From Streptomyces sp. NBC_01231 (GTDB lineage: Bacteria; Actinomycetota; Actinomycetes; Streptomycetales; Streptomycetaceae): a stretch of 64,000 nt of DNA. Positions 1 to 64,000 of this stretch are shown one piece after another. Within the stretch, counting starts at the first letter, position 1. The number at the start of each line of letters is the position of its first letter. The notes under the pieces were generated by a model. The model saw only the letters and a program-made list of their open reading frames with translations. It was not told the DNA's origin and did no database searches. The stretch lies in the NCBI GenBank assembly GCA_035999765.1, contig CP108521.1:7502001-7566000 (forward strand), read 5' to 3'. The translations under genes were made by a program, and so were the position numbers.

Positions 1-23
1 ATCAGCTCCGCGGTCGCGTGCAT
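1..23 (-). CDS. Possible 5' end of a divergent gene (partial)
   Basis: Only about seven codons (MHATAEL) are inside the window. An ATG on the minus strand is preceded at 4 nt by GGAGG, a convincing ribosome binding site, so a gene probably reads leftward out of the window, divergent from the APC permease. AT-richer sequence around 55-68 could hold its promoter. In other Streptomyces, TrkA-type potassium regulators can lie near this permease family, but seven codons cannot identify the product. Confidence 0.3.
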
Positions 24-185
24 GGAACCTCCGAGGGGACGGGGACAGGCGGGGTTTGTCATATAGACATGGGGACCGCCGCGGGTGCGGAATCCGCAGC
101 GTGCGCCCACCTCCAATTCACCCGGGAGGCAGAAGAAGGGTGGCGGGTGGGCGACCTTGTGTTCGACGGCCTACGATCCTCTGTT

Positions 186-2234
186 GTGTCCAAACTGACC
201 GACGTGCCCAAACGGATTCTGATCGGGCGCGCACTGCGCAGTGATCGGCTCGGGGAAACGCTCCTGCCGAAGCGCATCGCCCTTCCCGTGTTCGCCTCCG
301 ACCCGCTGTCCTCCGTGGCATACGCGCCGGGAGAGGTGCTGCTGGTCCTGTCCATCGCGGGCGTGTCGGCGTACCACTTCAGCCCCTGGATCGCCCTGGC
401 GGTCGTGGTGCTGATGTTCACCGTGGTCGCCTCCTATCGACAGAACGTGCACGCCTACCCGAGCGGCGGCGGCGACTACGAGGTGGCCAACACCAACCTC
501 GGCCCCAGGGCGGGCCTCACGGTCGCCAGCGCCCTGCTCGTCGACTACGTCCTGACCGTCGCGGTCTCCATCGCCTCCGGCATCGAGAACCTCGGCTCCG
601 CGGTGCCCTTCGTGGTCGAGCACAAGGTGCTCTGCGCGGTCGCGGTGATCGTGCTGCTGACACTGATGAACCTGCGCGGCGTACGGGAGTCGGGCACGCT
701 GTTCGCGATTCCGACGTACGTCTTCGTCACGGGCGTCTTCCTCATGATCGCGTGGGGTGCGTTCCGCGGGCTGGTGCTCGACGACACCATGCGGGCACCG
801 ACGGCCGACTACCAGATCAAGCCCGAGCACCAGGGCCTGGCCGGTTTCGCCCTGGTCTTCCTGCTGCTGCGGGCCTTCTCCTCCGGCTGTGCCGCGCTCA
901 CCGGCGTCGAGGCGATCTCCAACGGCGTTCCGGCGTTCCGCAAGCCCAAGTCGAAGAACGCGGCGACCACGCTCGCGATGATGGGCCTGCTCGCCGTCAC
1001 CATGTTCTGCGGCATCATCGCGCTGGCCGCGGTGACCAAGGTCCGCATGGCCGAGAACCCGGCCACGGACCTCATCCACGACGGCAGCCCGATCGGTGCC
1101 GGCTATGTGCAGAACCCGGTGATCTCCCAGGTCGCCGAGGCGGTCTTCGGCAAGGGCAGCTTCCTGTTCATCGTCCTGGCCGCCGCCACCGCGCTGGTGC
1201 TGTTCCTGGCCGCGAACACCGCGTACAACGGTTTCCCGCTGCTCGGCTCGATCCTCGCCCAGGACCGTTACCTGCCACGCCAGCTGCACACCCGGGGTGA
1301 CCGCCTGGCCTTCTCCAACGGCATCGTGCTGCTGGCGGGCACGGCCATGCTCCTCGTCGTCATCTACGGCGCCGACTCGACCCGGCTGATCCAGCTCTAC
1401 ATCGTCGGCGTGTTCGTGTCGTTCACGCTCAGCCAGACCGGCATGGTCCGCCACTGGAACCGCCATCTGGCCACCGAGAAGGACCAGGCCAAACGCCGCC
1501 ACATGGTCCGCTCCCGGGCGATCAACGCCTTCGGCGCCTTCTTCACCGGCCTGGTGCTGGTCGTCGTCCTCGGCACCAAGTTCACCCACGGCGCGTGGGT
1601 CGCGCTGCTCGGCATGGTGATCTTCTACGCGACGATGACGGCCATCCGTAAGCACTACGACCGGGTGGCCGAGGAGCTCGCCGCTCCCGAGGGGCCGAGC
1701 GACGACATGGTCCGGCCGTCCCGGGTGCACTCGGTCGTCCTGATCTCCAAGATCCACCGACCGGCGCTGCGGGCGCTGGCGTACGCCAAGCTGCTGCGCT
1801 CGGACACCCTGGAGGCGCTCAGCGTCAACGTCGACCCGGTCGAGACCAAGGCGCTGCGCGAGGAGTGGGAGCGGCGCGGGATCGACGTACCGCTGAAGGT
1901 GCTCGACTCGCCGTACCGCGAGATCACGCGGCCGATCATCGAGTACGTGAAGAGCCTGCGCAAGGAGTCGCCGCGGGACGCGGTGTCCGTGATCATCCCC
2001 GAGTACGTGGTCGGACACTGGTACGAGCACCTGCTGCACAACCAGAGCGCGCTCAGGCTCAAGGGTCGGCTGCTGTTCACGCCGGGGATCATGGTGACGT
2101 CGGTGCCCTACCAGCTGGAGTCGTCCGAGGCCGCGAGGAAGCGGGCGCGCAAGCGGCAGGATTGGAGCGCGCCGGGTGCGGTGCGGCGCGGGCCGGCGCA
2201 GGAGCGGCCGAAGGAGCCGAGCGCGAAGAACTGA
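186..2234 (+). CDS. APC-superfamily permease, KimA/YdaO-like
   Basis: A 682-residue integral membrane transporter of the APC superfamily. About twelve hydrophobic segments fill residues 35-520, followed by a roughly 160-residue soluble C-terminal domain. The N-terminal stretch with SDPLSSVAYAPGE resembles the KimA (YdaO) potassium importer branch, so K+ uptake is a reasonable guess; amino acid transport cannot be excluded. An open frame extends back to 18, but family members start VSKLTDVPKR, which is the GTG at 186. There is no Shine-Dalgarno there. A TACGAT -10-like hexamer at 172-177 ends 8 nt before the GTG, so the mRNA may be leaderless. The next gene follows after 75 bp on the same strand. 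Confidence 0.8.
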   Translation: MSKLTDVPKRILIGRALRSDRLGETLLPKRIALPVFASDPLSSVAYAPGEVLLVLSIAGVSAYHFSPWIALAVVVLMFTVVASYRQNVHAYPSGGGDYEVANTNLGPRAGLTVASALLVDYVLTVAVSIASGIENLGSAVPFVVEHKVLCAVAVIVLLTLMNLRGVRESGTLFAIPTYVFVTGVFLMIAWGAFRGLVLDDTMRAPTADYQIKPEHQGLAGFALVFLLLRAFSSGCAALTGVEAISNGVPAFRKPKSKNAATTLAMMGLLAVTMFCGIIALAAVTKVRMAENPATDLIHDGSPIGAGYVQNPVISQVAEAVFGKGSFLFIVLAAATALVLFLAANTAYNGFPLLGSILAQDRYLPRQLHTRGDRLAFSNGIVLLAGTAMLLVVIYGADSTRLIQLYIVGVFVSFTLSQTGMVRHWNRHLATEKDQAKRRHMVRSRAINAFGAFFTGLVLVVVLGTKFTHGAWVALLGMVIFYATMTAIRKHYDRVAEELAAPEGPSDDMVRPSRVHSVVLISKIHRPALRALAYAKLLRSDTLEALSVNVDPVETKALREEWERRGIDVPLKVLDSPYREITRPIIEYVKSLRKESPRDAVSVIIPEYVVGHWYEHLLHNQSALRLKGRLLFTPGIMVTSVPYQLESSEAARKRARKRQDWSAPGAVRRGPAQERPKEPSAKN

Positions 2235-2309
2235 CCTGACCGCGCAGCACGTAGACTGGTCGGCTGTTGTCCGGCTGTATCTCTCTTGACGTTGTGGAGT
2301 CACCCCGCC

Positions 2310-3662
2310 ATGCAGGCAGAACCGAACCAACCGCAGGCGGAAAAGTCGGCGGTGTCGCTGGTCGGGGAGGAGTACGAGGTCGAGGTCGGCCCCGTCGCCC
2401 ACGGCGGTCACTGCATCGCCCGTACGGACGCGGGGCAGGTGCTGTTCGTCCGGCACGCGCTGCCCGGTGAGCGGGTCGTGGCGCGGGTGACCGAGGGCGA
2501 GGAGGGCGCGCGGTTCCTGCGGGCGGACGCGGTGTCGGTGGTCACGGCCTCCAAGGACCGGATCGAGGCGCCCTGCCCGTACGCCGGCCCCGGCCGCTGC
2601 GGAGGCTGCGACTGGCAGCACGCCAAGCCGGGCGCTCAGCGTCGGCTCAAGGGCGAGGTCGTCGCCGAGCAGCTGCAGCGCCTCGCCGGTCTCACCCCCG
2701 AGGAGGCCGGCTGGGACGGCACCGTGATGCCGGCCGAGGGCGACAAGCTCCCGGCGGGCCAGGTGCCGCAGTGGCGGACCCGCGTGCAGTACGCGGTGAC
2801 CGACGACGGACGCGCGGGCCTGCGCCGGCACCGCTCGCACGAGGTGGAACCGATCGACCACTGCATGATCGCTGCGGAGGGCGTCAGCGAACTGGGCGTC
2901 GAGAAGCGGGACTGGACGGGCATGGAGTCCGTCGAGGCGATCGCGGCGACGGGTTCGCAGGACCGCATGGTGATCCTGGAGCCACGGCCCGGTGCCCGCC
3001 TGCCGCTGGTCCAGCTCGACAAGCCCGCCTCCGTCATGCGCGTCGAGGAGAAGGACGGTGGCATCCACCGCGTCCACGGCCGCGCGTTTGTGCGCGAGCG
3101 CGCCGACGGCCGTACCCATCGCGTCGGTAACGGCGGCTTCTGGCAGGTCCACCCGAAGGCCGCGGACACGCTGGTGACGGCGGTCATGCAGGGCCTGCTG
3201 CCCCGCAAGGGCGACATGGCGCTGGACCTGTACTGCGGTGCGGGCCTGTTCGCGGGCGCCCTCGCCGACCGCCTCGGTGAGCAGGGCGCGGTCCTCGGCA
3301 TCGAGTCCGGCAAGCGCGCCGTCGAGGACGCCCGGCACAACCTCGCCGACTTCGACCGCGTACGCATCGAACAGGGCAAGGTCGAGTCGGTCCTCCCGCG
3401 CACCGGGATCACCGAGGTCGACCTGATCGTCCTGGACCCGCCGCGGGCGGGCGCGGGACGCAAGACGGTCGGGCACCTGGCGTCGCTTGGGGCGCGACGG
3501 ATCGCCTACGTCGCGTGTGATCCGGCGGCGCTGGCACGGGACTTGGGGTACTTCCGGGACGGGGGGTATCGGGTGCGGACTTTGCGGGTGTTCGATCTTT
3601 TTCCGATGACCCACCATGTGGAGTGCGTGGCGGTGCTGGAGCCGGTGGCCAAGGGTTCCTGA
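2310..3662 (+). CDS. TRAM-domain class I SAM RNA methyltransferase (RumA/TrmA family)
   Basis: A 450-residue RNA m5U-type methyltransferase. Residues about 15-75 form a TRAM RNA-binding domain. A cysteine cluster follows (CPYAGPGRCGGC), typical of the [4Fe-4S] site of RlmD-like enzymes. The C-terminal half has the SAM-binding motif LDLYCGAGLFAG, the DPPRAG motif and the catalytic-cysteine region YVACDPAAL. The ATG at 2310 is preceded by GTGGAG at a 9-nt spacing, so it is preferred to the upstream in-frame TTG. The substrate (23S rRNA or tRNA uridine) cannot be told from sequence alone. It follows the APC permease closely and may be co-transcribed. Confidence 0.88.
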   Translation: MQAEPNQPQAEKSAVSLVGEEYEVEVGPVAHGGHCIARTDAGQVLFVRHALPGERVVARVTEGEEGARFLRADAVSVVTASKDRIEAPCPYAGPGRCGGCDWQHAKPGAQRRLKGEVVAEQLQRLAGLTPEEAGWDGTVMPAEGDKLPAGQVPQWRTRVQYAVTDDGRAGLRRHRSHEVEPIDHCMIAAEGVSELGVEKRDWTGMESVEAIAATGSQDRMVILEPRPGARLPLVQLDKPASVMRVEEKDGGIHRVHGRAFVRERADGRTHRVGNGGFWQVHPKAADTLVTAVMQGLLPRKGDMALDLYCGAGLFAGALADRLGEQGAVLGIESGKRAVEDARHNLADFDRVRIEQGKVESVLPRTGITEVDLIVLDPPRAGAGRKTVGHLASLGARRIAYVACDPAALARDLGYFRDGGYRVRTLRVFDLFPMTHHVECVAVLEPVAKGS

Positions 3663-4127
3663 CCTGCGGATTGCGGTGTGGATGGCTCGCTCGGCCCGTT
3701 TTGCTGCCTGCGCCGGGTCGAGCGCACGGTGTCCTAGTGTTGGGCATTCTGACCTGCGGTTATGGCACGGCACACGGTCCTGACGGCATGAGTGTCTTGG
3801 CGGTGCCAAGGATTCTTGACGCTCCAACGACGCCCGCCTCGAATGCTCCGCCACGTCGCCTGCGCGTAGTGGCCGACGAGGACTGGCGGATCCCGACGTC
3901 AGGAAGGCCGGCGTCATTGAGGAGCGCCGTTCCGTCATGGCGACCGAGTACCGAGTGGGCCGTCAGAGCCGCCTGTTCGTCGAGCCCGCGCGTCGCCGCC
4001 TCAGGCCGCATCCCGGGCGTCCCAGCAGCAACGCACGCGAGCGTCTCGGCCAGCAGTTCGCGGTTGTGGTTCTCTTCCAGAAGGGAGAGACGGAAGCTGG
4101 GACGCAGTTCCAGCCCCCCCTCGGGGC
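3663..4127. other. Gene-poor stretch between methyltransferase and recombinase remnant
   Basis: No convincing gene here. On the minus strand, downstream of the recombinase remnant, an alternative frame reads LELRPSFRLSLLEENHNREL and on to about 3760 without a recognisable domain. It connects to the recombinase frame across a run of seven C residues near 4113-4120, so some of this may be decayed coding DNA read through a frameshift. Codon bias is poorer than in flanking genes. Confidence 0.5.
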
Positions 4128-4610
4128 CATAGCGGCCTGCTCGTCGTGTTCGCGCAGCATCCGCATGACGGTGGCGGGCGAGGGGTGCTGGCTCTTCTTC
4201 GCGCCGGTGGTGATGACGAGCCGCTTGGCGATGTCGCGCAGGCTCATCTCCTGGTCGCGTAGGTGAAGGGCCATGGACAGCATGGACTCGACGGTGACGC
4301 CCGCGCCGCCGATGGTCTTGCCGCGCCTGCGGGCGGACTCGTTGCCTTCGAGGGTGCGGACGCGGATGTACTCGCGCTCCATCCGGGACTTGGCCGCGAG
4401 TACGGTGAACACGATGCCGGACGGGTCGTGCGAGTCCTTCTGTTCTCCGCAGAGGAACTCCAGCCCGACATCGCTCGCCTTCAGTTCCTCGGCGAGCATG
4501 GCGAGTTCGATGCCCCGGCCGAGCCGCTTGTGCTCGTGGACGACGAGGGTCACGGCGGCGCCGGAGGAGCGGATCTCCCCGGCGAGCTTCACGGCGGCCT
4601 CCAACTCGGG
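4128..4610 (-). pseudogene. Serine recombinase (resolvase-type) remnant, N-terminus missing
   Basis: About 160 residues match the middle and C-terminus of the short Streptomyces resolvase family: PELEAAVKLAGEIRSSGAA, VVHEHKRLGRGIELAMLAE, a C-terminal helix-turn-helix with MSLRDIAKRLV and SPATVMRMLREHDEQAA. The N-terminal 40 or so residues, including the YxRVS catalytic serine, are absent; upstream sequence turns abruptly into an unrelated plus-strand gene end. The frame continues without a clean stop into meaningless sequence past a C7 run. Several substitutions in otherwise conserved positions also suggest decay. It cannot be a working recombinase and marks a past mobile-element event. Confidence 0.75.
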
Positions 4611-4621
4611 AGGACCTTCGC

Positions 4622-4696
4622 GAATCGATGCTGACCGGCTACGGGGTCGGCAACGACCGGGAGAACCAGCAGGGCAACCGCCCGGAGACCGGCTGA
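4622..4696 (+). pseudogene. 3' end of a gene truncated at the recombinase junction
   Basis: The last 24 or so codons of a plus-strand gene (ending MLTGYGVGNDRENQQGNRPE then TG and a stop at 4694-4696) have normal Streptomyces codon bias and lie 25 bp upstream of the lipoprotein gene. The reading frame becomes senseless where the recombinase remnant begins at about 4621. The simplest reading is that the rest of this gene was lost when the element inserted or recombined. The original product is not recognised. Confidence 0.4.
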
Positions 4697-4721
4697 GGCC
4701 GGCGGGCGAGGACACGTAAGG

Positions 4722-5403
4722 ATGCGGATAGTGATCAGTCGTAGGCCGGTGCGCGTTGGACTCCTTGCCACGGCCGTGGCCGGCTTGTTGTGGCTCGGAG
4801 CCACCGGTTGTGGTGGGGACGGAGACGAGGAGGCGGCCGACAAGGCTGTGGCGGGGACACAACTGTGCGGTGGCGACGCCGTGTCCGCCCAGGCGTCCAA
4901 GGCGCTGAAGGTGATCATGAGGTCGTCGCGGTTCGGGACGACGGCGGAGAAGTCCACCGTCGCGCGGGCCGCGAGGGACCTCGTCGCGGCGTTTCCGGCC
5001 CCCACCGGGGGGCGCGACGACGTCTGCCGCATCTACACAGCCGACGGTACGCCCGGATTTCGCGATCCGAGTCACCTGGGGGCTGGATGACGGCCCCCCG
5101 ACGGGAACTCCGGCCCCGGATTTCACCGTGCTGAAGATGGGGGAGCGCACCCTGGCGGCGGCGAACAGGGTGTCGGTCCAGTTCGCGTGCCGGAGCGACA
5201 GGTTCCCCAACTCGACGCATGCGGCTCACGTCCGCATCGGCGTGGAGCGCTGGGGTATGCCGACGAAGCCCGAGGGCGACATCGAGGCGTTGAAGGACGC
5301 CTACGCGACCGTGGCCCACTCCGTCTCGCTGGCCATGGCCAAGGAACTGCGCTGCGAGAAGAACGGCGGGCTCCCCGCGAGGCCCGTGCTGGATCCCGCG
5401 TAG
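4722..5403 (+). pseudogene. Frameshifted secreted lipoprotein gene
   Basis: The first frame (4722-5090) encodes a signal peptide with lipobox ATGC (MRIVISRRPVRVGLLATAVA, then LGATGC) and about 100 further residues. The homologous reading then continues in another frame from about 5055 (FAIRVTWGLDDGPP through to RPVLDPA, stop at 5401-5403). Removing one C from the CCC at 5052-5054 restores a single 227-codon frame. Codon use is normal in both halves, so this is a recent inactivating insertion or a sequencing error. If intact it would be an exported lipoprotein of unknown function. It follows the truncated gene end at 4696. Confidence 0.6.
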
Positions 5404-5489
5404 CCGCTGACGTACGCGGGTACGGCCATGATCAGGGGGCCCTTCCTGTCCGGAGGAGGGGCCGTCTGCGGTATGCGGTCCGGCGCGGG

Positions 5490-5613
5490 CGAGCGGTGCA
5501 CGGGCCTTGGTCCCGATCACGTCCTCCTCCGCGAGGACGGGCCCGTACGAGCGCTGGGTGACCGGCCGCCAGAAGATCTCCTTGAGGACGTCGCCTTCGC
5601 ATTCCTGTCCGGT
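5490..5613 (-). pseudogene. Coding-like fragment, possible gene remnant
   Basis: About 40 minus-strand codons (ECEGDVLKEIFWRPVTQRSY and continuing GPVLAEEDVIGTKARA) have nearly exclusive G or C in the third position and a natural residue composition, unlike flanking sequence in the same frame. No start codon with a ribosome binding site, and no recognisable family, can be assigned. It could be a decayed gene end or chance in high-GC DNA. Confidence 0.25.
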
Positions 5614-6240
5614 GGCCGGGTCGTCACGGTGAAGCGGGCGGGCAGCGGGGCGGTCTCGCGTGCGTGCACCTTCAGGTGTCTCGGGCCCGGGCCGCGCGGA
5701 TCGGGCCCGGCACGGGGCAAGGACTCCGGTTCGGGCGTCCTTTTCTGACGTTCGGCGTATGAGGTCCAGGGCGGGCCGAGGTTCCGTGAGCGGTGCTGGC
5801 TCCGGCAGCACACCGGACGTACTGGTCCCGGCTCGTGGGACCTCTCCGCTCAGCGGGTGATTCGTATGTCGGCAGGCACCCTCGCCCCGCACACCCGGTG
5901 ACTCCACGGTCGGGAGGGTGCCGCCTCTCCGACCTCTCCGACCTCACCGGGAAACGCCTCTGTCGTGAGGCTCCGCATCTCGAGGGAGGGGCACGAGGTG
6001 AAAGGTGTAGTAACCGTATTCTACCGCCAGGCCGGTAAGGGCTGTCGGTCAACGATCGTCTTGCGGGGGCGGTGCCCCGGGTCGACCTGGGCTCGAGGTG
6101 GATCCGGCAACCAAGCACCAGCTCAGGGACGGGTAGGGCGTTACCTATGGGCAAGCCTGGCGAAACAATTGATTGCCTGCCTCTTGTGGTGGGCTCTTCG
6201 AGGTCTTACGTTCCCCGGTAAGCGGTTTCTATAGCCGACG

Positions 6241-6267
6241 CTTCATCTGCTTCATCTGCTTCATCTT
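6241..6267 (+). repeat. Three tandem copies of a 9-bp unit
   Basis: CTTCATCTG is repeated three times (the third copy ends CTT) about 70 bp before the start of the sugar-binding lipoprotein gene, within its probable leader. The function is unknown. Confidence 0.7.
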
Positions 6268-6338
6268 CCCCCTTCCTGCTTTCAGTCGCCCGCGCCCTCC
6301 CCTGCCGCGGGCGCCGTCCGCCCATCCCCGGAGGACCG

Positions 6339-7667
6339 ATGAGCACCACCCGTACGAGAGCCTTCGCCGGCGCGGCCGCCGCCCTCTCCCTGTCTCTCGC
6401 CCTGAGCGCCTGCGGTGGCGGCGACGACACCGACACGGCGGCGGCGAAGACCACCAAAGGCAAGGTGCAGCTGGAGTTCTGGAGCTGGACCGAAGGCATC
6501 CAGCAGCAGGTCGCGGTGTGGAACAAGGAGCACCCGCAAACCCAGGTGAAGTACGTCAACGCGGCCGGCGACACCGTCTACCAGAAGCTGCGCGCCGCGA
6601 TCACCTCGGGCAACGCCCCCTGTCTGTCCAAGATGGACGGGATGAACCTGGCGACCTTCGCCGCCGACGGGCTGCTCACCGACGTCACCAAGGTCGCCGC
6701 CCCGTACAAGTCCCGCTACACGGTCCCCGCCTGGAACGCGGTCAGCCCCGGCGGCGCCACCTACGGCATCCCCACCGGATCCTCCCCGCTGTTCACCGCC
6801 TACCGGGCGGACCTGTTCCAGAAGTACGGCATCAAGGCACCGACGACCTGGGACGACCTGATCGCCGCCGGCAAGGCGGTGCAGAAGAAGGACAAGGGCG
6901 TCAAGGTCTTCAATATGGCGGGGGAGGACCCCAGCACGCTCGTCGACCTGTCCTGGCAGGCGGGCGCTCAGTGGTACAAGATCGCGGACGACCACTGGGA
7001 GATCGGCTTCACCTCGCCGGACGCGCTCAAGGCCGGCGACATCGTCCAACAGCTCGTGGACAACGGCCTCGCCTCCAACGCCTCCTACGCCGACCCCGGC
7101 GTCTTCAAGACCTGGGACCTCGGCAGAACCATCCTGATGACCACCTCCACCTGGCAGCTGCCGATCTACGACACCAACTTCCCCAAGTCCAAGGGCAAGT
7201 GGCAGCTCGCCGACGCGCCGGTCTTCGACACCGCCAAGCCGCAGACCTCCAGCAACTTCGACGTCACGGCCGTACTCAAGGGCTGCAAGTACCCCGACCG
7301 CGCCGCCCAGTTCGCGGCCTGGCTGTCCAGCAGCAAGGAATCGCTGACCGCGCTCACCGACCCCGCCTCGAAGTCGGGGCTCTTCCCGGCGGTCAAGAAC
7401 GTCTCCCCCTACGTCGACAAGATCATCCCGACGGAGATGTTCAACGGCAGGTCGGACAGCGCGCAGATCATCACCACCGCGGCCTCCCGTGTCGGCGAGC
7501 AGTGGCAGTACGGGCCCGACTATGCGGCCATGTACTCCGAGATGCAGAAGCAGTGGGGCAAGGTCATGAAGAAGGAGCTCACCGTGAAGGAGATGCTGAC
7601 GCACCTTCAGGAGTGGGTGCTCGCCGACCTGAAGAACAAGGGCGTCAAGGCCGTCGCCGCGAACTGA
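6339..7667 (+). CDS. Sugar ABC transporter substrate-binding lipoprotein
   Basis: A 442-residue family-1 extracellular solute-binding protein. It starts MSTTRTRAFAGAAAA and has a lipobox (LSAC, Cys about 25), so it is anchored to the outer face of the membrane. The mature part shows the typical sugar-binding start (KVQLEFWSWTEGIQQQV) and PTTWDDLIAAGK. The ATG follows GGAGG at a suitable distance. It heads an operon with two permeases and a large Tat-exported protein (6339-12477), suggesting capture of an oligosaccharide released outside the cell. No ATPase gene is present; Streptomyces sugar importers commonly share MsiK. Confidence 0.92.
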   Translation: MSTTRTRAFAGAAAALSLSLALSACGGGDDTDTAAAKTTKGKVQLEFWSWTEGIQQQVAVWNKEHPQTQVKYVNAAGDTVYQKLRAAITSGNAPCLSKMDGMNLATFAADGLLTDVTKVAAPYKSRYTVPAWNAVSPGGATYGIPTGSSPLFTAYRADLFQKYGIKAPTTWDDLIAAGKAVQKKDKGVKVFNMAGEDPSTLVDLSWQAGAQWYKIADDHWEIGFTSPDALKAGDIVQQLVDNGLASNASYADPGVFKTWDLGRTILMTTSTWQLPIYDTNFPKSKGKWQLADAPVFDTAKPQTSSNFDVTAVLKGCKYPDRAAQFAAWLSSSKESLTALTDPASKSGLFPAVKNVSPYVDKIIPTEMFNGRSDSAQIITTAASRVGEQWQYGPDYAAMYSEMQKQWGKVMKKELTVKEMLTHLQEWVLADLKNKGVKAVAAN

Positions 7668-7707
7668 CCGCCAACGCCCCACGGACGCATCTCACTTGGA
7701 GACCTCG

Positions 7708-8661
7708 TTGTCCACCCTCACGCGACCGGCGAAGGTCGCCACCGACTCCCCGGTCCGGCGGACCTCCCCCCGCCGGACCGGGAGACGGGGAGCCTACAAG
7801 GGCCTGCTGTTCATGCTGCCCTTCCTGCTCGGCTTCCTCCTCACCTACGTCGTGCCGATCGGCTACGCCCTCAACCAGAGCCTGCACGAGAAGAAGAGCA
7901 GCGGCATCGGCTTCGGCCCGACGAAGGTCGTCTTCGCGGGCTTCGCCAACTTCGCGGCGATCCTCGCGGACGGCACCTTCTGGGCCGGCATGCTGCGCAC
8001 CCTCCTCTTCGGAGCCGCGCAGATCACGGTGATGCTGGGCATCTCCCTCCTGCTGGCCCTCCTGCTCGACGGCATCGCGGCCCGCGCGGTGCGCTTCTTC
8101 CGCGCCGGACTGCTCATCCCGTACGTCATCCCCGGCGTGGTGTCGACGCTGATCTGGCTGTTCCTCTACAGCCCGACCGCCAGCCCGATCATCGACATCG
8201 CGGACAAGGCAGGGACGAGTGTCACGTTCTTCGGCGGGATCAACACGTACCTGTCGCTGGGCAACCTGCTGACCTGGCAGGGCATCGGCTTCAACATGAT
8301 CCTGATCTCCGCCTCGCTTCAGGCCCTGCCGCGTGAGCTGTACGAGGCGGCCCGGCTCGACGGGGCGAAGGAGTGGCGGATCGCCTGGTCGATCAAGGTG
8401 CCGAACATCACCGGAATCCTGGTGCTGACCGGCATGTTCTCGCTGATCGGCCGACTCCAGCTGTTCACCGAGCCGCTGTTCCTGCGGTACGTGGCGCCGG
8501 AATCCATCAGCACCGACTTCACGCCGATGCTGGAGATCTTCGACCGGGCGTTCAAGACCGGCGACTACCAGTACGCCGCCGCCGAGTCGCTCGTCCTGGC
8601 CATCGTCACCGGCATCCTCGCCTTCGTCTTCTACCGCGTCACGAACAGGAAGGTGTCATGA
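7708..8661 (+). CDS. Sugar ABC permease, MalF/UgpA type
   Basis: Inner-membrane permease of 317 residues with six predicted transmembrane helices and the EAA loop (ELYEAARLDGAKEWRIAWSI) that docks on the ATPase. The TTG at 7708 is preferred because GGAGA lies 5 nt upstream; another in-frame TTG at 7696 overlaps that ribosome site and would add four residues. The stop overlaps the next permease start by 4 bp (ATGA), indicating translational coupling. It pairs with the downstream subunit to form the membrane channel for the lipoprotein-delivered sugar. Confidence 0.9.
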   Translation: MSTLTRPAKVATDSPVRRTSPRRTGRRGAYKGLLFMLPFLLGFLLTYVVPIGYALNQSLHEKKSSGIGFGPTKVVFAGFANFAAILADGTFWAGMLRTLLFGAAQITVMLGISLLLALLLDGIAARAVRFFRAGLLIPYVIPGVVSTLIWLFLYSPTASPIIDIADKAGTSVTFFGGINTYLSLGNLLTWQGIGFNMILISASLQALPRELYEAARLDGAKEWRIAWSIKVPNITGILVLTGMFSLIGRLQLFTEPLFLRYVAPESISTDFTPMLEIFDRAFKTGDYQYAAAESLVLAIVTGILAFVFYRVTNRKVS

Positions 8662-9539
8662 GCAGCGCCACGAACGCGGCAGCGGCCACCGGCGGAGGAG
8701 TCCGCCCGACGCGCCGCGCGGTGGCCCTCACCACCGGCCTGCTGATCGTGTTCCTGCTCTACTCGCTCGCGCCGACCTGGTTCCTGCTGGTGGCGTCGAC
8801 GAAGAACCAGACGGACCTGTACTCGACGTTCGGCCTGTGGTTCTCCTCCAACCACCTCGCCGACAACTTCCAGGCGATCTGGGACTACCACGACGGCGTC
8901 TTCGGCCGCTGGATCTTCAACTCCGTCCTGTACTCCACCGTCGGCGCCGCGGGGTCCACGCTCATCTCGCTCGCCGCCGGCTACGGCCTGGCGAAGTTCG
9001 ATTTCCGGGGCCGGGGCCCCCTGTTCGGCGTCATCGTCGGCGCCTCGCTGCTGCCGAGCACACTGCTGGCGTTCCCGCTCTACCTCGTCTTCGCCGAGAT
9101 CGGCCTCACCAACACGATCTGGGCGGTGCTGATCCCGTACTTCATCAACCCGTTCGGGGTCTACCTCGGCAAGGTGTACGCCGACACCTCGGTGCCCACC
9201 GAGCTGATGGAGGCGGCCCGCATCGACGGCGCGAGCGAGACGCGGATCTTCTTCTCGGTCGCGCTCAGGCTGATGCGCACCGGCGGCATCACCATCTTCA
9301 TGCTCGACTTCGTCAACATCTGGAACAACTTCTTCCTCCCCCTGTTCATGCTCAACGGCGAGCGCTCCTTCCCCGTCACCCTGGGCCTCTTCTCCTGGGT
9401 GCAACAGGCGCAGACCTCCCGGGACATGAACACCCTCGTTCTCACCGGGTCGCTGCTGTCGATCATCCCGCTGGCCGCCTTCATGTTCGCCCTCCAGAGG
9501 TACTGGCGCAGCGGAATCCTCATGGGCAGCCTCAAGTAA
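8658..9539 (+). CDS. Sugar ABC permease, MalG/UgpE type
   Basis: A 293-residue carbohydrate permease of the CUT1 class with six helices and an EAA loop (ELMEAARIDGASETRIFFSV). The ATG at 8658 lies inside the stop of the previous gene and has an AGGAAGG ribosome site upstream. It ends GILMGSLK, typical of MalG-like subunits. A Tat-exported protein gene follows after 10 bp, so all four genes are probably one transcript. Confidence 0.92.
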   Translation: MSSATNAAAATGGGVRPTRRAVALTTGLLIVFLLYSLAPTWFLLVASTKNQTDLYSTFGLWFSSNHLADNFQAIWDYHDGVFGRWIFNSVLYSTVGAAGSTLISLAAGYGLAKFDFRGRGPLFGVIVGASLLPSTLLAFPLYLVFAEIGLTNTIWAVLIPYFINPFGVYLGKVYADTSVPTELMEAARIDGASETRIFFSVALRLMRTGGITIFMLDFVNIWNNFFLPLFMLNGERSFPVTLGLFSWVQQAQTSRDMNTLVLTGSLLSIIPLAAFMFALQRYWRSGILMGSLK

Positions 9540-9549
9540 AGGAACAACC

Positions 9550-12477
9550 GTGCCCAACGCACCCAGAAGACGTGACGTCCTGAAGTACGCCGGAGCGACC
9601 GGTGTCGCCGCGACCGCTCTCGGGCTGCCCATGGCCGCGCCCGCCGCCGCGGCCGAACCGGCCGCGCCACGCACGCCTGGCCGTACCCCGCTCGATGTCG
9701 TCGTCTTCGGAGACGGGGACTCCGAGGCCGCGCACCACCTGAAGGCCACCCTGTCCGACACGGTCACCGGCGGTCTCGGCCAGCCGGCGCGGGTGCTCAA
9801 CCCCTCGGACCCGGCGAGCTTTTGGGGCGGCACGCTGACGTTCGACATCGCCGTCAGCCCGACCGGGACCACCTACGTCACGGTCCGGCTCTGGGGCGAC
9901 GACTACGACGACACCTCCGAGGAGGCCGCGTCCGGCACGAACATGTGGCGGCTCCAGCTCTTCTGCGAGGGCAAGCAGGTCGGTTACGAGGACCAGGGCG
10001 CCGTCGACAGCCTCGACATCCTCGACACCGCGCCGCGCACCCCGGGCCGTTTCTTCTTCCACACCCTGCCGCTGCCGGAGAAGATGACCGCCGGCAAGGA
10101 CAAGGTGACGCTGGAGTTCCGGGCGATGGGCCGCATCTGGTCCTACGGCCAGGACGCGAGCCAGCTGTACCGGACCATGACCACGCCCTCGCGCGGCATC
10201 TACCGCCTCTACAGCCACACCGACCCCTACTTCGTACCGCCGAGGGGCGAGGTCCAGGGCACCGCGCCGACGGCGACCATTCGCACCGGCGGCGAAGAGG
10301 TCATGGACGCCATCAAGGCCCGAGTGCTGAAGGACCAGAAGGACCTCCTCACCACCGCTAACCCGGCCACCATGGACGGCTGGGCCATGCAGTCGCTGGC
10401 CGAGGGCTATCTGTGGTCCGGCAGCCCCGCATACCGGGCCCCGCAGGCGCTGGACCGGGTGCTCCAGGCCATCGACGGCCGGTACATGGCCTGGAAGGCC
10501 GACGGCACCGTCCTGACCGGCTCCGACCAGCAGTGGCAGGGCTTCGGTCGGGTCGGCCTGGTGCTGGCCCTGCTGTGGGAGCATCTCGGCGACCGCCTGG
10601 GCGAGCAGGTCGCCGGATCGCCGTACGCCATCGCCAACGCCGGCTTCGAGTCGGGGGCCGGCACCCCTGCCTCCTGGCAGATGCCCGGCTGGGCCTCCGC
10701 CGGTGGCGGCACCTGGGCCCGCGACACCACCGTCTCCCGCTCCGGCTCCGCCTCCCTCAAGCTCCAGGTCACCACCACGAGCGGCTACAGCTACGTCAAC
10801 TCGGCCCCGAGAACCCGTATGGCCCAAGGCACCTACAGGTACGGCGCCTGGATCAGGACCGACGGTGTCACGGGCGCCGGCGCCCATATCGACCCGCTGT
10901 TCTACGACGCGAGCGGCAAGCTGGTCGGCAGCGACCACAAGGTGTACGCGGGCAAGGGCACCCACGACTGGGAGTACGTCGAGTTCGTCTTCGACACCCC
11001 GGCCGGCGCCACCCAGATGGAGATGCATCTGCGCCTGTCCGGCCCCGGCACGGCCTGGTTCGACGACGTCACCCTCGTCGCCCCCACCGACACGACCACA
11101 CCCGTGCCGCCGGTGCGCAAGGACGCGTACGTCGACATGCTCAAGTCCAGCCGCGACTACTGGCGGCAGCACTTCCCGCACTACAGCAACCAGGCCCAGA
11201 TCTGCGCCATCGGCCTCTACCAGACCAACCGCGGCCTGAAGCTCCTCGCCCCGGATCTGGCGTTGTCCGAGGACAAGGCGCGCGACTACCTGTACCAGTC
11301 GATCGGGATGGTTCCCTACCTCGGCCCGGAGGACCAGGACGGCAAAGCGACCAAGCCGCTCGGCGACGGCTACTACCAGGTCACCAAGGCCGGCCTGACC
11401 CGCGAACTCGGCTACGTCGGCAGCTACGGCGAGGTCATCGACTGGCTGGTCATGATGTACGAGTCGGTCACCCGCGGACACCAGGGGCAGGAGGCGCCCG
11501 AACTGCGCGACCACATGGTCACGATGACCAAGGCGCGCGGGAAGTTCCGGGTCGTCGACGTGGACAAGGACCACTGCCGGATCTCCCGCATCGAGACCGT
11601 CATCGGCTGGCGCAACGAGGTCTACCCCGGCGAGATCGCCTACGCCTCCCGCACCGCCTGGGACTCCAACCCCGTCATGTCGGCGGCCGTGTTCAAGGAC
11701 CCGGAGATCGTCGGCTGGACGCAGGAGATGGTCGCCGACGGGCAGCTCTACCCGCAGATCCACCTCCAGGCCACCCACTCCTGGACCCGCGTGGGCCTGA
11801 ACGCGCTGCGGTTCCTCTCCCGTGACTGGGACGACTTCCAGTCCCTGGCCTCCCGGCCCGGCCGTATCCCGACCGGCTGGGACCAGCCCGACTTCGTCCT
11901 CACCGACGAGGAGAACGGCTGCGTCGCCGTCAAGAACGGCGAGGAGCTCTTCTTCGCCTCGCTCTACTTCCGCTCCCGCCAGGGCGTGAACAACTACGCC
12001 CGCGTCCACCACGTCACCCCCGTCGACCAGCGCTCGGCAACGATCCGCGAGCGCAGCGCGGGCACCACCGACGCCACCTTCACGGCCCGCGACTGGGTCC
12101 TGTGGGACTACGCCATCAACGACCCCGGCGCCTCGCACATCCCGCCCGGCGGCTTCCCGCCGCCCGGCGAGACCCTCCTCCAGGCGCTCGCCGGGGACGT
12201 CTACCGCCTCGCCCCCGTGCCCGACGACATCCCCGACCCCACCCTCGGCGTCCACTTCGACGGCGTCGAGACCATGCTCGTCGGCCGCGCGCCCTTTTAC
12301 CTCTGCGAGTACGGCGACTACCTCATCGCCATGAACACCAGCACCGACAAGACCTTCACCCTGCCCGCCCGCCCCGGCTTCGGCCCCGCCCGGGACCTCA
12401 CCACGGGCAGGACCGTCGGCGCCGGGAACAGGCCGAAGCTCGGCCCGCACAGCACTCTCGTGCTGTACCGGGGCTGA
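9550..12477 (+). CDS. Large Tat-exported carbohydrate-active protein with CBM-like insert
   Basis: A 975-residue exported protein starting at a GTG with AAAGGA upstream. The N-terminus has a twin-arginine signal (RRRDVLKYAG, hydrophobic core, AxA site near 33-36). An N-terminal beta-rich region follows (about 45-230). An alpha-helical region is interrupted near residues 355-515 by a jelly-roll module typical of CBM4/9-like domains (NAGFESGAGTPASW to WFDDVTLV). A long C-terminal part lacks a family I can name with certainty. Placed last in a sugar ABC operon, it is probably a polysaccharide lyase or glycoside hydrolase that makes the transported ligand; catalytic residues were not identified. 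The gene ends just before a strong hairpin. Confidence 0.75.
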   Translation: MPNAPRRRDVLKYAGATGVAATALGLPMAAPAAAAEPAAPRTPGRTPLDVVVFGDGDSEAAHHLKATLSDTVTGGLGQPARVLNPSDPASFWGGTLTFDIAVSPTGTTYVTVRLWGDDYDDTSEEAASGTNMWRLQLFCEGKQVGYEDQGAVDSLDILDTAPRTPGRFFFHTLPLPEKMTAGKDKVTLEFRAMGRIWSYGQDASQLYRTMTTPSRGIYRLYSHTDPYFVPPRGEVQGTAPTATIRTGGEEVMDAIKARVLKDQKDLLTTANPATMDGWAMQSLAEGYLWSGSPAYRAPQALDRVLQAIDGRYMAWKADGTVLTGSDQQWQGFGRVGLVLALLWEHLGDRLGEQVAGSPYAIANAGFESGAGTPASWQMPGWASAGGGTWARDTTVSRSGSASLKLQVTTTSGYSYVNSAPRTRMAQGTYRYGAWIRTDGVTGAGAHIDPLFYDASGKLVGSDHKVYAGKGTHDWEYVEFVFDTPAGATQMEMHLRLSGPGTAWFDDVTLVAPTDTTTPVPPVRKDAYVDMLKSSRDYWRQHFPHYSNQAQICAIGLYQTNRGLKLLAPDLALSEDKARDYLYQSIGMVPYLGPEDQDGKATKPLGDGYYQVTKAGLTRELGYVGSYGEVIDWLVMMYESVTRGHQGQEAPELRDHMVTMTKARGKFRVVDVDKDHCRISRIETVIGWRNEVYPGEIAYASRTAWDSNPVMSAAVFKDPEIVGWTQEMVADGQLYPQIHLQATHSWTRVGLNALRFLSRDWDDFQSLASRPGRIPTGWDQPDFVLTDEENGCVAVKNGEELFFASLYFRSRQGVNNYARVHHVTPVDQRSATIRERSAGTTDATFTARDWVLWDYAINDPGASHIPPGGFPPPGETLLQALAGDVYRLAPVPDDIPDPTLGVHFDGVETMLVGRAPFYLCEYGDYLIAMNTSTDKTFTLPARPGFGPARDLTTGRTVGAGNRPKLGPHSTLVLYRG

Positions 12478-12486
12478 CGTCCCAGC

Positions 12487-12521
12487 CGGGTCGGTGCGGT
12501 ACGGGGGACCGCACCGACCCG
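12487..12521 (+). terminator. Hairpin terminator of the first sugar operon
   Basis: A perfect 14-bp stem (CGGGTCGGTGCGGT and its complement) with a 7-nt loop begins 10 bp after the stop of the Tat protein gene. There is no T tract, as is usual for Streptomyces terminators. Confidence 0.75.
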
Positions 12522-12567
12522 CGCTCCGCGCCCTTTCCGCACTCAACGCCGAGTGAAAAGGAACCCC

Positions 12568-12672
12568 ATGAACGAACCGCGCTCCCGCCGCCGGTTCCTC
12601 CAGATCACCGCCGTCGGGGCCGGTGCGGCCACCCGGGCTTCGGCACCCTGCTGTTCTCACTCTGAGTTCTGA
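12568..12672 (+). pseudogene. Truncated Tat-signal gene remnant
   Basis: An ATG preceded by AAAAGGA opens a frame starting MNEPRSRRRFLQITAVGAGA, a clear twin-arginine signal, but it ends after 34 residues. From about 12633 the natural continuation GFGTLLFSL is in a different frame and also stops immediately, at 12661-12663. This looks like the start of an exported-protein gene whose body was deleted and whose signal region then picked up a frameshift. It lies between the operon terminator and the alpha/beta hydrolase. Confidence 0.55.
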
Positions 12673-12695
12673 CCGGACCCATGGGAGAGCCACAC

Positions 12696-13484
12696 ATGAT
12701 CGACCTCGGACGCATCCGTCTGTTCTGTACGAGCCTGGGGCCTGTCGACGCCCCCGCCCTGCTGCTGGCGCACGGCTGGGGCGGCGACGGCCGGGAATGG
12801 TCGGTCCACGCCGAGACCCTGGCGGACCGGTTCCGCGTGATCGTCCCCGACCTGCGTGGCCACGGCCGCTCCGAGGTGCCGGAACAGGGCAACACGCCGG
12901 TGGAGACGGCGGACGACCTGGCCGCGCTGGTCGAGGTCCTCGGCTGTGGCCCGGTGGTGGCCGTCGGCCACTCCATGGGCGGGCAGGTGGTCAACGTGCT
13001 CGCCGTACGGCACCCGGAGCTGGTCAGGTCGGTCATCGCCCTCGACCCCGCCCACGGCGCGCACGGTGCCGAAGTCGACGGGATTCCGGGCCGGTTGGCC
13101 GAGTACCGGGAGCGGGGGGCCCGGGCAGCGGCGGCCTTCGTGGCCGGGGCGTTCTCCCCGCGGGCCCCGTCGGGGCTGCGCACCGCACACGTCCGCACGA
13201 TGCTCGGCACCCCGGACCACGTCATCGCCCAGACGTACGCGGGCATGTACACCGACCCGGACGCGGTCGGCGTCCGCCCGCACAGTGAGACGTACCTGCG
13301 CCGACGTACCCAGCCGGCCCTGACGGTGTGGACGTCGGCCGAGGCCGCCCACTGGGAGAGAAGCACCCTGCACGTGCCCGGCTCGCGGGTGGACCACTGG
13401 CCCGGTGTCGGACACTACCTGCACGAGGAACACCCTGAGCGGACCGTGCGGCTCATTCAGGACTGGGCGGACGGTAATCGCTGA
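12696..13484 (+). CDS. Alpha/beta-hydrolase fold enzyme
   Basis: A 262-residue cytoplasmic hydrolase. It has the oxyanion region HGWGGDGREW, the nucleophile elbow GHSMGG (Ser about 93) and a C-terminal catalytic histidine in GVGHYLHEEHPE. The ATG at 12696 is preferred because GGGAGAG lies 6 nt upstream; an earlier in-frame ATG at 12681 overlaps that ribosome site. It is convergent with the phosphotriesterase-like gene, 56 bp away. The substrate is unknown; esterase or lactonase activity is the usual outcome for this family. Confidence 0.85.
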   Translation: MIDLGRIRLFCTSLGPVDAPALLLAHGWGGDGREWSVHAETLADRFRVIVPDLRGHGRSEVPEQGNTPVETADDLAALVEVLGCGPVVAVGHSMGGQVVNVLAVRHPELVRSVIALDPAHGAHGAEVDGIPGRLAEYRERGARAAAAFVAGAFSPRAPSGLRTAHVRTMLGTPDHVIAQTYAGMYTDPDAVGVRPHSETYLRRRTQPALTVWTSAEAAHWERSTLHVPGSRVDHWPGVGHYLHEEHPERTVRLIQDWADGNR

Positions 13485-13540
13485 TCGCTTCGCCGCCGAG
13501 TGCGCGGACCTCCAGCGGACCTTCACAGGCACGAGGGCTC

Positions 13541-14488
13541 TCACAAGGCAGAGGTATTGCCCAGCAGCGACTGCGGGGCGTCCCGCAGCACCGTGTCGAC
13601 CGCCGCGGAGCCCAGGCGCCGGCGCAGCCGCGGGACGAAGTCCCGGCCGAGTACGTCCATCCCCGGCCCGCCGCCGTAGGAGCTGAGCGAGGACTTGCGT
13701 CCGACGTCGGTCCCCAGGCAGACGTGGCCCAGTTTGCCGGCCTCGGCCATGCGCCCGATCAGGTCCAGGACGACGGAGTCCGGCCGGTACTTGATCCGCC
13801 CGATCGTGTCGTAGACGAGGTGGGCGCCGCGAGCGATCAGGTCGAGGTGGAGTTCCGGATCGGGGTTGCGGTCGGTGTGGGCGAGCAGGACCCGTCCGGC
13901 CGGCACACCGTGCTTGTCCAGGAGGTCCAGGGCGGCATGCGCGGCGGTCCCGACCTCGGTGTGGACCGCCACGGCCACGCCGGTTTGCCGGGCCGCCGCC
14001 GCTCCGGCGGCGAACCAGCGTTCCTCGTGAGGGTCGATCCGGTGGTACGAGGCACCGAGTTTGATGATCCCGGCCTTGTGGGGGCTGGGGGCGGGGCGGG
14101 GGAAATCCCAGTCGTTGCTGTCCATGCCGACCCGGAGGTCGTCCAGGAGCACGTCGAGAAGCGTCGCGTCGTCGGCGTGGCGGGCCCAGTGGGCGGCCGG
14201 ATAGTGCGCGCTGCGGTGGTAGCCGGTCGCGGCGACGATGTGCAGGGCGCTTGCGCGGGAGACCTCGGCGAGTTGGACGGGGCGGCGACCGAGGCCGACC
14301 GGTGTCAGGTCGACGACGGTGCGCATGCCGCTTGCCGCCACCCGCAGGAGCTCGGCCGCCGCCTTGTCGGCGTCGAGGAACTCGTCACCCGGGTTGACCG
14401 GTGTGCGCAGGAAGACGTGCTCGTGGGCATCCACCTCGCCGAGTTCCGCGGCGGCGACAGGGCCAAGGACCGTTTCGACGACAGGCAA
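13541..14488 (-). CDS. Phosphotriesterase-family metallohydrolase, probable sugar lactonase
   Basis: A 315-residue amidohydrolase-fold protein of the phosphotriesterase group (COG1735). Metal-binding motifs are visible: HxH at His22/His24 (DAHEHVF), a lysine in GIIKLGAS that is normally carboxylated, histidines in VHTE and AHTD, and the aspartate of LGTDVG. Characterised relatives hydrolyse lactones of (phosphorylated) sugars, which fits the sugar locus better than organophosphate hydrolysis. The start is a TTG with AAAGGAG upstream. It lies 44 bp behind the GntR repressor on the same strand and is probably co-transcribed with it. Confidence 0.82.
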   Translation of the reverse strand: MPVVETVLGPVAAAELGEVDAHEHVFLRTPVNPGDEFLDADKAAAELLRVAASGMRTVVDLTPVGLGRRPVQLAEVSRASALHIVAATGYHRSAHYPAAHWARHADDATLLDVLLDDLRVGMDSNDWDFPRPAPSPHKAGIIKLGASYHRIDPHEERWFAAGAAAARQTGVAVAVHTEVGTAAHAALDLLDKHGVPAGRVLLAHTDRNPDPELHLDLIARGAHLVYDTIGRIKYRPDSVVLDLIGRMAEAGKLGHVCLGTDVGRKSSLSSYGGGPGMDVLGRDFVPRLRRRLGSAAVDTVLRDAPQSLLGNTSAL

Positions 14489-14532
14489 TGTTGCGCTCCT
14501 TTCGGATGCCCACCTCCGGCCCGGGCAGTCGC

Positions 14533-15237
14533 CTAGGCCAGTTCGATGTGGAACACGAAACGGGACCCCGCATAGCGGGATTCGGTGAGTTCGACGGGTG
14601 TGCCGTCGGCGGTGGTGATCAGTCGGCGTTCGACGAAGATGGGCGCGCCGACCGGCAGGTCCAGGAGGGCGGCGTCGTCGTCGGTGGCGATGGCCGCGAT
14701 CTGCGTGCCGGTTGCGCGGGAGGGGGTGAAGCCCTTCTCGGTGAGTGCCTGGTGCAGCGAGCCGTGGGCCAGGTCCTCGCGCAACAGCCAGGTGCAGGAC
14801 GGCGGCAGCACGACGTTCTCGATCGCCATCGGCTGGTCGTCGGCCAGCCGCAGCCGCCGTATGTGAACGACGTTGGACTGGGGCGCGAGCCTGAGCGCGG
14901 TGGTCTCCTCCTGGGTGCCCACGCGCCGTTCGCTCGCCAGGACGGTCGATGACACGGTCATGCCGCGCAGGGCCATCTCCTCGGTGAAGGAGCGCAGTCG
15001 GCCCATCTGGCGGTGCACCTGCGGTTCCCCCACGAAGGTGCCGACACCGGAGATCCGGTAGATCGCGCCCTCGGCGACCAGGCGCTGGGTCGCCTGGCGG
15101 ACGGTCATCCGGCTGACCTGGAACAGGTCGCACAGTTCCGCGTCGGACTCGATCTGGTCTCCGGGGTTCAACCCCGCGATCCGGCCGCGGATGTGCCGTT
15201 CGACCGCTTCATGTCGCGGCATGGGCCGCCGAGCCAC
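14533..15237 (-). CDS. GntR-family repressor, HutC/UTRA subfamily
   Basis: A 234-residue one-component regulator. It has an N-terminal winged helix-turn-helix (SDAELCDLFQVSRMTVRQAT) and a C-terminal UTRA effector domain, as in DasR, PhnF and NagR, which sense phosphorylated or amino sugars. The start is the GTG at 15237 with GAGGGAGG upstream. It faces the SIS operon across 248 bp that contain two copies of a GTCTATAC palindrome; a third lies at the ROK promoter. Its own promoter probably overlaps the copy at 15261-15277, so it is likely autoregulated and controls the sugar genes. Confidence 0.9.
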   Translation of the reverse strand: MARRPMPRHEAVERHIRGRIAGLNPGDQIESDAELCDLFQVSRMTVRQATQRLVAEGAIYRISGVGTFVGEPQVHRQMGRLRSFTEEMALRGMTVSSTVLASERRVGTQEETTALRLAPQSNVVHIRRLRLADDQPMAIENVVLPPSCTWLLREDLAHGSLHQALTEKGFTPSRATGTQIAAIATDDDAALLDLPVGAPIFVERRLITTADGTPVELTESRYAGSRFVFHIELA

Positions 15238-15260
15238 GGCTTTCCTCCCTCGTCTGTGCT

Positions 15261-15277
15261 GGTGTCTATACCGGTAT
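15261..15277 (+). promoter_or_regulatory. Putative GntR operator 1 (repressor promoter side)
   Basis: GGTGTCTATACCGGTAT contains GTCTATAC at 15264-15271 and the perfect palindrome ATACCGGTAT. It is 24 bp upstream of the gntR start and resembles the other two sites in this locus. Confidence 0.55.
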
Positions 15278-15361
15278 GCCTTCCGCAGCATAGGCCGTCA
15301 CCCAGCACGCGTCCACACCCGGCCCATCACGCTGGAAAGGAAGATCAGTCAGTACGAGTGC

Positions 15362-15391
15362 TTGACGTCGGGCCGGTCGCCGCCCTAGCGT
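15362..15391 (+). promoter_or_regulatory. Promoter of the SIS-SDR-FAD operon
   Basis: TTGACG (15362-15367), an 18-bp spacer and TAGCGT (15386-15391) form a good vegetative-type promoter. Transcription should start near 15398, so the GTCTATAC operator at 15409 lies just downstream of the start point. Confidence 0.6.
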
Positions 15392-15404
15392 CCCGGCATG
15401 TATT

Positions 15405-15420
15405 ACCTGTCTATACATAT
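15405..15420 (+). promoter_or_regulatory. Putative GntR operator 2 (SIS operon)
   Basis: ACCTGTCTATACATAT contains the left half ACCTGTCTATAC of the inferred palindrome ACCTGTCTATACAGGT. It sits just after the predicted transcription start, an arrangement expected for repression. Confidence 0.6.
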
Positions 15421-15485
15421 CCCGTCGGATGTTGCTCCACGGGAGGGCGCACAGTCCTCGCCCTCGTAACGAGAGGTTTCTGCCC

Positions 15486-16265
15486 GTGTCATCGTGGATC
15501 CGTACCGCAGTCGGGATCGTCGAGCAGCTCGCCGAGTCCCAGGCCGGCGCCATCGAGGCCGCGGCCCAGATCGCGGCCAGGTCGATCGCCGGTGACGGCG
15601 TCGTCTACACCTTCGGCACCGGACATTCGCGCATGCCGGTGGAGGAGATCTTTCCCCGCTACGGCTCCTACCCCGGTTTCCAGCCGCTGGTGGAGCTCTC
15701 GATGACGTTCCACACCCAGGTGGTGGGGGCCAACGGACAGCGGCAGGCGATGTTCATCGAGCGCGTCGAGGGGCTCGCCGACCAGATCCTGGCGAACTTC
15801 CGGCTGCGCCCGGCGGACAGCATGTTCATCTTCAGTGTCAGCGGACTCAACGCCGTGCCCATCGAGATGGCGATGGGCGCGAAGAAGGCCGGTCTGCCCG
15901 TCATCGCGGCCACGTCGCTGCGGGAGACGAACGCCGCCGAGCCGAGGCATCCGAGCGGTTCCCGGCTCGCCGATCACGCCGACGTCGTGATCGACCTGGG
16001 ATCACCGGTCGGCGACGCCATCTGCCAGGTCCCCGGCCTGGACGTCCCGGTCGGCCCGGTGAGCACCTTCACCGCGATCGCCGTGGTCAACGAGATCAAG
16101 GTCACGGTCGCCGAACTGCTGGCCGAGCGGGGTGCCATGCCGCCGGTCATCACCAGTTCCCGCCTGGTCGGAGCGGACCGCAGCGACGAACTGTTCGAGG
16201 GTGCCTACCTCGAGTTCGCCCGACGCTCCGCCGCCGCGCTGCGCACCGCGGACGGTGCACGGTGA
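15486..16265 (+). CDS. SIS-domain sugar isomerase/binding protein
   Basis: A 259-residue protein with a single SIS (sugar isomerase) domain. It shows YTFGTGHSRMP near the phosphate-binding loop, FIFSVSGLNAVPIEMA and AATSLRET. Such proteins bind or isomerise phosphorylated sugars and often accompany GntR/UTRA repressors. The start is a GTG with GAGAGG upstream. It is the first gene of a tightly overlapping operon; its stop shares GTGA with the SDR start. The exact sugar is unknown. Confidence 0.82.
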   Translation: MSSWIRTAVGIVEQLAESQAGAIEAAAQIAARSIAGDGVVYTFGTGHSRMPVEEIFPRYGSYPGFQPLVELSMTFHTQVVGANGQRQAMFIERVEGLADQILANFRLRPADSMFIFSVSGLNAVPIEMAMGAKKAGLPVIAATSLRETNAAEPRHPSGSRLADHADVVIDLGSPVGDAICQVPGLDVPVGPVSTFTAIAVVNEIKVTVAELLAERGAMPPVITSSRLVGADRSDELFEGAYLEFARRSAAALRTADGAR

Positions 16266-16954
16266 AGCGCCTGCTGGTGGCCGGTGCCCAGGGCGGCATC
16301 GGCGCCGCGTGCGTCAATGCCGCGCGGGCCGCCGGTGCCCAGGTCTTCGAGGCCGACCGCGACACGTACGACATCACGGTGTCCACGGGTGCCGACGCGG
16401 CCGTGGCGCGAGCGGCCGAGGCCCTGGACGGTCTCGACGGCATCGTGCACGCGGTGGGCATGTCCGGTCGACGTCTCGGCGACGGGCCGGTGGACGAGTG
16501 CGGCGACGAGGCGTGGCGCGAAGTGCACCGGGTCGACCTCGACTCGGTCTTCTACCTGTTGCGCGCAGGACTGCGGCAGCTGTCCGGGTCGGGCGGGTCG
16601 ATCGTCGTCATCGGCTCGGCTCTGGCGAGCACGCTCGACGAGGACTTCCTCACCGCGGCCTACGCCAGCGCGAAGGGCGCCCTCGTCCCCCTGGTGCGCT
16701 CGGCCGCGTTCACCGGAGCCCCCAAGGGCGTGCGCGTGAACATCGTCGCGGCCGGCCTGGTGGACACCCCCATGGCCGCGCGCGCCATGGCCAGTCCCGC
16801 GATCCAGAACCGTATGCCGCGGTTGATGCCGCTCGGCGCACGCGCCTGCAGCCCCGAAGAGGTCGCCGACACCGCCGTGTGGCTGCTGTCGGACGCCGCC
16901 TCCCGCACCACCGGCGCGGTCGTCCCCGTAGACGGAGGGTGGCACCTGCGGTGA
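16262..16954 (+). CDS. Short-chain dehydrogenase/reductase
   Basis: A 230-residue classical SDR. The nucleotide-binding motif is GAQGGIGAA near the N-terminus and the catalytic tyrosine and lysine lie in YASAKG. The C-terminus ends in the usual VVPVDGGW. Start GTG and the previous stop overlap by 4 bp, and the FAD oxidoreductase start overlaps its stop by 4 bp, so the three genes are translationally coupled. It probably oxidises or reduces a hydroxyl of the sugar handled by this operon. Confidence 0.87.
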   Translation: MKRLLVAGAQGGIGAACVNAARAAGAQVFEADRDTYDITVSTGADAAVARAAEALDGLDGIVHAVGMSGRRLGDGPVDECGDEAWREVHRVDLDSVFYLLRAGLRQLSGSGGSIVVIGSALASTLDEDFLTAAYASAKGALVPLVRSAAFTGAPKGVRVNIVAAGLVDTPMAARAMASPAIQNRMPRLMPLGARACSPEEVADTAVWLLSDAASRTTGAVVPVDGGWHLR

Positions 16955-18279
16955 ACGGCACACGCATCAGCCCGGCGGAGGCCGGACGCCATCCGCTGCT
17001 GTGGGACGGCGACGTGGTGGTCGTCGGCGGCGGGTCGGCGGGCTCCGCGGCAGCCGTCGCGGCAGCCCGGCGGGGCGCCTCCACCCTGCTGGTGGAGAGC
17101 GCCGCTCACCTGGGCGGCACCGGGGCGAGCGTTCTCGACACCTTCTACGGCTTCTTCGCGCCGGGCACGGGGGAGCGCGTCGTCGGCGGTGTCGGCTGGG
17201 AGGTGTGCCAGGCGCTCACCGATCGAAAGGCGGCCTTCGAACGCCCCAACACCTACGGCGCCGGCACCGGCATCACCTACGATCCCGAGACCCTCAAGCT
17301 GGTCTGGGACGAACTCACCGCCGGTGCCGGGGTGCGGGTCCTGTTCCACGCCCGCGCGTCACGGGTGGTGATGGAGGATCAGAACGTCGTCGGGGTGGTC
17401 GTCGAGACGGTCGCCGGCCCCGGGCACATACGCGCCCGGGTCGTCGTCGACGCAAGCGGTGACGCCGACGTCGCGTGGCGTGCGGGGGCGGCGCTGGAGC
17501 GGCCCGCCGAGGACCGCGTCGTGCAACCGCTCACCCAGACCTTCCGGCTCGCCGGTGTCGACGCGACGGCGACACCCACGGCGGAGCTGCACCGTCTGAT
17601 GGCCCTGCATGCGGATTCGGGAGCGTACGAACTGCCGCGGCGCGAAGGGTCCGTCCACCGGACCACCGAACCCGGCGTCGTCCACACCAACCTGACGCGT
17701 GTGAGCGGCGTCGACCCGACCGACCCGTGGCAGCTTTCGGCGGCCGAGCAGGAAGGGCGCCGCCAGGTCGTCGAGTACACACGGTTCCTCGTCGAGCAGG
17801 TGCCGGGGTACGAACGGGCCTTCCTCATCGCGTCCGCGCCACGCATCGGCGTGCGGGAGAGCCGCCGCCTGATCGGCGAGTACGTCCTGGGCAGGGAAGA
17901 CGTCCTGAGAGCGCGTCAGTTCGAGGACGCCATCGCGCGCTGCGGCGCTCCGATCGAGGACCATGCCGCCGGGCAACGGACGATCTGGCAGTACGTCGGC
18001 TCCGGTGACCAGACGCCCACCGGCCGCACCTACGGTGTTCCCTACCGATCGCTGCTGCCCCGCGGCGTCGACGGTCTGCTCGTCGCGGGCCGGTGCCTGT
18101 CGGCCACCCACGACGCCCACGCCTCCGTCCGCTCCATCGGACAGTGCATGGCGATGGGGCAGGCCACGGGGACCGCGGCGGCCCTGACGGTCTCCGCCGG
18201 AAACCGGCCTCGCGAGGTGGACATCCTCGAACTGCGTGAGCAGCTCGTAGCGGACGGCGCCCTGATCTCCCCCGACTGA
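16951..18279 (+). CDS. FAD-dependent oxidoreductase
   Basis: A 442-residue flavoprotein of the FAD-dependent oxidoreductase class (pfam12831-like). It has an N-terminal dinucleotide-binding fold (VVVVGGGSAGSAAAVAAARR), a second FAD-binding stretch (VVDASGDADVAWRAG) and a C-terminal FAD motif (VDGLLVAGRCLSATHDAHAS). It starts at a GTG overlapping the SDR stop. Relatives oxidise polyols, sugars or organic acids. Here it closes the operon that begins with the SIS gene; a second regulated promoter follows for the ROK gene. Confidence 0.85.
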   Translation: MNGTRISPAEAGRHPLLWDGDVVVVGGGSAGSAAAVAAARRGASTLLVESAAHLGGTGASVLDTFYGFFAPGTGERVVGGVGWEVCQALTDRKAAFERPNTYGAGTGITYDPETLKLVWDELTAGAGVRVLFHARASRVVMEDQNVVGVVVETVAGPGHIRARVVVDASGDADVAWRAGAALERPAEDRVVQPLTQTFRLAGVDATATPTAELHRLMALHADSGAYELPRREGSVHRTTEPGVVHTNLTRVSGVDPTDPWQLSAAEQEGRRQVVEYTRFLVEQVPGYERAFLIASAPRIGVRESRRLIGEYVLGREDVLRARQFEDAIARCGAPIEDHAAGQRTIWQYVGSGDQTPTGRTYGVPYRSLLPRGVDGLLVAGRCLSATHDAHASVRSIGQCMAMGQATGTAAALTVSAGNRPREVDILELREQLVADGALISPD

Positions 18280-18297
18280 CCGGCTGTGCTGCAAAAG

Positions 18298-18308
18298 GCT
18301 AGACAGGT
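18298..18308 (-). promoter_or_regulatory. Possible GntR half-site
   Basis: Read on the minus strand this is ACCTGTCTAGC, matching the left half of the operator at 15405. It lies about 100 bp upstream of the ROK promoter and could be an auxiliary site. Confidence 0.3.
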
Positions 18309-18392
18309 CGTGTGCTTGATGTCGGCTCCACCTGAGTGCGGGTCGCGTCGGCTCAGTCAGCCAAAATTTCTGTTTCTTTACGGCTCAACTGA

Positions 18393-18421
18393 TTGACTCG
18401 ATGATGTGCGCAACCTAGCTT
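18393..18421 (+). promoter_or_regulatory. Promoter of the ROK kinase gene
   Basis: TTGACT (18393-18398), a 17-bp spacer and TAGCTT (18416-18421) give a good promoter. The predicted start is near 18428, immediately before the operator at 18428-18442. Confidence 0.6.
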
Positions 18422-18427
18422 CCCGTT

Positions 18428-18442
18428 AAGTCTATACAGGTA
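18428..18442 (+). promoter_or_regulatory. Putative GntR operator 3 (ROK gene)
   Basis: AAGTCTATACAGGTA contains the right half GTCTATACAGGT of the inferred palindrome ACCTGTCTATACAGGT. It is at the predicted transcription start of the ROK gene, the same geometry as the SIS operator. Confidence 0.6.
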
Positions 18443-18467
18443 GTACCGATGCTGATCAGGAGATCGC

Positions 18468-19439
18468 ATGGTCGTGACCAGGGGCGGCCCTCGCCCCGAA
18501 GGGTCCGCCCTGGGGGTGGACATCGGGGGAACGAACATCAAGTGGGTGCACCGGGTCGGCGCGGCCGACGTCGCGCGGGGCACGCTGCCCACCCCCACAG
18601 CCGGCCCCGCGCAGGTCGCCGCCACCATCGCCGAGATCGCGGGTGCACGCACCGTCGAGGCCATCGGCGTGGCACTGCCCGGTCACCTCGGCCCGGACCT
18701 GCGCTCCACCACCACCATCCCGAACATCGCCGGCGACTGGCAGCGTTTCCCGCTGGCGGACACGCTCGAGCACGCGACCGCGCAGCCCGTCCTGCTGATG
18801 AACGACGCACGCGCGTTCGCCTCGGCGGAACTCGCTCTGGGCTCCGCGCGCGGGCACACCGACGTGGTGTTCATGACCATGGGGACGGGAATCGGCGGTG
18901 CGATCGCCCTGGACGGTCGCGTCCTGCGCGGGCCCGGCGACCGGATCGGCGAAATCGGGCACATGACCGTCGATCCGGGGGGTGATCCATGCGGGTGCGG
19001 GGCCCGCGGCTGTCTGGAAACGGTCGCGGGTGGCCGGGCACTCGCGGCCCTCTGGTCCCGGTCCCTCGCCTCACGCGGGACCGGGAGCCAGGGCAGGTCG
19101 CCGACACCCGAGGACATGGTCCGGGCCGCACGGTCCGGTGACGCCACGGCCCGGGAGATCCTTGGAACCGTGGGCATGGTCCTGGGCACGGTACTGGGGA
19201 GCGTGCTGGCCCAACTCGGCCTCTCGACCGTGGTCGTCGGCGGTGGCGTCGCGCCGGCCTTCGACGTGATGCGACCGGCCGTCGAACTGGCACTGCGCGA
19301 GCGCCGGGCACTGGTCGGACCGGTGACACTTCTGGACGCCGAGCTCGGCCCGTACGCCGGCGCCATGGGGGCGGCCCTGAACGCCACGGCGCAGCCCGTC
19401 GCCGCCCCTTCGACACTGCCTCAGTTATCCGTGAACTGA
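18468..19439 (+). CDS. ROK-family sugar kinase
   Basis: A 323-residue ROK kinase without a DNA-binding domain, so an enzyme rather than a NagC-type repressor. The ATP phosphate motif DIGGTN is at about 18-23, the catalytic aspartate is in MNDARAFA, and the zinc motif GHMTVDPGGDPCGCGARGC is complete. It probably phosphorylates a hexose, mannose or amino-sugar derivative delivered by this locus. The ATG follows AGGAG. Codon 320 is TTA (19425-19427), so the last four residues depend on the bldA tRNA. Confidence 0.88.
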   Translation: MVVTRGGPRPEGSALGVDIGGTNIKWVHRVGAADVARGTLPTPTAGPAQVAATIAEIAGARTVEAIGVALPGHLGPDLRSTTTIPNIAGDWQRFPLADTLEHATAQPVLLMNDARAFASAELALGSARGHTDVVFMTMGTGIGGAIALDGRVLRGPGDRIGEIGHMTVDPGGDPCGCGARGCLETVAGGRALAALWSRSLASRGTGSQGRSPTPEDMVRAARSGDATAREILGTVGMVLGTVLGSVLAQLGLSTVVVGGGVAPAFDVMRPAVELALRERRALVGPVTLLDAELGPYAGAMGAALNATAQPVAAPSTLPQLSVN

Positions 19440-19641
19440 CGGCCGTCCGCAGCCCTCGGTGGGCGTGGAGCCCGGTGAACGGCTGCGCACGCGGCGACCG
19501 GCGCATCGCCTTTCGTCCCACCCGGCGGGCGCGCACGCCAGGCGGCCCCGCTCCGGCCGCCGAAGGCATCCGCACCCGCGGTTCCCTCTTGTCGACGCTT
19601 CCTACTCGCCTCCCGTAGCGCGGGATCAGGCGCCCTGTCCA

Positions 19642-19672
19642 CCGGCCGCCGTTCTCCCCGCGCGGCGGCCGG
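19642..19672. terminator. Inverted repeat before the GH13 gene
   Basis: A perfect 10-bp stem (CCGGCCGCCG with CGGCGGCCGG) and 11-nt loop, followed by pyrimidines, ends 33 bp upstream of the glycoside hydrolase start. It may terminate the ROK transcript or act in the leader of the next gene. The 19440-19705 gap holds no other supported feature. Confidence 0.45.
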
Positions 19673-19705
19673 CCTTCCTCACGCCCAGCCCAGGACGGTT
19701 TCCCG

Positions 19706-21382
19706 ATGATCGACGCATTCGTCGACGACGGCTCGGTACCGAACGAACCGCGCCCCTGCGAGCGGTCCCGGCCCACCGCGCGACAGCAATGGTGGCGCAC
19801 GGCCGTCATCTACGAGGTGTACGTCCGCAGCTTCCTCGACAGCACCGGGGACGGCATCGGCGACCTGGCCGGCGTCCGTGCGGGCCTGCCGTACCTCAAG
19901 CAACTCGGTGTCGACGGCATCTGGCTCAACCCGTTCTATCCCTCTCCGCAGTACGACCACGGCTACGACGTCGCCGACTACTGCGACGTGGACCCGGTCT
20001 ACGGAGACCTGGCGGAGTTCGGCCGGCTGGTGGACGACGCGCACCGCGTGGGGTTCAAGGTGCTCATCGACATCGTCCCCAACCACTGCTCCAGCAAGCA
20101 CCCCTGGTTCCTCGAAGCCCTGACCGAAGGCAGGGACGGCGGCCCGGCCCGATGCCGCTTCCACTTCGCCGAGGGCCGTGGCGTGGGCGGCGAACTGCCG
20201 CCCAACAACTGGTACTCGATGTTCGGCGGGCCCGCCTGGACCCGGGTCACCGAGCCCGACGGCACACCGGGCCAGTGGTACCTGCACCTGTTCGGACCGG
20301 AGCAGCCCGACCTGAACTGGCGCAACCCCGAGGTTGGCGACTACTTCCAGCAGGTGCTGCGGTTCTGGCTGGACCGCGGCGTCGACGGGTTCCGCATCGA
20401 CGTGGCCACCGGCCTCTTCAAGCACCCCGGACTGCCGGACTCCCCGGACCCGGCGGCCGACGCGCGCGCCCGCGACACCGTCAACCCCCTGGCGTGGAAC
20501 CAGCCCGAGACCCACGGTGTCTGGCGCACTTGGCGTGCCATCTGCGAGGAGTACACCGCACGGGACGGCATCGACCGGCTGCTCGTCGGAGAGGTGTCGG
20601 TGCGCACCCCGGCCGAGCAGGCCGCCTACGTCCGCCCCGACGAGCTCCATCAGGCGTTCTTCTTCCACATGTTGACGGCCCCGTGGGACGCCGCCGTCTT
20701 CCGACGGGTCATCCAGGACGCCCTGCGGGACATCGCCGACACCGGCTCGACCATCACCTGGGTGCTCAACAACCACGACCAGGTCCGCAGCGTCACCCGG
20801 TACGCTGCCGCCGCCCGCGCTCGCGCCGCCGCGTTGCTGATGCTCTCCCTGCCCGGCGCCGCCTACGTCTACCAGGGCGAGGAGCTCGGCCTGCCGGAGG
20901 TCGTCGACCTGCCGGACGAGGTCCTCACCGACCCGATCTTCCACCGCAGCGGCAGCCGCGTGGGAATCCGGGACGGCTGCCGCGTACCCCTGCCGTGGTC
21001 GGGGCACCTGTCCCCGTTCGGATTCACCTCGGGCGAAGGTGTCGCCACGCCGTGGCTGCCCCAGCCCGCCTGGTTCGCCGCGCACACCACCGAACGGCTC
21101 ATGGCCGACCCCGGTTCCTTCTGGCACCTCTACCACGACGCGCTCCGGCTGCGCGCGAGACTGCCGTCGCTCGGCAACGGGGCGCTGCGCTGGCTGGAGT
21201 CGCCACCGCAGGTCCTGGCCTTCGTCCGCGGTGACGGGCTGGTGTGCGCCGTCAACTTCGGCGACGTCCCTTGTCCCGCCCCGGTCCCCGGCACCCCGCT
21301 GCTCGCGAGCGGCCCGTGCCCGCCCGGGACCCTCCCCGGCAGCACCGCCGCCTGGTGGGCGGCCGACGGACTCCCCGGCTGA
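19706..21382 (+). CDS. GH13 alpha-amylase-family glycoside hydrolase
   Basis: A 558-residue intracellular GH13 enzyme of the oligo-1,6-glucosidase/alpha-glucosidase/trehalose synthase group. It opens the catalytic barrel with [18 protein letters not shown]. The three catalytic acids are visible: nucleophile Asp232 (GFRIDVATG), acid/base Glu296 (VGEVSV) and Asp358 (NNHDQVR). No signal peptide is seen. The C-terminal domain is short. It probably hydrolyses alpha-glucosides imported by the transporter encoded immediately downstream; exact specificity cannot be read. Confidence 0.9.
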
Positions 21383-21457
21383 CCCGCCATCCTCCGCCAC
21401 CAGTTCCGCCCCGCTTCACATCCGACCCTCGCCCGTCTTTCACAAAGGAGTGACCGA

Positions 21458-22813
21458 ATGAATGGCAGAGCGGCAGCACTGACGGCCGTCACCGTCCTGA
21501 TGATCGGGGCCGCCGGGTGCGGCTCCTCGGACAAGGACGCCACCGGCGGCCCTGCGGCCACCGGTGCCAAGGACGCCTCCACGCTGAACCTGCCCCGGCT
21601 CGACGGGCAGAACCTGCAGGTGGCCGGCGTCTGGACAGGTGCCGAGCAGAAGAACTTCCTCAAGGTCCTGGCCCGCTTCGACAAGCTGACGGGAGCGAAG
21701 ACCACGTTCGTGCCCACCGGCGACAACGTGTCGACCTTCGTCGGCAGCAAGATCCAGGGCGGCTCTCCGCCGGATGTGGCTCTGCTGCCCCAACCCGGCG
21801 TGCTGAAGCAGTTCGCCCAAGCCGGCTGGCTCAAGCCGCTCCAGCCCGACGTGACCAAGGAGCTGAACAAGAACTACAGCCAGGTCTGGCGGGACCTCGG
21901 CACGTACCAGAACACTCCGTACGGCGTCTTCTTCAAGGTCACCAACAAGTCGCTGTTCTGGTACAACACCGCGGCCTGGGAACAGGCCGGACTGACCACC
22001 GCCCCCACCACCTGGGAGCAGTTGCTGAAGGACGGCCAGACACTCTCCGACTCCGGCACCCCTCCGTTCTCCGTGGGCGGCGGCGACGGCTGGGTCCTGA
22101 CCGACTGGTTCGAGAACATCTACCTCAGCCAGGCCGGCCCGGCCATGTACGACAAGTTGACGAAGCACCAGATCAAGTGGACCGATCCCTCGGTGACGAA
22201 GGCGCTGACGACGCTGGGCCAGCTCTTCGGCAGGCCCGATCTGATCGCCGGAGGCACCCGCGGGGCGCTGCAGACCGACTTCCCGACCTCGGTCGACCAG
22301 GTCTTCGCCAAGCCGCCCAAGGCGGCGATGGTCTACGAAGGTGAGTTCATCGCGACCAACATCACCCAGGAGACCACGGCCAAGGTCGGCACCGACGCCA
22401 AGGTCTTCCCCTTCCCGTCCGTGGACGGCGGCAAGGCACCGGTGCTGAGCAGCGGCGACGTCGCAGTGGCCCTCAAGGACGGCAAAGGCGCGCAGGCCCT
22501 GATGCGCTTCCTGGTCTCTCCTGAGGCGGCGGCGATCGACGTACAGCAGGGCGGTTTCCTGTCCCCGAACAAGGCGGTCGCCTTCTCCGACTACCGCGAC
22601 GACATCGTGCGGGACATAGCCAAGAACCTGATCAAGGCGGGCGACAACATCCGGGTCGACATGTCCGATCAGGCGCCGGCCGCTTTCGGCGGAACGAAGG
22701 GGCAAGGAGAGTGGAAGGACCTACAGAACTTCCTCGCCAAGCCCTCCGACGTCGCGGGCGCGCAGAAGCAGCTCGAGGCGGACGCCGCGAAGGCGTTCGC
22801 CAAGGCGGGCTGA
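21458..22813 (+). CDS. Sugar ABC transporter substrate-binding lipoprotein
   Basis: A 451-residue family-1 solute-binding protein. It has a signal peptide with lipobox AAGC (Cys about 22), then GSSDKDATGG and a mature domain typical of AglE-like alpha-glucoside binders (PTTWEQLLKDGQTLSDSGTP). The ATG follows AAAGGAG. It is first of a three-gene transporter operon and lies 75 bp after the GH13 gene, which supports an alpha-glucoside as ligand. Confidence 0.92.
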   Translation: MNGRAAALTAVTVLMIGAAGCGSSDKDATGGPAATGAKDASTLNLPRLDGQNLQVAGVWTGAEQKNFLKVLARFDKLTGAKTTFVPTGDNVSTFVGSKIQGGSPPDVALLPQPGVLKQFAQAGWLKPLQPDVTKELNKNYSQVWRDLGTYQNTPYGVFFKVTNKSLFWYNTAAWEQAGLTTAPTTWEQLLKDGQTLSDSGTPPFSVGGGDGWVLTDWFENIYLSQAGPAMYDKLTKHQIKWTDPSVTKALTTLGQLFGRPDLIAGGTRGALQTDFPTSVDQVFAKPPKAAMVYEGEFIATNITQETTAKVGTDAKVFPFPSVDGGKAPVLSSGDVAVALKDGKGAQALMRFLVSPEAAAIDVQQGGFLSPNKAVAFSDYRDDIVRDIAKNLIKAGDNIRVDMSDQAPAAFGGTKGQGEWKDLQNFLAKPSDVAGAQKQLEADAAKAFAKAG

Positions 22814-22822
22814 GCGGCAGTC

Positions 22823-24199
22823 ATGACACAGACCCTCACCCCTCCGTCCCCCGCCGCCCCCGCGGCGGCGGGGGCACCCGCCCGCCGAGGGAGGCGGACA
22901 CCCCGAGGCCGTATGTGGATCGCGGTGTTCTTCCTGCTGCCCACCCTGATCCTGCTCGGCGCGCTCGTGGTGTATCCGATCGTGTGGTCGGTCGTGCGCA
23001 GTCTCTTCGGCCCCGCCGGCTTCACCCACTTCGTCGGGCTGGCCAACTACACCGGTGTCTTCACCGACCACCAGACCCTCGTCGCCATCAAGAACAACGC
23101 GATCTGGGTCGTGGTCGCACCCGTCGCGGCCACCGGGCTCGGCCTGATCTTCGCCGTGCTCACCGAGCGGATCCGCTGGGGCACCGCGTTCAAACTCGTC
23201 GTCTTCATGCCGATGGCCATCTCCATGCTCGCCGCCGGTATCATCTTCCGGCTGGTCTACGACCAGGACCCCGGCAAGGGCGTGGCCAACGCGATGGTGA
23301 CCGGCGTCCACGACACCTTCTTCAAGGCATCGGCGTATCCCGGGGCCCATCCGAGGGTGGCGGGCCCCGGCAGCACCCTGACGGGCCCGGTCGGCGGCCC
23401 CTACACCGGCAAACCTGTCAGCCCCGGTGACGGTCCGGCCGCGCTGGCTCTCGTCGGAGTGCAGCCCAGCACTCTGACCGGCGCGACGCAGGCCGCCGCA
23501 CCCGTTTCGTGCCCGTCGGGCGCCTTGTGCGGCACGGTCTGGCTGGACTTCCAGCCGGGCGGTGGCGCTCCCGGGAAGATCGACCCGGGGGAGAAGGCAC
23601 TGGCAGGCGTCCGGGTGGAGGCGGTGCGTGACGGGCGTGTGCTCGCCACGGCGACGGCCGCCAAGGACGGCACCTTCACTCTGCCCGCGTCCACGATCGG
23701 CGCCTCACCGATCCAACTGCGGCTGCCCGCGACGAACTTCACCGCCCAGTACGCGGGTGTCAACTGGCTCGGCCCGACGCTGGTCACCTGGTCGATCATC
23801 GGGGCCTACGTCTGGATGTGGACCGGCTTCGCCATGGTCCTCATCGCTGCCGGACTGGCCGGCATCCCCCGAGAGCTCCTGGAGGCGGCACGTGTCGACG
23901 GCGCGAAGGAGTGGCAGGTCTTCCGCCGCATCACGGTGCCGCTCCTGGCGCCGGTGCTCGGCGTGGTCCTGGTCACGCTGGTGATCAACGTGCTGAAGAT
24001 CTTCGACCTGGTGTACGTCATCGCGCCCGGCGCCAGCCAGCAGGACGCCAACGTACTGGCCCTGCAGCTCTACCTGTCCTCCTTCGGCGGCGGAAACGAC
24101 CAGGGCACCGGCAGCGCGCTCGCCGTACTCCTGCTCGCCCTGGTCGCACCGGCCATGTTCCTCAACATCAAGCGGTTCCGAAAGGAGAAGTCACGGTGA
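22823..24199 (+). CDS. Sugar ABC permease (MalF type) with extracytoplasmic insert
   Basis: A 458-residue permease, about 150 longer than usual. Residues 30-145 hold the first helices. Residues about 150-315 are an inserted periplasm-facing segment: a Pro/Gly linker, then a CnaB/SdrB-like beta-sandwich (CGTVWLDFQPGGGAPGKIDP, LAGVRVEAVRDG, KDGTFTLPA) with two cysteines (230, 236) that could form a disulfide. The remaining helices and the EAA loop (ELLEAARVDGAKEWQVF) follow. E. coli MalF also has an extra extracellular (P2) domain but of different sequence. The stop overlaps the next GTG start. Confidence 0.88.
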   Translation: MTQTLTPPSPAAPAAAGAPARRGRRTPRGRMWIAVFFLLPTLILLGALVVYPIVWSVVRSLFGPAGFTHFVGLANYTGVFTDHQTLVAIKNNAIWVVVAPVAATGLGLIFAVLTERIRWGTAFKLVVFMPMAISMLAAGIIFRLVYDQDPGKGVANAMVTGVHDTFFKASAYPGAHPRVAGPGSTLTGPVGGPYTGKPVSPGDGPAALALVGVQPSTLTGATQAAAPVSCPSGALCGTVWLDFQPGGGAPGKIDPGEKALAGVRVEAVRDGRVLATATAAKDGTFTLPASTIGASPIQLRLPATNFTAQYAGVNWLGPTLVTWSIIGAYVWMWTGFAMVLIAAGLAGIPRELLEAARVDGAKEWQVFRRITVPLLAPVLGVVLVTLVINVLKIFDLVYVIAPGASQQDANVLALQLYLSSFGGGNDQGTGSALAVLLLALVAPAMFLNIKRFRKEKSR

Positions 24200-25116
24200 C
24201 AACCCTTCAGACCGCCGAGGCCGCGCACCCTGCACAGGGCACCGGGGCCGCCTTCGCCCGCACAGGTCCGAGCGCCGCCGCCCGCGCGGCTCGACGGCTG
24301 GCCGGCGGATCCACCCGGCTCGTGCTGCTGGTGGTCGCCCTGTTCTGGCTTCTGCCCACCGTCGGCCTGCTGCTGTCCTCGCTGCGCGGGCCACTGGACA
24401 TCCAGGCGTCCGGCTGGTGGACGGTCCTCACCAAGCCCGCGCAACTGACCCTGCACAACTACACCAACCTGCTGGACGACCCGACGATCACGCATTCGTT
24501 CCTGAACAGTCTGCTGATCACTGTCCCGGCCACGCTGCTGGTCGTGGTCGTCGGCTCGCTCGCCGGGTACGTCTTCGCATGGGTCGAATTCCCGGGCCGG
24601 GACTGGGTTTTCCTGCTCGTCGTCGGCCTGCTCGTGGTGCCGCTGCAGGTCGCGCTGGTGCCCGTCACCAGCCTGTTCGGGAAGCTCGGGATCTTCGGCA
24701 GCATCGTCAGTGTGGTCCTCTTCCACGTCGCATTCGGCCTGCCGTTCGCGATCTTCCTGCTCCGCAACTTCTTCGCCGGGATCCCGCGCGAACTGCTGGA
24801 GGCGGCCCGTCTCGACGGGGCGAGCGAGTTGTGGCTCTTCCTCCGAGTGGTGGTTCCGCTGGGCGGACCGGCGATCGCCTCGCTCGGCATCTTCCAGTTC
24901 CTGTGGGTCTGGAACGACATGCTCGTGGCGCTCATCTTCGCCGACCCGGGATCGGCGCCGCTGACCGTGGCCCTGCAACAGCAGACCCGCCAGTTCGGCA
25001 CCAACATCGACGTCCTGTCCTCCGGCGCCTTCCTCTCCATGATCATCCCGCTGGTGGTCTTCTTCGCCTTCCAGCGGCAGTTCGTCAACGGCGTCATGGC
25101 GGGAGCGCTGAAGTAG
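24196..25116 (+). CDS. Sugar ABC permease, MalG type
   Basis: A 306-residue CUT1 permease with six helices and the EAA loop (ELLEAARLDGASELWLFLRV), ending NGVMAGALK. The GTG at 24196 overlaps the previous stop (GTGA) and is preceded by AAAGGAG. It is the last gene of the transporter operon and is convergent with the SARP regulator gene, 60 bp apart. No ATPase is encoded nearby, so a shared MsiK-type ATPase is expected. Confidence 0.92.
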   Translation: MTTLQTAEAAHPAQGTGAAFARTGPSAAARAARRLAGGSTRLVLLVVALFWLLPTVGLLLSSLRGPLDIQASGWWTVLTKPAQLTLHNYTNLLDDPTITHSFLNSLLITVPATLLVVVVGSLAGYVFAWVEFPGRDWVFLLVVGLLVVPLQVALVPVTSLFGKLGIFGSIVSVVLFHVAFGLPFAIFLLRNFFAGIPRELLEAARLDGASELWLFLRVVVPLGGPAIASLGIFQFLWVWNDMLVALIFADPGSAPLTVALQQQTRQFGTNIDVLSSGAFLSMIIPLVVFFAFQRQFVNGVMAGALK

Positions 25117-25176
25117 CGGGCGGCTCTCGCGTCTCAAGGTCCGTTCAAGACAGGCCCGTTGTCCGCGAGCATCGGC

Positions 25177-28100
25177 TTACCCCCTGCCCGGGCGCGCCGA
25201 CTCCGTCGTGACCTGGGTCTCGTGGCCCCGGAGGGTGCCGAGGGCGAACTCCCGGGCGTAGGTGCCCTCGTCGAGGGTGGCGCGCACCCGGGCGGAGATG
25301 CGCTCGACATCGCCCCGTTCCGCCGCGGGGTGAGGGGCTCCGGCCCGCTGTCTGGTCGCCGCCGCCGTGCCGAGCAGGCGCGCGGCCCGCTCCGGGGCCC
25401 CGGCCAGGGAGTGTGCGCCTGCCAGGCCTTCGAGTGCCAGGGCGACCGAGCGGGGGTCCTTGGTCGTCACGGCAGCCGCGAGGCCGTCCGAGTGGTACCC
25501 GAGGGCGCCGTCCGCGTCGCCGCGTTGTTCGGCGATGAAGCCCAGCTCGGCCAGGACCAGCGCGAGTCCCGGCGCGTCGTCGCGCCGCCGGTTCCAGACG
25601 AGCCAGGGCCGCAGCCACTCCTCGGCGGCGTCGAGCCGGCCCTGGCGCCGGGCGCTCAGCGCGAGCCCCAGCGCGGCGAACTGCTCGGCGGGCTGATTGC
25701 CCTGCTCGGCCGCGAGCCGAAGCGCACGCGTGTGCAGATCGTCCGCCTCCTCGTAGCGCTGCGAGAGCAGGGCGATCCTGCCGAGGCCGGACAGCTTCGC
25801 GGACACCTCGGGCCACATCTCCAGGGTCTGCGCGATCCGCAGGCTCTCGCGGTGAAGCCGGTCCGCCAGGTCGTAGGCGCCGTTGATCTCGGCAAGCCTG
25901 CCGAGCATGTCCGTCGTCTTCAACCCGCCCCAGAGATCCCCCAGTTCGGCGAAAGAGGCACGGGCCTCCTCGGCGTCGCCGCGCACCGCCTCCAGATCGC
26001 CGTGCGCCAGGGCGAAGCCGGCCCGCGTGGTGAGCGCGGCGGCGGTGCCCCACGCGTCGCGCAGCGTACGGAAGGAGACCAGGACGCGCTCGACCCGCTT
26101 CTCGCCGTCGGCCAACGCCCCCACCGTCCACTGCGCGTGCGCCAGGAACCACTCGGCTCTGGCCGACTCCACGGTGGACCCGGCCGGGTACTCGCCGGGG
26201 GTGTCGCGCTCTCCGTCGCCCTCCCCGTCGTGCACCAGATCGCGCGCCCCTGCGCGCACCCCTTCGCGCCCTCCGTCGTGCTCACCGAGCAGCAGGCGGA
26301 TGCCCGCCTGCCAGAACGTCGCCTCCAGGCGTTCCTCGGGCGCGGCCGGACCCTGCGTGCCCATGGCCGTCGCCAGCGCCCAGCGGGCCACGCCGAGCCG
26401 ACCGCGCACGAACCAGTACCAGGTCAGGGAATTGACCAGGCGCAGCGCGTCCCGCGTGGCTCCGGCCCGGTTTGCCTCGTGCAGCGCGCGCCGCACGTTG
26501 GTCGCCTCCAGATCCAGGGACTGGAACCAGCGGGCCTGCTCGCCCTCGTGCAGATGCGGCCGGGCCCGCTCGGCGAGCCGGACGTAGTGGCGCAGGTGCC
26601 GGGTCGCGGTCCGCGCGCTCTCCCCGGACTCGGCGAGCTTGTCACGGGCGTGGACCGCGACGGATTCCAGCAGCCGGTACCGCGGACCGCTCGGGCCCTC
26701 GGTCCGTACGGCGAAGGACCGCTCCACCAGCAGGCTCAGCGCGTCGAGGACATCGGCGCGGGAGATGCCGCCACCGGAGCACACGTCCTCGGCGGCCGCC
26801 AGTCCGCACCCCTCACTGAAGGCCGATAATCGCCGCAGCACCGTCTGCTCCCGGGGGCCGAGCAGACTCCAGCTCCAGTCGAGCGTGGCCAGCAGCGTCC
26901 GGTGCCGCGAAGGGGCGTCCCGGTAGCCGCGGTTGAGCACCTGGAAGCGGTCGTTGAGACGGTCGTGCAGTTCCCTGATGCCCAGGGATCTGACACGGGT
27001 GGCGGCCAGCTCCAGGGCCAGCGGGATGCCGTCGAGACGCCGGCACACCTCCGCGACGAGGGGCGCGGTGGTCGCGTCGAGCACGAACGCGGGGTCCGTC
27101 GCGGTGGTCCGTTCCACGAAGAGGCGTACGGCGCCCGCGCTCGTCAGCGCATCGAGTCCCGGCCGGTCCGCCGGGGGCAGAGACAGCGGCGCCACCGGGT
27201 ACACCGTCTCGTTCCTGGTGCGCAACGGCTCCTGACTGGTCGTCAGGACGTGCAGATGCGGGGCCCTGCGCAGCAGCAGGCCGGTCAGTTGCGCGACGGC
27301 CTCCACGACGTGTTCGCAGTTGTCCAGCACGAGCAGCAGCCGCCGGGCGGCCAGCGCGTCGGCGAGGCGGTCCGTCGGGCCCTTGCGGTCGTCGTCCGAG
27401 GCGTTCTCACGGATCCCGAGCGCCGCCATGACCTGCTCGGCCAGCGACTCCGTGCTCGCGAACCGTTCCAGGCCGTCGATGTCCGAGAGCTCCACGATCC
27501 AGGCACCGTCGGCGAACGCGCCGGTCAGACCATCGGCCGTGGCCTGTGCGAGACGGGTCTTGCCGACGCCTCCGGGACCGGTGAGCGTCACCAGACGGCG
27601 CTCCAGGAGCAGCGTCCGGATCGTCCGTACGTCCTGGTCTCGGCCCACCAGGGGCGAGGCCGACGACATCGGTGCCGACCGGACCGGCACACCCACCGCC
27701 GACCCGACAGGCGGCTCGGGCCGGGCCAGTTCCGGGTCGTGCCGCAGGATGGCGCGTTGCAGCGCCTCCAGGGACGGGCCGGGGGTGAGCCCCAGTTCCT
27801 CGTCGAGCCGGCGCCGCAGATCGGTGAGGCAGTCGAGCGCGTCGGACGAGCGCCCCGCCTGGTACAGCGCCCACATCAGGGCGGCCCGCAGCCCCTCGCG
27901 CAACGGGTACGTCTCCACCAGCTCCGTCAGCTCACCGATCAGCAGGCTGTGCTCGCCCAACTCCAGCCGCGCCGCCGCGTGTTCCTCCACCGCCGTCAGA
28001 CGTTCCTCTTCCAGGCTCACCGCCGTCGGCCGTACGCACGGCTGGTTCGCGAACTCGGCGAAGGCCGGGCCGCGCCACAGCGCCAGGGCCTCGCTGTACG

Positions 28101-28476
28101 ACGCCGCCCGCGCCCGGGGGTCCTCGGTGGCACGGGCCGCGGCGACCAGGGCGCGAAACCGCCCGGCGTCCAGCGCGGCGGCCGGGATGTCCAGGACGTA
28201 GCCGGGCGCCCGGTGCGCCACGAGCTCGCGGCCGCCCGCCTCCGCGTCCTCCAGGGCGCGCCGCAGCTGGGACACCTTGGCCTGCAAGGACGCCGTGGGC
28301 CGGGACGTGAACGTCGAGCCGCCCCACAGGTCCTCGATGAGCCGGCCCACCGGCACGACCTGCCCGTGGTGGGCGAGCAGATCGGCGAGGAGCCTACGGA
28401 CTTTGACTTCGGGCACCCGCACGACGCGCCCCCCGTCCGAGCGCACCTCCAACGGCCCCAGCACCCGGAATTTCAT
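25177..28476 (-). CDS. AfsR-like SARP transcriptional regulator (BTAD + NB-ARC + TPR)
   Basis: A 1099-residue regulator. Residues 1-95 form an OmpR-type winged helix (MKFRVLGPLEV, then VRRLLADLLAHHG). Residues 95-250 form the bacterial transcriptional activation domain. An NB-ARC ATPase follows (P-loop GPGGVGKTRL, Walker B LLLVLDNCEHV), and the rest is helical TPR-like sequence. Such proteins activate secondary-metabolite or nearby genes. Codon 550 is TTA (26827-26829), so expression is bldA dependent. A TACGCT hexamer 6 nt before the ATG and the absence of a Shine-Dalgarno suggest a leaderless message. It is divergent from the imine-reductase-like gene, its most likely target. Confidence 0.88.
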   Translation of the reverse strand: MKFRVLGPLEVRSDGGRVVRVPEVKVRRLLADLLAHHGQVVPVGRLIEDLWGGSTFTSRPTASLQAKVSQLRRALEDAEAGGRELVAHRAPGYVLDIPAAALDAGRFRALVAAARATEDPRARAASYSEALALWRGPAFAEFANQPCVRPTAVSLEEERLTAVEEHAAARLELGEHSLLIGELTELVETYPLREGLRAALMWALYQAGRSSDALDCLTDLRRRLDEELGLTPGPSLEALQRAILRHDPELARPEPPVGSAVGVPVRSAPMSSASPLVGRDQDVRTIRTLLLERRLVTLTGPGGVGKTRLAQATADGLTGAFADGAWIVELSDIDGLERFASTESLAEQVMAALGIRENASDDDRKGPTDRLADALAARRLLLVLDNCEHVVEAVAQLTGLLLRRAPHLHVLTTSQEPLRTRNETVYPVAPLSLPPADRPGLDALTSAGAVRLFVERTTATDPAFVLDATTAPLVAEVCRRLDGIPLALELAATRVRSLGIRELHDRLNDRFQVLNRGYRDAPSRHRTLLATLDWSWSLLGPREQTVLRRLSAFSEGCGLAAAEDVCSGGGISRADVLDALSLLVERSFAVRTEGPSGPRYRLLESVAVHARDKLAESGESARTATRHLRHYVRLAERARPHLHEGEQARWFQSLDLEATNVRRALHEANRAGATRDALRLVNSLTWYWFVRGRLGVARWALATAMGTQGPAAPEERLEATFWQAGIRLLLGEHDGGREGVRAGARDLVHDGEGDGERDTPGEYPAGSTVESARAEWFLAHAQWTVGALADGEKRVERVLVSFRTLRDAWGTAAALTTRAGFALAHGDLEAVRGDAEEARASFAELGDLWGGLKTTDMLGRLAEINGAYDLADRLHRESLRIAQTLEMWPEVSAKLSGLGRIALLSQRYEEADDLHTRALRLAAEQGNQPAEQFAALGLALSARRQGRLDAAEEWLRPWLVWNRRRDDAPGLALVLAELGFIAEQRGDADGALGYHSDGLAAAVTTKDPRSVALALEGLAGAHSLAGAPERAARLLGTAAATRQRAGAPHPAAERGDVERISARVRATLDEGTYAREFALGTLRGHETQVTTESARPGRG

Positions 28477-28707
28477 GATCTCAGCGTAGCTGGCAGCCGC
28501 GCACGGTGATCGGCGACGAACAGGGCCCTGCCACCGGCCCGAAGGGCGACCGCGCAGCCGGTCCGAAGCCGTCCGAAGCGAATCCGAAGGGCCGGGGGAC
28601 AGGCTTCCTCGAGGCGCCCCTCGCGCCGCTTTGTTCAGCACACCACTCGTAACACCGCTACGTAACAACCGCTTCGTGACACCGCTTCGTACTGGAGGAA
28701 ATGATTC

Positions 28708-29595
28708 ATGGGTGACAACCACACCTCGGTGTCGGTGATCGGCCTCGGCCTGATGGGGCAGGCCCTGGCCACTGCCTTCCTGAAGGCGGGCCACGCCACC
28801 ACCGTGTGGAACCGCTCGGCGGACAAGGCCGCCGGGGTCGTCGCGGACGGCGCTGTCCTCGCCGCCGCTCCCGTCGACGCCGTGGCTGCGAGCGACCTCG
28901 TGGTCGTGTGTGTGTCGACGTACGACGTCGTGCACGACGTGATCGGCTCGCTGGGTGACGCGCTGCGCGGCAAGACCCTGGTCAACCTGACCACGGGCTC
29001 CTCCGAGCAGGCCCGGCAGACCGCCGAGTGGGCGGAGAAGCACGGCGCGCGGTACCTCGACGGCGCCATCATGATCACCCCGCCCGGTATAGGGGCCGAG
29101 ACCTCCGTCCTCTTCTACGCCGGCGACCAGGCCGTCTTCGACGCCCACGAGCCCGTACTGAAGCTGCTCGGCGGCGGCACCACTTACCTCGGCACCGACC
29201 ACGGCAAGCCCGCCCTGTTCGACGTGTCGCTGCTCGGCCTGATGTGGGGCACCCTGAACAGCTTCCTGCACGGCGTCGCCATCGTGGAGACCGGCGGCGT
29301 CACAGCGCAGGCCTTCCTGCCCTGGGCGCACATGTGGCTCGACGCCATCAAGATGTTCACGGCCGACTACGCCGCGCAGATCGACGCGGGCGACGAGAAG
29401 TTCCCGGCCAACGACGCGACCCTGGAGACACACCTGGGCGCGCTCAAGCACCTCGTCGAGGAGAGCGAGGCGCTCGGCGTCGACACCGAACTGCCCAAGT
29501 ACTCCGAGGCGTTGATGGAGAGCGTCATCGCGCAGGGCCACGGCAGGAACAGCTACGCCAGCGTCGTCAAGGCGTACCGCCGTCCGGCCCGCTGA
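28708..29595 (+). CDS. NAD(P)-dependent imine-reductase-like oxidoreductase
   Basis: A 295-residue protein of the beta-hydroxyacid dehydrogenase/imine reductase superfamily. The NADPH-binding start VIGLGLMGQALATAFLKAGH and TVWNRSADKA are typical of streptomycete imine reductases. Asp in ALFDVSLLGLMWG occupies the position of the proton-donor residue in Asp-type enzymes. The C-terminal half is the helical dimerisation domain. The ATG has GGAGG upstream. It may reduce a cyclic imine or a ketone. Divergence from the SARP gene suggests inducible expression. Confidence 0.8.
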   Translation: MGDNHTSVSVIGLGLMGQALATAFLKAGHATTVWNRSADKAAGVVADGAVLAAAPVDAVAASDLVVVCVSTYDVVHDVIGSLGDALRGKTLVNLTTGSSEQARQTAEWAEKHGARYLDGAIMITPPGIGAETSVLFYAGDQAVFDAHEPVLKLLGGGTTYLGTDHGKPALFDVSLLGLMWGTLNSFLHGVAIVETGGVTAQAFLPWAHMWLDAIKMFTADYAAQIDAGDEKFPANDATLETHLGALKHLVEESEALGVDTELPKYSEALMESVIAQGHGRNSYASVVKAYRRPAR

Positions 29596-29697
29596 GCGGG
29601 GTCGGGTTGGCCGGGGGCCCCGGTTCGTCAGCAGAAGCGCCCCGTTCCGGGTGGGTCCGGAGCGGGGCGCTCGTACGTGCAGGAAGTGCAGGAGGGG

Positions 29698-29943
29698 TCA
29701 GGCGTGGGTCGCGTACGAGAGGAAGGTGGTCCAGGCCACCGAGGTGAGGGCGAGTTGCGGGCCCTGGCGCACCTTGGAGTCACGGACGTGGACGGTGTGC
29801 GGGCACGCTGCCACTTCGACGCAGTCCCCTTCACTGCCGCTGCTGTAGCTGGACTTGTGCCAGGACAGGGCCACTTCGACGCAGTCACCGGATCCGCCGC
29901 TGCTGTAACTGCTCTTGAACCAAGCCAGTTCTGTGGCGCTCAT
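29698..29943 (-). CDS. DUF397 protein with duplicated motif
   Basis: An 81-residue small acidic protein. The DUF397 motif occurs twice (WFKSSYSSGGSGDCVEVA and WHKSSYSSGSEGDCVEVA), then VRDSKVRQGP and the usual C-terminal WTTFLSYA. The duplication comes from a 60-bp direct repeat at 29811-29930. DUF397 proteins are partners of the adjacent HTH/DUF5753 regulators (WhiJ/BldB-like systems) and affect development or metabolism. It starts 8 bp after the HTH gene on the same strand, so the two are co-transcribed. Confidence 0.88.
   Translation of the reverse strand: MSATELAWFKSSYSSGGSGDCVEVALSWHKSSYSSGSEGDCVEVAACPHTVHVRDSKVRQGPQLALTSVAWTTFLSYATHA
29811..29930 (-). repeat. 60-bp direct repeat inside the DUF397 gene
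   Basis: Two successive 60-bp units share the GCCACTTCGACGCAGTC block and most of the following bases. They encode the duplicated SSYSSG-DCVEVA motif and preserve the frame. Confidence 0.75.
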
Positions 29944-29951
29944 TCTGCTCC

Positions 29952-30797
29952 TCACATGCGCTGCAACATGTTCAGTGATTCTTCCAGAGACAGGGCCTGT
30001 GAGCGCATCCTGGCATATCGCATCTGAAGCGTGCTGACGACCTTGCGGTCGTGGATGAACTGGCCGCTCTCCTGTCCCTCGCAGTAGGCCAGCCACCTGT
30101 TCTCGGGAGTTTCCAGCAGCTGCATGGGACCATCCAGTCCAGCATGACGTTCCCGGACTTGAGGCATCACCTGCACCTCAACGTTCCGCAGCTCTGCCAG
30201 CTCCAGCACATGGTTGATCAATCCCCGTGTCACCTCCGCCCCACCCGTCCGTCGTAAGAACAAGTGCTCCTCCACGATGAAGCTGAACGCCGTGTTCGGC
30301 CGCTCCCGCAACAGCCGTTGCCGCTCTGCCCTGGCCACCCACTGAGCCTCGATCTGCTCGTCACCCAGCGGTGGCAGTTGCTCCACGAACAGCGTGCGCG
30401 CGTAAGCCTCCGTCTGCAACAGGCCCGGGGCCAGGCGGCACTCGTACGTATAGAGGCTCACTGCCTCCTCCTCCAGCCGCGCCCACTGCCGGAACCAGCT
30501 AGCCAACCCCGGCCGGCGCGACAGATGCCTGGCCGCCCCCCGCAACACCCCGAACGCGTCCAGCACCTCCTCCGCCCGCTCCACGAAGTCCGGCGGCGGA
30601 AACCGCCGGCCCTGCTCGATGCTGGCCACCGTCGGCATCGAGTACCGGACCCTCGGGGCGAACTCCTCCTGGGTCAGGCCCGCTCGTTTACGGAAGGCCT
30701 TGACGACCTCGCCGAACGTCTTGAGGCTGTCCGACACCTCCGGCTCCCCGCCGCCACCGCAGCCAAGGGCGCCCGCCCCGCTCGTACCCTCCGCCAT
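29952..30797 (-). CDS. XRE-family HTH regulator with DUF5753 domain
   Basis: A 281-residue regulator. It has an N-terminal lambda-repressor-like helix-turn-helix (KAFRKRAGLTQEEFAPRVRY) and a DUF5753 sensor domain (LYTYECRLAPGLLQTEAYAR, ending DRKVVSTLQMRYARMRSQAL). The ATG at 30797 is chosen for the GGAGGG 7 nt upstream; an earlier in-frame start exists at 30815. Codon 181 is TTA (30255-30257), placing it under bldA. With the DUF397 gene it forms a WhiJ-type regulatory pair, dozens of which occur per Streptomyces genome. The exact target is unknown. Confidence 0.9.
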   Translation of the reverse strand: MAEGTSGAGALGCGGGGEPEVSDSLKTFGEVVKAFRKRAGLTQEEFAPRVRYSMPTVASIEQGRRFPPPDFVERAEEVLDAFGVLRGAARHLSRRPGLASWFRQWARLEEEAVSLYTYECRLAPGLLQTEAYARTLFVEQLPPLGDEQIEAQWVARAERQRLLRERPNTAFSFIVEEHLFLRRTGGAEVTRGLINHVLELAELRNVEVQVMPQVRERHAGLDGPMQLLETPENRWLAYCEGQESGQFIHDRKVVSTLQMRYARMRSQALSLEESLNMLQRM

Positions 30798-31039
30798 GCC
30801 AGGCCCTCCGTTCACGCGTGCCTGTCAAACCCCGCCAACTCACCCATGGTCACGGACGGTTACCCCCACTGTCCATCCCGTGAACTCGTACGCTGGGCCC
30901 GCGTACGGGTCGCTGACCTGGTGAACGGCCCCCGGGCCTCGACAGTTTGGGGCCATGACGCCAACCGTCCCTCACAGAGCCCCGGTTACCGTACGTACGT
31001 TCACCCGGCGGTTCAGCTGGCTATGAAGGAAGGTTGACA

Positions 31040-31500
31040 ATGGATCTGGTACTCGACCCGCCGCGAGGGGTCGCGCCGATCCTGCTGGGCATGACGCTCG
31101 ACGAGGCGCTCGCCGCGGTGCCGGACTGGGGCGAGCCCCGTGTGCTGCGACGCGCCCGAGCCGGAACTCGGCGAAGGCGTCCTGGACCCTCGACCACGTC
31201 GGCGTACAGGCCCTGGTGGAGGGCGGGGCCCAGATCACCGCGATCGAGCTGTGGTGGCCCGGTGAGGGCCGCACCTCCAGCACGCGCGTCCTGCTCGAGG
31301 GGGACGAGGTGTTCAGCACCCCCGCTTACGACCTCTTCCGGCGTGCCGCCGAACGGGGCTGGACGGTCGATACGTCGCAGCCCGAGTACCCCGTGATCCC
31401 CGGGGTGTCGCTGGCCTTCACCCGGCAGACCTCACAGGAGGTCGGGCGGGACGCCGACGGCCTGCCAAGGTACGTCACCTCGGTCCTGGTGGCCGGCTAG
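31040..31500 (+). pseudogene. Frameshifted small hypothetical gene
   Basis: An ATG with AAGGAAGG upstream begins MDLVLDPPRGVAPILLGMTL and reads sensibly to about 31160. Sensible sequence then resumes in another frame (ASWTLDHVGVQALVEGGAQI through to YVTSVLVAG, stop at 31498-31500). The middle around 31150-31175 is ambiguous in all frames (APEPELGEG in the third frame), so more than one indel is likely. Intact it would be a roughly 150-residue cytoplasmic protein of a family common in Streptomyces but of unknown role. Confidence 0.55.
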
Positions 31501-31536
31501 GACTACTACACCGACCGTTGTCGAAGCGCGGGTGGC

Positions 31537-32556
31537 TCATGAGCGTGCTCCGGCGGTACCGACGGCAGTACCGTCGGGGGCGCCCGGCATCGCCGGACTG
31601 CCGGGGAGGGGGGTTCGGGCGTGGCGTCCGGCGAGGACGTCGAGGATGTTGTCGACCGCCAGGTCGACCATGGCGGCCCGGGTGGCCTCGGTGGCCGACC
31701 CGATGTGGGGCAGCGTGACCACGTGCGGCTCCGCCACCAGCGGCGACAGCTCCGTGCCCATCGGTTCGCGTTCGTAGACGTCGAGTCCGGCGGAGTGCAG
31801 CCGTCCCTCCCGGACGGCATGGAGCAGGGCCTCCTCGTCGACGACACCGCCGCGCGAGGTGCTGACGAGTGTGGCCGTGGGCTTCATCGAGGCCAGTTCG
31901 CGGGCCGAGATCAGGTGCCGGGTCTCCTCGGTGAGCGGCACGTGCAGCGACACGATGTCGGACCCGGCCAGCAGCGTGGTCAGACCCACCGAGGTCGACA
32001 GGACGTCGTCGGGGGCGTACGGGTCGTGGTGGAGCACGCGCATGCCGAAGCCGTGGGCCCGACGGGCCACCGCGCGGCCGATCTGTCCGTAGCCGACCAG
32101 GCCGAGGGTGGCTCCGTGGACGTCCAGGCCGAGGTAGTCGTGCATCCGGAACAGCTCCCAGGAGCCTTCCGCGAGGCTCGCTCCGGCGGCGCTGAGCCGA
32201 CGGCGGGCGGCGAGGATCAGGGCGAAGGTGAGGTCCGCGGTGGTCTCCGCGAGCACGCGGGGGGTGTGGGTGACGACGATGCCGCGCTCCGCGGCGGCCG
32301 CCCGGTCGACGTTGTCGAAACCCATGCTCGCCAGCGAAATGACCCGCAGGCCAGGGCCCGCCGCGTCCATCAGGGCGCCGTTCACCGGGTCGTTGCCCAG
32401 GGCCAGCACGCCACTGACTCCGGAGGCGAGCCCGGCGAGGTCAGCCGGGCCGGGCTTTCCGGTTCCGGGCCAGGCCACCACGTCCGCCGCCTCGGACAGG
32501 CGGTCCAGGCCGTGGCCGGGCAGGTTTTCACGGGTGGTGAGGACGCGCTTTGTCAT
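31537..32556 (-). CDS. D-isomer 2-hydroxyacid dehydrogenase (glyoxylate/hydroxypyruvate reductase-like)
   Basis: A 339-residue NAD(P)-dependent dehydrogenase. The nucleotide-binding motif is GYGQIGRAVARR. The active-site regions STSRGGVVDEEAL (Arg), YEREP and the catalytic histidine in LPHIGSATEATR are present. The ATG at 32556 has GGAG 6 nt upstream; an in-frame start at 32583 is less likely. It is read toward the left from a promoter near 32680 and lies behind the LysR gene on the same strand. Glyoxylate or hydroxypyruvate reduction would fit the aldolase in the divergent operon. Confidence 0.87.
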   Translation of the reverse strand: MTKRVLTTRENLPGHGLDRLSEAADVVAWPGTGKPGPADLAGLASGVSGVLALGNDPVNGALMDAAGPGLRVISLASMGFDNVDRAAAAERGIVVTHTPRVLAETTADLTFALILAARRRLSAAGASLAEGSWELFRMHDYLGLDVHGATLGLVGYGQIGRAVARRAHGFGMRVLHHDPYAPDDVLSTSVGLTTLLAGSDIVSLHVPLTEETRHLISARELASMKPTATLVSTSRGGVVDEEALLHAVREGRLHSAGLDVYEREPMGTELSPLVAEPHVVTLPHIGSATEATRAAMVDLAVDNILDVLAGRHARTPLPGSPAMPGAPDGTAVGTAGARS

Positions 32557-32600
32557 CTGTGTCTCCAGTGACGAGCCGTGCATTGTCGACCGGCGGCTGG

Positions 32601-32674
32601 TTCTGAAAGAAGCTGCTTCTCAAAGAAACGGGCTCCGAGAGAAACAGATTCTGAAATGAGCTGGTTCTCAAGAA
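32601..32674. repeat. Four TTCT-N(2-3)-AGAA-type boxes in the dehydrogenase leader
   Basis: Boxes are TTCTGAAAGAA (32601-32611), TTCTCAAAGAA (32617-32627), TTCTGAAATGA (32649-32659) and TTCTCAAGAA (32665-32674). They form two pairs with the same 5-bp gap, 48 bp apart, lying just downstream of the predicted start point. They look like a duplicated operator. Confidence 0.6.
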
Positions 32675-32702
32675 CGCTAGCCGGGGCGGTCACCGGAAAC
32701 AA
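32674..32702 (-). promoter_or_regulatory. Promoter of the 2-hydroxyacid dehydrogenase gene
   Basis: On the minus strand TTGTTT (32702-32697), a 17-bp spacer and TAGCGT (32679-32674) form a promoter. Transcription would begin near 32667, giving a leader of about 110 nt that includes the repeated TTCT/AGAA boxes. Confidence 0.5.
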
Positions 32703-32721
32703 ATAGCGGATTCGTGTGACG

Positions 32722-33672
32722 CTATTGGCGATGCTTATCTCCGCCAGGGGAACCGTCATCCCCGCCGGGGGATCCGCCGAACGTCGTGATCATTTCGAGG
32801 AAGAGATCGTGCACCGCCAAGGCGGGTTCCGAGAGGGGTTGATTGTCCGACGTCACCAGGGACAGCTTGACCTGGATCACGGGCTCCACGATGCGGCGCA
32901 CGGACAGGGAACGGACGTCGAGGATGGCGCGCGCCGCCGACCAGGGCAGGACCGTGGCACCGAGGCCCGCGTCCACGGCGTTGACGAGTGTCAACGCGGA
33001 TTCGACCTCGCCCACCACGTTCAGCTGGAGCGACGCCTGCTGGAACGCGGCGTCCACGACCTGTCGGATCGTGTGGATGCGGCTGGGGAGCAGCAGGGGC
33101 ACGCTGGTGAGTTCCTCCAGGTTCACCTCGCCCTGCCCCGGCGGGGCCGTTGCGCCGGGCGCGCCGATCAGGAACAGGTCCTCCGTGCGGACGGGCTCGA
33201 ACTGCACACCCCGCAGCGGACCGGCCCCGTAGATGAACGCCATGTCCATCCGGCCCGTCATGATCGCTTCGCTGATCACGCCGCCGAAGTTCTCGTTGAT
33301 GTGCAGCAGGATGTCCGGGTAACGCTCGCGCACGCTCTTGAGGAGCGGCAGGGCGAGTGCCGCGCCCAGGCTGTACGGCGCGAGGCCCACCGACACGCTG
33401 CCGGCGGGAGCCCGGCCGGAGACCTCGACGGCGGCGTGGGCGAGATCCACCTGCCGGAGGATCAGCTGAGCGTGCCGGTACAGGGCCCGGCCCGCCTCGG
33501 TCGGGGCGACCCCGCGTTTGCTGCGGATCAGCAGCTGTTGCCCGAACTGCGCCTCCAGCGCGGACAGTTGCTGGCTGAGCGCGGGCTGTGCGATGTGCAG
33601 GATGTCGGCCGCGCGCGTGATGCTCCCCGCATCGACGATTTTGATGAACGAGTACAGACGTCTGGTGTCCAT
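32722..33672 (-). CDS. LysR-type transcriptional regulator
   Basis: A 316-residue LysR protein. It has an N-terminal winged helix (LYSFIKIVDAGSITRAADIL, AQPALSQQLSALE) and a C-terminal substrate-binding fold for a coinducer. The ATG at 33672 has GGAAGG 6 nt upstream; the frame stays open further upstream but without a ribosome site. It is divergent from pxpABC and lies upstream of the hydroxyacid dehydrogenase, so it probably regulates both directions in response to a pathway acid. Confidence 0.9.
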   Translation of the reverse strand: MDTRRLYSFIKIVDAGSITRAADILHIAQPALSQQLSALEAQFGQQLLIRSKRGVAPTEAGRALYRHAQLILRQVDLAHAAVEVSGRAPAGSVSVGLAPYSLGAALALPLLKSVRERYPDILLHINENFGGVISEAIMTGRMDMAFIYGAGPLRGVQFEPVRTEDLFLIGAPGATAPPGQGEVNLEELTSVPLLLPSRIHTIRQVVDAAFQQASLQLNVVGEVESALTLVNAVDAGLGATVLPWSAARAILDVRSLSVRRIVEPVIQVKLSLVTSDNQPLSEPALAVHDLFLEMITTFGGSPGGDDGSPGGDKHRQ

Positions 33673-33989
33673 GGGGGCCTTCCACGGGGAGCGGAGCCTC
33701 ATCGTAGGGAGGGGCCGCCCCGAAGCACAGCCCCGGCAGGCCCGGGATGTGAGGCGGGTCATAGCCGTTCGTGATAACGCCAGACCGAATGCATATTGGC
33801 GGTTGCGCGAGCAGGGGATTAAGTTGAGCCGAACATCCACCCGGAAGCGCCCGACTAACTCGAAGTGAGTCGGTGTCCAGGTATCACTGGTCACGATCAC
33901 CGCTTGTGTCGGAGAAACGCGGATCTTTTCCGGAATTTCGCGAAGAAGTGATGGCTACTCCCTTTCCAGATTCTCTCCCGGAGGACGTC
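33673..33989. promoter_or_regulatory. Divergent LysR/pxpA control region
   Basis: This 317-bp gap is less GC-rich than its surroundings in the middle. An interrupted dyad AACGCCA-N14-TGGCGGTT (33776-33804) with an AT-rich core (AATGCATATT) has the layout expected of a LysR binding site between divergent promoters. No clear -35/-10 pair was found. Confidence 0.4.
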
Positions 33990-34772
33990 ATGACCCCCAT
34001 GGTTGATCTCGTCGCCGATCTCGGCGAGGGATTCGGCGCCTACACGATGGGCGACGACGGAGCCCTTCTGGAAATGCTGACCTCCGCCAATGTGGCCTGC
34101 GGGTTCCATGCCGGTGATCCGCGCATCATGGACGCCACCGTTCGGACCTGCGTGGAGCAGCAGGTGGCCGTGGGCGCTCACCCGAGCTTTCCCGACCTGG
34201 TCGGCTTCGGCCGCCGCGCGATGGACCTCACTCCGGAGGAGGTCCGTACGGATGTGCTGTACCAGATCGGTGCCCTCCAGGCGTTCGCGGTCGCGCACGG
34301 TACCCGGGTGCACCACGTCGCCCCACACGGACGTCTGGGCAACCTGGTCGCCGTACACGCCGACTACGCACGTGCCGTCGTGGACGCCGTGGCCGCCCTG
34401 GACGAGTCGCTGATCATCCTGGCGCAGGACGGCGAGCTCGCCGACGCGGCCCGCGCCCGCGGACTGCGCGTGGGCATCGTCGGCATCGCCGACCGCGCTT
34501 ACCGCGAGGATGGGACGCTCGTCCCGCGCTCCGAGCCCGGCGCGGTGATCCACGACCCGGACGAGGTCGCCCGGAGGACGCTGCGGATGGTCACCGAAGG
34601 CGTCATCCGCAGCGTCGACGGCACGGACGTCCCGGTCACCTGTGACACCGTCCTGCTGCACGGAGACAGCCCCGGAGCGATCGCGCTGGCCGGCCGCATC
34701 CGTGAACAACTCCTCGCCGCCGGCGTCGGCATCACCTCTCTCGACAAGGTGCTGAGCGGCAAGGGCGACTGA
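33990..34772 (+). CDS. pxpA: 5-oxoprolinase subunit A (LamB/YcsF family)
   Basis: A 260-residue LamB/YcsF protein. Its start VDLVADLGEGFGAYTMGDD and the histidine-bearing NVACGFHAGDPRIM and VGAHPSFPD are hallmarks of PxpA. With PxpB and PxpC it carries out ATP-dependent opening of 5-oxoproline (pyroglutamate) to glutamate in the cytoplasm. The ATG at 33990 follows GGAGG at 5 nt. The next gene begins 2 bp after its stop. It is first of a seven-gene operon whose other members suggest that a substituted pyroglutamate may be the real substrate. Confidence 0.9.
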   Translation: MTPMVDLVADLGEGFGAYTMGDDGALLEMLTSANVACGFHAGDPRIMDATVRTCVEQQVAVGAHPSFPDLVGFGRRAMDLTPEEVRTDVLYQIGALQAFAVAHGTRVHHVAPHGRLGNLVAVHADYARAVVDAVAALDESLIILAQDGELADAARARGLRVGIVGIADRAYREDGTLVPRSEPGAVIHDPDEVARRTLRMVTEGVIRSVDGTDVPVTCDTVLLHGDSPGAIALAGRIREQLLAAGVGITSLDKVLSGKGD

Positions 34773-34773
34773 C

Positions 34774-35545
<772 letters not shown>

Positions 35546-35553
<8 letters not shown>

Positions 35554-36532
35554 AACCCTCACGGTCCGGACCGCGGGCCTCGTCACCGTGCAGGATCTCG
35601 GCCGGGTCGGCCGTTCCCGCTACGGACTGCCCGCCAACGGAGCCGCCGACCAGCACTCGGCGCGCGTCGCCAACGTCCTGTGCGGCAACGACGAACGCGC
35701 CCCGCTGCTGGAGATCACGGCTCTGGACTTCGCGTGCGTTCCCTCCAGCGACATCCTCATCGCCGTGACCGGCGCACCCGCCGACCTGACCGTCGAAGGA
35801 GGGGGCCGCCCGCAGTGGGAACCGGTCTCCGTGCGCGCCGGAGAGACCATTCGCGTCAGCGGCATCCGGCGGGGGCTGCGCGTCTACCTGGCCGTGCTCG
35901 GCTCGTTCGAAGCGGACTACCTTCAGGGCAGTTGTGCTCCCGACACCATCCTGGGATTCGGCCCCGCCCTGCGAAACGGCGACGAACTCGTCCTGCGCAC
36001 GGCCTGCCCGTCCATCGACCACCCCTTTTCGGGGATACCGCTGTTCCGCCTGCACGCGCCCGTCCCCCCGTTCCCCGGCACCTGGACCATCGACGTCACC
36101 GACGGCCCCGACCGGGCCGAGTTCGGAGACACGGGAAGGCGACTGTTCGACGGACCCTTCACCGTCAGCCCGCAGAGCAACCACATCGGCCTGCGGCTGC
36201 GGGGCGAGGTGCCCCGCCGAGTCACCAAGGGCGAGGTGCTCTCCCGCGGCGTCCCCATCGGCGCCGTCGAAGTACCGGCAGGGGACGAACTCCTCGTGCT
36301 GCACCGCGGCCGCGGCGTCACGGCCGGCTACCCCGTCCTCGGCGTCGTCACCGCCACCGGTCTGTCCGCCCTGGGGCAGGTCCGCCCCGGGCAGGCCATC
36401 CGCTTCCGCCATCGCACCCGCGACCAGGCGGTCAGCGCCCACCGCTCGCAACGCAACGCCATCGCCGCCCTGCGAACCCGAGTCCGCACGGTCTTCGACT
36501 CCCTGCGCATCCGCGCTCCCGTCGGCAGCTGA
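35546..36532 (+). CDS. pxpC: 5-oxoprolinase subunit C (KipA-like)
   Basis: A 328-residue PxpC/KipA protein (biotin-dependent carboxyltransferase-like fold). Family motifs include VQDLGRVGRSRYGLPANGAAD, AVTGAPADLTV, LGFGPALRNGDEL and SRGVPIGAVEVPAGDELLVL. With PxpAB it completes the 5-oxoprolinase. The start overlaps the pxpB stop, so the two are translationally coupled. An 87-bp gap precedes the transporter gene. Confidence 0.9.
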
Positions 36533-36619
36533 CACACCGCCCCGCTCAGCAGCCCCCCTCGCCCGCCCGCACGGAGCCAAAACGTCCTTCATCCCCAGCC
36601 TGCGCCAGACAGGAGAGCC

Positions 36620-37930
36620 ATGCGCACCGTGGCCGCTCAGCCAGTCCCCAACACCGTCGACCCCAGAACAGCCCGCAAGGTCACCCTCGCAGGGTGTGTC
36701 GGGATCTTCGCCGAGCTCTACGACAACGGCATCTTCGGCTTCATGGCCGGAACGCTCGCCGCTGTCTTCTTCCCCGGCTCGGACAACGCCATCCAGCTCG
36801 TCTTCCTCGGCTACGCCGTCTCCTTCTTCTTCCGCCCCCTGGGCGCCATCATCTGCGGCCACCTCGGCGACCGCATCGGACGCCAGCGGATGCTGGTCTT
36901 CGTCATCCTGCTCATCAGCGCCGCCACCGCGGCCATCGGCGTGCTGCCCACCTACGCGAGCATCGGCGTCGCGGCGCCAGCCCTGCTGATCCTGTTGCGC
37001 GTCGCGCAGGGCTTCTCCGTCGGCGGTGAGGCGTCGGGCGCCATGAGCTTCCTCGCTGAGCACGCCCCGGAGGGCAAGCGCGGCCTCTACACCAGCTACG
37101 CGCAGATCGCGTCGTTCCTCTCCCTGCTCACCGGCACGCTGATCGCCGCCGCCATGACCAGCGGACTCGGTGCCGAACGCATGGAGTCCTGGGGTTGGCG
37201 CATACCGTTTCTGCTCGCCGTCCCGCTCGGCATCACCGGTATCTACATCCGCAGGCGCATCAGTGACACGCCCAACTTCACGCGTCTGAGGGAAGAGGGC
37301 GGCCTGTCCAAGAACCCCCTCAAAGAGGCGTTCACCTCCGCCGAGCACCGCCGCGCCATGCTGCTGGCCCTGTTCATCCCCCTGATGAACGGCTCCGGGT
37401 ACTACGTCCTGTTCAGCTACATGCCCACCTTCATGAGCAGCGAGCTGGACTTCGGCAAGGTCCAGGGCCTTCTCGTCACCGCCTCCAGCCTGGTCGCGAT
37501 CTGTATCGCCATCCCCTACATGGGCCGCCTCTCCGACCGGGTCGGGCGCAAGAAGGTCATCGCCGGCGCCGCGATCACCATGGCCGTCGTCGGCGTCCCC
37601 TGTTACCTCCTGATCGGCACCGGCAACATCGCCCTGGCCGTGGTCGGCGCCTGTGTGATGGCGGTCGTGTTCGCCGGGCACACCGGCGTCATCCACATCC
37701 TGCTCGTCGAACTCTTCCCCACCCGCGTGCGCTACTCCGCCTACGGCCTGGGCTACAACATTTCCTCCGCGCTCTTCGGCGGCACGGCTCCCCTGCTGAT
37801 GACCTACCTCATCGACCGCACGGGCAACACCACCATGCCGGCCTTCTACGCCGTGGTCACCGCCCTCGGCACGCTCATCGCCGTGTCACGGGTGCGGGAC
37901 CGGGCCCACCTTCCGCTGCGCGATTCCTGA
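36620..37930 (+). CDS. MHS-type MFS transporter
   Basis: A 436-residue major facilitator with twelve predicted helices. The metabolite:H+ symporter family motifs are visible: GHLGDRIGRQRMLV after helix 2, RVAQGFSVGGEASGAM, and RLSDRVGRKKVI in the central repeat. Relatives import proline/betaine, citrate, 2-oxoglutarate or shikimate. In this operon it is the likely importer of the cyclic amino acid or organic acid being degraded. The ATG follows GGAG. Confidence 0.88.
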   Translation: MRTVAAQPVPNTVDPRTARKVTLAGCVGIFAELYDNGIFGFMAGTLAAVFFPGSDNAIQLVFLGYAVSFFFRPLGAIICGHLGDRIGRQRMLVFVILLISAATAAIGVLPTYASIGVAAPALLILLRVAQGFSVGGEASGAMSFLAEHAPEGKRGLYTSYAQIASFLSLLTGTLIAAAMTSGLGAERMESWGWRIPFLLAVPLGITGIYIRRRISDTPNFTRLREEGGLSKNPLKEAFTSAEHRRAMLLALFIPLMNGSGYYVLFSYMPTFMSSELDFGKVQGLLVTASSLVAICIAIPYMGRLSDRVGRKKVIAGAAITMAVVGVPCYLLIGTGNIALAVVGACVMAVVFAGHTGVIHILLVELFPTRVRYSAYGLGYNISSALFGGTAPLLMTYLIDRTGNTTMPAFYAVVTALGTLIAVSRVRDRAHLPLRDS

Positions 37931-37952
37931 CAAGACGTCCCGCACCCGCACG

Positions 37953-37963
37953 CCCCCCCCCCC
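37953..37963 (+). repeat. Run of eleven C residues
   Basis: Homopolymer in the 53-bp gap between the transporter and SDR genes, upstream of the AAGGAG ribosome site. It is prone to slippage in replication and in sequencing. Confidence 0.9.
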
Positions 37964-37983
37964 ACATCAAGGAGCACACCAGC

Positions 37984-38727
37984 ATGCCCATCTCCGACTA
38001 CAGGACGGCCCTCGTCACCGGAGCGTCGACCGGCATCGGAGCCGTGGTCGTCGAGCGACTCGCCAAACGCGGCCTGGAGGTCCATGCCGTGGCCCGCAAC
38101 GCGGAGCGTCTCGACGCCCTCGCCCGCGCCACCGGCTGCACACCGCACGCCGTCGACATCACCGACACCGAGGCCCTCACCGCCGTCCTGGACGGCCTGG
38201 AGATCGACGTCCTCGTCAACAACGCGGGAGTCTCACGCACCGGCAACATCCTGACCGCCGACGAGTTCGCCGTCGACGAGCAGGTCGCCGTCAACATCCA
38301 GGCCGTCCTGCATCTCGTACGTCTGCTCATGCCCGGAATGGTCGAGCGCGACCTCGGACACATCGTCAACATCAGTTCCATCGCCGGCGTCTACAACTTC
38401 GGCGGCAACACCATCTACCACGCCACCAAGTCAGCCGTGCACACGCTCTCCCGGCAGCTGCGGGTCGACGGCTACGGCCGCCGGGTCCGCGTCACCGAGA
38501 TCTGCCCGGGGCGTGTGGAGACGGAGATCTTCGGTCGTCTGCTCGGCGACATGGAGGAGGCCCAGCGGCAGTTCTACGACGGCTACGAGTCCCTCAAGCC
38601 GGAGGACATCGCCGATTCCATCGAGTTCGCCGTCGACGCGCCCCGGCACGTCAACATCGGCCACGTCGAGATCCTGCCCACCTTCCAGGTCCCCGGTGGG
38701 CTGAACTTCGAACGCCGGGAGGGCTGA
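37984..38727 (+). CDS. Short-chain dehydrogenase (YdfG/serine 3-dehydrogenase type)
   Basis: A 247-residue SDR. It has the cofactor motif TGASTGIGAVVVERLAKRG, VLVNNAGVSRTG and the catalytic YHATKSAVH, with the C-terminal pattern ICPGRVETEIFGR shared with NADP-dependent 3-hydroxy acid dehydrogenases such as YdfG. It could oxidise the beta-hydroxyl of an amino acid or hydroxy acid within the operon's pathway. The ATG follows AAGGAG; the aminotransferase starts 5 bp after its stop. Confidence 0.87.
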   Translation: MPISDYRTALVTGASTGIGAVVVERLAKRGLEVHAVARNAERLDALARATGCTPHAVDITDTEALTAVLDGLEIDVLVNNAGVSRTGNILTADEFAVDEQVAVNIQAVLHLVRLLMPGMVERDLGHIVNISSIAGVYNFGGNTIYHATKSAVHTLSRQLRVDGYGRRVRVTEICPGRVETEIFGRLLGDMEEAQRQFYDGYESLKPEDIADSIEFAVDAPRHVNIGHVEILPTFQVPGGLNFERREG

Positions 38728-38731
38728 GCAC

Positions 38732-39946
38732 ATGAACACCGCGGAGCGCGTACGGCGTATCAATCCCTCGCCCAGCACGGCGGCGGCGCAGCGCGTGCGC
38801 GAACTCAAGAGCCAGGGGCTCACCATCCTCGACCTGACCGTGGGCGAGCCCGACTTCGACACCCCCGACCACGTCAAGGCCGCCGCGATCCGGGCCATCG
38901 AGGCGGGCGAGACCAAGTACACCCCTGTGAACGGAACGCCGAGGCTGCGTGCCGCGATCGCCGGGAAACTCCGCGAGCGCCACGGGCTGGAGTGCACCGA
39001 CGCGCAGATCACCGTCGGCGGGGGAGCCAAGCAGGTCATCTTCCTCGCCCTGATGGCCACCCTGGACGAAGGGGACGAGGTCATCGTCCCCGCTCCGTAC
39101 TGGGTGTCCTATCCGGACATGGTCCGCGCGAACGACGGCACCCCGGTCGTCGTCGGCTGTCCCGAGGCGGACGGCTTCAAGCTGACCCCGGAGCGGCTCG
39201 GGGCCGCGCTCACCGAGCGCACACGCTGGGTCGTCCTGAACACCCCCGGCAACCCGACCGGATCCGCCTACACCATCGGCGAACTGCGCGCGCTCGCCGA
39301 GGTGTTGCTGGAACACCCCCAGGTGCGTGTCCTCACCGACGAGATCTACGACGAGATCTGGTACCGCAAGGAGGGCACCCCGTCCCTGGCAGCCGTCGAA
39401 CCCCGGCTGGCCGACCGGGTGTTCCTCACCAACGGCGTCTCCAAGACGTACGCGATGACCGGATGGCGGATCGGGTACGGGGTGGGTCCGACGGAGCTGG
39501 TGACGGCGATCAACACGCTGCAGTCCCAGACCTCCTCCTGCCCTTCCTCCGTGAGCCAGGCCGCTGCTGCCGCCGCGCTCACGGGACCGCAGGACTTCGT
39601 CCGGGAAACCGTGCGTGTCTACCGCGCACGCCGCGACGAGACCGTGAAGCTCGTCAACGACGTTCCCGGGCTCAGCTGCACCGTCCCCGACGGAGGCTTC
39701 TACCTCCTGGTCAACTGCCAAGACGTCATCGGGCAGTTCACACCGTCGGGAAGCCGGATAAGGAACGACGAGGACTTCGCCGGCCACCTGCTCGACAGCG
39801 GGCAGGTGGCGGTGATCCACGGAGCCGCGTACGGCGCACCCGGCTACTTCCGCATCTCGTTCGCCACGTCGACGGACGTCCTCACCGAGGCGTGCGAGCG
39901 CATCGCGACGGCCTGCGCAGCGCTGTCCTCCGCCCCCTCCGTCTGA
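38732..39946 (+). CDS. Class I/II aminotransferase (AspC type)
   Basis: A 404-residue PLP enzyme of fold type I. It shows the N-terminal DLTVGEPDFDTPDHVK, substrate loop TPGNPTGSAYT, cofactor Asp/Tyr in LTDEIYDEIWY and the PLP-binding lysine in SKTYAMTGWRIGYG. It moves an amino group between an amino acid and a 2-oxo acid. In this operon it would act on the glutamate-like product released by the 5-oxoprolinase. Confidence 0.9.
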   Translation: MNTAERVRRINPSPSTAAAQRVRELKSQGLTILDLTVGEPDFDTPDHVKAAAIRAIEAGETKYTPVNGTPRLRAAIAGKLRERHGLECTDAQITVGGGAKQVIFLALMATLDEGDEVIVPAPYWVSYPDMVRANDGTPVVVGCPEADGFKLTPERLGAALTERTRWVVLNTPGNPTGSAYTIGELRALAEVLLEHPQVRVLTDEIYDEIWYRKEGTPSLAAVEPRLADRVFLTNGVSKTYAMTGWRIGYGVGPTELVTAINTLQSQTSSCPSSVSQAAAAAALTGPQDFVRETVRVYRARRDETVKLVNDVPGLSCTVPDGGFYLLVNCQDVIGQFTPSGSRIRNDEDFAGHLLDSGQVAVIHGAAYGAPGYFRISFATSTDVLTEACERIATACAALSSAPSV

Positions 39947-39964
39947 CTCATTCGAAAGGTCATC

Positions 39965-40639
39965 ATGATCCGCGTCAGCACCAAGTTCGAGCGGCCGGAA
40001 CCCGCCGTGGTCGAGCGACTGAGCGCCTTCTCCTCGGCGACCATCCATGAGGCACAGGGTCGGCTCGGGGCGCTGGACTCGGCCATCAAGCCGGTCGACC
40101 ACCGCATGTCCCTGTGCGGCCCCGCCTTCACCGTCCAGTGCGCTCCGCGCGACAACCTGATGCTGCAGACCGCCATCGCCTACGCCCGCCCAGGGGACGT
40201 CGTGGTCGTGTCCGCCGGCGCCTACGAGGAGGCGGGCTCCTTCGGAGACGTGCTCGCCAACGCCTGTCAGGCCAAAGGGCTCGGCGGTCTGATCACCGAC
40301 ACCGGTGTCCGGGACACCGAGGACCTGCGCGCCCTGGGATTCCCGGTCTTCTCCCGCAGCGTGTCCATCAAGGGCACGGTCAAGGAGACCGTCGGACCGA
40401 TGTGCGAGCCGGTCACCATCGGCGGCGTGCTCGTCCGCCCCGGAGACGTGATGCGCGCCGACGCCGACGGCGTGGTCGTGGTCCGCCACGAGGACGCCGC
40501 CGAGGCGGTCGTCGCCTCGCAGGAGCGCGTCGACGCGGAGGCGGGGTACATCGCCGGGTATCGGGCGGGCAGGACGGTCGTCGACATGTGCAATCTCGCA
40601 CCGCTTCTCGCGGCGAAGGGTCTGGTGATCGAGGACTAG
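39965..40639 (+). CDS. RraA/HMG-aldolase family protein
   Basis: A 224-residue protein of the RraA-like fold. The full active-site signature of class II pyruvate aldolases is kept: GDVLANACQAKG and TDTGVRDTEDL with Arg116 and Asp117. These residues are needed for 4-hydroxy-4-methyl-2-oxoglutarate (HMG) aldolase and oxaloacetate decarboxylase activity and are absent from true RraA RNase inhibitors. Next to a 5-oxoprolinase and an aminotransferase it most likely cleaves a 4-hydroxy-2-oxo acid to pyruvate plus a second 2-oxo acid. It ends the operon. Confidence 0.88.
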   Translation: MIRVSTKFERPEPAVVERLSAFSSATIHEAQGRLGALDSAIKPVDHRMSLCGPAFTVQCAPRDNLMLQTAIAYARPGDVVVVSAGAYEEAGSFGDVLANACQAKGLGGLITDTGVRDTEDLRALGFPVFSRSVSIKGTVKETVGPMCEPVTIGGVLVRPGDVMRADADGVVVVRHEDAAEAVVASQERVDAEAGYIAGYRAGRTVVDMCNLAPLLAAKGLVIED

Positions 40640-41077
40640 CGGCATTACCCAGGGCGATGCCGGAGGGCGGCCGCTGTGGAGGGTGGCGGGTCGGGTGCCG
40701 AAGATCCGGTAAACCTGCACACCGTTCTACGACAGTGCGCACGGAACCTGACCCGTAGTCACGACCGTGCCGCATTACGTCGGTCTCGGCGCGGGGGTTA
40801 TCCGTCCTGGATACCCGTCGGCAACCCGTCGTACGTGCAGCGAAGAGGCGGGCCGCGTGAAGGAGTCGGTGGGTCCGGTCACCGGCCGGTCATACCGGTG
40901 ACGTCGAGGTCCCGGCTGAGCCTTGTGCCGCTGGCCGTCCCCGTTTGGGCGTGCTTTGATCCAGCGCGTGGCGCAAAGTCGCCGGGAGAGCTCACCCGTT
41001 TCGGGAATCGGGTGAGCTCTGCCGTTCCGAGTAGCGCACGAAGAGCCCAGAAGCAGCACATACGAAGGGAACCGCAC
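40640..41077. other. Intergenic region upstream of the leader peptide gene
   Basis: No gene is supported. The last 100 bp include a long perfect inverted repeat (listed separately) and presumably the promoter of the small peptide gene. TTTGAT near 40950 is the only AT-rich spot and no convincing -35/-10 pair was found. Confidence 0.5.
40987..41020. promoter_or_regulatory. Perfect 12-bp inverted repeat upstream of the peptide gene
   Basis: AGAGCTCACCCG and its exact complement CGGGTGAGCTCT flank a 10-nt spacer, 58 bp before the peptide start codon. It lacks a T tract, so it may be a transcribed leader hairpin or a protein-binding dyad rather than a terminator for the aldolase gene 350 bp away. 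Confidence 0.6.
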
Positions 41078-41080
41078 GTG

Positions 41081-41272
41081 ATGAACCCTGCCTTCCAGGT
41101 CGAAGCAGCCGAGATCTCCGACGCCGACCTGGACAACGTCTCCGGTGGTCTCGGCCTCGGTGGCTCCGGTGGTCTCCTCCTCGAGACGCCGCTCGGGGAC
41201 ATCGCCGGCGGCCTCACGGCCGTCGGCTCGCTCGAGGGCCTTTCGGCGGGAGTCCACACCACCGCCCTGTGA
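41081..41272 (+). CDS. Double-glycine leader peptide, cysteine-free (putative bacteriocin/RiPP-like precursor)
   Basis: A 63-residue peptide. The leader MNPAFQVEAAEISDADLDNV runs into SGG, the classic double-glycine cleavage site with acidic helix (ISDADLDNVSGG). The remaining 40 residues are Gly/Leu-rich (LGLGGSGGLLLETPLGDIAG onward) with few Ser/Thr and no Cys, so it is not a lanthipeptide or thioether peptide. GAAGGGA precedes a GTG at 41078 and the ATG at 41081; either could initiate. No peptidase-type ABC exporter or modifying enzyme lies nearby, so it is an orphan. A very strong terminator follows. Confidence 0.75.
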   Translation: MNPAFQVEAAEISDADLDNVSGGLGLGGSGGLLLETPLGDIAGGLTAVGSLEGLSAGVHTTAL

Positions 41273-41282
41273 CCACACGTGT

Positions 41283-41330
41283 AACCCCTGTGGGCCCCGG
41301 ATCGGACGATCCGGGGCCCACAGGGGTTTT
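41283..41330. terminator. 21-bp perfect-stem terminator
   Basis: AACCCCTGTGGGCCCCGGATC pairs completely with its downstream complement around a GGAC loop, followed by TTTT on the plus strand. It starts 11 bp after the peptide stop and ends 13 bp before the lamin-tail gene's stop, so it probably ends transcription from both sides. Confidence 0.9.
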
Positions 41331-41342
41331 CAGCGGGGTGGG

Positions 41343-41828
41343 TCAGCGGTGTCCGCCACCGCGGTGGTGGCGGCCGCCCCAGGAGAGGTCGTCGATGGCC
41401 CGGCCCCGGTCATTGGTCAGGGTGGCGGTGTCGGAGTGGTTGTCCCACGCGTAGTTGCGGCGGTCCTGGAACACGTCGCTGCGGTTGTCGCGGCCCTCGC
41501 CCGTGTGGACGCGGACGGTGGCACGTCCCTCCAGGCGGTAGTGGCGGAAGGTGTAGGTGCGGCCGTCCTCGGCCGACAGCGTCCAGCCGTCCAGGTTCAC
41601 GCTGTGACGGGTGTTGTTGGTGATCTCCACCCACTCCTTGTTCAGGGAGCGGTTGGACTTGTCGTCGCGGCCGGGGGAGTCGTACTGGGCCTTGCTGATT
41701 TCCACCTTCGACCGGTGCGGGCGGTGGTCGGCCGCCGACGCCGGCAGTGTCACTGCCCCCACCACGGCTCCGGCCGCGAGCGCGGCGGCGACCAGACGGC
41801 GGGCGGTGACAGGCTTGGAAACAGACAT
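41343..41828 (-). CDS. Secreted lamin-tail-domain protein
   Basis: A 161-residue exported protein. Its N-terminus is a signal peptide (KPVTARRLVAAALAAGAVVG, cleavage near PASAAD). The mature part is a lamin-tail immunoglobulin-like fold (KVEISKAQYDSPG, LNKEWVEITNNTRHSVNLDG, WTLSAEDGRTYTF) with a His/Gly/Arg-rich end (SWGGRHHRGGGHR). Bacterial lamin-tail domains occur on extracellular proteins and may bind DNA or cell-surface polymers. The ATG has AGGGGAA upstream. It is monocistronic. Confidence 0.85.
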   Translation of the reverse strand: MSVSKPVTARRLVAAALAAGAVVGAVTLPASAADHRPHRSKVEISKAQYDSPGRDDKSNRSLNKEWVEITNNTRHSVNLDGWTLSAEDGRTYTFRHYRLEGRATVRVHTGEGRDNRSDVFQDRRNYAWDNHSDTATLTNDRGRAIDDLSWGGRHHRGGGHR

Positions 41829-42191
41829 GAGTTCCCCTGTAGGTGCGGTGTGCTGGTGGCGGCCGGTCGGCCGCACACCCACACTTTGGCCTCGGTGTGC
41901 GGGGGATGCGGATAAGACGTGAACCATGTGACAGCCTGTCCACATCTCCGTAACTCTCGCCTGTAACGTCCATCTATGCGCTGAATGCACGATGTTGACG
42001 CCCCGACATGTCAGGGACCCTTGCGGCGCGGGGGACTGACCACCCGCCCGCCATGGCGCGCCACCCCACCACAGCGCGGGCCGTCACTCGAAAGTGGGTA
42101 ACGGGGCGGCGCGGGGCCGCTGTCTCTTCCGGTCCCGCGCACACGTCAGGGCCGACCCGAGTGGGCCGGCCCTGAGGTGGGAGGCGGACGA
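41829..42191. other. Intergenic region between lamin-tail gene and katG
   Basis: Holds the promoter region of the lamin-tail gene (AT-richer at 41900-41990) and the katG terminator at 42146-42175. No gene is supported. Confidence 0.5.
42146..42175 (-). terminator. katG terminator hairpin
   Basis: TCAGGGCCG and CGGCCCTGA form a 9-bp stem with an inner CCC-GAGT-GGG extension, 17 bp beyond the katG stop. Confidence 0.6.
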
Positions 42192-44931
<2,740 letters not shown>

Positions 44932-45368
44932 GCGGCCACCGTACCCCCATAAACACGAACGGTTCAAGAAATGGAATGGGTCCAATTCTCTGGCCGTGTC
45001 GTGGACCGCCCGAAGTCTGGAAGTCGTCATGTCCTGTTCACGAAGGCGTGAGGGAGTCCGATGACCTGGGTGTTCGGCGAGAGGGCCGTGGTTCCGCCGG
45101 GCCCCGTGGCCGACTCCGGTCACCCGGCCCGTCACTCCTCGCGACCGTCCGATCACCCCCGCAGCCGCCGCAGCGCCCCGCCGTCACCCTCAACGCCGCC
45201 GCCCCCGCGAGGTCGCTCCGGTCAGCATGAGGGCCTTGGCCGGGCGGCTCGGTGGGGTGGGGCGGGCGCCGGGGGAGCGACGCCGCGGGCGCACCCGCGT
45301 GGTGCCGGTCGTCAGTACCTCGAAGGCGCCCGGGTACCCCACGGCCGCACCGACCACACGGACCGGCC
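44932..45368. other. furA promoter region and low-complexity spacer
   Basis: The first 60 bp are comparatively AT-rich and must hold the furA promoter and operator (dyad GAACGGTTC at 44958-44966, TTGAAC on the minus strand). The rest is very GC-rich with Pro/Arg-biased frames in every direction; a plus-strand ATG at 45061 has a GAGGGAG site but encodes only low-complexity sequence and is not called. Confidence 0.5.
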
Positions 45369-45869
45369 CTATTCGGCGGCGGAGGGCTCCGTGACGTCGG
45401 TCAGCAGCGCCGACATCGCCTCGCACTGGGCGGGTCCCACGACGTGGCCGAACGCCTGGACGACCGTCTCGGAAAGGGGCTCGGAGGCCTCCGTCAGCAG
45501 GCGCCGGGCCTTCTCGGTGAGGACGACCTCGACGCCCCGCTTGTCGCCGCAGACCGACTTGCGGGTGACGAGGCCGGCGTGCTGGAGGCAGGCGATCTGG
45601 TAGGTGAGCCGGGTCTTGGGGCGGCCCAGGAGCTCCGCGATCCGTGTCATCCGTACGCCCGCGGGCTGCTCGGCCAGCAGGCACAGGACCAGGAACTCGT
45701 CGTGCGAGACGTCGAGCTGCTCCTTGACGGCCACGCGCAGCCGCTGCTCCACGGCCCCGGTCGCCGCGAGCAGGACCATCCAGGCCCGCAGCTCGGCCGG
45801 CAGCAGTCCGCCGCTCTGCGCGGAGGGACATTCGGGCAGGTCGGCGGGGCGCTCGTCGGGGGCGGTCAT
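45369..45869 (-). CDS. MarR-family regulator
   Basis: A 166-residue MarR protein. The winged helix is at about 60-125 (RMTRIAELLGRPKTRLTYQI, then LVTRKSVCGDKRGVEVVLTE); Cys in that wing could make it redox sensitive. The ATG is 20 bp from the first of three operator-like palindromes shared with the divergent yceI promoter. It probably represses itself and yceI until an oxidant or phenolic ligand releases it. Confidence 0.92.
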   Translation of the reverse strand: MTAPDERPADLPECPSAQSGGLLPAELRAWMVLLAATGAVEQRLRVAVKEQLDVSHDEFLVLCLLAEQPAGVRMTRIAELLGRPKTRLTYQIACLQHAGLVTRKSVCGDKRGVEVVLTEKARRLLTEASEPLSETVVQAFGHVVGPAQCEAMSALLTDVTEPSAAE

Positions 45870-45889
45870 GGTCTCGAGTCTACCTGTTG

Positions 45890-45957
45890 TCCAATTTTGG
45901 AGAAGATGGTTGTTCAGATTTGGATAATGGGCTAGCGTGAGGTCATCCAAATTTGAA
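45890..45957. promoter_or_regulatory. Three MarR boxes over the divergent marR/yceI promoter
   Basis: TCCAATTTTGGA (45890-45901), TTCAGATTTGGA (45913-45924) and TCCAAATTTGAA (45946-45957) share a 12-bp palindromic pattern TCCAAATTTGGA. The yceI promoter TTGTTC (45910-45915), N17, TAGCGT (45933-45938) overlaps the middle box, and the third lies just after its start point. Confidence 0.7.
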
Positions 45958-45992
45958 TCACCAACGTGAACGACCATGAACAGGGGCAGACC

Positions 45993-46508
45993 ATGACCGT
46001 CGCCGTGGAAACCGGGCTCTGGCAGCTCGACCCGACCGCCACCACCGTCGCGCTGCGACACAAGACGATGTGGGGCCTGGTCACGGTCAAGGGCACCTTC
46101 GCCGGTGTCGCCGGCCGGGGCGAGGTGCGGCCCGACGGGTCGGCCGTCGGCACGCTCACCCTGGACGCCGCCTCCCTGGACACCAAGAACGCCAAGCGGG
46201 ACACCCATCTGCGCTCCGCCGACTTCTTCGACGTCGAGAACCACCCCGAGATGACCTTCGTGGTCCGCAGCGCCGAGCTCCGCGACGGCGACACGGTCCA
46301 GGTCGTCGGTCAACTGACCGTGCGCGGCGTCAGCAGGCCGCTGTCCCTCGGCGCGCGCCTCGTCGGAGCGGACGCCGAGACGCTCACCCTGGAGGCCGAA
46401 TTCCCCGTGGACCGCGAGCAGTTCGGCCTGGGCTGGAACCAGCTGGGCATGATCCGCGGCCTCACGACGGTCGCCGCCACGCTCCGCTTCACCCGGGCGG
46501 CAGCCTGA
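45993..46508 (+). CDS. YceI-family polyisoprenoid-binding protein
   Basis: A 171-residue YceI lipocalin-like beta-barrel. Typical motifs are GLWQLDPTATTVALRHKTM, the LDAASLDTKNAKRDTHLRS block and FFDVENHPEMTF. No signal peptide is seen, so it is the cytoplasmic type common in Streptomyces. It probably binds an isoprenoid quinone or fatty-acid-like ligand. The ATG at 45993 follows AGGGG; an in-frame GTG at 45966 is possible. The last 20 bp overlap the 3' end of the convergent membrane protein gene. Confidence 0.9.
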   Translation: MTVAVETGLWQLDPTATTVALRHKTMWGLVTVKGTFAGVAGRGEVRPDGSAVGTLTLDAASLDTKNAKRDTHLRSADFFDVENHPEMTFVVRSAELRDGDTVQVVGQLTVRGVSRPLSLGARLVGADAETLTLEAEFPVDREQFGLGWNQLGMIRGLTTVAATLRFTRAAA

Positions 46509-48216
46509 CATAGCTGCTCGACAGCGTCTGCGGTGAGGCCGTGAAGGCCCGCAGCCGGATCCGCGCGCCCGGCCGGGGCAGACCGTACGTCCCGGTGGGC
46601 GGCCGGAGTTCGTACGTCGCCGTCGCACGGGCAGGCAGCACGTCCGGCCCCCGTACGACCGTCCAGTACGGATCCATGCCCTGGCCCCCGGTGAGTGTGA
46701 AGTGCGGCCTGAGCGAGCCGTCGTCCGAGTTGGTGACCCGCAGGGTCAGCCGGGAGAGCGCGGTCGCCGAGGCCCGCCGCACCGACGTCACCCGCATCCG
46801 CAGCGGAGGCGACCCCGTCACCGCCAGCGCGGCGCTCGCCAGGGCGGGCAGAAGCAGCAGCACCGCCGCCGCGATCCGCGCCGGACGCCGATGCGGGCCG
46901 GACAGCGGGCGCGGGCGGGGCTGCCACGCACCGGCGAACTCCGCGGCGGGCGCGGTGACCGCCGCAGTCAGCCACAGCGGGGTCATCAACAGGTAGTAGC
47001 CGTCCTGCGAACGAGTCGCCAGATAGAAGGCGAGCCACGGCAGCACGGTCGCCGCCGGCCCCAGCCGCCGGACGAACAGCACGAACACCGCCAGCAGACC
47101 GCCGAGCAGCAGCACGCTCGCGTGCGCGTACCAGTCGAGCCGGTCGCCGCCGTCGGTCAGATACAGCGAGACGTCCACCAGTCCCTGCCCGTGCAGCACC
47201 GCGCCCTGCGTCAGCGGCAGCGCGACCCCGGTGAACCAGGCACCCGGCTCGCTCACCACGAAGTACGTGTTGATCAGCAGCCATACGGTGACGGCGATCC
47301 CGACGACCCGCAGCACCACCAGCGCCGCCGCCCGTGCCCCCAGCTCCCCGCGCCGCACGGCGTAGATCCCGGCCAGCAGGAACGGCGCGAGGAACCACGG
47401 CAGTTGCTGCGCCGCGCAGGCCGCCCCCAGACAGGCCGCCCGCGCCAGCCCGGCCGGACCGAGCCGGCCGCCCCGCCCGATCCGCGGCCAGCGCACCACC
47501 ACCGGCACCAGCAGGGCGAGCGCCAGAACCGCCGGATAGCCGAGCCGGCCGTACGTGGGAAGCATGCCGAAGCCGAGGCACACCATGGTCGCGCTCGACC
47601 GCCAGGGCCCGGGCAGCAGCCGCCACAGCAGCACCGCGCCGACGACCAGCGCACCCGTGGCCACAGCCGTCGCCGGAACGCCGCCGGGGCCCAGCCACAG
47701 CAGCGGCGCGGTCAGCAGCGGGGCCAGCGGGGGATAGCCGTACGTGTAGTCGTAGCCGCCCGTCACGGTCGGGGTGAGGGCGACCTGGTGGCCGAAGAGC
47801 CAGGGCCACGGGTGTCCGTAGACGGCGTGCCCGGCGACCAGCTCCCGGGCGGCCTGTGCGGTGAGGTCCGCCTCGTCGGAGCCGTGGTGGTTCATGACCC
47901 ACGTGCACAGGACCAGCGTCACGGCGGTCGCCAGCACCACCAGGTCCAGCCGCGCCAGCGCTCGCCGCCGGCGCACCACCAGCACCAGGACCCCGCACAC
48001 CAGGATCGAGGCGTAGCACACGGAGACCGCCACGGCCACGGGCAGCCGATGGGTCGCCGCCTGGGCCCACACCGACCGGGTCCCGATGAAGAGGCTGATG
48101 TCGGCCAGCAGGGTCAGGACGCGATGCCACTGCGCGGGCGGTTCCTCCGGGCCGACGGACACCGCCGACCGCGTCAGCCGGCCGGGCGCCGCCGGCTGCG
48201 TATCTGTCAGGAGCAC
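46489..48216 (-). CDS. Polytopic membrane protein, glycosyltransferase-like
   Basis: A 575-residue protein with about ten hydrophobic segments between residues 30 and 475 and a C-terminal beta-rich extracytoplasmic domain (about 480-575, VTNSDDGSLRPHFTLTGG). The first large loop has YDYTYGYPPLAPL, resembling GT-C fold mannosyltransferases (DUF2029-like) that use polyprenyl-phosphate sugars. It starts at a GTG with no Shine-Dalgarno; TAGCGT on the minus strand (48230-48225) ends 8 nt upstream, so the message may be leaderless. The 3' end overlaps yceI by 20 bp. Confidence 0.75.
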   Translation of the reverse strand: MLLTDTQPAAPGRLTRSAVSVGPEEPPAQWHRVLTLLADISLFIGTRSVWAQAATHRLPVAVAVSVCYASILVCGVLVLVVRRRRALARLDLVVLATAVTLVLCTWVMNHHGSDEADLTAQAARELVAGHAVYGHPWPWLFGHQVALTPTVTGGYDYTYGYPPLAPLLTAPLLWLGPGGVPATAVATGALVVGAVLLWRLLPGPWRSSATMVCLGFGMLPTYGRLGYPAVLALALLVPVVVRWPRIGRGGRLGPAGLARAACLGAACAAQQLPWFLAPFLLAGIYAVRRGELGARAAALVVLRVVGIAVTVWLLINTYFVVSEPGAWFTGVALPLTQGAVLHGQGLVDVSLYLTDGGDRLDWYAHASVLLLGGLLAVFVLFVRRLGPAATVLPWLAFYLATRSQDGYYLLMTPLWLTAAVTAPAAEFAGAWQPRPRPLSGPHRRPARIAAAVLLLLPALASAALAVTGSPPLRMRVTSVRRASATALSRLTLRVTNSDDGSLRPHFTLTGGQGMDPYWTVVRGPDVLPARATATYELRPPTGTYGLPRPGARIRLRAFTASPQTLSSSYVRLPPG

Positions 48217-48358
48217 GGCACCGGACGCTAATCGGGCCCGGTGAGCGCGGAGCCGACGGAGGTGAAGATTCCGGTGTGAGGGCGGTAAGAACCATCCGTA
48301 ACGGGCGAAAAGCCACCAAGAGGTTCTTCCGGTGAGACCCCCGCTCGGTCAGTTGCTC

Positions 48359-51300
48359 TCAGTAGACGTCCCGCACGTACCGCTTCGCCGCCGCCAGCTG
48401 TTTCACCCACGCCGACGCCTCGGCCTCGTCCAGCCCGCCGTGCGCGACCGCGATGTCCCGCAGGGCCCGGTCCACGTCCTTGGCCATACGGGAGGCGTCG
48501 CCGCAGACGTAGAAGTGGGCGCCGTCCTGGAGCCAGCGCCACAGCTCGGGGCCGTGTTCGCGCATCCTGTCCTGCACGTACACCTTGTTGCGCTGGTCAC
48601 GGGAGAACGCCGTGTCGAGGCGGGTCAGAGAGCCCTCGTCGAGCAGTTCCGTGAGCTCCCGCTCGTAGTAGAAGTCGGTGGCGCGGTGCTGTTCCCCGAA
48701 GAACAGCCAGTTGGGCGCCCGGTGGCCGAGCGCGCGCCGCTCCTGGAGGAAGCCGACGAACGGCGCGACCCCCGTGCCCGGGCCGACCATCACCATCGGC
48801 GTCGAGGCGTCGGCGGGCGGCCGGAAGTGCGGCGAACGCTGCACGAGCACCGGCACCTCGGTGTCCGCCTCGGCGTCGGCGAGGAAGGGCGAGCAGACCC
48901 CGCCGCGCGCCCGGCCGTGCAGGTTCTCGTAGCGCACCACGGACACCGTCAGCGAGACCAGCTGCGGGTCGACCAGCGGGCTGGACGATATGGAGTACAG
49001 GCGCGGCTGAAGCTTCTTCAGTACGTCCGCCCAGTCCTGCGCGCTCGCCCGCACCGGATGCTCGGCGAGCACGTCCACCGCCTGCCGGCCCCAACTCCAC
49101 TGCGCCAGACCGTCCTTGTTGTCGGGCCGCAGCAGCCTGCGCAACTCCCGGTCGTCGCGGACGCGTTCGGCGACGAAGCGGAGCAGGTCCGGGGTGATCC
49201 GGGTGATGTCGAGATGCCGGTGCAGGGCCTCGGTGACGGGGACCTCGCCGACTCCCTCCACCCGCACGGCTGTAGCGCCGTCCAGGCCCGTCACCGCCAG
49301 CCACTCCTCCACCAGCGCGGGCGAGTTGACCGGCCGCACACTGAGCGCGTCCCCCGTCTCGTACGTCAGCGGGGACCCGCTCGTGTCGAAGGTGAACCGC
49401 CTGACCTCCTTGCCCGCGCCGGCCCGGCTGAGCAGCCGGTTGCCGACCAGGCGGGCGGTGGTGGGCGCGGGCTTCGCGGCACGGGCGGTCTTGGGGGCGG
49501 TCTGCGTGACTGGCTGCGTGGCGGTCTTGGTGGCGGGCTCGGCCGTCTCCGTCCCGGGGTCCAGCGCCGTGAGCACCTGGTCCAGCCAGACGCCCGCGGA
49601 GGACTCGTAGTCGGGTTCGCAGTCCGTGCGCGGCGCGAGCCGTACCGCGCCCAGCTCGTCCAGCCGTGCGTCGAGCCGGCGCCCGTGCCCGCAGAAGTCG
49701 TCGTACGAGGAGTCGCCGAAGGCCAGGACCGCGTACCGGACGCCGTCCAGGCGCGGGGCCTGCTGCCCGGCCAGCGTCTCCCAGAAGCCGCAGCCGTTGT
49801 CGGGCGCGTCGCCGTCGCCGAACGTGCTGGTGATCAGCAGCAGATCGGCGCCGGAGGGAAGGGCGCCGGGGTCGGAGTCGTCCATGCCGACGAGCGTGGC
49901 CGTGTGTCCCCCGGAGGACAGCCGGTCGGCGACGGCCCCCGCGAACTCCTCGGCGTTACCGGTCTGCGAGGCCCACAGGATGACGACCTCACGGCCCAAC
50001 GCCTCGCCGGACGAGGCCGGTTGGGCCGAAGTCCGCGAGTACATGCCGGCCAGCACGCCGTTCACCCACAGCGCGTGCTCGGCGGTGAAGGGCGCGTCCG
50101 GCGGAAGCACGGGGACACCGGGGGCGCCGGAGTCGATGCCGCCGAGGAAGCCGGTGAGATAGAGCCGCTCCTGCGCCGTGAGGACGGGCGGCGGAGTCGG
50201 GTCGAGTCCGAAGGGGTTCGACCCCGGGGTGACGGCGGTCGGGGTGACGGCGGTCGGAGCGCCGACCGGAGTGTCGACCGCGGGGGCGATCACCCCCGCG
50301 GGCCGCACCGGCGAGGCCACCTTCGCCAGCGACACCGCGCACACCTTGAACTCCGGCTGGAACGACACCGGATCCACCGCGTCACTCGTCACCGCGTTGA
50401 CGCTCAGATACTCCCCGAACAGGTCGTTCCAGTGGAACGGCGCGAAACAGGCCCCCGGCCGCACCCGGTCGGTGACCACCGCGGGCAGTACGGCCCGGCC
50501 CCGCCGCGAGGCGACCTCCACCCGGTCGTCGTCCGTGATCCCGAGCGCAGCCGCGTCCTCGGGATGCAGCTCCACGAACGGCCCGCCGTTCAGCTTGTTG
50601 AGCTTGGCGACCTTCCCGGTCTTCGTCAGCGTGTGCCACTGGTGCTGCACCCGCCCGGTGTTCAGCAGGAAGGGGAAGTCGTCGTCCGGCAGCTCGGCGG
50701 GCGGCAGATGCGGGCGCGCGTGGAAGACGGCGCGCCCGTCGGCCGTCGGGAACCGCAGCTCGCCCTCGCCGGACACGTACCGGATCGGATTGCGCTCCGG
50801 CCCGTCCTCCGAAGCGGCCGGCCACTGCACGGGCGTCGACCGCAGCCGCTCGTACGTCGCCCCGCGCAGGTCCCAGCCCGTGACGGGGTTGAAGAAGCGC
50901 CGGATCTCCTCGAAGACCTGCTCGGCACTGTCGTACGAGAAGCCCTTCTCGTACCCCATCTCCCGCGCGACCGCCGCGATGATCCGCCAGTCCGCCATCG
51001 CCTCCCCGGGCGGGTCGGACGCGGCCCGGGTCAGCGTGAGGTTGCGCTCGCTGTTGACGTAGACCCCTTCGGCCTCCGTCCACATCGCGCCCGGCAGGAC
51101 GACGTCGGCGTACGCGTTCGTCTCGGTGTCCCCGAAGACGTCCTGGGTGACGACGAACTCGGCGGCCTCCAGGCCCTCGATGACGGTACGGCGGTTGGCG
51201 ACCGAGGCGACCGGGTTGGTGCAGATGATCCAGCAGGCCTTGATCTCTCCCTCGGCCATCTTCTGGAACATCTCGACGGTGCCCTTGCCGACCCCGTCCC

Positions 51301-52474
51301 CCCGCAGGGTGCCCGGCGGCAGCTCCCAGACGTCCTCGGTGAACGTCCGCTCCTCCTCGACCAGCACCGACCGCTGCCCGGGCAGCCCCGGCCCCATGTA
51401 GCCCATCTCGCGTCCGCCCATCGCGTTGGGCTGGCCGGTCAGGGAGAACGGCCCGCTGCCCGGACGGCAGATCGCTCCCGTCGCGAGATGCAGGTTGACC
51501 AGGGCGTTCGTGTTCCAGGTGCCGTGCGTGGACTGGTTGAGCCCCATGGTCCAGCAGCTCATCCACTCGCCCGCCTCGCCGATCAGCCGGGCGGCCGCAC
51601 GCAGGTCGTCCTCGGCGACACCGGTGAGCTCCGCGACGGCGGCGGGCGGGTAGTCGGCCAGGAACTCCCCCATCGCCTCCCAGCCCGTGGTGTGCGCGGC
51701 GACGAACTCGGGGTCGGTGTGCCCGTTCTCGACCAGCAGGTGCAGCAGCCCATTCAAGAGGGCGAGGTCGGTCCCCGGCTCGACCTGGAGGAACAGGTCG
51801 GCCTTCGCGGCCGTGGCGGTACGCCGCGGATCGACGACGATGAGCTTCGCCCCCGCCTTGACCCGCTCCATCATCCGCAGGAAGAGGATCGGATGGCAGT
51901 CGGCCATGTTCGAACCGATGACGAAGAAGACATCCGCCCGGTCGAAGTCCTCGTACGAACCGGGCGGCCCGTCGGCACCGAGCGACAGCTTGTAACCGGC
52001 CCCCGCGCTGGCCATGCACAACCGCGAGTTGGACTCGATCTGGTTGGTCCGTACGAACCCCTTGGCCAGCTTGTTCGCCAGGTACTGCGCCTCCAGGCTC
52101 AGCTGCCCGGAGACATAGAACGCGACCGCGTCCGGCCCGTGCTCATCGATGATCGCGCGCAGTCGTCGCGCGGTGTCGGAGATCGCGTCGGCCGCGGGCA
52201 CCGGCACCGGCTCCTCGCCCCGGTCGTCCCGCACCAGAGCGCTGGTCAGCCGGCCCGGCGCGGCGAGCATCTCGGCCGTCGTCGCGCCCTTCGTGCACAG
52301 CCGGCCCGCGTTCGCCGGGTGCTCCTTGTCCCCGGACGCCTTCAGGACCGTACGCCTGCCGTCCGGCCCCATGCCGACGTCGAGTACCAGGCCGCAGCCC
52401 ACACCGCAGTACGAGCAGACGGTCCGCACCTGCCGTGTCTGCTGCGGCTGCTTCCTCTGCGGGGGCGTCGTCAT
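48359..52474 (-). CDS. Assimilatory nitrate reductase fused to flavoreductase (NasA-CysJ type)
   Basis: A 1371-residue fusion. Residues 1-750 are a molybdopterin oxidoreductase: [4Fe-4S] cysteines 20, 23, 27 and 60, then the bis-MGD domain, as in assimilatory nitrate reductases. Residues about 845-990 are a flavodoxin domain ([29 protein letters not shown]). After a Thr/Ala/Pro linker, residues about 1020-1371 form a ferredoxin-NADP reductase-like FAD/NADPH module ([33 protein letters not shown]). The protein can thus draw electrons from NADPH to reduce nitrate. The same fusion is known in other Streptomyces. A GlnR-like box lies just upstream. Confidence 0.93.
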
Positions 52475-52497
52475 ACCGTCGACGGTACGAATTGCCC

Positions 52498-52513
52498 GTT
52501 ACGCCTGTGTGAC
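52498..52513 (-). promoter_or_regulatory. Putative GlnR box upstream of the nitrate reductase
   Basis: On the minus strand GTCAC-N6-GTAAC matches the GlnR half-site pattern gTnAC-n6-GaAAC. It lies 24-39 bp upstream of the start codon. GlnR control of nitrate assimilation is established in streptomycetes. Confidence 0.55.
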
Positions 52514-52673
52514 ACGGCTTGATCTTGAGGAGTTACGCCCGCTGCACAGCCGTCCCCCGGCCGGTGTGAGGTGCACCGGAGTCGCGGAGCGTGTCGCATT
52601 GGGCCGAACGGGTGACCATGCGTAAGAATTGGCCGATGCAGACAGCAGTGCGAGCCAAGGACGGAGCATGCCG

Positions 52674-53063
52674 GTGAACAGCCACGATGTCACCGACGAA
52701 CAGTGGGAGGGGCTCGCCCAGGTCGTGCCGCTACGGGGCCGGGACGCCTGGCCGTCCTCGGTCGGCCACCGGTCCATGCCGGAGGCCGAGACGGAGCTGC
52801 GGCGCCGCTTCGTCGTGCTGCGCGTCATGGTGTTCGCGGACGCGCGCGAGGTCGCCGAGACGCTGATGGCGGGCATACCCGTGCTGCTCGACCTGACCAA
52901 CGCCGAGACCGAGGTCGCCAAGCGGGTCCTGGACTTCAGCACCGGCGTCGTCTTCGGACTGGCGAGCAGTATGCACCGCGTCGACCGGAACGTGTTCCTC
53001 CTCACGCCGGCCGGCACCGAGGTGACCGGGCTGATGGAGCAGACGGGGGTCCCCGGCGTGTGA
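52674..53063 (+). CDS. SepF-like protein
   Basis: A 129-residue cytoplasmic protein with the DUF552/SepF core (RFVVLRVMVFADAREVAETL, GIPVLLDLTNAE, FSTGVVFGLASSMHRVDRNV, FLLTPAG). It lacks the N-terminal membrane-binding helix of true SepF and resembles the SepF-like paralogues (SflA/SflB group) that tune FtsZ-ring placement and polar growth in Streptomyces. The GTG at 52674 has GGAG 7 nt upstream; the ATG at 52668 is too close to that site. It is divergent from the nitrate reductase. Confidence 0.82.
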   Translation: MNSHDVTDEQWEGLAQVVPLRGRDAWPSSVGHRSMPEAETELRRRFVVLRVMVFADAREVAETLMAGIPVLLDLTNAETEVAKRVLDFSTGVVFGLASSMHRVDRNVFLLTPAGTEVTGLMEQTGVPGV

Positions 53064-53164
53064 GAGGTGCCGGGCGCCCGGCGTCAGGGGCGCGGGTCGT
53101 CCGTTCGTAGGAAGGTCCTTCGGGCAAAACGGTTCGCCCGACCGCGGAGCCCTACGGTCCGGAC

Positions 53165-54352
53165 ATGACCGTGCCCCCCGCGCTGCTCCCGGACGCCTCG
53201 TCGCCCCCGGCCTCACCCGACCACGACGCGGACCTTCCGGAGCGCCCGCGCGTCACCGAACTGCGGCTGTCCGCCTTCGCCGCACACCGTCACGCCCGCC
53301 TCCCGCTCGGCCCGCTCACCCTGTTCACCGGGCCCAGCGGCTGCGGCAAGACCAGCGCGCTACGGGCGTACGAGGCGCTCGCCGGACTCGGGGGCGGCAT
53401 CCCCCTCCCCGAGGTCTTCCCGGATCCGCTCGCCTGTGTTCCCGAACGGGCCCGGCCCGACGCCCAGCGCCGCCGCGGCTTCCGCATCGGCTGCACGACC
53501 GACGGTCCCGAGGGGCCCATCCGGCTCGATGTCGCCGTCCAGGCCGAGCCCGCGCTGCGCATCGTGGGGGAGCGGCTGAGCGCGGCGGGCGGCCAGGTCC
53601 TGCTGGAGACCGCCCTGCGCGATCCGAGCCGCCGCCAGGTGCAGGCGGCCTGGCACACGGCGGGCCAGTCGCCGGTCACCCGCGCCCCGCTGCCCGACGA
53701 CCGGCTCGGCACCGCCCTGCTCCCACTGCGCGTGGCCGGCAAGACCGACGGGCAGCGCCGGGTGCTCGCCGCCGCCGAACAGACGGTGGTCGCCCTGCGC
53801 TCGGTCTTCGCCTGCGAACCCCGTCCCGGCCGGATGCGCGTCCCCGTCCCCCTCGGCTCCGGACGGCTGCTCGGCGGCTGCGCGAACCTCGCCGACGTGC
53901 TGTGGCGCACCCGCGCCGAGTGCGCCCAACGGCACGCGCAGTTCGTCACCGCGGTGCGCGCCGGATGCGCCGGCCCCGTCGCCGACGTGCTCGCCGAACC
54001 GCTCGCCGACGGGACGGTCCAGGCGCTGCTCGACCGGGGCGACGGCACCCGCACGGACTGCGGGCGGCTGGGCGACGGGGAGTTGAGGTACCTCGCGCTG
54101 GCGCTGGTGCTGTTCACCGGGCCCGGCGTACTGGAGGTGGACCCCGTCGGCGAGGTGCCGGTGGCCATGCAGGCGCTGACCGTGCTCGCCGACCACCTCG
54201 ACCGGGGCCTGGACCCCCGGCAGCGGACCGAACTGCTGCGGCTCGCGGCCCGGATGTGCGACCGAGGGCACATCCGGCTCGTCGGCGCGGTGAGCGACGT
54301 GTCGTGGGCGGTCGGGGTGGACGGTGTGACGGTGGTACACCTGAAGCCGTGA
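53165..54352 (+). CDS. AAA/ABC-type ATPase (RecF/SMC-like)
   Basis: A 395-residue ATPase. After a Pro-rich start, RLSAFAAHRHARLPLGPLTL leads to the Walker A GPSGCGKTSALRAYEAL, the layout of RecF/OLD-like ATPases. A Q/C-rich middle contains CANLADVLWRTR. The signature-like LGDGELRYLALALVLF and Walker B GVLEVDPVGEVPVAM follow near residues 300-330, and VSDVSW near the end. The GTGA overlap with the downstream nucleotide pyrophosphohydrolase gene shows that the two proteins are made together. The partner process is unknown. Confidence 0.75.
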   Translation: MTVPPALLPDASSPPASPDHDADLPERPRVTELRLSAFAAHRHARLPLGPLTLFTGPSGCGKTSALRAYEALAGLGGGIPLPEVFPDPLACVPERARPDAQRRRGFRIGCTTDGPEGPIRLDVAVQAEPALRIVGERLSAAGGQVLLETALRDPSRRQVQAAWHTAGQSPVTRAPLPDDRLGTALLPLRVAGKTDGQRRVLAAAEQTVVALRSVFACEPRPGRMRVPVPLGSGRLLGGCANLADVLWRTRAECAQRHAQFVTAVRAGCAGPVADVLAEPLADGTVQALLDRGDGTRTDCGRLGDGELRYLALALVLFTGPGVLEVDPVGEVPVAMQALTVLADHLDRGLDPRQRTELLRLAARMCDRGHIRLVGAVSDVSWAVGVDGVTVVHLKP

Positions 54353-54675
54353 CAGAACCCCTTGACGTGGCGAAACTGCAGCGCAGGCTGGCCGAGTTCG
54401 CGGCGGCGCGCGACTGGCAGCCGTACCACACGCCCAAGAACCTCGTCGCGGCGCTGAGCGTGGAGGCCTCCGAACTGGTCGAGATCTTCCAGTGGTTGAC
54501 GCCCGAGGAGTCGACGCGCGTCATGGCCGACCCCGACACCGCGCACCGCGTCAAGGACGAGGTCGCCGACGTGCTCGCGTATCTGCTCCAGCTGTGCGAG
54601 GTGCTCGGCATCGACCCGCTGGCGGCGCTGGACGCGAAGATCGACCGCAACGAGCGGAGGTTTCCGGCGCCGTAG
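54349..54675 (+). CDS. MazG-like nucleotide pyrophosphohydrolase (dCTPase type)
   Basis: A 108-residue all-alpha NTP pyrophosphohydrolase of the RS21-C6/DCTPP1 type. It shows FAAARDWQPYHTPKNLVAAL, the metal-binding EASELVEIFQW and the second acidic helix VKDEVADVLAYLLQLCE. It converts (d)NTPs, often modified or excess dCTP, to the monophosphate plus pyrophosphate. The GTG start overlaps the ATPase stop by 4 bp. The tail is followed at once by a 20-bp tandem repeat. Confidence 0.88.
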   Translation: MTEPLDVAKLQRRLAEFAAARDWQPYHTPKNLVAALSVEASELVEIFQWLTPEESTRVMADPDTAHRVKDEVADVLAYLLQLCEVLGIDPLAALDAKIDRNERRFPAP

Positions 54676-54677
54676 CC

Positions 54678-54796
54678 GACCGCCCTGCGCCGGAGTCGAC
54701 CGCCCTGCGCCGGAGGCGATCGCCCCGCGTCGTGTCCGACCGCCTCGCGTTGTAGCCGATCGCCCCGCGTCGAGGCCGACCGCCCTCACCGGGAGC
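54678..54796 (+). repeat. Six tandem ~20-bp repeats after the dCTPase gene
   Basis: Units of the type GACCGCCCTGCGCCGGAGTC start at 54678, 54698, 54718, 54738, 54758 and 54778 (the last is 19 bp). Copies alternate GACC/GATC starts. The remaining gap to 54967 holds no gene; the 54800-54910 part is AT-richer and likely contains the promoter of the next gene. Confidence 0.85.
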
Positions 54797-54967
54797 GATC
54801 AACTCCGTTATTACTCTCCGAAGTCAAAAACCCGCCTGAGACCGTTTCGTTGTCCGAAGATTTCCACCTTCCTCTGGTTTTCCGTCTCAAGCGCACTCAC
54901 TCTGGGTAGTGAACAGGTGAGTTCGGGCGGACGTGCCGACGGCGCGTCGGACAGACGGGGGCAACGC

Positions 54968-55429
54968 ATGGATGCGATGCGGCTCATAGGGATGAGCAGG
55001 CGTGCCCTGGCGGGGGGCGGTGACCCGCCTCGGATCATGGCGGAGGTGTGGCAGGCACAGGCCCTGGCCCAGGCGATAGGAAGCCGCCTCGCGGTCACGG
55101 GCCCGCCCGAATTACGGGGCGAGGCACTGGGGTTGACCGAACTGGCGGGCAGAGGATGCGGGGTTCTGGACCGCCCGGACATCGACACCGAGGCGATGCT
55201 GGCGGCCCGCCTCACCGAACTGGGCGACGCCCGGCAGGCCCTCACCTCCCTGGGCGGCCTCCTCGGCGAGGTGGGCATAGCCCTGGTCGGCCTCGCCTCC
55301 GCGGCGGACGACGAGGGCACGTACTGGCAGTGCATGGAGGCGATCGACGCGGCTGACGAGTCGAGGGACAGAGTGCGGGAGATGCTCCGCAGACTGACGG
55401 ACAGAGATGAGGCGCTACCGGCGTCGTGA
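54968..55429 (+). CDS. DUF6099-like hypothetical protein
   Basis: A 153-residue alpha-helical protein starting MDAMRLIGMSRRALAGGGDP and containing EVWQAQALAQAIGSRLAVTG. It matches a small Streptomyces-restricted family of unknown function (DUF6099). No signal peptide or membrane segment. It stands alone, with a GGGGG-type ribosome site. Confidence 0.7.
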   Translation: MDAMRLIGMSRRALAGGGDPPRIMAEVWQAQALAQAIGSRLAVTGPPELRGEALGLTELAGRGCGVLDRPDIDTEAMLAARLTELGDARQALTSLGGLLGEVGIALVGLASAADDEGTYWQCMEAIDAADESRDRVREMLRRLTDRDEALPAS

Positions 55430-55559
55430 GCGCCGGCCGGGACCTGTCCTGCCTGTCCTGGCCGCGGGCGCCCCGCCGTCCGACTGCGGCAGCCACCGGG
55501 ACGAGGCGGCCGGGGGGACCGCCGCGGTCGGTCGTCCCCGCGGCGTGCAGGATGGGGGC

Positions 55560-56483
55560 ATGGATCTCCGCATCTTCACCGAGCCCCAGCAGGGCGCCAC
55601 GTACGACACCCTCCTCACCGTCGCCAAGGCCACCGAAGACCTCGGTTTCGACGCGTTCTTCCGTTCCGACCACTATCTGAGGATGGGCGACGGGGACGGC
55701 CTGCCCGGCCCCACCGACGCCTGGATCACCCTCGCCGGCCTGGCCCGCGAGACCAAGCGCATCCGCCTCGGCACGCTGATGACCGCGGGCACCTTCCGGC
55801 TGCCCGGCGTGCTCGCCATCCAGGTCGCGCAGGTCGACCAGATGTCGGGCGGTCGCGTCGAACTGGGCCTGGGCGCCGGTTGGTTCGAGGAGGAGCACAC
55901 GGCGTACGGCATACCGTTCCCGAAGGAGAAGATCGCCCGTCTGGAGGAGCAGCTGGCGATCGTCACCGGCCTGTGGGCGACGGAGCCCGGCTCCACCTTC
56001 GACTTCCACGGCACGTACTACGACCTCAAGGACTCGCCCGCGCTGCCGAAGCCCGCGCAGCGCAAGGTGCCCGTCCTCATCGGCGGCCAGGGTGCCACCC
56101 GTACCCCGCGACTGGCCGCCCGCTACGCCGACGAGTTCAACATGCCGTTCGGCTCGGTCGAGGACAGCAAGCGCCAGTTCGACCGGGTCCGTGCCGCCGC
56201 CGAGGAGGCCGGCCGCGGCGCCGACGAGATCACCTACTCCAACGCCCTCGTCGCCTGCGTCGGCAAGGACGACGCCGAGGTCGCCCGCCGTGCCGCCGCG
56301 ATCGGCCGCGAGGTCGACGAGCTCAAGGCCAACGGCCTGGCGGGCACCCCGGCCGAGGTCGTCGAGCGGATCGGCCGCCAGGCCGAGGCCGGCTCCGAGC
56401 GGATCTACCTCCAGATCCTCGACCTCTCGGACCTGGACCACCTGGAGCTGATCTCGTCCCAGGTGCAGTCGCAGCTGTCGTAG
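55560..56483 (+). CDS. LLM-class F420-dependent oxidoreductase
   Basis: A 307-residue luciferase-like TIM-barrel protein. It starts MDLRIFTEPQQGATYDTLLT and shows the family pattern DAWITLAGLARETKRIRLGT and ELGLGAGWFEEEHTAYGIPF, then VPVLIGGQGATRTPRLAARY. These proteins generally use coenzyme F420 in actinobacteria. The substrate is unknown. The ATG follows GGATGGGGGC, a loose ribosome site. Confidence 0.87.
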   Translation: MDLRIFTEPQQGATYDTLLTVAKATEDLGFDAFFRSDHYLRMGDGDGLPGPTDAWITLAGLARETKRIRLGTLMTAGTFRLPGVLAIQVAQVDQMSGGRVELGLGAGWFEEEHTAYGIPFPKEKIARLEEQLAIVTGLWATEPGSTFDFHGTYYDLKDSPALPKPAQRKVPVLIGGQGATRTPRLAARYADEFNMPFGSVEDSKRQFDRVRAAAEEAGRGADEITYSNALVACVGKDDAEVARRAAAIGREVDELKANGLAGTPAEVVERIGRQAEAGSERIYLQILDLSDLDHLELISSQVQSQLS

Positions 56484-56569
56484 GCCGTAGAGGTCACCGT
56501 GACAGGCCTGTGACCGGAACTATGGCCTCCGCCACGGTGGGGCGATCCAGGTGCTGATGAGGTGGACAG

Positions 56570-57454
56570 ATGCGAAGAGCCACCTCATTTCTGCCCGCCC
56601 TCGCCGCCGTCGCCCTGCTGGTGACCGGCTGTGGATCGGAACGCGCCGGTTCCCAGGGCGGCGGAAACGGTATGTCGTCCCCGGTCCCCGTCACCGATCC
56701 GGGAACGGACGGCGTCCGGATCACAGGTCTGACCCTCCCGTCTCCCACCGGCGCGGCCGGGGTGTCCGCCGCCTACGAGGTCACCAACGACAGCACCGAG
56801 ACGCTGACGTACACCGTCCTGTTCGACTTCACCACCGCCGCCGGCGAGGTGATGACCAACCTGCACCAGACCGTGCGGGACGTCGGCCCCGGCCGTACCG
56901 TGCGGGGGACCGTCGACATGCCGCCCCCGGCTCCGGGGGCGGCTGACGTCACCCGGGTGAGGGTCGCCGACGTCACCAGCGTCCCCGCCGCCGAGGCGCC
57001 GGCCGAACCCGGTGACTGCCCGCGGTCCGGGATCCGGGTCACGGCCGACCGGGGTGACGCGGCCATGGGGCTGCGGGTGGTGGGGCTGTGGCTGGAGAAC
57101 TGCGGAACCAGCGCCTACCAGGTCGACGGCTACCCGCGGCTGACCCTCCTCGACGACGACCGCGAGCCGGTCGACGGCGTGCGGATCCTCCGGGGCAGCG
57201 GCGGCATCACCACCGCGGTGACAGGGATCGACGAGCCGCCCCGGCCCGTGACCCTGAAACCGGGCGACCGGGCGCGGGCCAGTCTGGTGTGGCGCAACAC
57301 CGTCGAGGCGGGCACCGCCGTGGATGTTCCCTATGTCAGGGTCCGGGCGCGGACCGGCGCACCACCCGTCACGGTGTCACCCCACCTCGACCTCGGGACC
57401 ACCGGGAAGCTGGGAGTCGGCCCCTGGCGGGCGGAGGAGGACCGACCCGAATAA
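56570..57454 (+). CDS. Secreted lipoprotein with DUF4232 domain
   Basis: A 294-residue exported lipoprotein. The signal peptide carries a lipobox VTGC (Cys about 21). An N-terminal beta-rich region (about 40-135) resembles FxLYD-type domains (AAYEVTNDSTETLTYTVLFD). The C-terminal half (about 140-285) is a DUF4232 beta-sandwich (LRVVGLWLENCGTSAYQVDG, GYPRLTLLDDD). The function is unknown; such proteins sit on the outer face of the membrane. It is upstream of the RNA repair operon. Confidence 0.8.
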   Translation: MRRATSFLPALAAVALLVTGCGSERAGSQGGGNGMSSPVPVTDPGTDGVRITGLTLPSPTGAAGVSAAYEVTNDSTETLTYTVLFDFTTAAGEVMTNLHQTVRDVGPGRTVRGTVDMPPPAPGAADVTRVRVADVTSVPAAEAPAEPGDCPRSGIRVTADRGDAAMGLRVVGLWLENCGTSAYQVDGYPRLTLLDDDREPVDGVRILRGSGGITTAVTGIDEPPRPVTLKPGDRARASLVWRNTVEAGTAVDVPYVRVRARTGAPPVTVSPHLDLGTTGKLGVGPWRAEEDRPE

Positions 57455-57583
57455 ACGAACGCGCCGGTCGGCAGGGGTGTGGGATCGTATGACGGTCGTC
57501 GTGCCGAGCCCTCGGGAGCACCGTCCCTGGGGGCTTTCGCACGTACGACACCACCATGTCCACCGGCCGGAGAGGCCCTCCGC

Positions 57584-59053
57584 ATGTTCCTGACGATCAG
57601 TACCACCGGCACTCCCGAACGCCCCGCCACCGACCTCGGCTACCTGCTGCACAAGCATCCCGAGAAGGCGCAGGCGTTCTCCACGTCCTACGGCAGGGCG
57701 CACGTCCTCTATCCCGAGGCGGACGCCGAGCGCTGCACGGCGGCGCTGCTGCTGGAGGTCGACGCGGTGGCACTGGTCCGGCGCGGCAAGGGCAAGGGGC
57801 GCGGCGGCGCCCCCGACGCGGCGCTCGCGCAGTACGTCAACGACCGTCCCTATGCCGCCTCCTCGCTGCTCGCCGTGGCGCTGAGCGCCGTGTTCTCCAG
57901 CGCGATGCGAGGCGTGTGCAACGCCCGGCCCGAGCGTGCCGCGCAGCCGTTGCCGCTGCGCATCGAGGTACCCGCGCTGCCCGCCCGAGGCGGCCCGGAG
58001 CTGGTACGACGTCTCTTCGAGCCGCTCGGCTGGACGGCGACCGTCGAACCGGTGGCCCTGGACAGCGCGTTCCCGGCGTGGGGCGACTCGCGGTACGTGC
58101 GTCTCGAACTGGAGTCCCGGACGCTGACCCTCGCCGAGGGGCTGCGGCACCTGTACGTCCTGCTGCCCGTGCTCGACGACGCCAAGCACTACTGGGTGGC
58201 ACCCGACGAGGTCGACAAACTGCTGCGGGCCGGCGAGGGCTGGCTGCCCGACCACCCGGAGCAGAAGCTGATCACCAGCCGATACCTGTCCCGCCGCTGG
58301 TCGCTGACCCGGGAGGCGATGGAGCGGCTGGAGCTGGTGCGGCTGGCCGAGGCCGACGACAGCGAGGTCGAGGAGATCGACAACGCCGTCGAGGCGGAGA
58401 CCGAGGCCGAGGAGAAGCCGACCCCGCTCGCGGTGCAGCGCCGGGACGCCATCGTCGCCGCGCTCAAGGAGTCGGGTGCCGCCCGAGTCCTCGACCTCGG
58501 ATGCGGGCAGGGCCAGTTGGTGCAGACGCTGCTCAAGGACCCGCGGTTCACCGAGATCGTCGGCGTCGACGTGTCGATGCGGGCCCTCACCATCGCCTCC
58601 CGGCGGCTGAAGCTGGACCGCATGGGGGAGCGTCAGGCCTCGCGCGTGCAGCTCTTCCAGGGCTCGCTGGCCTACACCGACAACCGGCTCAAGGGATACG
58701 ACGCCGCCGTGCTCAGCGAGGTCGTCGAGCACCTCGACCTGCCCCGGCTGCCCGCCCTGGAGTTCGCCGTGTTCGGCGCGGCCCGTCCGCGCACGGTCCT
58801 GGTGACCACCCCGAACGTCGAGTACAACGTCCGCTGGGAGAGCCTCCCGGCCGGCCACGTCCGGCACGGCGACCACCGCTTCGAGTGGACGCGCGCCGAG
58901 TTCCGGTCCTGGGCGGACACGGTGGCCGAACGGCACGGCTACGACGTGGGGTTCGTGCCGATCGGACCGGACGACCCCGAGGTGGGACCACCGACCCAGA
59001 TGGCCGTGTTCAGTATCAGGAACGTGAACGAGAAGGAGGCGAAGGCGGCATGA
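57584..59053 (+). CDS. hen1: RNA 3'-terminal ribose 2'-O-methyltransferase Hen1
   Basis: A 489-residue bacterial Hen1. The N-terminal half (about 1-250) is the bacterial-specific ligase-activating domain. The C-terminal half is the methyltransferase: SAM motif RVLDLGCGQGQLVQTLL, the metal-binding EVVEHLD (Glu379, Glu382, His383) and a histidine in HGDHRFEWTRAEF. It methylates the 2'-OH at the 3' end of broken RNA so that the repaired junction resists re-cleavage. It overlaps pnkP by 4 bp (ATGA), the known Hen1-PnkP repair operon. The ATG at 57584 fits the family start MFLTISTTG. Confidence 0.95.
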   Translation: MFLTISTTGTPERPATDLGYLLHKHPEKAQAFSTSYGRAHVLYPEADAERCTAALLLEVDAVALVRRGKGKGRGGAPDAALAQYVNDRPYAASSLLAVALSAVFSSAMRGVCNARPERAAQPLPLRIEVPALPARGGPELVRRLFEPLGWTATVEPVALDSAFPAWGDSRYVRLELESRTLTLAEGLRHLYVLLPVLDDAKHYWVAPDEVDKLLRAGEGWLPDHPEQKLITSRYLSRRWSLTREAMERLELVRLAEADDSEVEEIDNAVEAETEAEEKPTPLAVQRRDAIVAALKESGAARVLDLGCGQGQLVQTLLKDPRFTEIVGVDVSMRALTIASRRLKLDRMGERQASRVQLFQGSLAYTDNRLKGYDAAVLSEVVEHLDLPRLPALEFAVFGAARPRTVLVTTPNVEYNVRWESLPAGHVRHGDHRFEWTRAEFRSWADTVAERHGYDVGFVPIGPDDPEVGPPTQMAVFSIRNVNEKEAKAA

Positions 59054-61605
59054 CCGACACCCAGGTTTCGCGGAACCAGGGGCGGGTCCTCCCCGTCACC
59101 GACCTCTCCCTCGTCGTCCTGATCGGTGCCTCCGGCTCCGGCAAGTCGACCTTCGCCCGGCGGCACTTCAAGCCGACCGAGGTGATCTCCTCGGACTTCT
59201 GCCGCGGTCTGGTCTCCGACGACGAGAACGACCAGAGCGCGACCCGGGACGCCTTCGACGTCCTGCACTACATCGCGGGCAAACGCCTGGCGGCCGGCCG
59301 CCGGACCGTCGTGGACGCCACCAGCGTGCAGCAGGACGCCCGGCGCCAGCTGATCGACCTGGCCAAGCAGTACGACGTGCTGCCCATCGCCATCGTGCTC
59401 GACGTGCCCGAGGAGGTGTGCGCCGAGCGCAACGCGACCCGCGACGACCGTGCCGACATGCCCCGGCGGGTCATCCAGCGGCACACCCGTGAACTGCGGC
59501 GCTCGCTCAGGCACCTGGAGCGTGAGGGCTTCCGCAAGGTGCACCTCCTGCGCGGCGTCGAGGACGTCGAGACCGCCACCGTCGTCACCGAGAAGCGCTT
59601 CAACGACCTGACCCACCTCACCGGCCCCTTCGACATCGTCGGCGACATCCACGGCTGCGCGTCCGAACTGGAGTTGCTGCTGGGCAAGCTGGGCTACGTC
59701 GACGGCGTCCACCCGCAGGGCCGTACCGCGGTCTTCGTCGGCGACCTCGTCGACCGCGGCCCGGACAGCCCGGGCGTGCTGCGCCGGGTGATGTCGATGG
59801 TCGCCTCGGGCAACGCCCTGTGCGTGCCGGGCAACCACGAGAACAAGTACGGGCGTCACCTCAGGGGCCGCATGGTCCAGCACACCCACGGGCTCGCCGA
59901 GACCATCGAGCAGATGGAGGGACAGACCGAGGAGTTCCGCGGGCAGGTACGGGAGTTCATCGACGGCCTCGTCAGCCACTACGTCCTCGACGGCGGCAAA
60001 CTGGTCGTCTGCCACGCCGGGCTGCCGGAGAAGTACCACGGCCGCACCTCGGGCCGGGTCCGCTCGCACGCCCTGTACGGCGACACGACCGGGGAGACCG
60101 ACGAGTTCGGGCTGCCGGTGCGCTACCCGTGGGCGGAGGACTACCGGGGCCGGGCGGCGGTCGTCTACGGGCACACCCCGGTTCCGGAAGCCAGTTGGCT
60201 CAACAACACCATCTGCCTGGACACCGGCGCCGTCTTCGGCGGCAAGCTGACCGCGCTGCGCTGGCCGGAGCGTGAGCTGGTCGACGTACCGGCGGAGCGG
60301 GTCTGGTACGAGCCGGCCAGGCCGCTGCGGACCGAGGCGCCCGGCGGGCACGACGGACGTCCGCTGGACCTCGCGGACGTGCACGGCCGCCGGGTCGTCG
60401 AGACCCGGCACCAGGGCCGCGTCGCCATCCGCGAGGAGAACGCGGCGGCCGCCCTGGAGGTCATGAGCCGCTTCGCGGTGGACCCGCGCCTGCTGCCGTA
60501 CCTGCCGCCGACCATGGCCCCGACGGCCACCTCCCGCGTCGAGGGCTACCTGGAGCACCCGGTCGAGGCCTTCGTGCAGTACCAGGAGGACGGCGTCGCG
60601 CGGGTCGTGTGCGAGGAGAAGCACATGGGCTCGCGGGCCGTGGTGCTGGTGTGCCGGGACGCCGCGACCGCCCAGAAGCGGTTCGGCGTCGGGACAGGGA
60701 CCACCGGGGCGCTGTACACCCGAACCGGTCGTCCCTGCTTCGACGACGAGTCGGCCACGGAGGAGATCCTGGGCCGGGTCCGCACGGCGATCGACGAGGC
60801 CGGCCTGTGGGCCGAACTCGACACGGACTGGCTGCTGTTGGACGCCGAGCTGATGCCGTGGTCGCTGAAGGCCATGGGGTTGCTGCGCGGTCAGTACGCG
60901 GCTGTCGGCGCCGCCGCCGGAGCAGTCTTCCCGGGCGCGCTGACCGCCCTCGAGGGCGCGGCGGCGCGGGGCGTGGACGTCTCGGACCTGCTGGCCCGCC
61001 AGCGCGAACGAGCCGACGCGGCCTCGGCGTTCACGGACGCCTACCGCCGCTACTGCTGGACCACGGACGGCCTCGACGGCGTACGCCTGGCACCGTTCCA
61101 GATCCTCGCGGTCCAGGGCCGCAGCCTCGCCGCCCTGCCGCACGACGAGCAACTCGCCTTCCTCGACCGGCTGGTGGAGCACGACGCGAGCGGCCTGCTG
61201 CAGACGACCCGGCGCCTGTACGTCGACACCGGTGACCCGGAGTCGGTACAGGCCGGTGTCGACTGGTGGCTGGAGATGACCGGACGCGGCGGTGAGGGCA
61301 TGGTCGTCAAACCGGTGGGTGCCGTCGTGCGCGGAGCGGAGGGCCGCCTGGTGCAGCCCGGCGTCAAGTGCCGTGGCCGCGAGTACCTCAGGATCATCTA
61401 CGGTCCGGAGTACACCCGCCCGGACAACCTCGCCCGGCTCCGCAGCCGCTTCCTGAACCACAAGCGCTCGCTCGCGATCCGTGAGTACGCGCTCGGTCTG
61501 GAGGCGCTCGACCGGCTGGCCGAGGGCGAGCCGCTGTGGCGGGTGCACGAGGCGGTGTTCGGGGTGCTGGCGCTGGAGTCGGAGCCGGTCGACCCGCGGC
61601 TGTAG
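59050..61605 (+). CDS. pnkP: Polynucleotide kinase-phosphatase/ligase PnkP
   Basis: An 851-residue three-domain RNA end-healing enzyme. Kinase: P-loop GASGSGKST at 26-34. Phosphatase: binuclear metallophosphoesterase motifs GDIHG (198-202), GDLVDRGP (231-238) and GNHE (261-264). Ligase-like adenylyltransferase: motif I EEKHMGSR with Lys524, and GGEGMVVKP later. It phosphorylates 5' ends, removes 2',3'-cyclic and 3' phosphates and, with Hen1, seals RNA cut by ribotoxins. Start ATG overlaps the hen1 stop. A conflict-type locus begins 177 bp downstream. Confidence 0.96.
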   Translation: MTDTQVSRNQGRVLPVTDLSLVVLIGASGSGKSTFARRHFKPTEVISSDFCRGLVSDDENDQSATRDAFDVLHYIAGKRLAAGRRTVVDATSVQQDARRQLIDLAKQYDVLPIAIVLDVPEEVCAERNATRDDRADMPRRVIQRHTRELRRSLRHLEREGFRKVHLLRGVEDVETATVVTEKRFNDLTHLTGPFDIVGDIHGCASELELLLGKLGYVDGVHPQGRTAVFVGDLVDRGPDSPGVLRRVMSMVASGNALCVPGNHENKYGRHLRGRMVQHTHGLAETIEQMEGQTEEFRGQVREFIDGLVSHYVLDGGKLVVCHAGLPEKYHGRTSGRVRSHALYGDTTGETDEFGLPVRYPWAEDYRGRAAVVYGHTPVPEASWLNNTICLDTGAVFGGKLTALRWPERELVDVPAERVWYEPARPLRTEAPGGHDGRPLDLADVHGRRVVETRHQGRVAIREENAAAALEVMSRFAVDPRLLPYLPPTMAPTATSRVEGYLEHPVEAFVQYQEDGVARVVCEEKHMGSRAVVLVCRDAATAQKRFGVGTGTTGALYTRTGRPCFDDESATEEILGRVRTAIDEAGLWAELDTDWLLLDAELMPWSLKAMGLLRGQYAAVGAAAGAVFPGALTALEGAAARGVDVSDLLARQRERADAASAFTDAYRRYCWTTDGLDGVRLAPFQILAVQGRSLAALPHDEQLAFLDRLVEHDASGLLQTTRRLYVDTGDPESVQAGVDWWLEMTGRGGEGMVVKPVGAVVRGAEGRLVQPGVKCRGREYLRIIYGPEYTRPDNLARLRSRFLNHKRSLAIREYALGLEALDRLAEGEPLWRVHEAVFGVLALESEPVDPRL

Positions 61606-61782
61606 CCCACCGGCGGGCCCCGCGCGGGGCCCCGAGGATCGATTTCCGGCCGAGTTGCCCCACCGGGGGCGCACGGCCGGACTTCGCGCCCCGCGATCTC
61701 ACTTGTCCCTGGTGAACCGCCGGTCGCCGTGCTAACTTCGCAGGTCGGTCAGGCAGGCATACCGGCTCATGGGGGACAGTCG

Positions 61783-63330
61783 GTGGAGACAGGCACGGGG
61801 TTGGACAAGCTCGTCGACGATGCCGTGCGCCCGCGGGGACTCCAGGTCATGGTCGAGCTGACCGACGGCCTGTGCGAACTGAGCTGCACGGAGGACGCCC
61901 AGGCGCGCATCCAGTTCGCGGCCATCCTCGCGGAACAGCTCGGCCGGCCGGTCGACCTGCGCGGTGTCCGGCAGCGCGAGGACGTGGCCGCCCTGGTGCG
62001 CGCCGCGCTGAACGTGGCGGGCGGCGAACACGTACTCGTCGATGTGGTCCGCATCCTCGAAGGCACCCCGGCGGGCGACGAACTCGACCGGCTGATCGCC
62101 CCGGATGCGCCCGTCGTGCCCGACCTGCCGTGGGATCCGCCCGGACCGCTCAGCCGTGACGACGAGAACAGCGCCCGCGCCGTCCTGGCCAAGGGCGAGC
62201 TGCCCGCGAGCCGGGTCCGGGACGACCTCGTCGAGGAGTTGAACGGCCTCGACCTGCCCATCGGCCTGGCCCCCGACCAGCTGTTATCGCACCTCCTGGA
62301 GTGGAACACGCAGCCCGACGGCCTGCCGCCCGCGGTCCTCCTGATGGACAGGGCGGCCCGCCTCGCCGCCACCCCCGCGCACCGCGCCGCCCTGGCCGGC
62401 TGGGTCGACGACTGGGCCGCCCGCGCCGGCCTGACCGAGGAACTGGACCGGCGCCGGGGCGCGCGCGCCGAGGCGGTGAGCGACCCCGACATTCCGCGCT
62501 GTCTGATCGTCGCCGTCGAACCCGCCCGGGACGGCAGCGGCGAGGTCGTCGTGCGCCCCTGGCTCAACACCGTGCCCGGCCACTGGAACCCCCAGCCCGG
62601 CGCGCCGTCCACCACCACCCTCGACGACCTCGAAGCGGCCGTCGACCAGGCACTGCGACAGGGCGCCCGGCTCTGGGTCGCCCCGCGCGAGCCGGAGCCG
62701 GGCGGACGCGTCCAGCCGCCGCCGTACATCGAGTTCGTCCTGCCGTACGAGCTGCTGAACCACGACGTGGCCGGTCTGACGCACCGGATCGGCGACGGAC
62801 TGCCGATGCCGCTCGGCCTGAAGTACGGGGTGCATCTGCGGAGCCTGGAGCGCATGCGCAGCGACGACGCGCAGGTGCGGGAGCAGTGGCGGGAGCGTTG
62901 GCGCACGCTGCGGCAGCACGGGGTCACGGTGCACGGCTGGAGTGAACCGGACGGTCCGCGCCTGAACGCATGGCAGGCGGTGCTCGCTGGGGAGAACAGA
63001 CATACGGCCGTGGTGCTGGACGCCCCGGCCGACCGTCTGGCCATGGAGGCGCTCAAGGCCGCCATCGCAGAGGGGATCGGGTTGGCGGTCTGGGACCGCA
63101 GAGGGGTTTTCGACGAGGAACGCCGGGAGGTGGTGACCGCCGTGTTCGCCGCTGTGCCGACGCCCGCGCAGATCCCGATCGCCATTCACCGGCTGCGACA
63201 GAACGCCGAATTGCACACGCAGGGACCTGCACGGTTCCTCGGCCGCAACATCGGCTTCCTCTGGGACGACCCCACCCGACTCGTTGACATCGACCCCGGC
63301 GACCTCGCCGGCGAGGAGGCACCGGCATGA
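61783..63330 (+). CDS. VMAP-type protein of a vWA-MoxR ternary system
   Basis: A 515-residue protein. The first 90 residues look like a small helical effector-associated domain (LVDDAVRPRGLQVMVELTDG, FAAILAEQLGRPVDLRGVRQ). The rest resembles the VMAP C-terminal domain (PRCLIVAVEPARDGSGEVVV, RPWLNTVPGHWNPQ, YIEFVLPYELLNHDV, FLGRNIGFLWDDP). Such proteins link effectors to MoxR AAA+ and vWA partners in predicted anti-invader systems. The GTG at 61783 has GGGGGA upstream. Codon 168 is TTA (62284-62286), so expression depends on bldA. It overlaps the MoxR gene by 4 bp. Confidence 0.8.
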   Translation: METGTGLDKLVDDAVRPRGLQVMVELTDGLCELSCTEDAQARIQFAAILAEQLGRPVDLRGVRQREDVAALVRAALNVAGGEHVLVDVVRILEGTPAGDELDRLIAPDAPVVPDLPWDPPGPLSRDDENSARAVLAKGELPASRVRDDLVEELNGLDLPIGLAPDQLLSHLLEWNTQPDGLPPAVLLMDRAARLAATPAHRAALAGWVDDWAARAGLTEELDRRRGARAEAVSDPDIPRCLIVAVEPARDGSGEVVVRPWLNTVPGHWNPQPGAPSTTTLDDLEAAVDQALRQGARLWVAPREPEPGGRVQPPPYIEFVLPYELLNHDVAGLTHRIGDGLPMPLGLKYGVHLRSLERMRSDDAQVREQWRERWRTLRQHGVTVHGWSEPDGPRLNAWQAVLAGENRHTAVVLDAPADRLAMEALKAAIAEGIGLAVWDRRGVFDEERREVVTAVFAAVPTPAQIPIAIHRLRQNAELHTQGPARFLGRNIGFLWDDPTRLVDIDPGDLAGEEAPA

Positions 63331-64000
63331 GCGCGCAGGAGCAGACGTCCCCGAACGGCTGGCGCGTCTTCCACGCCACCGGCAACGCCCCCGCCGTCCC
63401 GCCCCGGCTGCCGGAGCCCCCGCCCTGGCGCCGGTTCCGCGGCGCCCCCGCCCAGCCCGCCCCGCCGGACGACCCCGAGGCCGCCCAGCGCCGCCTGGGC
63501 CCGCACGACATCACCCTCCAGCTCGGCCAGGACGAGGTCGACACCGTCAACGCCGCCCTGCTGCTGCGCCGGCCACTGCTGATCACCGGTCCGCCCGGCG
63601 TCGGAAAGTCGACCCTGGCCTACCTGATATCCCGGGAACTGGGCCTGGGCCGGGTCCTGGAGTGGAACATCGTCAGCCGTACGACGCTGCGGGACGGCCT
63701 GTACGTGCACGACGCGATGGGGCGTGCCCAGGCCATAGCCGCCTGGCAGGCCGGCCTGCGGAACGCGCCGGAGGCGGACGTCAACTCCGCTCCCGAGTCA
63801 AGTGATCGTCAACTTCCCCCGGTCCTCGGCGACTTCCTCACCCTGGGACCCCTCGGGACCGCGCTGCTGCCCTACGATCGTCCCCGTGTGCTTCTCGTCG
63901 ACGAGCTCGACAAGAGCGACATCGACCTGCCGAACGACCTGCTGCACGTCCTGGAGAACGGAAGCTATGACGTCCCGGAACTGGTGCGTGACGCCGCGGA
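63327..64000 (+). CDS. MoxR-type AAA+ ATPase (partial, runs off window)
   Basis: The first 224 or so residues of a MoxR-family ATPase. A Pro-rich leader (about 1-70) precedes the AAA+ core: Walker A GPPGVGKSTLAYLIS and Walker B VLLVDELDKSDIDLPNDLLH, then VLENGSYDVPEL. MoxR proteins act as chaperone-like remodelers with a von Willebrand A partner. The ATG overlaps the VMAP stop (ATGA), so the two are translationally coupled. The vWA gene and probably an effector should lie just beyond the window. Confidence 0.92.
   Translation, partial: MSAQEQTSPNGWRVFHATGNAPAVPPRLPEPPPWRRFRGAPAQPAPPDDPEAAQRRLGPHDITLQLGQDEVDTVNAALLLRRPLLITGPPGVGKSTLAYLISRELGLGRVLEWNIVSRTTLRDGLYVHDAMGRAQAIAAWQAGLRNAPEADVNSAPESSDRQLPPVLGDFLTLGPLGTALLPYDRPRVLLVDELDKSDIDLPNDLLHVLENGSYDVPELVRDAA

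Follow-up and report, generated by a model that had tools for sequence, protein, structure and literature searches.

A probable VMAP-ternary conflict cassette beside the RNA repair genes of a Streptomyces genome, with a conserved TTA codon and a caspase swap in relatives

VMAP-ternary systems occur widely among multicellular bacteria, and their descriptions come from sequence only. The window (the whole stretch of DNA that was analysed, 64,000 nucleotides of the Streptomyces sp. NBC_01231 chromosome) ends within two genes that resemble the start of such a system. We asked whether they belong to a complete cassette, how it might work and what its relatives reveal about it. The window end holds the first two cassette genes only; the others lie beyond it in the same genome. 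Coordinates past the window are given on L002 (G000:C1:7557001-7577000), where the L002 position equals the window position minus 55000. The features are:

57584-59053, + strand: Hen1, RNA repair 2'-O-methyltransferase; chromosomal context, flanks the insertion site on the left, outside the system
59050-61605, + strand: Pnkp, RNA repair kinase-phosphatase-ligase; chromosomal context, borders the insertion site on the left, outside the system
61783-63330, + strand: VMAP gene, 515 aa; GTG start, stop 63328-63330 (ORF call)
62284-62286, + strand: TTA codon 168 of the VMAP gene
63327-64000, + strand: MoxR AAA+ ATPase, first 224 of 354 aa in the window, ending at L002:9391 (ORF, Pfam)
L002:9392-13987, directly after MoxR: vWA-position/NB-ARC/TPR protein, 1531 aa (gene order, NCBIfam)
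L002:9917-9919: conserved TTA of the vWA/AP-ATPase gene, in the linker that precedes the vWA-position region
L002:14387-15790, - strand: Na/H antiporter, not part of the system
L002:15882-17078: alpha/beta-hydrolase, cassette member
L002:17093-18223: caspase with C-terminal EAD2, cassette member
L002:18331-18561: precursor peptide, 76 aa, tail GRAE, cassette member
L002:18604 to L003:412: alpha-KG HExxH peptide oxidase, cassette member

Pfam and alignment divided the VMAP protein into EAD2 (aa 28-106; 2.1e-11), VMAP-M0 (aa 124-225; 5.5e-17) and VMAP-C (aa 255-497; 4.1e-35), all above the curated cut-offs; VMAP-C is the domain that marks membership of VMAP-ternary systems. At least 198 homologues were found in ~5.77 billion protein sequences (best 7994 candidates scored), and all 120 VMAP homologues among the matches listed shared the three domains. 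A sequence search of the PDB returned a single row (E 1.4). The VMAP and MoxR ORFs share 4 bp (ATGA), the MoxR ATG lying at 63327. Full-length MoxR matched AAA_5 (3.2e-6, aa 83-270) and its Walker A motif was present in 28/28 loci. Its PPWRRF fits the Kaur motif PsWRxa; the Kaur motif WxhapG is absent from MoxR as encoded here, with WRVFHATG nearby.

The third gene encodes an N-terminal part matching SAV_2336_NTERM (NF041121; 394 bits, cut-off 200) and an NB-ARC/TPR part matching FxSxx_TPR (NF040586; 794 bits, cut-off 300), with the NB-ARC P-loop kept in all 27 of the 28 loci whose sequence reaches it. The 5'-3' order VMAP, MoxR, vWA component is thus present, the third gene being assigned by position and SAV_2336_NTERM. 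A vWA fold was matched neither by Pfam nor by PDB sequence search. The motifs DDAPT(M/L) and VVTDG align with seven vWA domains of the same genome, at an hhalign probability of only 2-3%. Read literally, the Kaur N-terminal vWA motif [D/E]xxx[D/E]xxxa has no match within aa 1-260 of 22 of 27 aligned proteins, our own included, and its matches in the remaining five sit outside the conserved helix; most aligned vWA-position proteins keep a similar pattern, ExxDxxW (in WQEVADAVW). The hints that this component is a vWA protein are limited to gene order, the SAV_2336 family and the two short motifs.

The original prediction had described a VMAP with an N-terminal EAD-like domain that overlaps MoxR by 4 bp, and had expected a vWA component and an effector just to the right. 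The ORF calls and the Pfam domains agree with the former and place 61783-63330 in the VMAP family rather than in an unrelated one. Reading the downstream DNA, as the prediction had proposed, revealed the expected components within the next 13 kb: the vWA-position/NB-ARC/TPR gene directly 3' of MoxR, and the caspase, whose C-terminal EAD2 lies 11 kb from that of the VMAP.

Together, the VMAP(EAD2), MoxR, vWA-position/NB-ARC/TPR, alpha/beta-hydrolase, caspase-EAD2, precursor and HExxH genes stand at one site. The locus is a further case of the class described by Kaur et al. 2020 (PMC7159879), not a new class. As far as the available text of that paper goes, the likeness covers the VMAP-MoxR-vWA order, an EAD2 shared by the VMAP and a distinct signalling peptidase, the caspase-alpha/beta-hydrolase pair, the AP-ATPase/TPR region fused to the vWA component, and a zincin-motif enzyme with a small precursor bearing an RxD-like tail. 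A text search of its main text returned no mention of bldA, a TTA codon, Pnkp or Hen1. The small variable precursor with an RxD-like end, the zincin-motif gene and the AP-ATPase-vWA fusion correspond to the RxD-type subsystem, with our own precursor ending in RAE, that is RxE and not strictly RxD.

Precursor tails follow the pattern [AG]RA[ED] (GRAE 10/20, ARAE 6/20, ARAD 4/20), with ARAE in L090, GRAE in L092 and VRTD in L095. Peptide and HExxH genes lie downstream of the vWA/AP-ATPase gene in 16/16 loci of the clade to which the studied cassette belongs (clade A) and that have enough sequence (L004, L006, L007, L008, L011, L012 and L013 were excluded, the HExxH gene being incomplete at their ends). 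The HExxH protein scored 161 bits on NCBIfam TIGR04267 (cut-off 40), with the motif HEFQH, and the HExxH motif is kept in 22/22 copies. Kaur et al. 2020 (PMC7159879), in its available text, treats such a protein as a metallopeptidase, whereas NCBIfam describes an alpha-KG peptide beta-hydroxylase domain. In Pseudomonas RiPP clusters, according to the available text of PMC12636437, the HEXXH alpha-KG oxidases PflC and PosC cut a substrate tail, ARMD, and oxidative backbone cleavage by PosC is fully permissive for Ala and partially for Gly. The family IPR026337 of that paper would, judging by its name, be NCBIfam TIGR04267. The cassette enzyme, here predicted from its sequence, is like PflC and PosC, and the [AG]RA[ED] tail resembles ARMD; the cassette precursors differ in having no Gln run, and no MNIO-nitroreductase occurs among the scanned genes. 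FxSxx-COOH RiPP systems have the FxSxx_TPR and SAV_2336_NTERM models in common with the third cassette protein. In contrast to those systems, the scanned cassette proteins include no radical SAM enzyme, the precursor ends in [AG]RA[ED] instead of FxSxx, and the AP-ATPase is fused to a vWA-position region.

The cassette caspase carries the motifs GGHG and D[AS]C in 20/20 non-remnant copies. PADLOC returned a generic caspase row for it (2.8e-10), gave MoxR weak rows starting at 2.8e-5, and had no row for the four other cassette proteins. In the 11.3 Mb genome we found two EAD2 domains, on the VMAP and the caspase and 11 kb apart (best 150 of 201 candidates), and such pairs occur in relatives too (17 first-look candidates scored per genome). 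The same EAD on a core component and on a signalling enzyme is the arrangement named by Kaur. The available text of Kaur et al. 2020 (PMC7159879) adds that neighbouring genes tend to carry EADs that are each other's nearest relatives, whereas here the EAD2s of VMAP and caspase form separate lineages.

Relatives differ in their caspase. Where the cassette caspase and hydrolase are missing, an EACC1-type caspase with EAD2 is found elsewhere in 4/5 genomes; where both are present, such an EAD2-bearing caspase occurs elsewhere in 0/14 (chance ~0.0013 by simple arithmetic that ignores shared ancestry). In G297, whose cassette also lacks the caspase, the same EACC1 caspase type is present without EAD2; the search of relatives' caspases for this swap, G297 included, scored all first-look candidates. 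The trans caspases of the four relatives matched NF047832, the EACC1-associated caspase model, with 173-181 bits (cut-off 140), and the cassette caspase reached 36.6 bits and is not of that type. The trans caspases are preceded by a gene of 136-140 aa with one hydrophobic stretch, which gave no EACC1 profile match. With their EACC1-associated type and the small gene before them, these four trans caspases resemble the two-gene EACC1-caspase systems, Kaur's 'System 4'; the four differ from it in being joined to EAD2, and the cassette caspase in being another type. In an EAD2 tree, five trans-caspase EAD2s group with VMAP EAD2s, at a fork support of only 89/53, and lie outside the clade of caspase EAD2s (96/78; 97% of bootstrap trees); the four swap genomes occupy three places. 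Because of this natural swap, the data suggest that EAD2 is a small adaptor, or plug, by which the caspase is exchanged, and we infer a physical EAD2-EAD2 contact between VMAP and caspase.

Our literature search found no experiments on VMAP-ternary systems. The locus probably holds a full VMAP-ternary conflict cassette, of the RxD-peptide class, which works by the mechanism proposed here. The VMAP, with its variable helical M0 region, would sense an invader or a damage cue. MoxR and the vWA component would then remodel the complex and free the NB-ARC/TPR AP-ATPase to oligomerise, and the VMAP EAD2 would gather the caspase by EAD2-EAD2 contact and so activate it by proximity. The activated caspase might kill or arrest the cell, containing the infection within the mycelium, and the processed peptide might serve as ligand, signal or toxin in the AP-ATPase branch. 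A UUA codon in the linker would block AP-ATPase synthesis until bldA tRNA becomes available, in late or aerial growth. The anti-invader function is a prediction; phage defence, proximity activation and the function of the peptide are what we infer from the gene set.

A more ambitious version joins all steps into a developmentally gated, bacterial apoptosome-like machine with an in-house peptide ligand. Here the HExxH oxidase would cut the precursor at its [AG]RA[ED] tail to leave a C-terminal amide, and the TPRs of the vWA-fused AP-ATPase would read the amidated peptide. The VMAP EAD2 would recruit any available caspase, be it that of the cassette or one taken over from an EACC1 system. The UUA, which follows the N-terminal helix and precedes the vWA region, would license the AP-ATPase when bldA tRNA is abundant, or the licence might come from an invader-supplied tRNA-Leu(UAA). 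We think it doubtful that all these steps hold together.

The timing step depends on TTA codons. In the original prediction the TTA codon of the VMAP gene tied the system to development. This codon is present, and TTA occurs at its column in 1/29 aligned VMAPs. Although 17/23 clade-A VMAP genes have a TTA somewhere, the lone VMAP codon carries little information because its column is not conserved and because 7 of the 46 genes called in the window, VMAP included, carry TTA. We therefore rejected it as the key regulatory codon. The conserved TTA is that of the vWA/AP-ATPase gene, which takes its place: TTA is used by 15/15 clade-A genes having Leu at this column, which is 15/21 readable clade-A loci, and lies within two codons of it in 16/21 (in L012 no vWA gene lies within reach, and the L013 sequence does not cover this column). 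It is thus this gene in which TTA is conserved among orthologues beyond expectation, the mark of a bldA-dependent gene. In clade B, the more distant VMAP cassettes described below, TTA is not conserved at this column, and L090 has Leu as CTC. The conserved rare leucine codon may time cassette expression.

This codon also bears on the strongest alternative, that the cassette serves developmental cell death or signalling instead of acting against invaders, with the bldA-gated AP-ATPase and caspase taking a role in the programmed death of substrate mycelium and the peptide as a signal between or within cells. A conserved UUA in the AP-ATPase gene is a mark of developmental genes, and the stable chromosomal site with its long-lived gene content fits such a role. 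However, clade A occurred in only 17/297 family genomes (an 'at least' count, five first-look candidates scored per genome), the non-carriers are developing members of the same genus or family, and effector swapping resembles conflict biology. We regard this alternative as unlikely.

Somewhat less likely still is that the TTA codons are non-regulatory relics of an AT-richer ancestry or of weak codon selection after horizontal transfer. Most TTA codons are poorly conserved and a relic reading has been offered (PMC10327506, available text). The 7/46 genes of the window and the turnover of VMAP TTA positions would agree with it, as would the few TTA codons that the cassette loci carry in their MoxR (5), caspase (3), HExxH (2) and antiporter (1) genes. 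Against it stand the single vWA/AP-ATPase column with TTA in 15/15, in an alignment where only 8/160 Leu columns are codon-monomorphic and the codon before the TTA varies, and the observed totals of 26 (VMAP) and 19 (vWA) TTA codons, where TTG and CTA use would predict 0.29 and 0.09. Not one TTA (0) stands in the aligned portions of Hen1, Pnkp, ADI, OTC and hydrolase from those loci.

The clade-A cassette occupies one site, between Pnkp and arginine deiminase. Pnkp lies directly 5' of it in 25/25 clade-A loci (G215 and G228, whose contigs break off within or beside the cassette, were counted for this adjacency only), and Hen1 precedes Pnkp in 12/12 loci covered that far (our own and L004-L014); L005, L009 and L010 duplicate the genomes of L076, L078 and L079, and each genome was counted once. 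At 20 VMAP-negative sites, hand-picked from 253 genomes without a VMAP match and mostly high-ranked for Pnkp, we checked the Pnkp-arginine deiminase gap (up to 2.5 kb) for cassette genes and the antiporter. In 19/19 readable loci (L100 is a contig end) Pnkp was near arginine deiminase with no cassette gene between them, and upstream Hen1-Pnkp is therefore context. Pnkp itself matched in 296/297 family genomes, about 268 of them at <1e-100 (three first-look candidates scored per genome; counts are 'at least'). A VMAP match of any kind occurred in at least 44 of the 297 (five first-look candidates scored per genome). All six clade-B loci, which lie elsewhere in their genomes and have VMAPs of 30-40% identity, retain alpha/beta-hydrolase, caspase and HExxH (6/6); the listed Pnkp lies elsewhere in 5/6, and the sixth (G140) has no Pnkp within 0.5 kb upstream. 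The Na/H antiporter was likewise rejected as a system part: it is on the other strand, was not found in eight clade-A cassettes (L082-L089) and was found without a cassette at L097 and L115.

That Hen1-Pnkp and the VMAP cassette form one unit, in which cassette-made RNA damage is repaired or sensed by Hen1-Pnkp, would accord with their constant adjacency and with the bacterial Pnkp1-Rnl-Hen1 complex reported to repair ribotoxin damage (PMC4411300, available text), but is very improbable given a near-universal Pnkp that is kept at cassette-free sites, a VMAP match in so few of the same genomes, clade-B cassettes away from the listed Pnkp and no ribonuclease among the cassette proteins scanned.

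The comparison of relatives adds three testable clues to the conflict-cassette reading: a conserved TTA, a caspase swap that would run through EAD2, and a presumably modified peptide with a recognisable tail. The [AG]RA[ED] tail yields a chemical prediction for the peptide arm, oxidative cleavage to an amide, and the filled and unfilled sites in relatives are ready comparisons. If the conserved TTA ties the AP-ATPase to the bldA developmental switch, immunity or cell death would be coupled to the life cycle of Streptomyces.

The original prediction had placed a vWA-MoxR-VMAP system at the right end of the window, with its vWA component and effector expected further to the right. Its identification of 61783-63330 as VMAP held, with EAD2, VMAP-M0 and VMAP-C all scoring above their Pfam cut-offs, as did the 4-bp overlap of this gene with the MoxR start. 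The window (G000:C1:7502001-7566000, within a one-contig genome of 11.34 Mb) ends within MoxR, and on reading on we found the vWA-position gene, encoding a SAV_2336_NTERM/FxSxx_TPR protein, and then a caspase with EAD2. Positions marked L002 refer to the stretch G000:C1:7557001-7577000.

Window 57584-61605: the RNA-repair pair Hen1-Pnkp, immediately 5' of the cassette
Window 61783-63330: VMAP
Ending at L002:9391: MoxR
Directly after MoxR: vWA-position/AP-ATPase protein (vWA/AP-ATPase below), 1531 aa, with SAV_2336_NTERM (aa 65-569) and FxSxx_TPR (NB-ARC plus TPRs; aa 706-1530)
Between the 1531-aa and 398-aa proteins, opposite strand: Na/H antiporter
398 aa: putative alpha/beta-hydrolase, named only from its CHSLGG nucleophile motif, with no family match in the profile search
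3' of the 398-aa protein: caspase, EAD2 at its C-terminus
3' of the caspase: precursor peptide, 76 aa
3' of the peptide: alpha-KG-HExxH peptide oxidase, 602 aa
After the HExxH gene: arginine deiminase (ADI), then ornithine carbamoyltransferase (OTC), assigned by sequence reading

Comparison of filled and VMAP-negative sites showed that the genes from VMAP through HExxH act as one block occupying a constant site, whose left edge is Hen1-Pnkp and whose right edge is ADI. Among the cassettes of close relatives (clade A), Pnkp lay directly upstream, within ~1 kb, in all 25 loci seen (our own, 16 further genomes with VMAP identity of at least 55%, and eight further named genomes), and ADI followed in each of the 14 cassettes whose sequence reaches far enough, our own among them. 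At all 19 readable VMAP-negative sites, which we selected for comparison, Pnkp and ADI were at most ~2.5 kb apart and no cassette genes were found between them; two (L097, L115) had an Na/H antiporter there, on the opposite strand. Six distant cassettes (clade B; VMAP identity 30-40%) sit at sites other than Pnkp/ADI and retain MoxR, AP-ATPase, alpha/beta-hydrolase, caspase and HExxH. For five of these, the listed Pnkp is far away or on another contig; for the sixth (G140), none was seen within 0.5 kb. The peptide-HExxH and hydrolase-caspase pairs look like two modules, because their order is reversed in G283 (L086), where peptide-HExxH comes first.

The TTA codon through which VMAP was proposed to be tied to development is present (codon 168), but its position is not conserved; 17 of 23 clade-A VMAP genes carry TTA. 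In aligned stretches of VMAP, 26 of 1517 leucine codons were TTA, where the usage of TTG and CTA would predict 0.29. In the vWA/AP-ATPase gene, 18 of 22 genes had TTA within the first 620 codons (19 TTA; 0.09 expected), and the NB-ARC/TPR part had one in 2279 leucine codons. Counts were five for MoxR, three for the caspase, two for HExxH and one for the antiporter; the Hen1, Pnkp, hydrolase, peptide, ADI and OTC genes had no TTA in their aligned portions. Residue 176 of our vWA/AP-ATPase lies in a variable linker immediately ahead of the vWA-like region. Of the 21 clade-A loci readable at its column, 15 have leucine, encoded by TTA in every case; one further locus has TTA two codons off and another has TCA. 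Only 8 of 160 leucine columns were codon-monomorphic.

Two observations weigh against this pattern: the window's background of seven genes with TTA among 46 called, and clade B, where TTA occurs but not at the residue-176 column (the sole leucine there, in L090, is CTC). Our genome also encodes a second VMAP-ternary-like system (L203:8046-15891 = G000:C1:3158046-3165891), made up of a small gene with one TTA, a VMAP of 565 aa that looks trypsin-like by eye, MoxR (motif PPWRAF) and a 1480-aa SAV_2336 protein. Its VMAP, MoxR and vWA genes have no TTA, so the codon does not mark every such system. Elsewhere in the window, 32722-33900 (-) has three TTA, the window maximum, and 25177-29541 and 41343-41990 have two each.

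In 213 Streptomyces species, 11 TTA codons are reported as position-conserved in at least half of the species and most others as poorly conserved (PMC10327506). The list, in the part of that paper available, names no vWA, NB-ARC or VMAP gene and includes an unnamed hypothetical; in its two 'ATP-binding proteins' the TTA falls at nt 13-15 and nt 55-57, well away from nt 526-528 of our vWA/AP-ATPase gene. As in this linker, the adpA TTA is described as lying between two domains (PMC4255298).

Twenty aligned precursor peptides share ESDLxD and end in GRAE (10), ARAE (6) or ARAD (4); L090, L092 and L095 end in ARAE, GRAE and VRTD, so that 22 of the 23 tails begin with Ala or Gly. The accessible text of Kaur et al. 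(PMC7159879) describes an RxD-type peptide in systems whose vWA component is joined to the AP-ATPase, an arrangement also seen in our cassette. It reads the HExxH protein as a peptidase, whereas the NCBIfam label is alpha-KG peptide beta-hydroxylase. The HEXXH enzymes PflC/PosC are reported to cut a C-terminal ARMD tail oxidatively to an amide; for PosC, Ala works as first residue, Gly partly, and Val, Ser and Gln fail, with R, M and D each dispensable (PMC12636437, as available). By this four-residue resemblance, we predict that the HExxH enzyme may cut the precursor tail oxidatively.

Two EAD2 domains were found in our genome, on VMAP and the caspase (best 150 of 201 candidates scored). Of the 16 clade-A loci that were long enough to judge, 11 had both hydrolase and caspase, as did three more named loci (L006, L007, L008). 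The other five (L014, L079, L081, L087, L088) lacked both, with 5'-truncated caspase remnants persisting in L014 and L079. Four of these five genomes carry EAD2 on an EACC1-associated caspase ~59-106 kb away (NF047832, 173-181 bits; cut-off 140), adjoining a gene read as aconitase (L146-L149). The preceding 136-140-aa gene, with one hydrophobic stretch, fits the EACC1 description and gave no match to EACC1 profiles. The trans caspase of L147 bears two EAD2 domains. The fifth genome, G297, has an EACC1-type caspase without EAD2, plus other EAD2 proteins. No EACC1-type caspase joined to EAD2 occurred in 14 tested genomes having the cassette caspase.

A tree of 54 EAD2 domains, with few columns and many unresolved forks, placed the cassette-caspase EAD2s in a single clade (20 rows, support 96/78), and five trans-caspase EAD2s grouped weakly with those of VMAP (29 rows, 89/53). 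The simplest reading would be that, in genomes lacking the original caspase, a VMAP-type EAD2 was grafted onto the caspase of another system. A 1221-aa open frame at G299:C205:16831-17460, which carries two EAD2 domains and has no caspase among its listed matches, might be another candidate for coupling to VMAP.

Judged by its genes, the cassette is a member of the VMAP-ternary class described in 2020, ordinary in kind, with a putative vWA-like third component. Two motifs printed for the class, WxhapG in MoxR and [D/E]xxx[D/E]xxxa at the N-terminus of the vWA component, gave no match in our cassette in the form in which we encoded them. We found no bench test of any such system in the open-licence literature, which was covered mostly at the level of listings, and we infer the target that the cassette would fight. 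To judge from our literature searches, four points are apparently new: the positionally fixed TTA, the constant chromosomal site, the exchange of caspases between systems, and the proposed link of the precursor tail to oxidative cleavage by HEXXH enzymes. EADs were proposed as adaptors in the available part of Kaur et al. (PMC7159879), and a natural caspase swap would fit that proposal.
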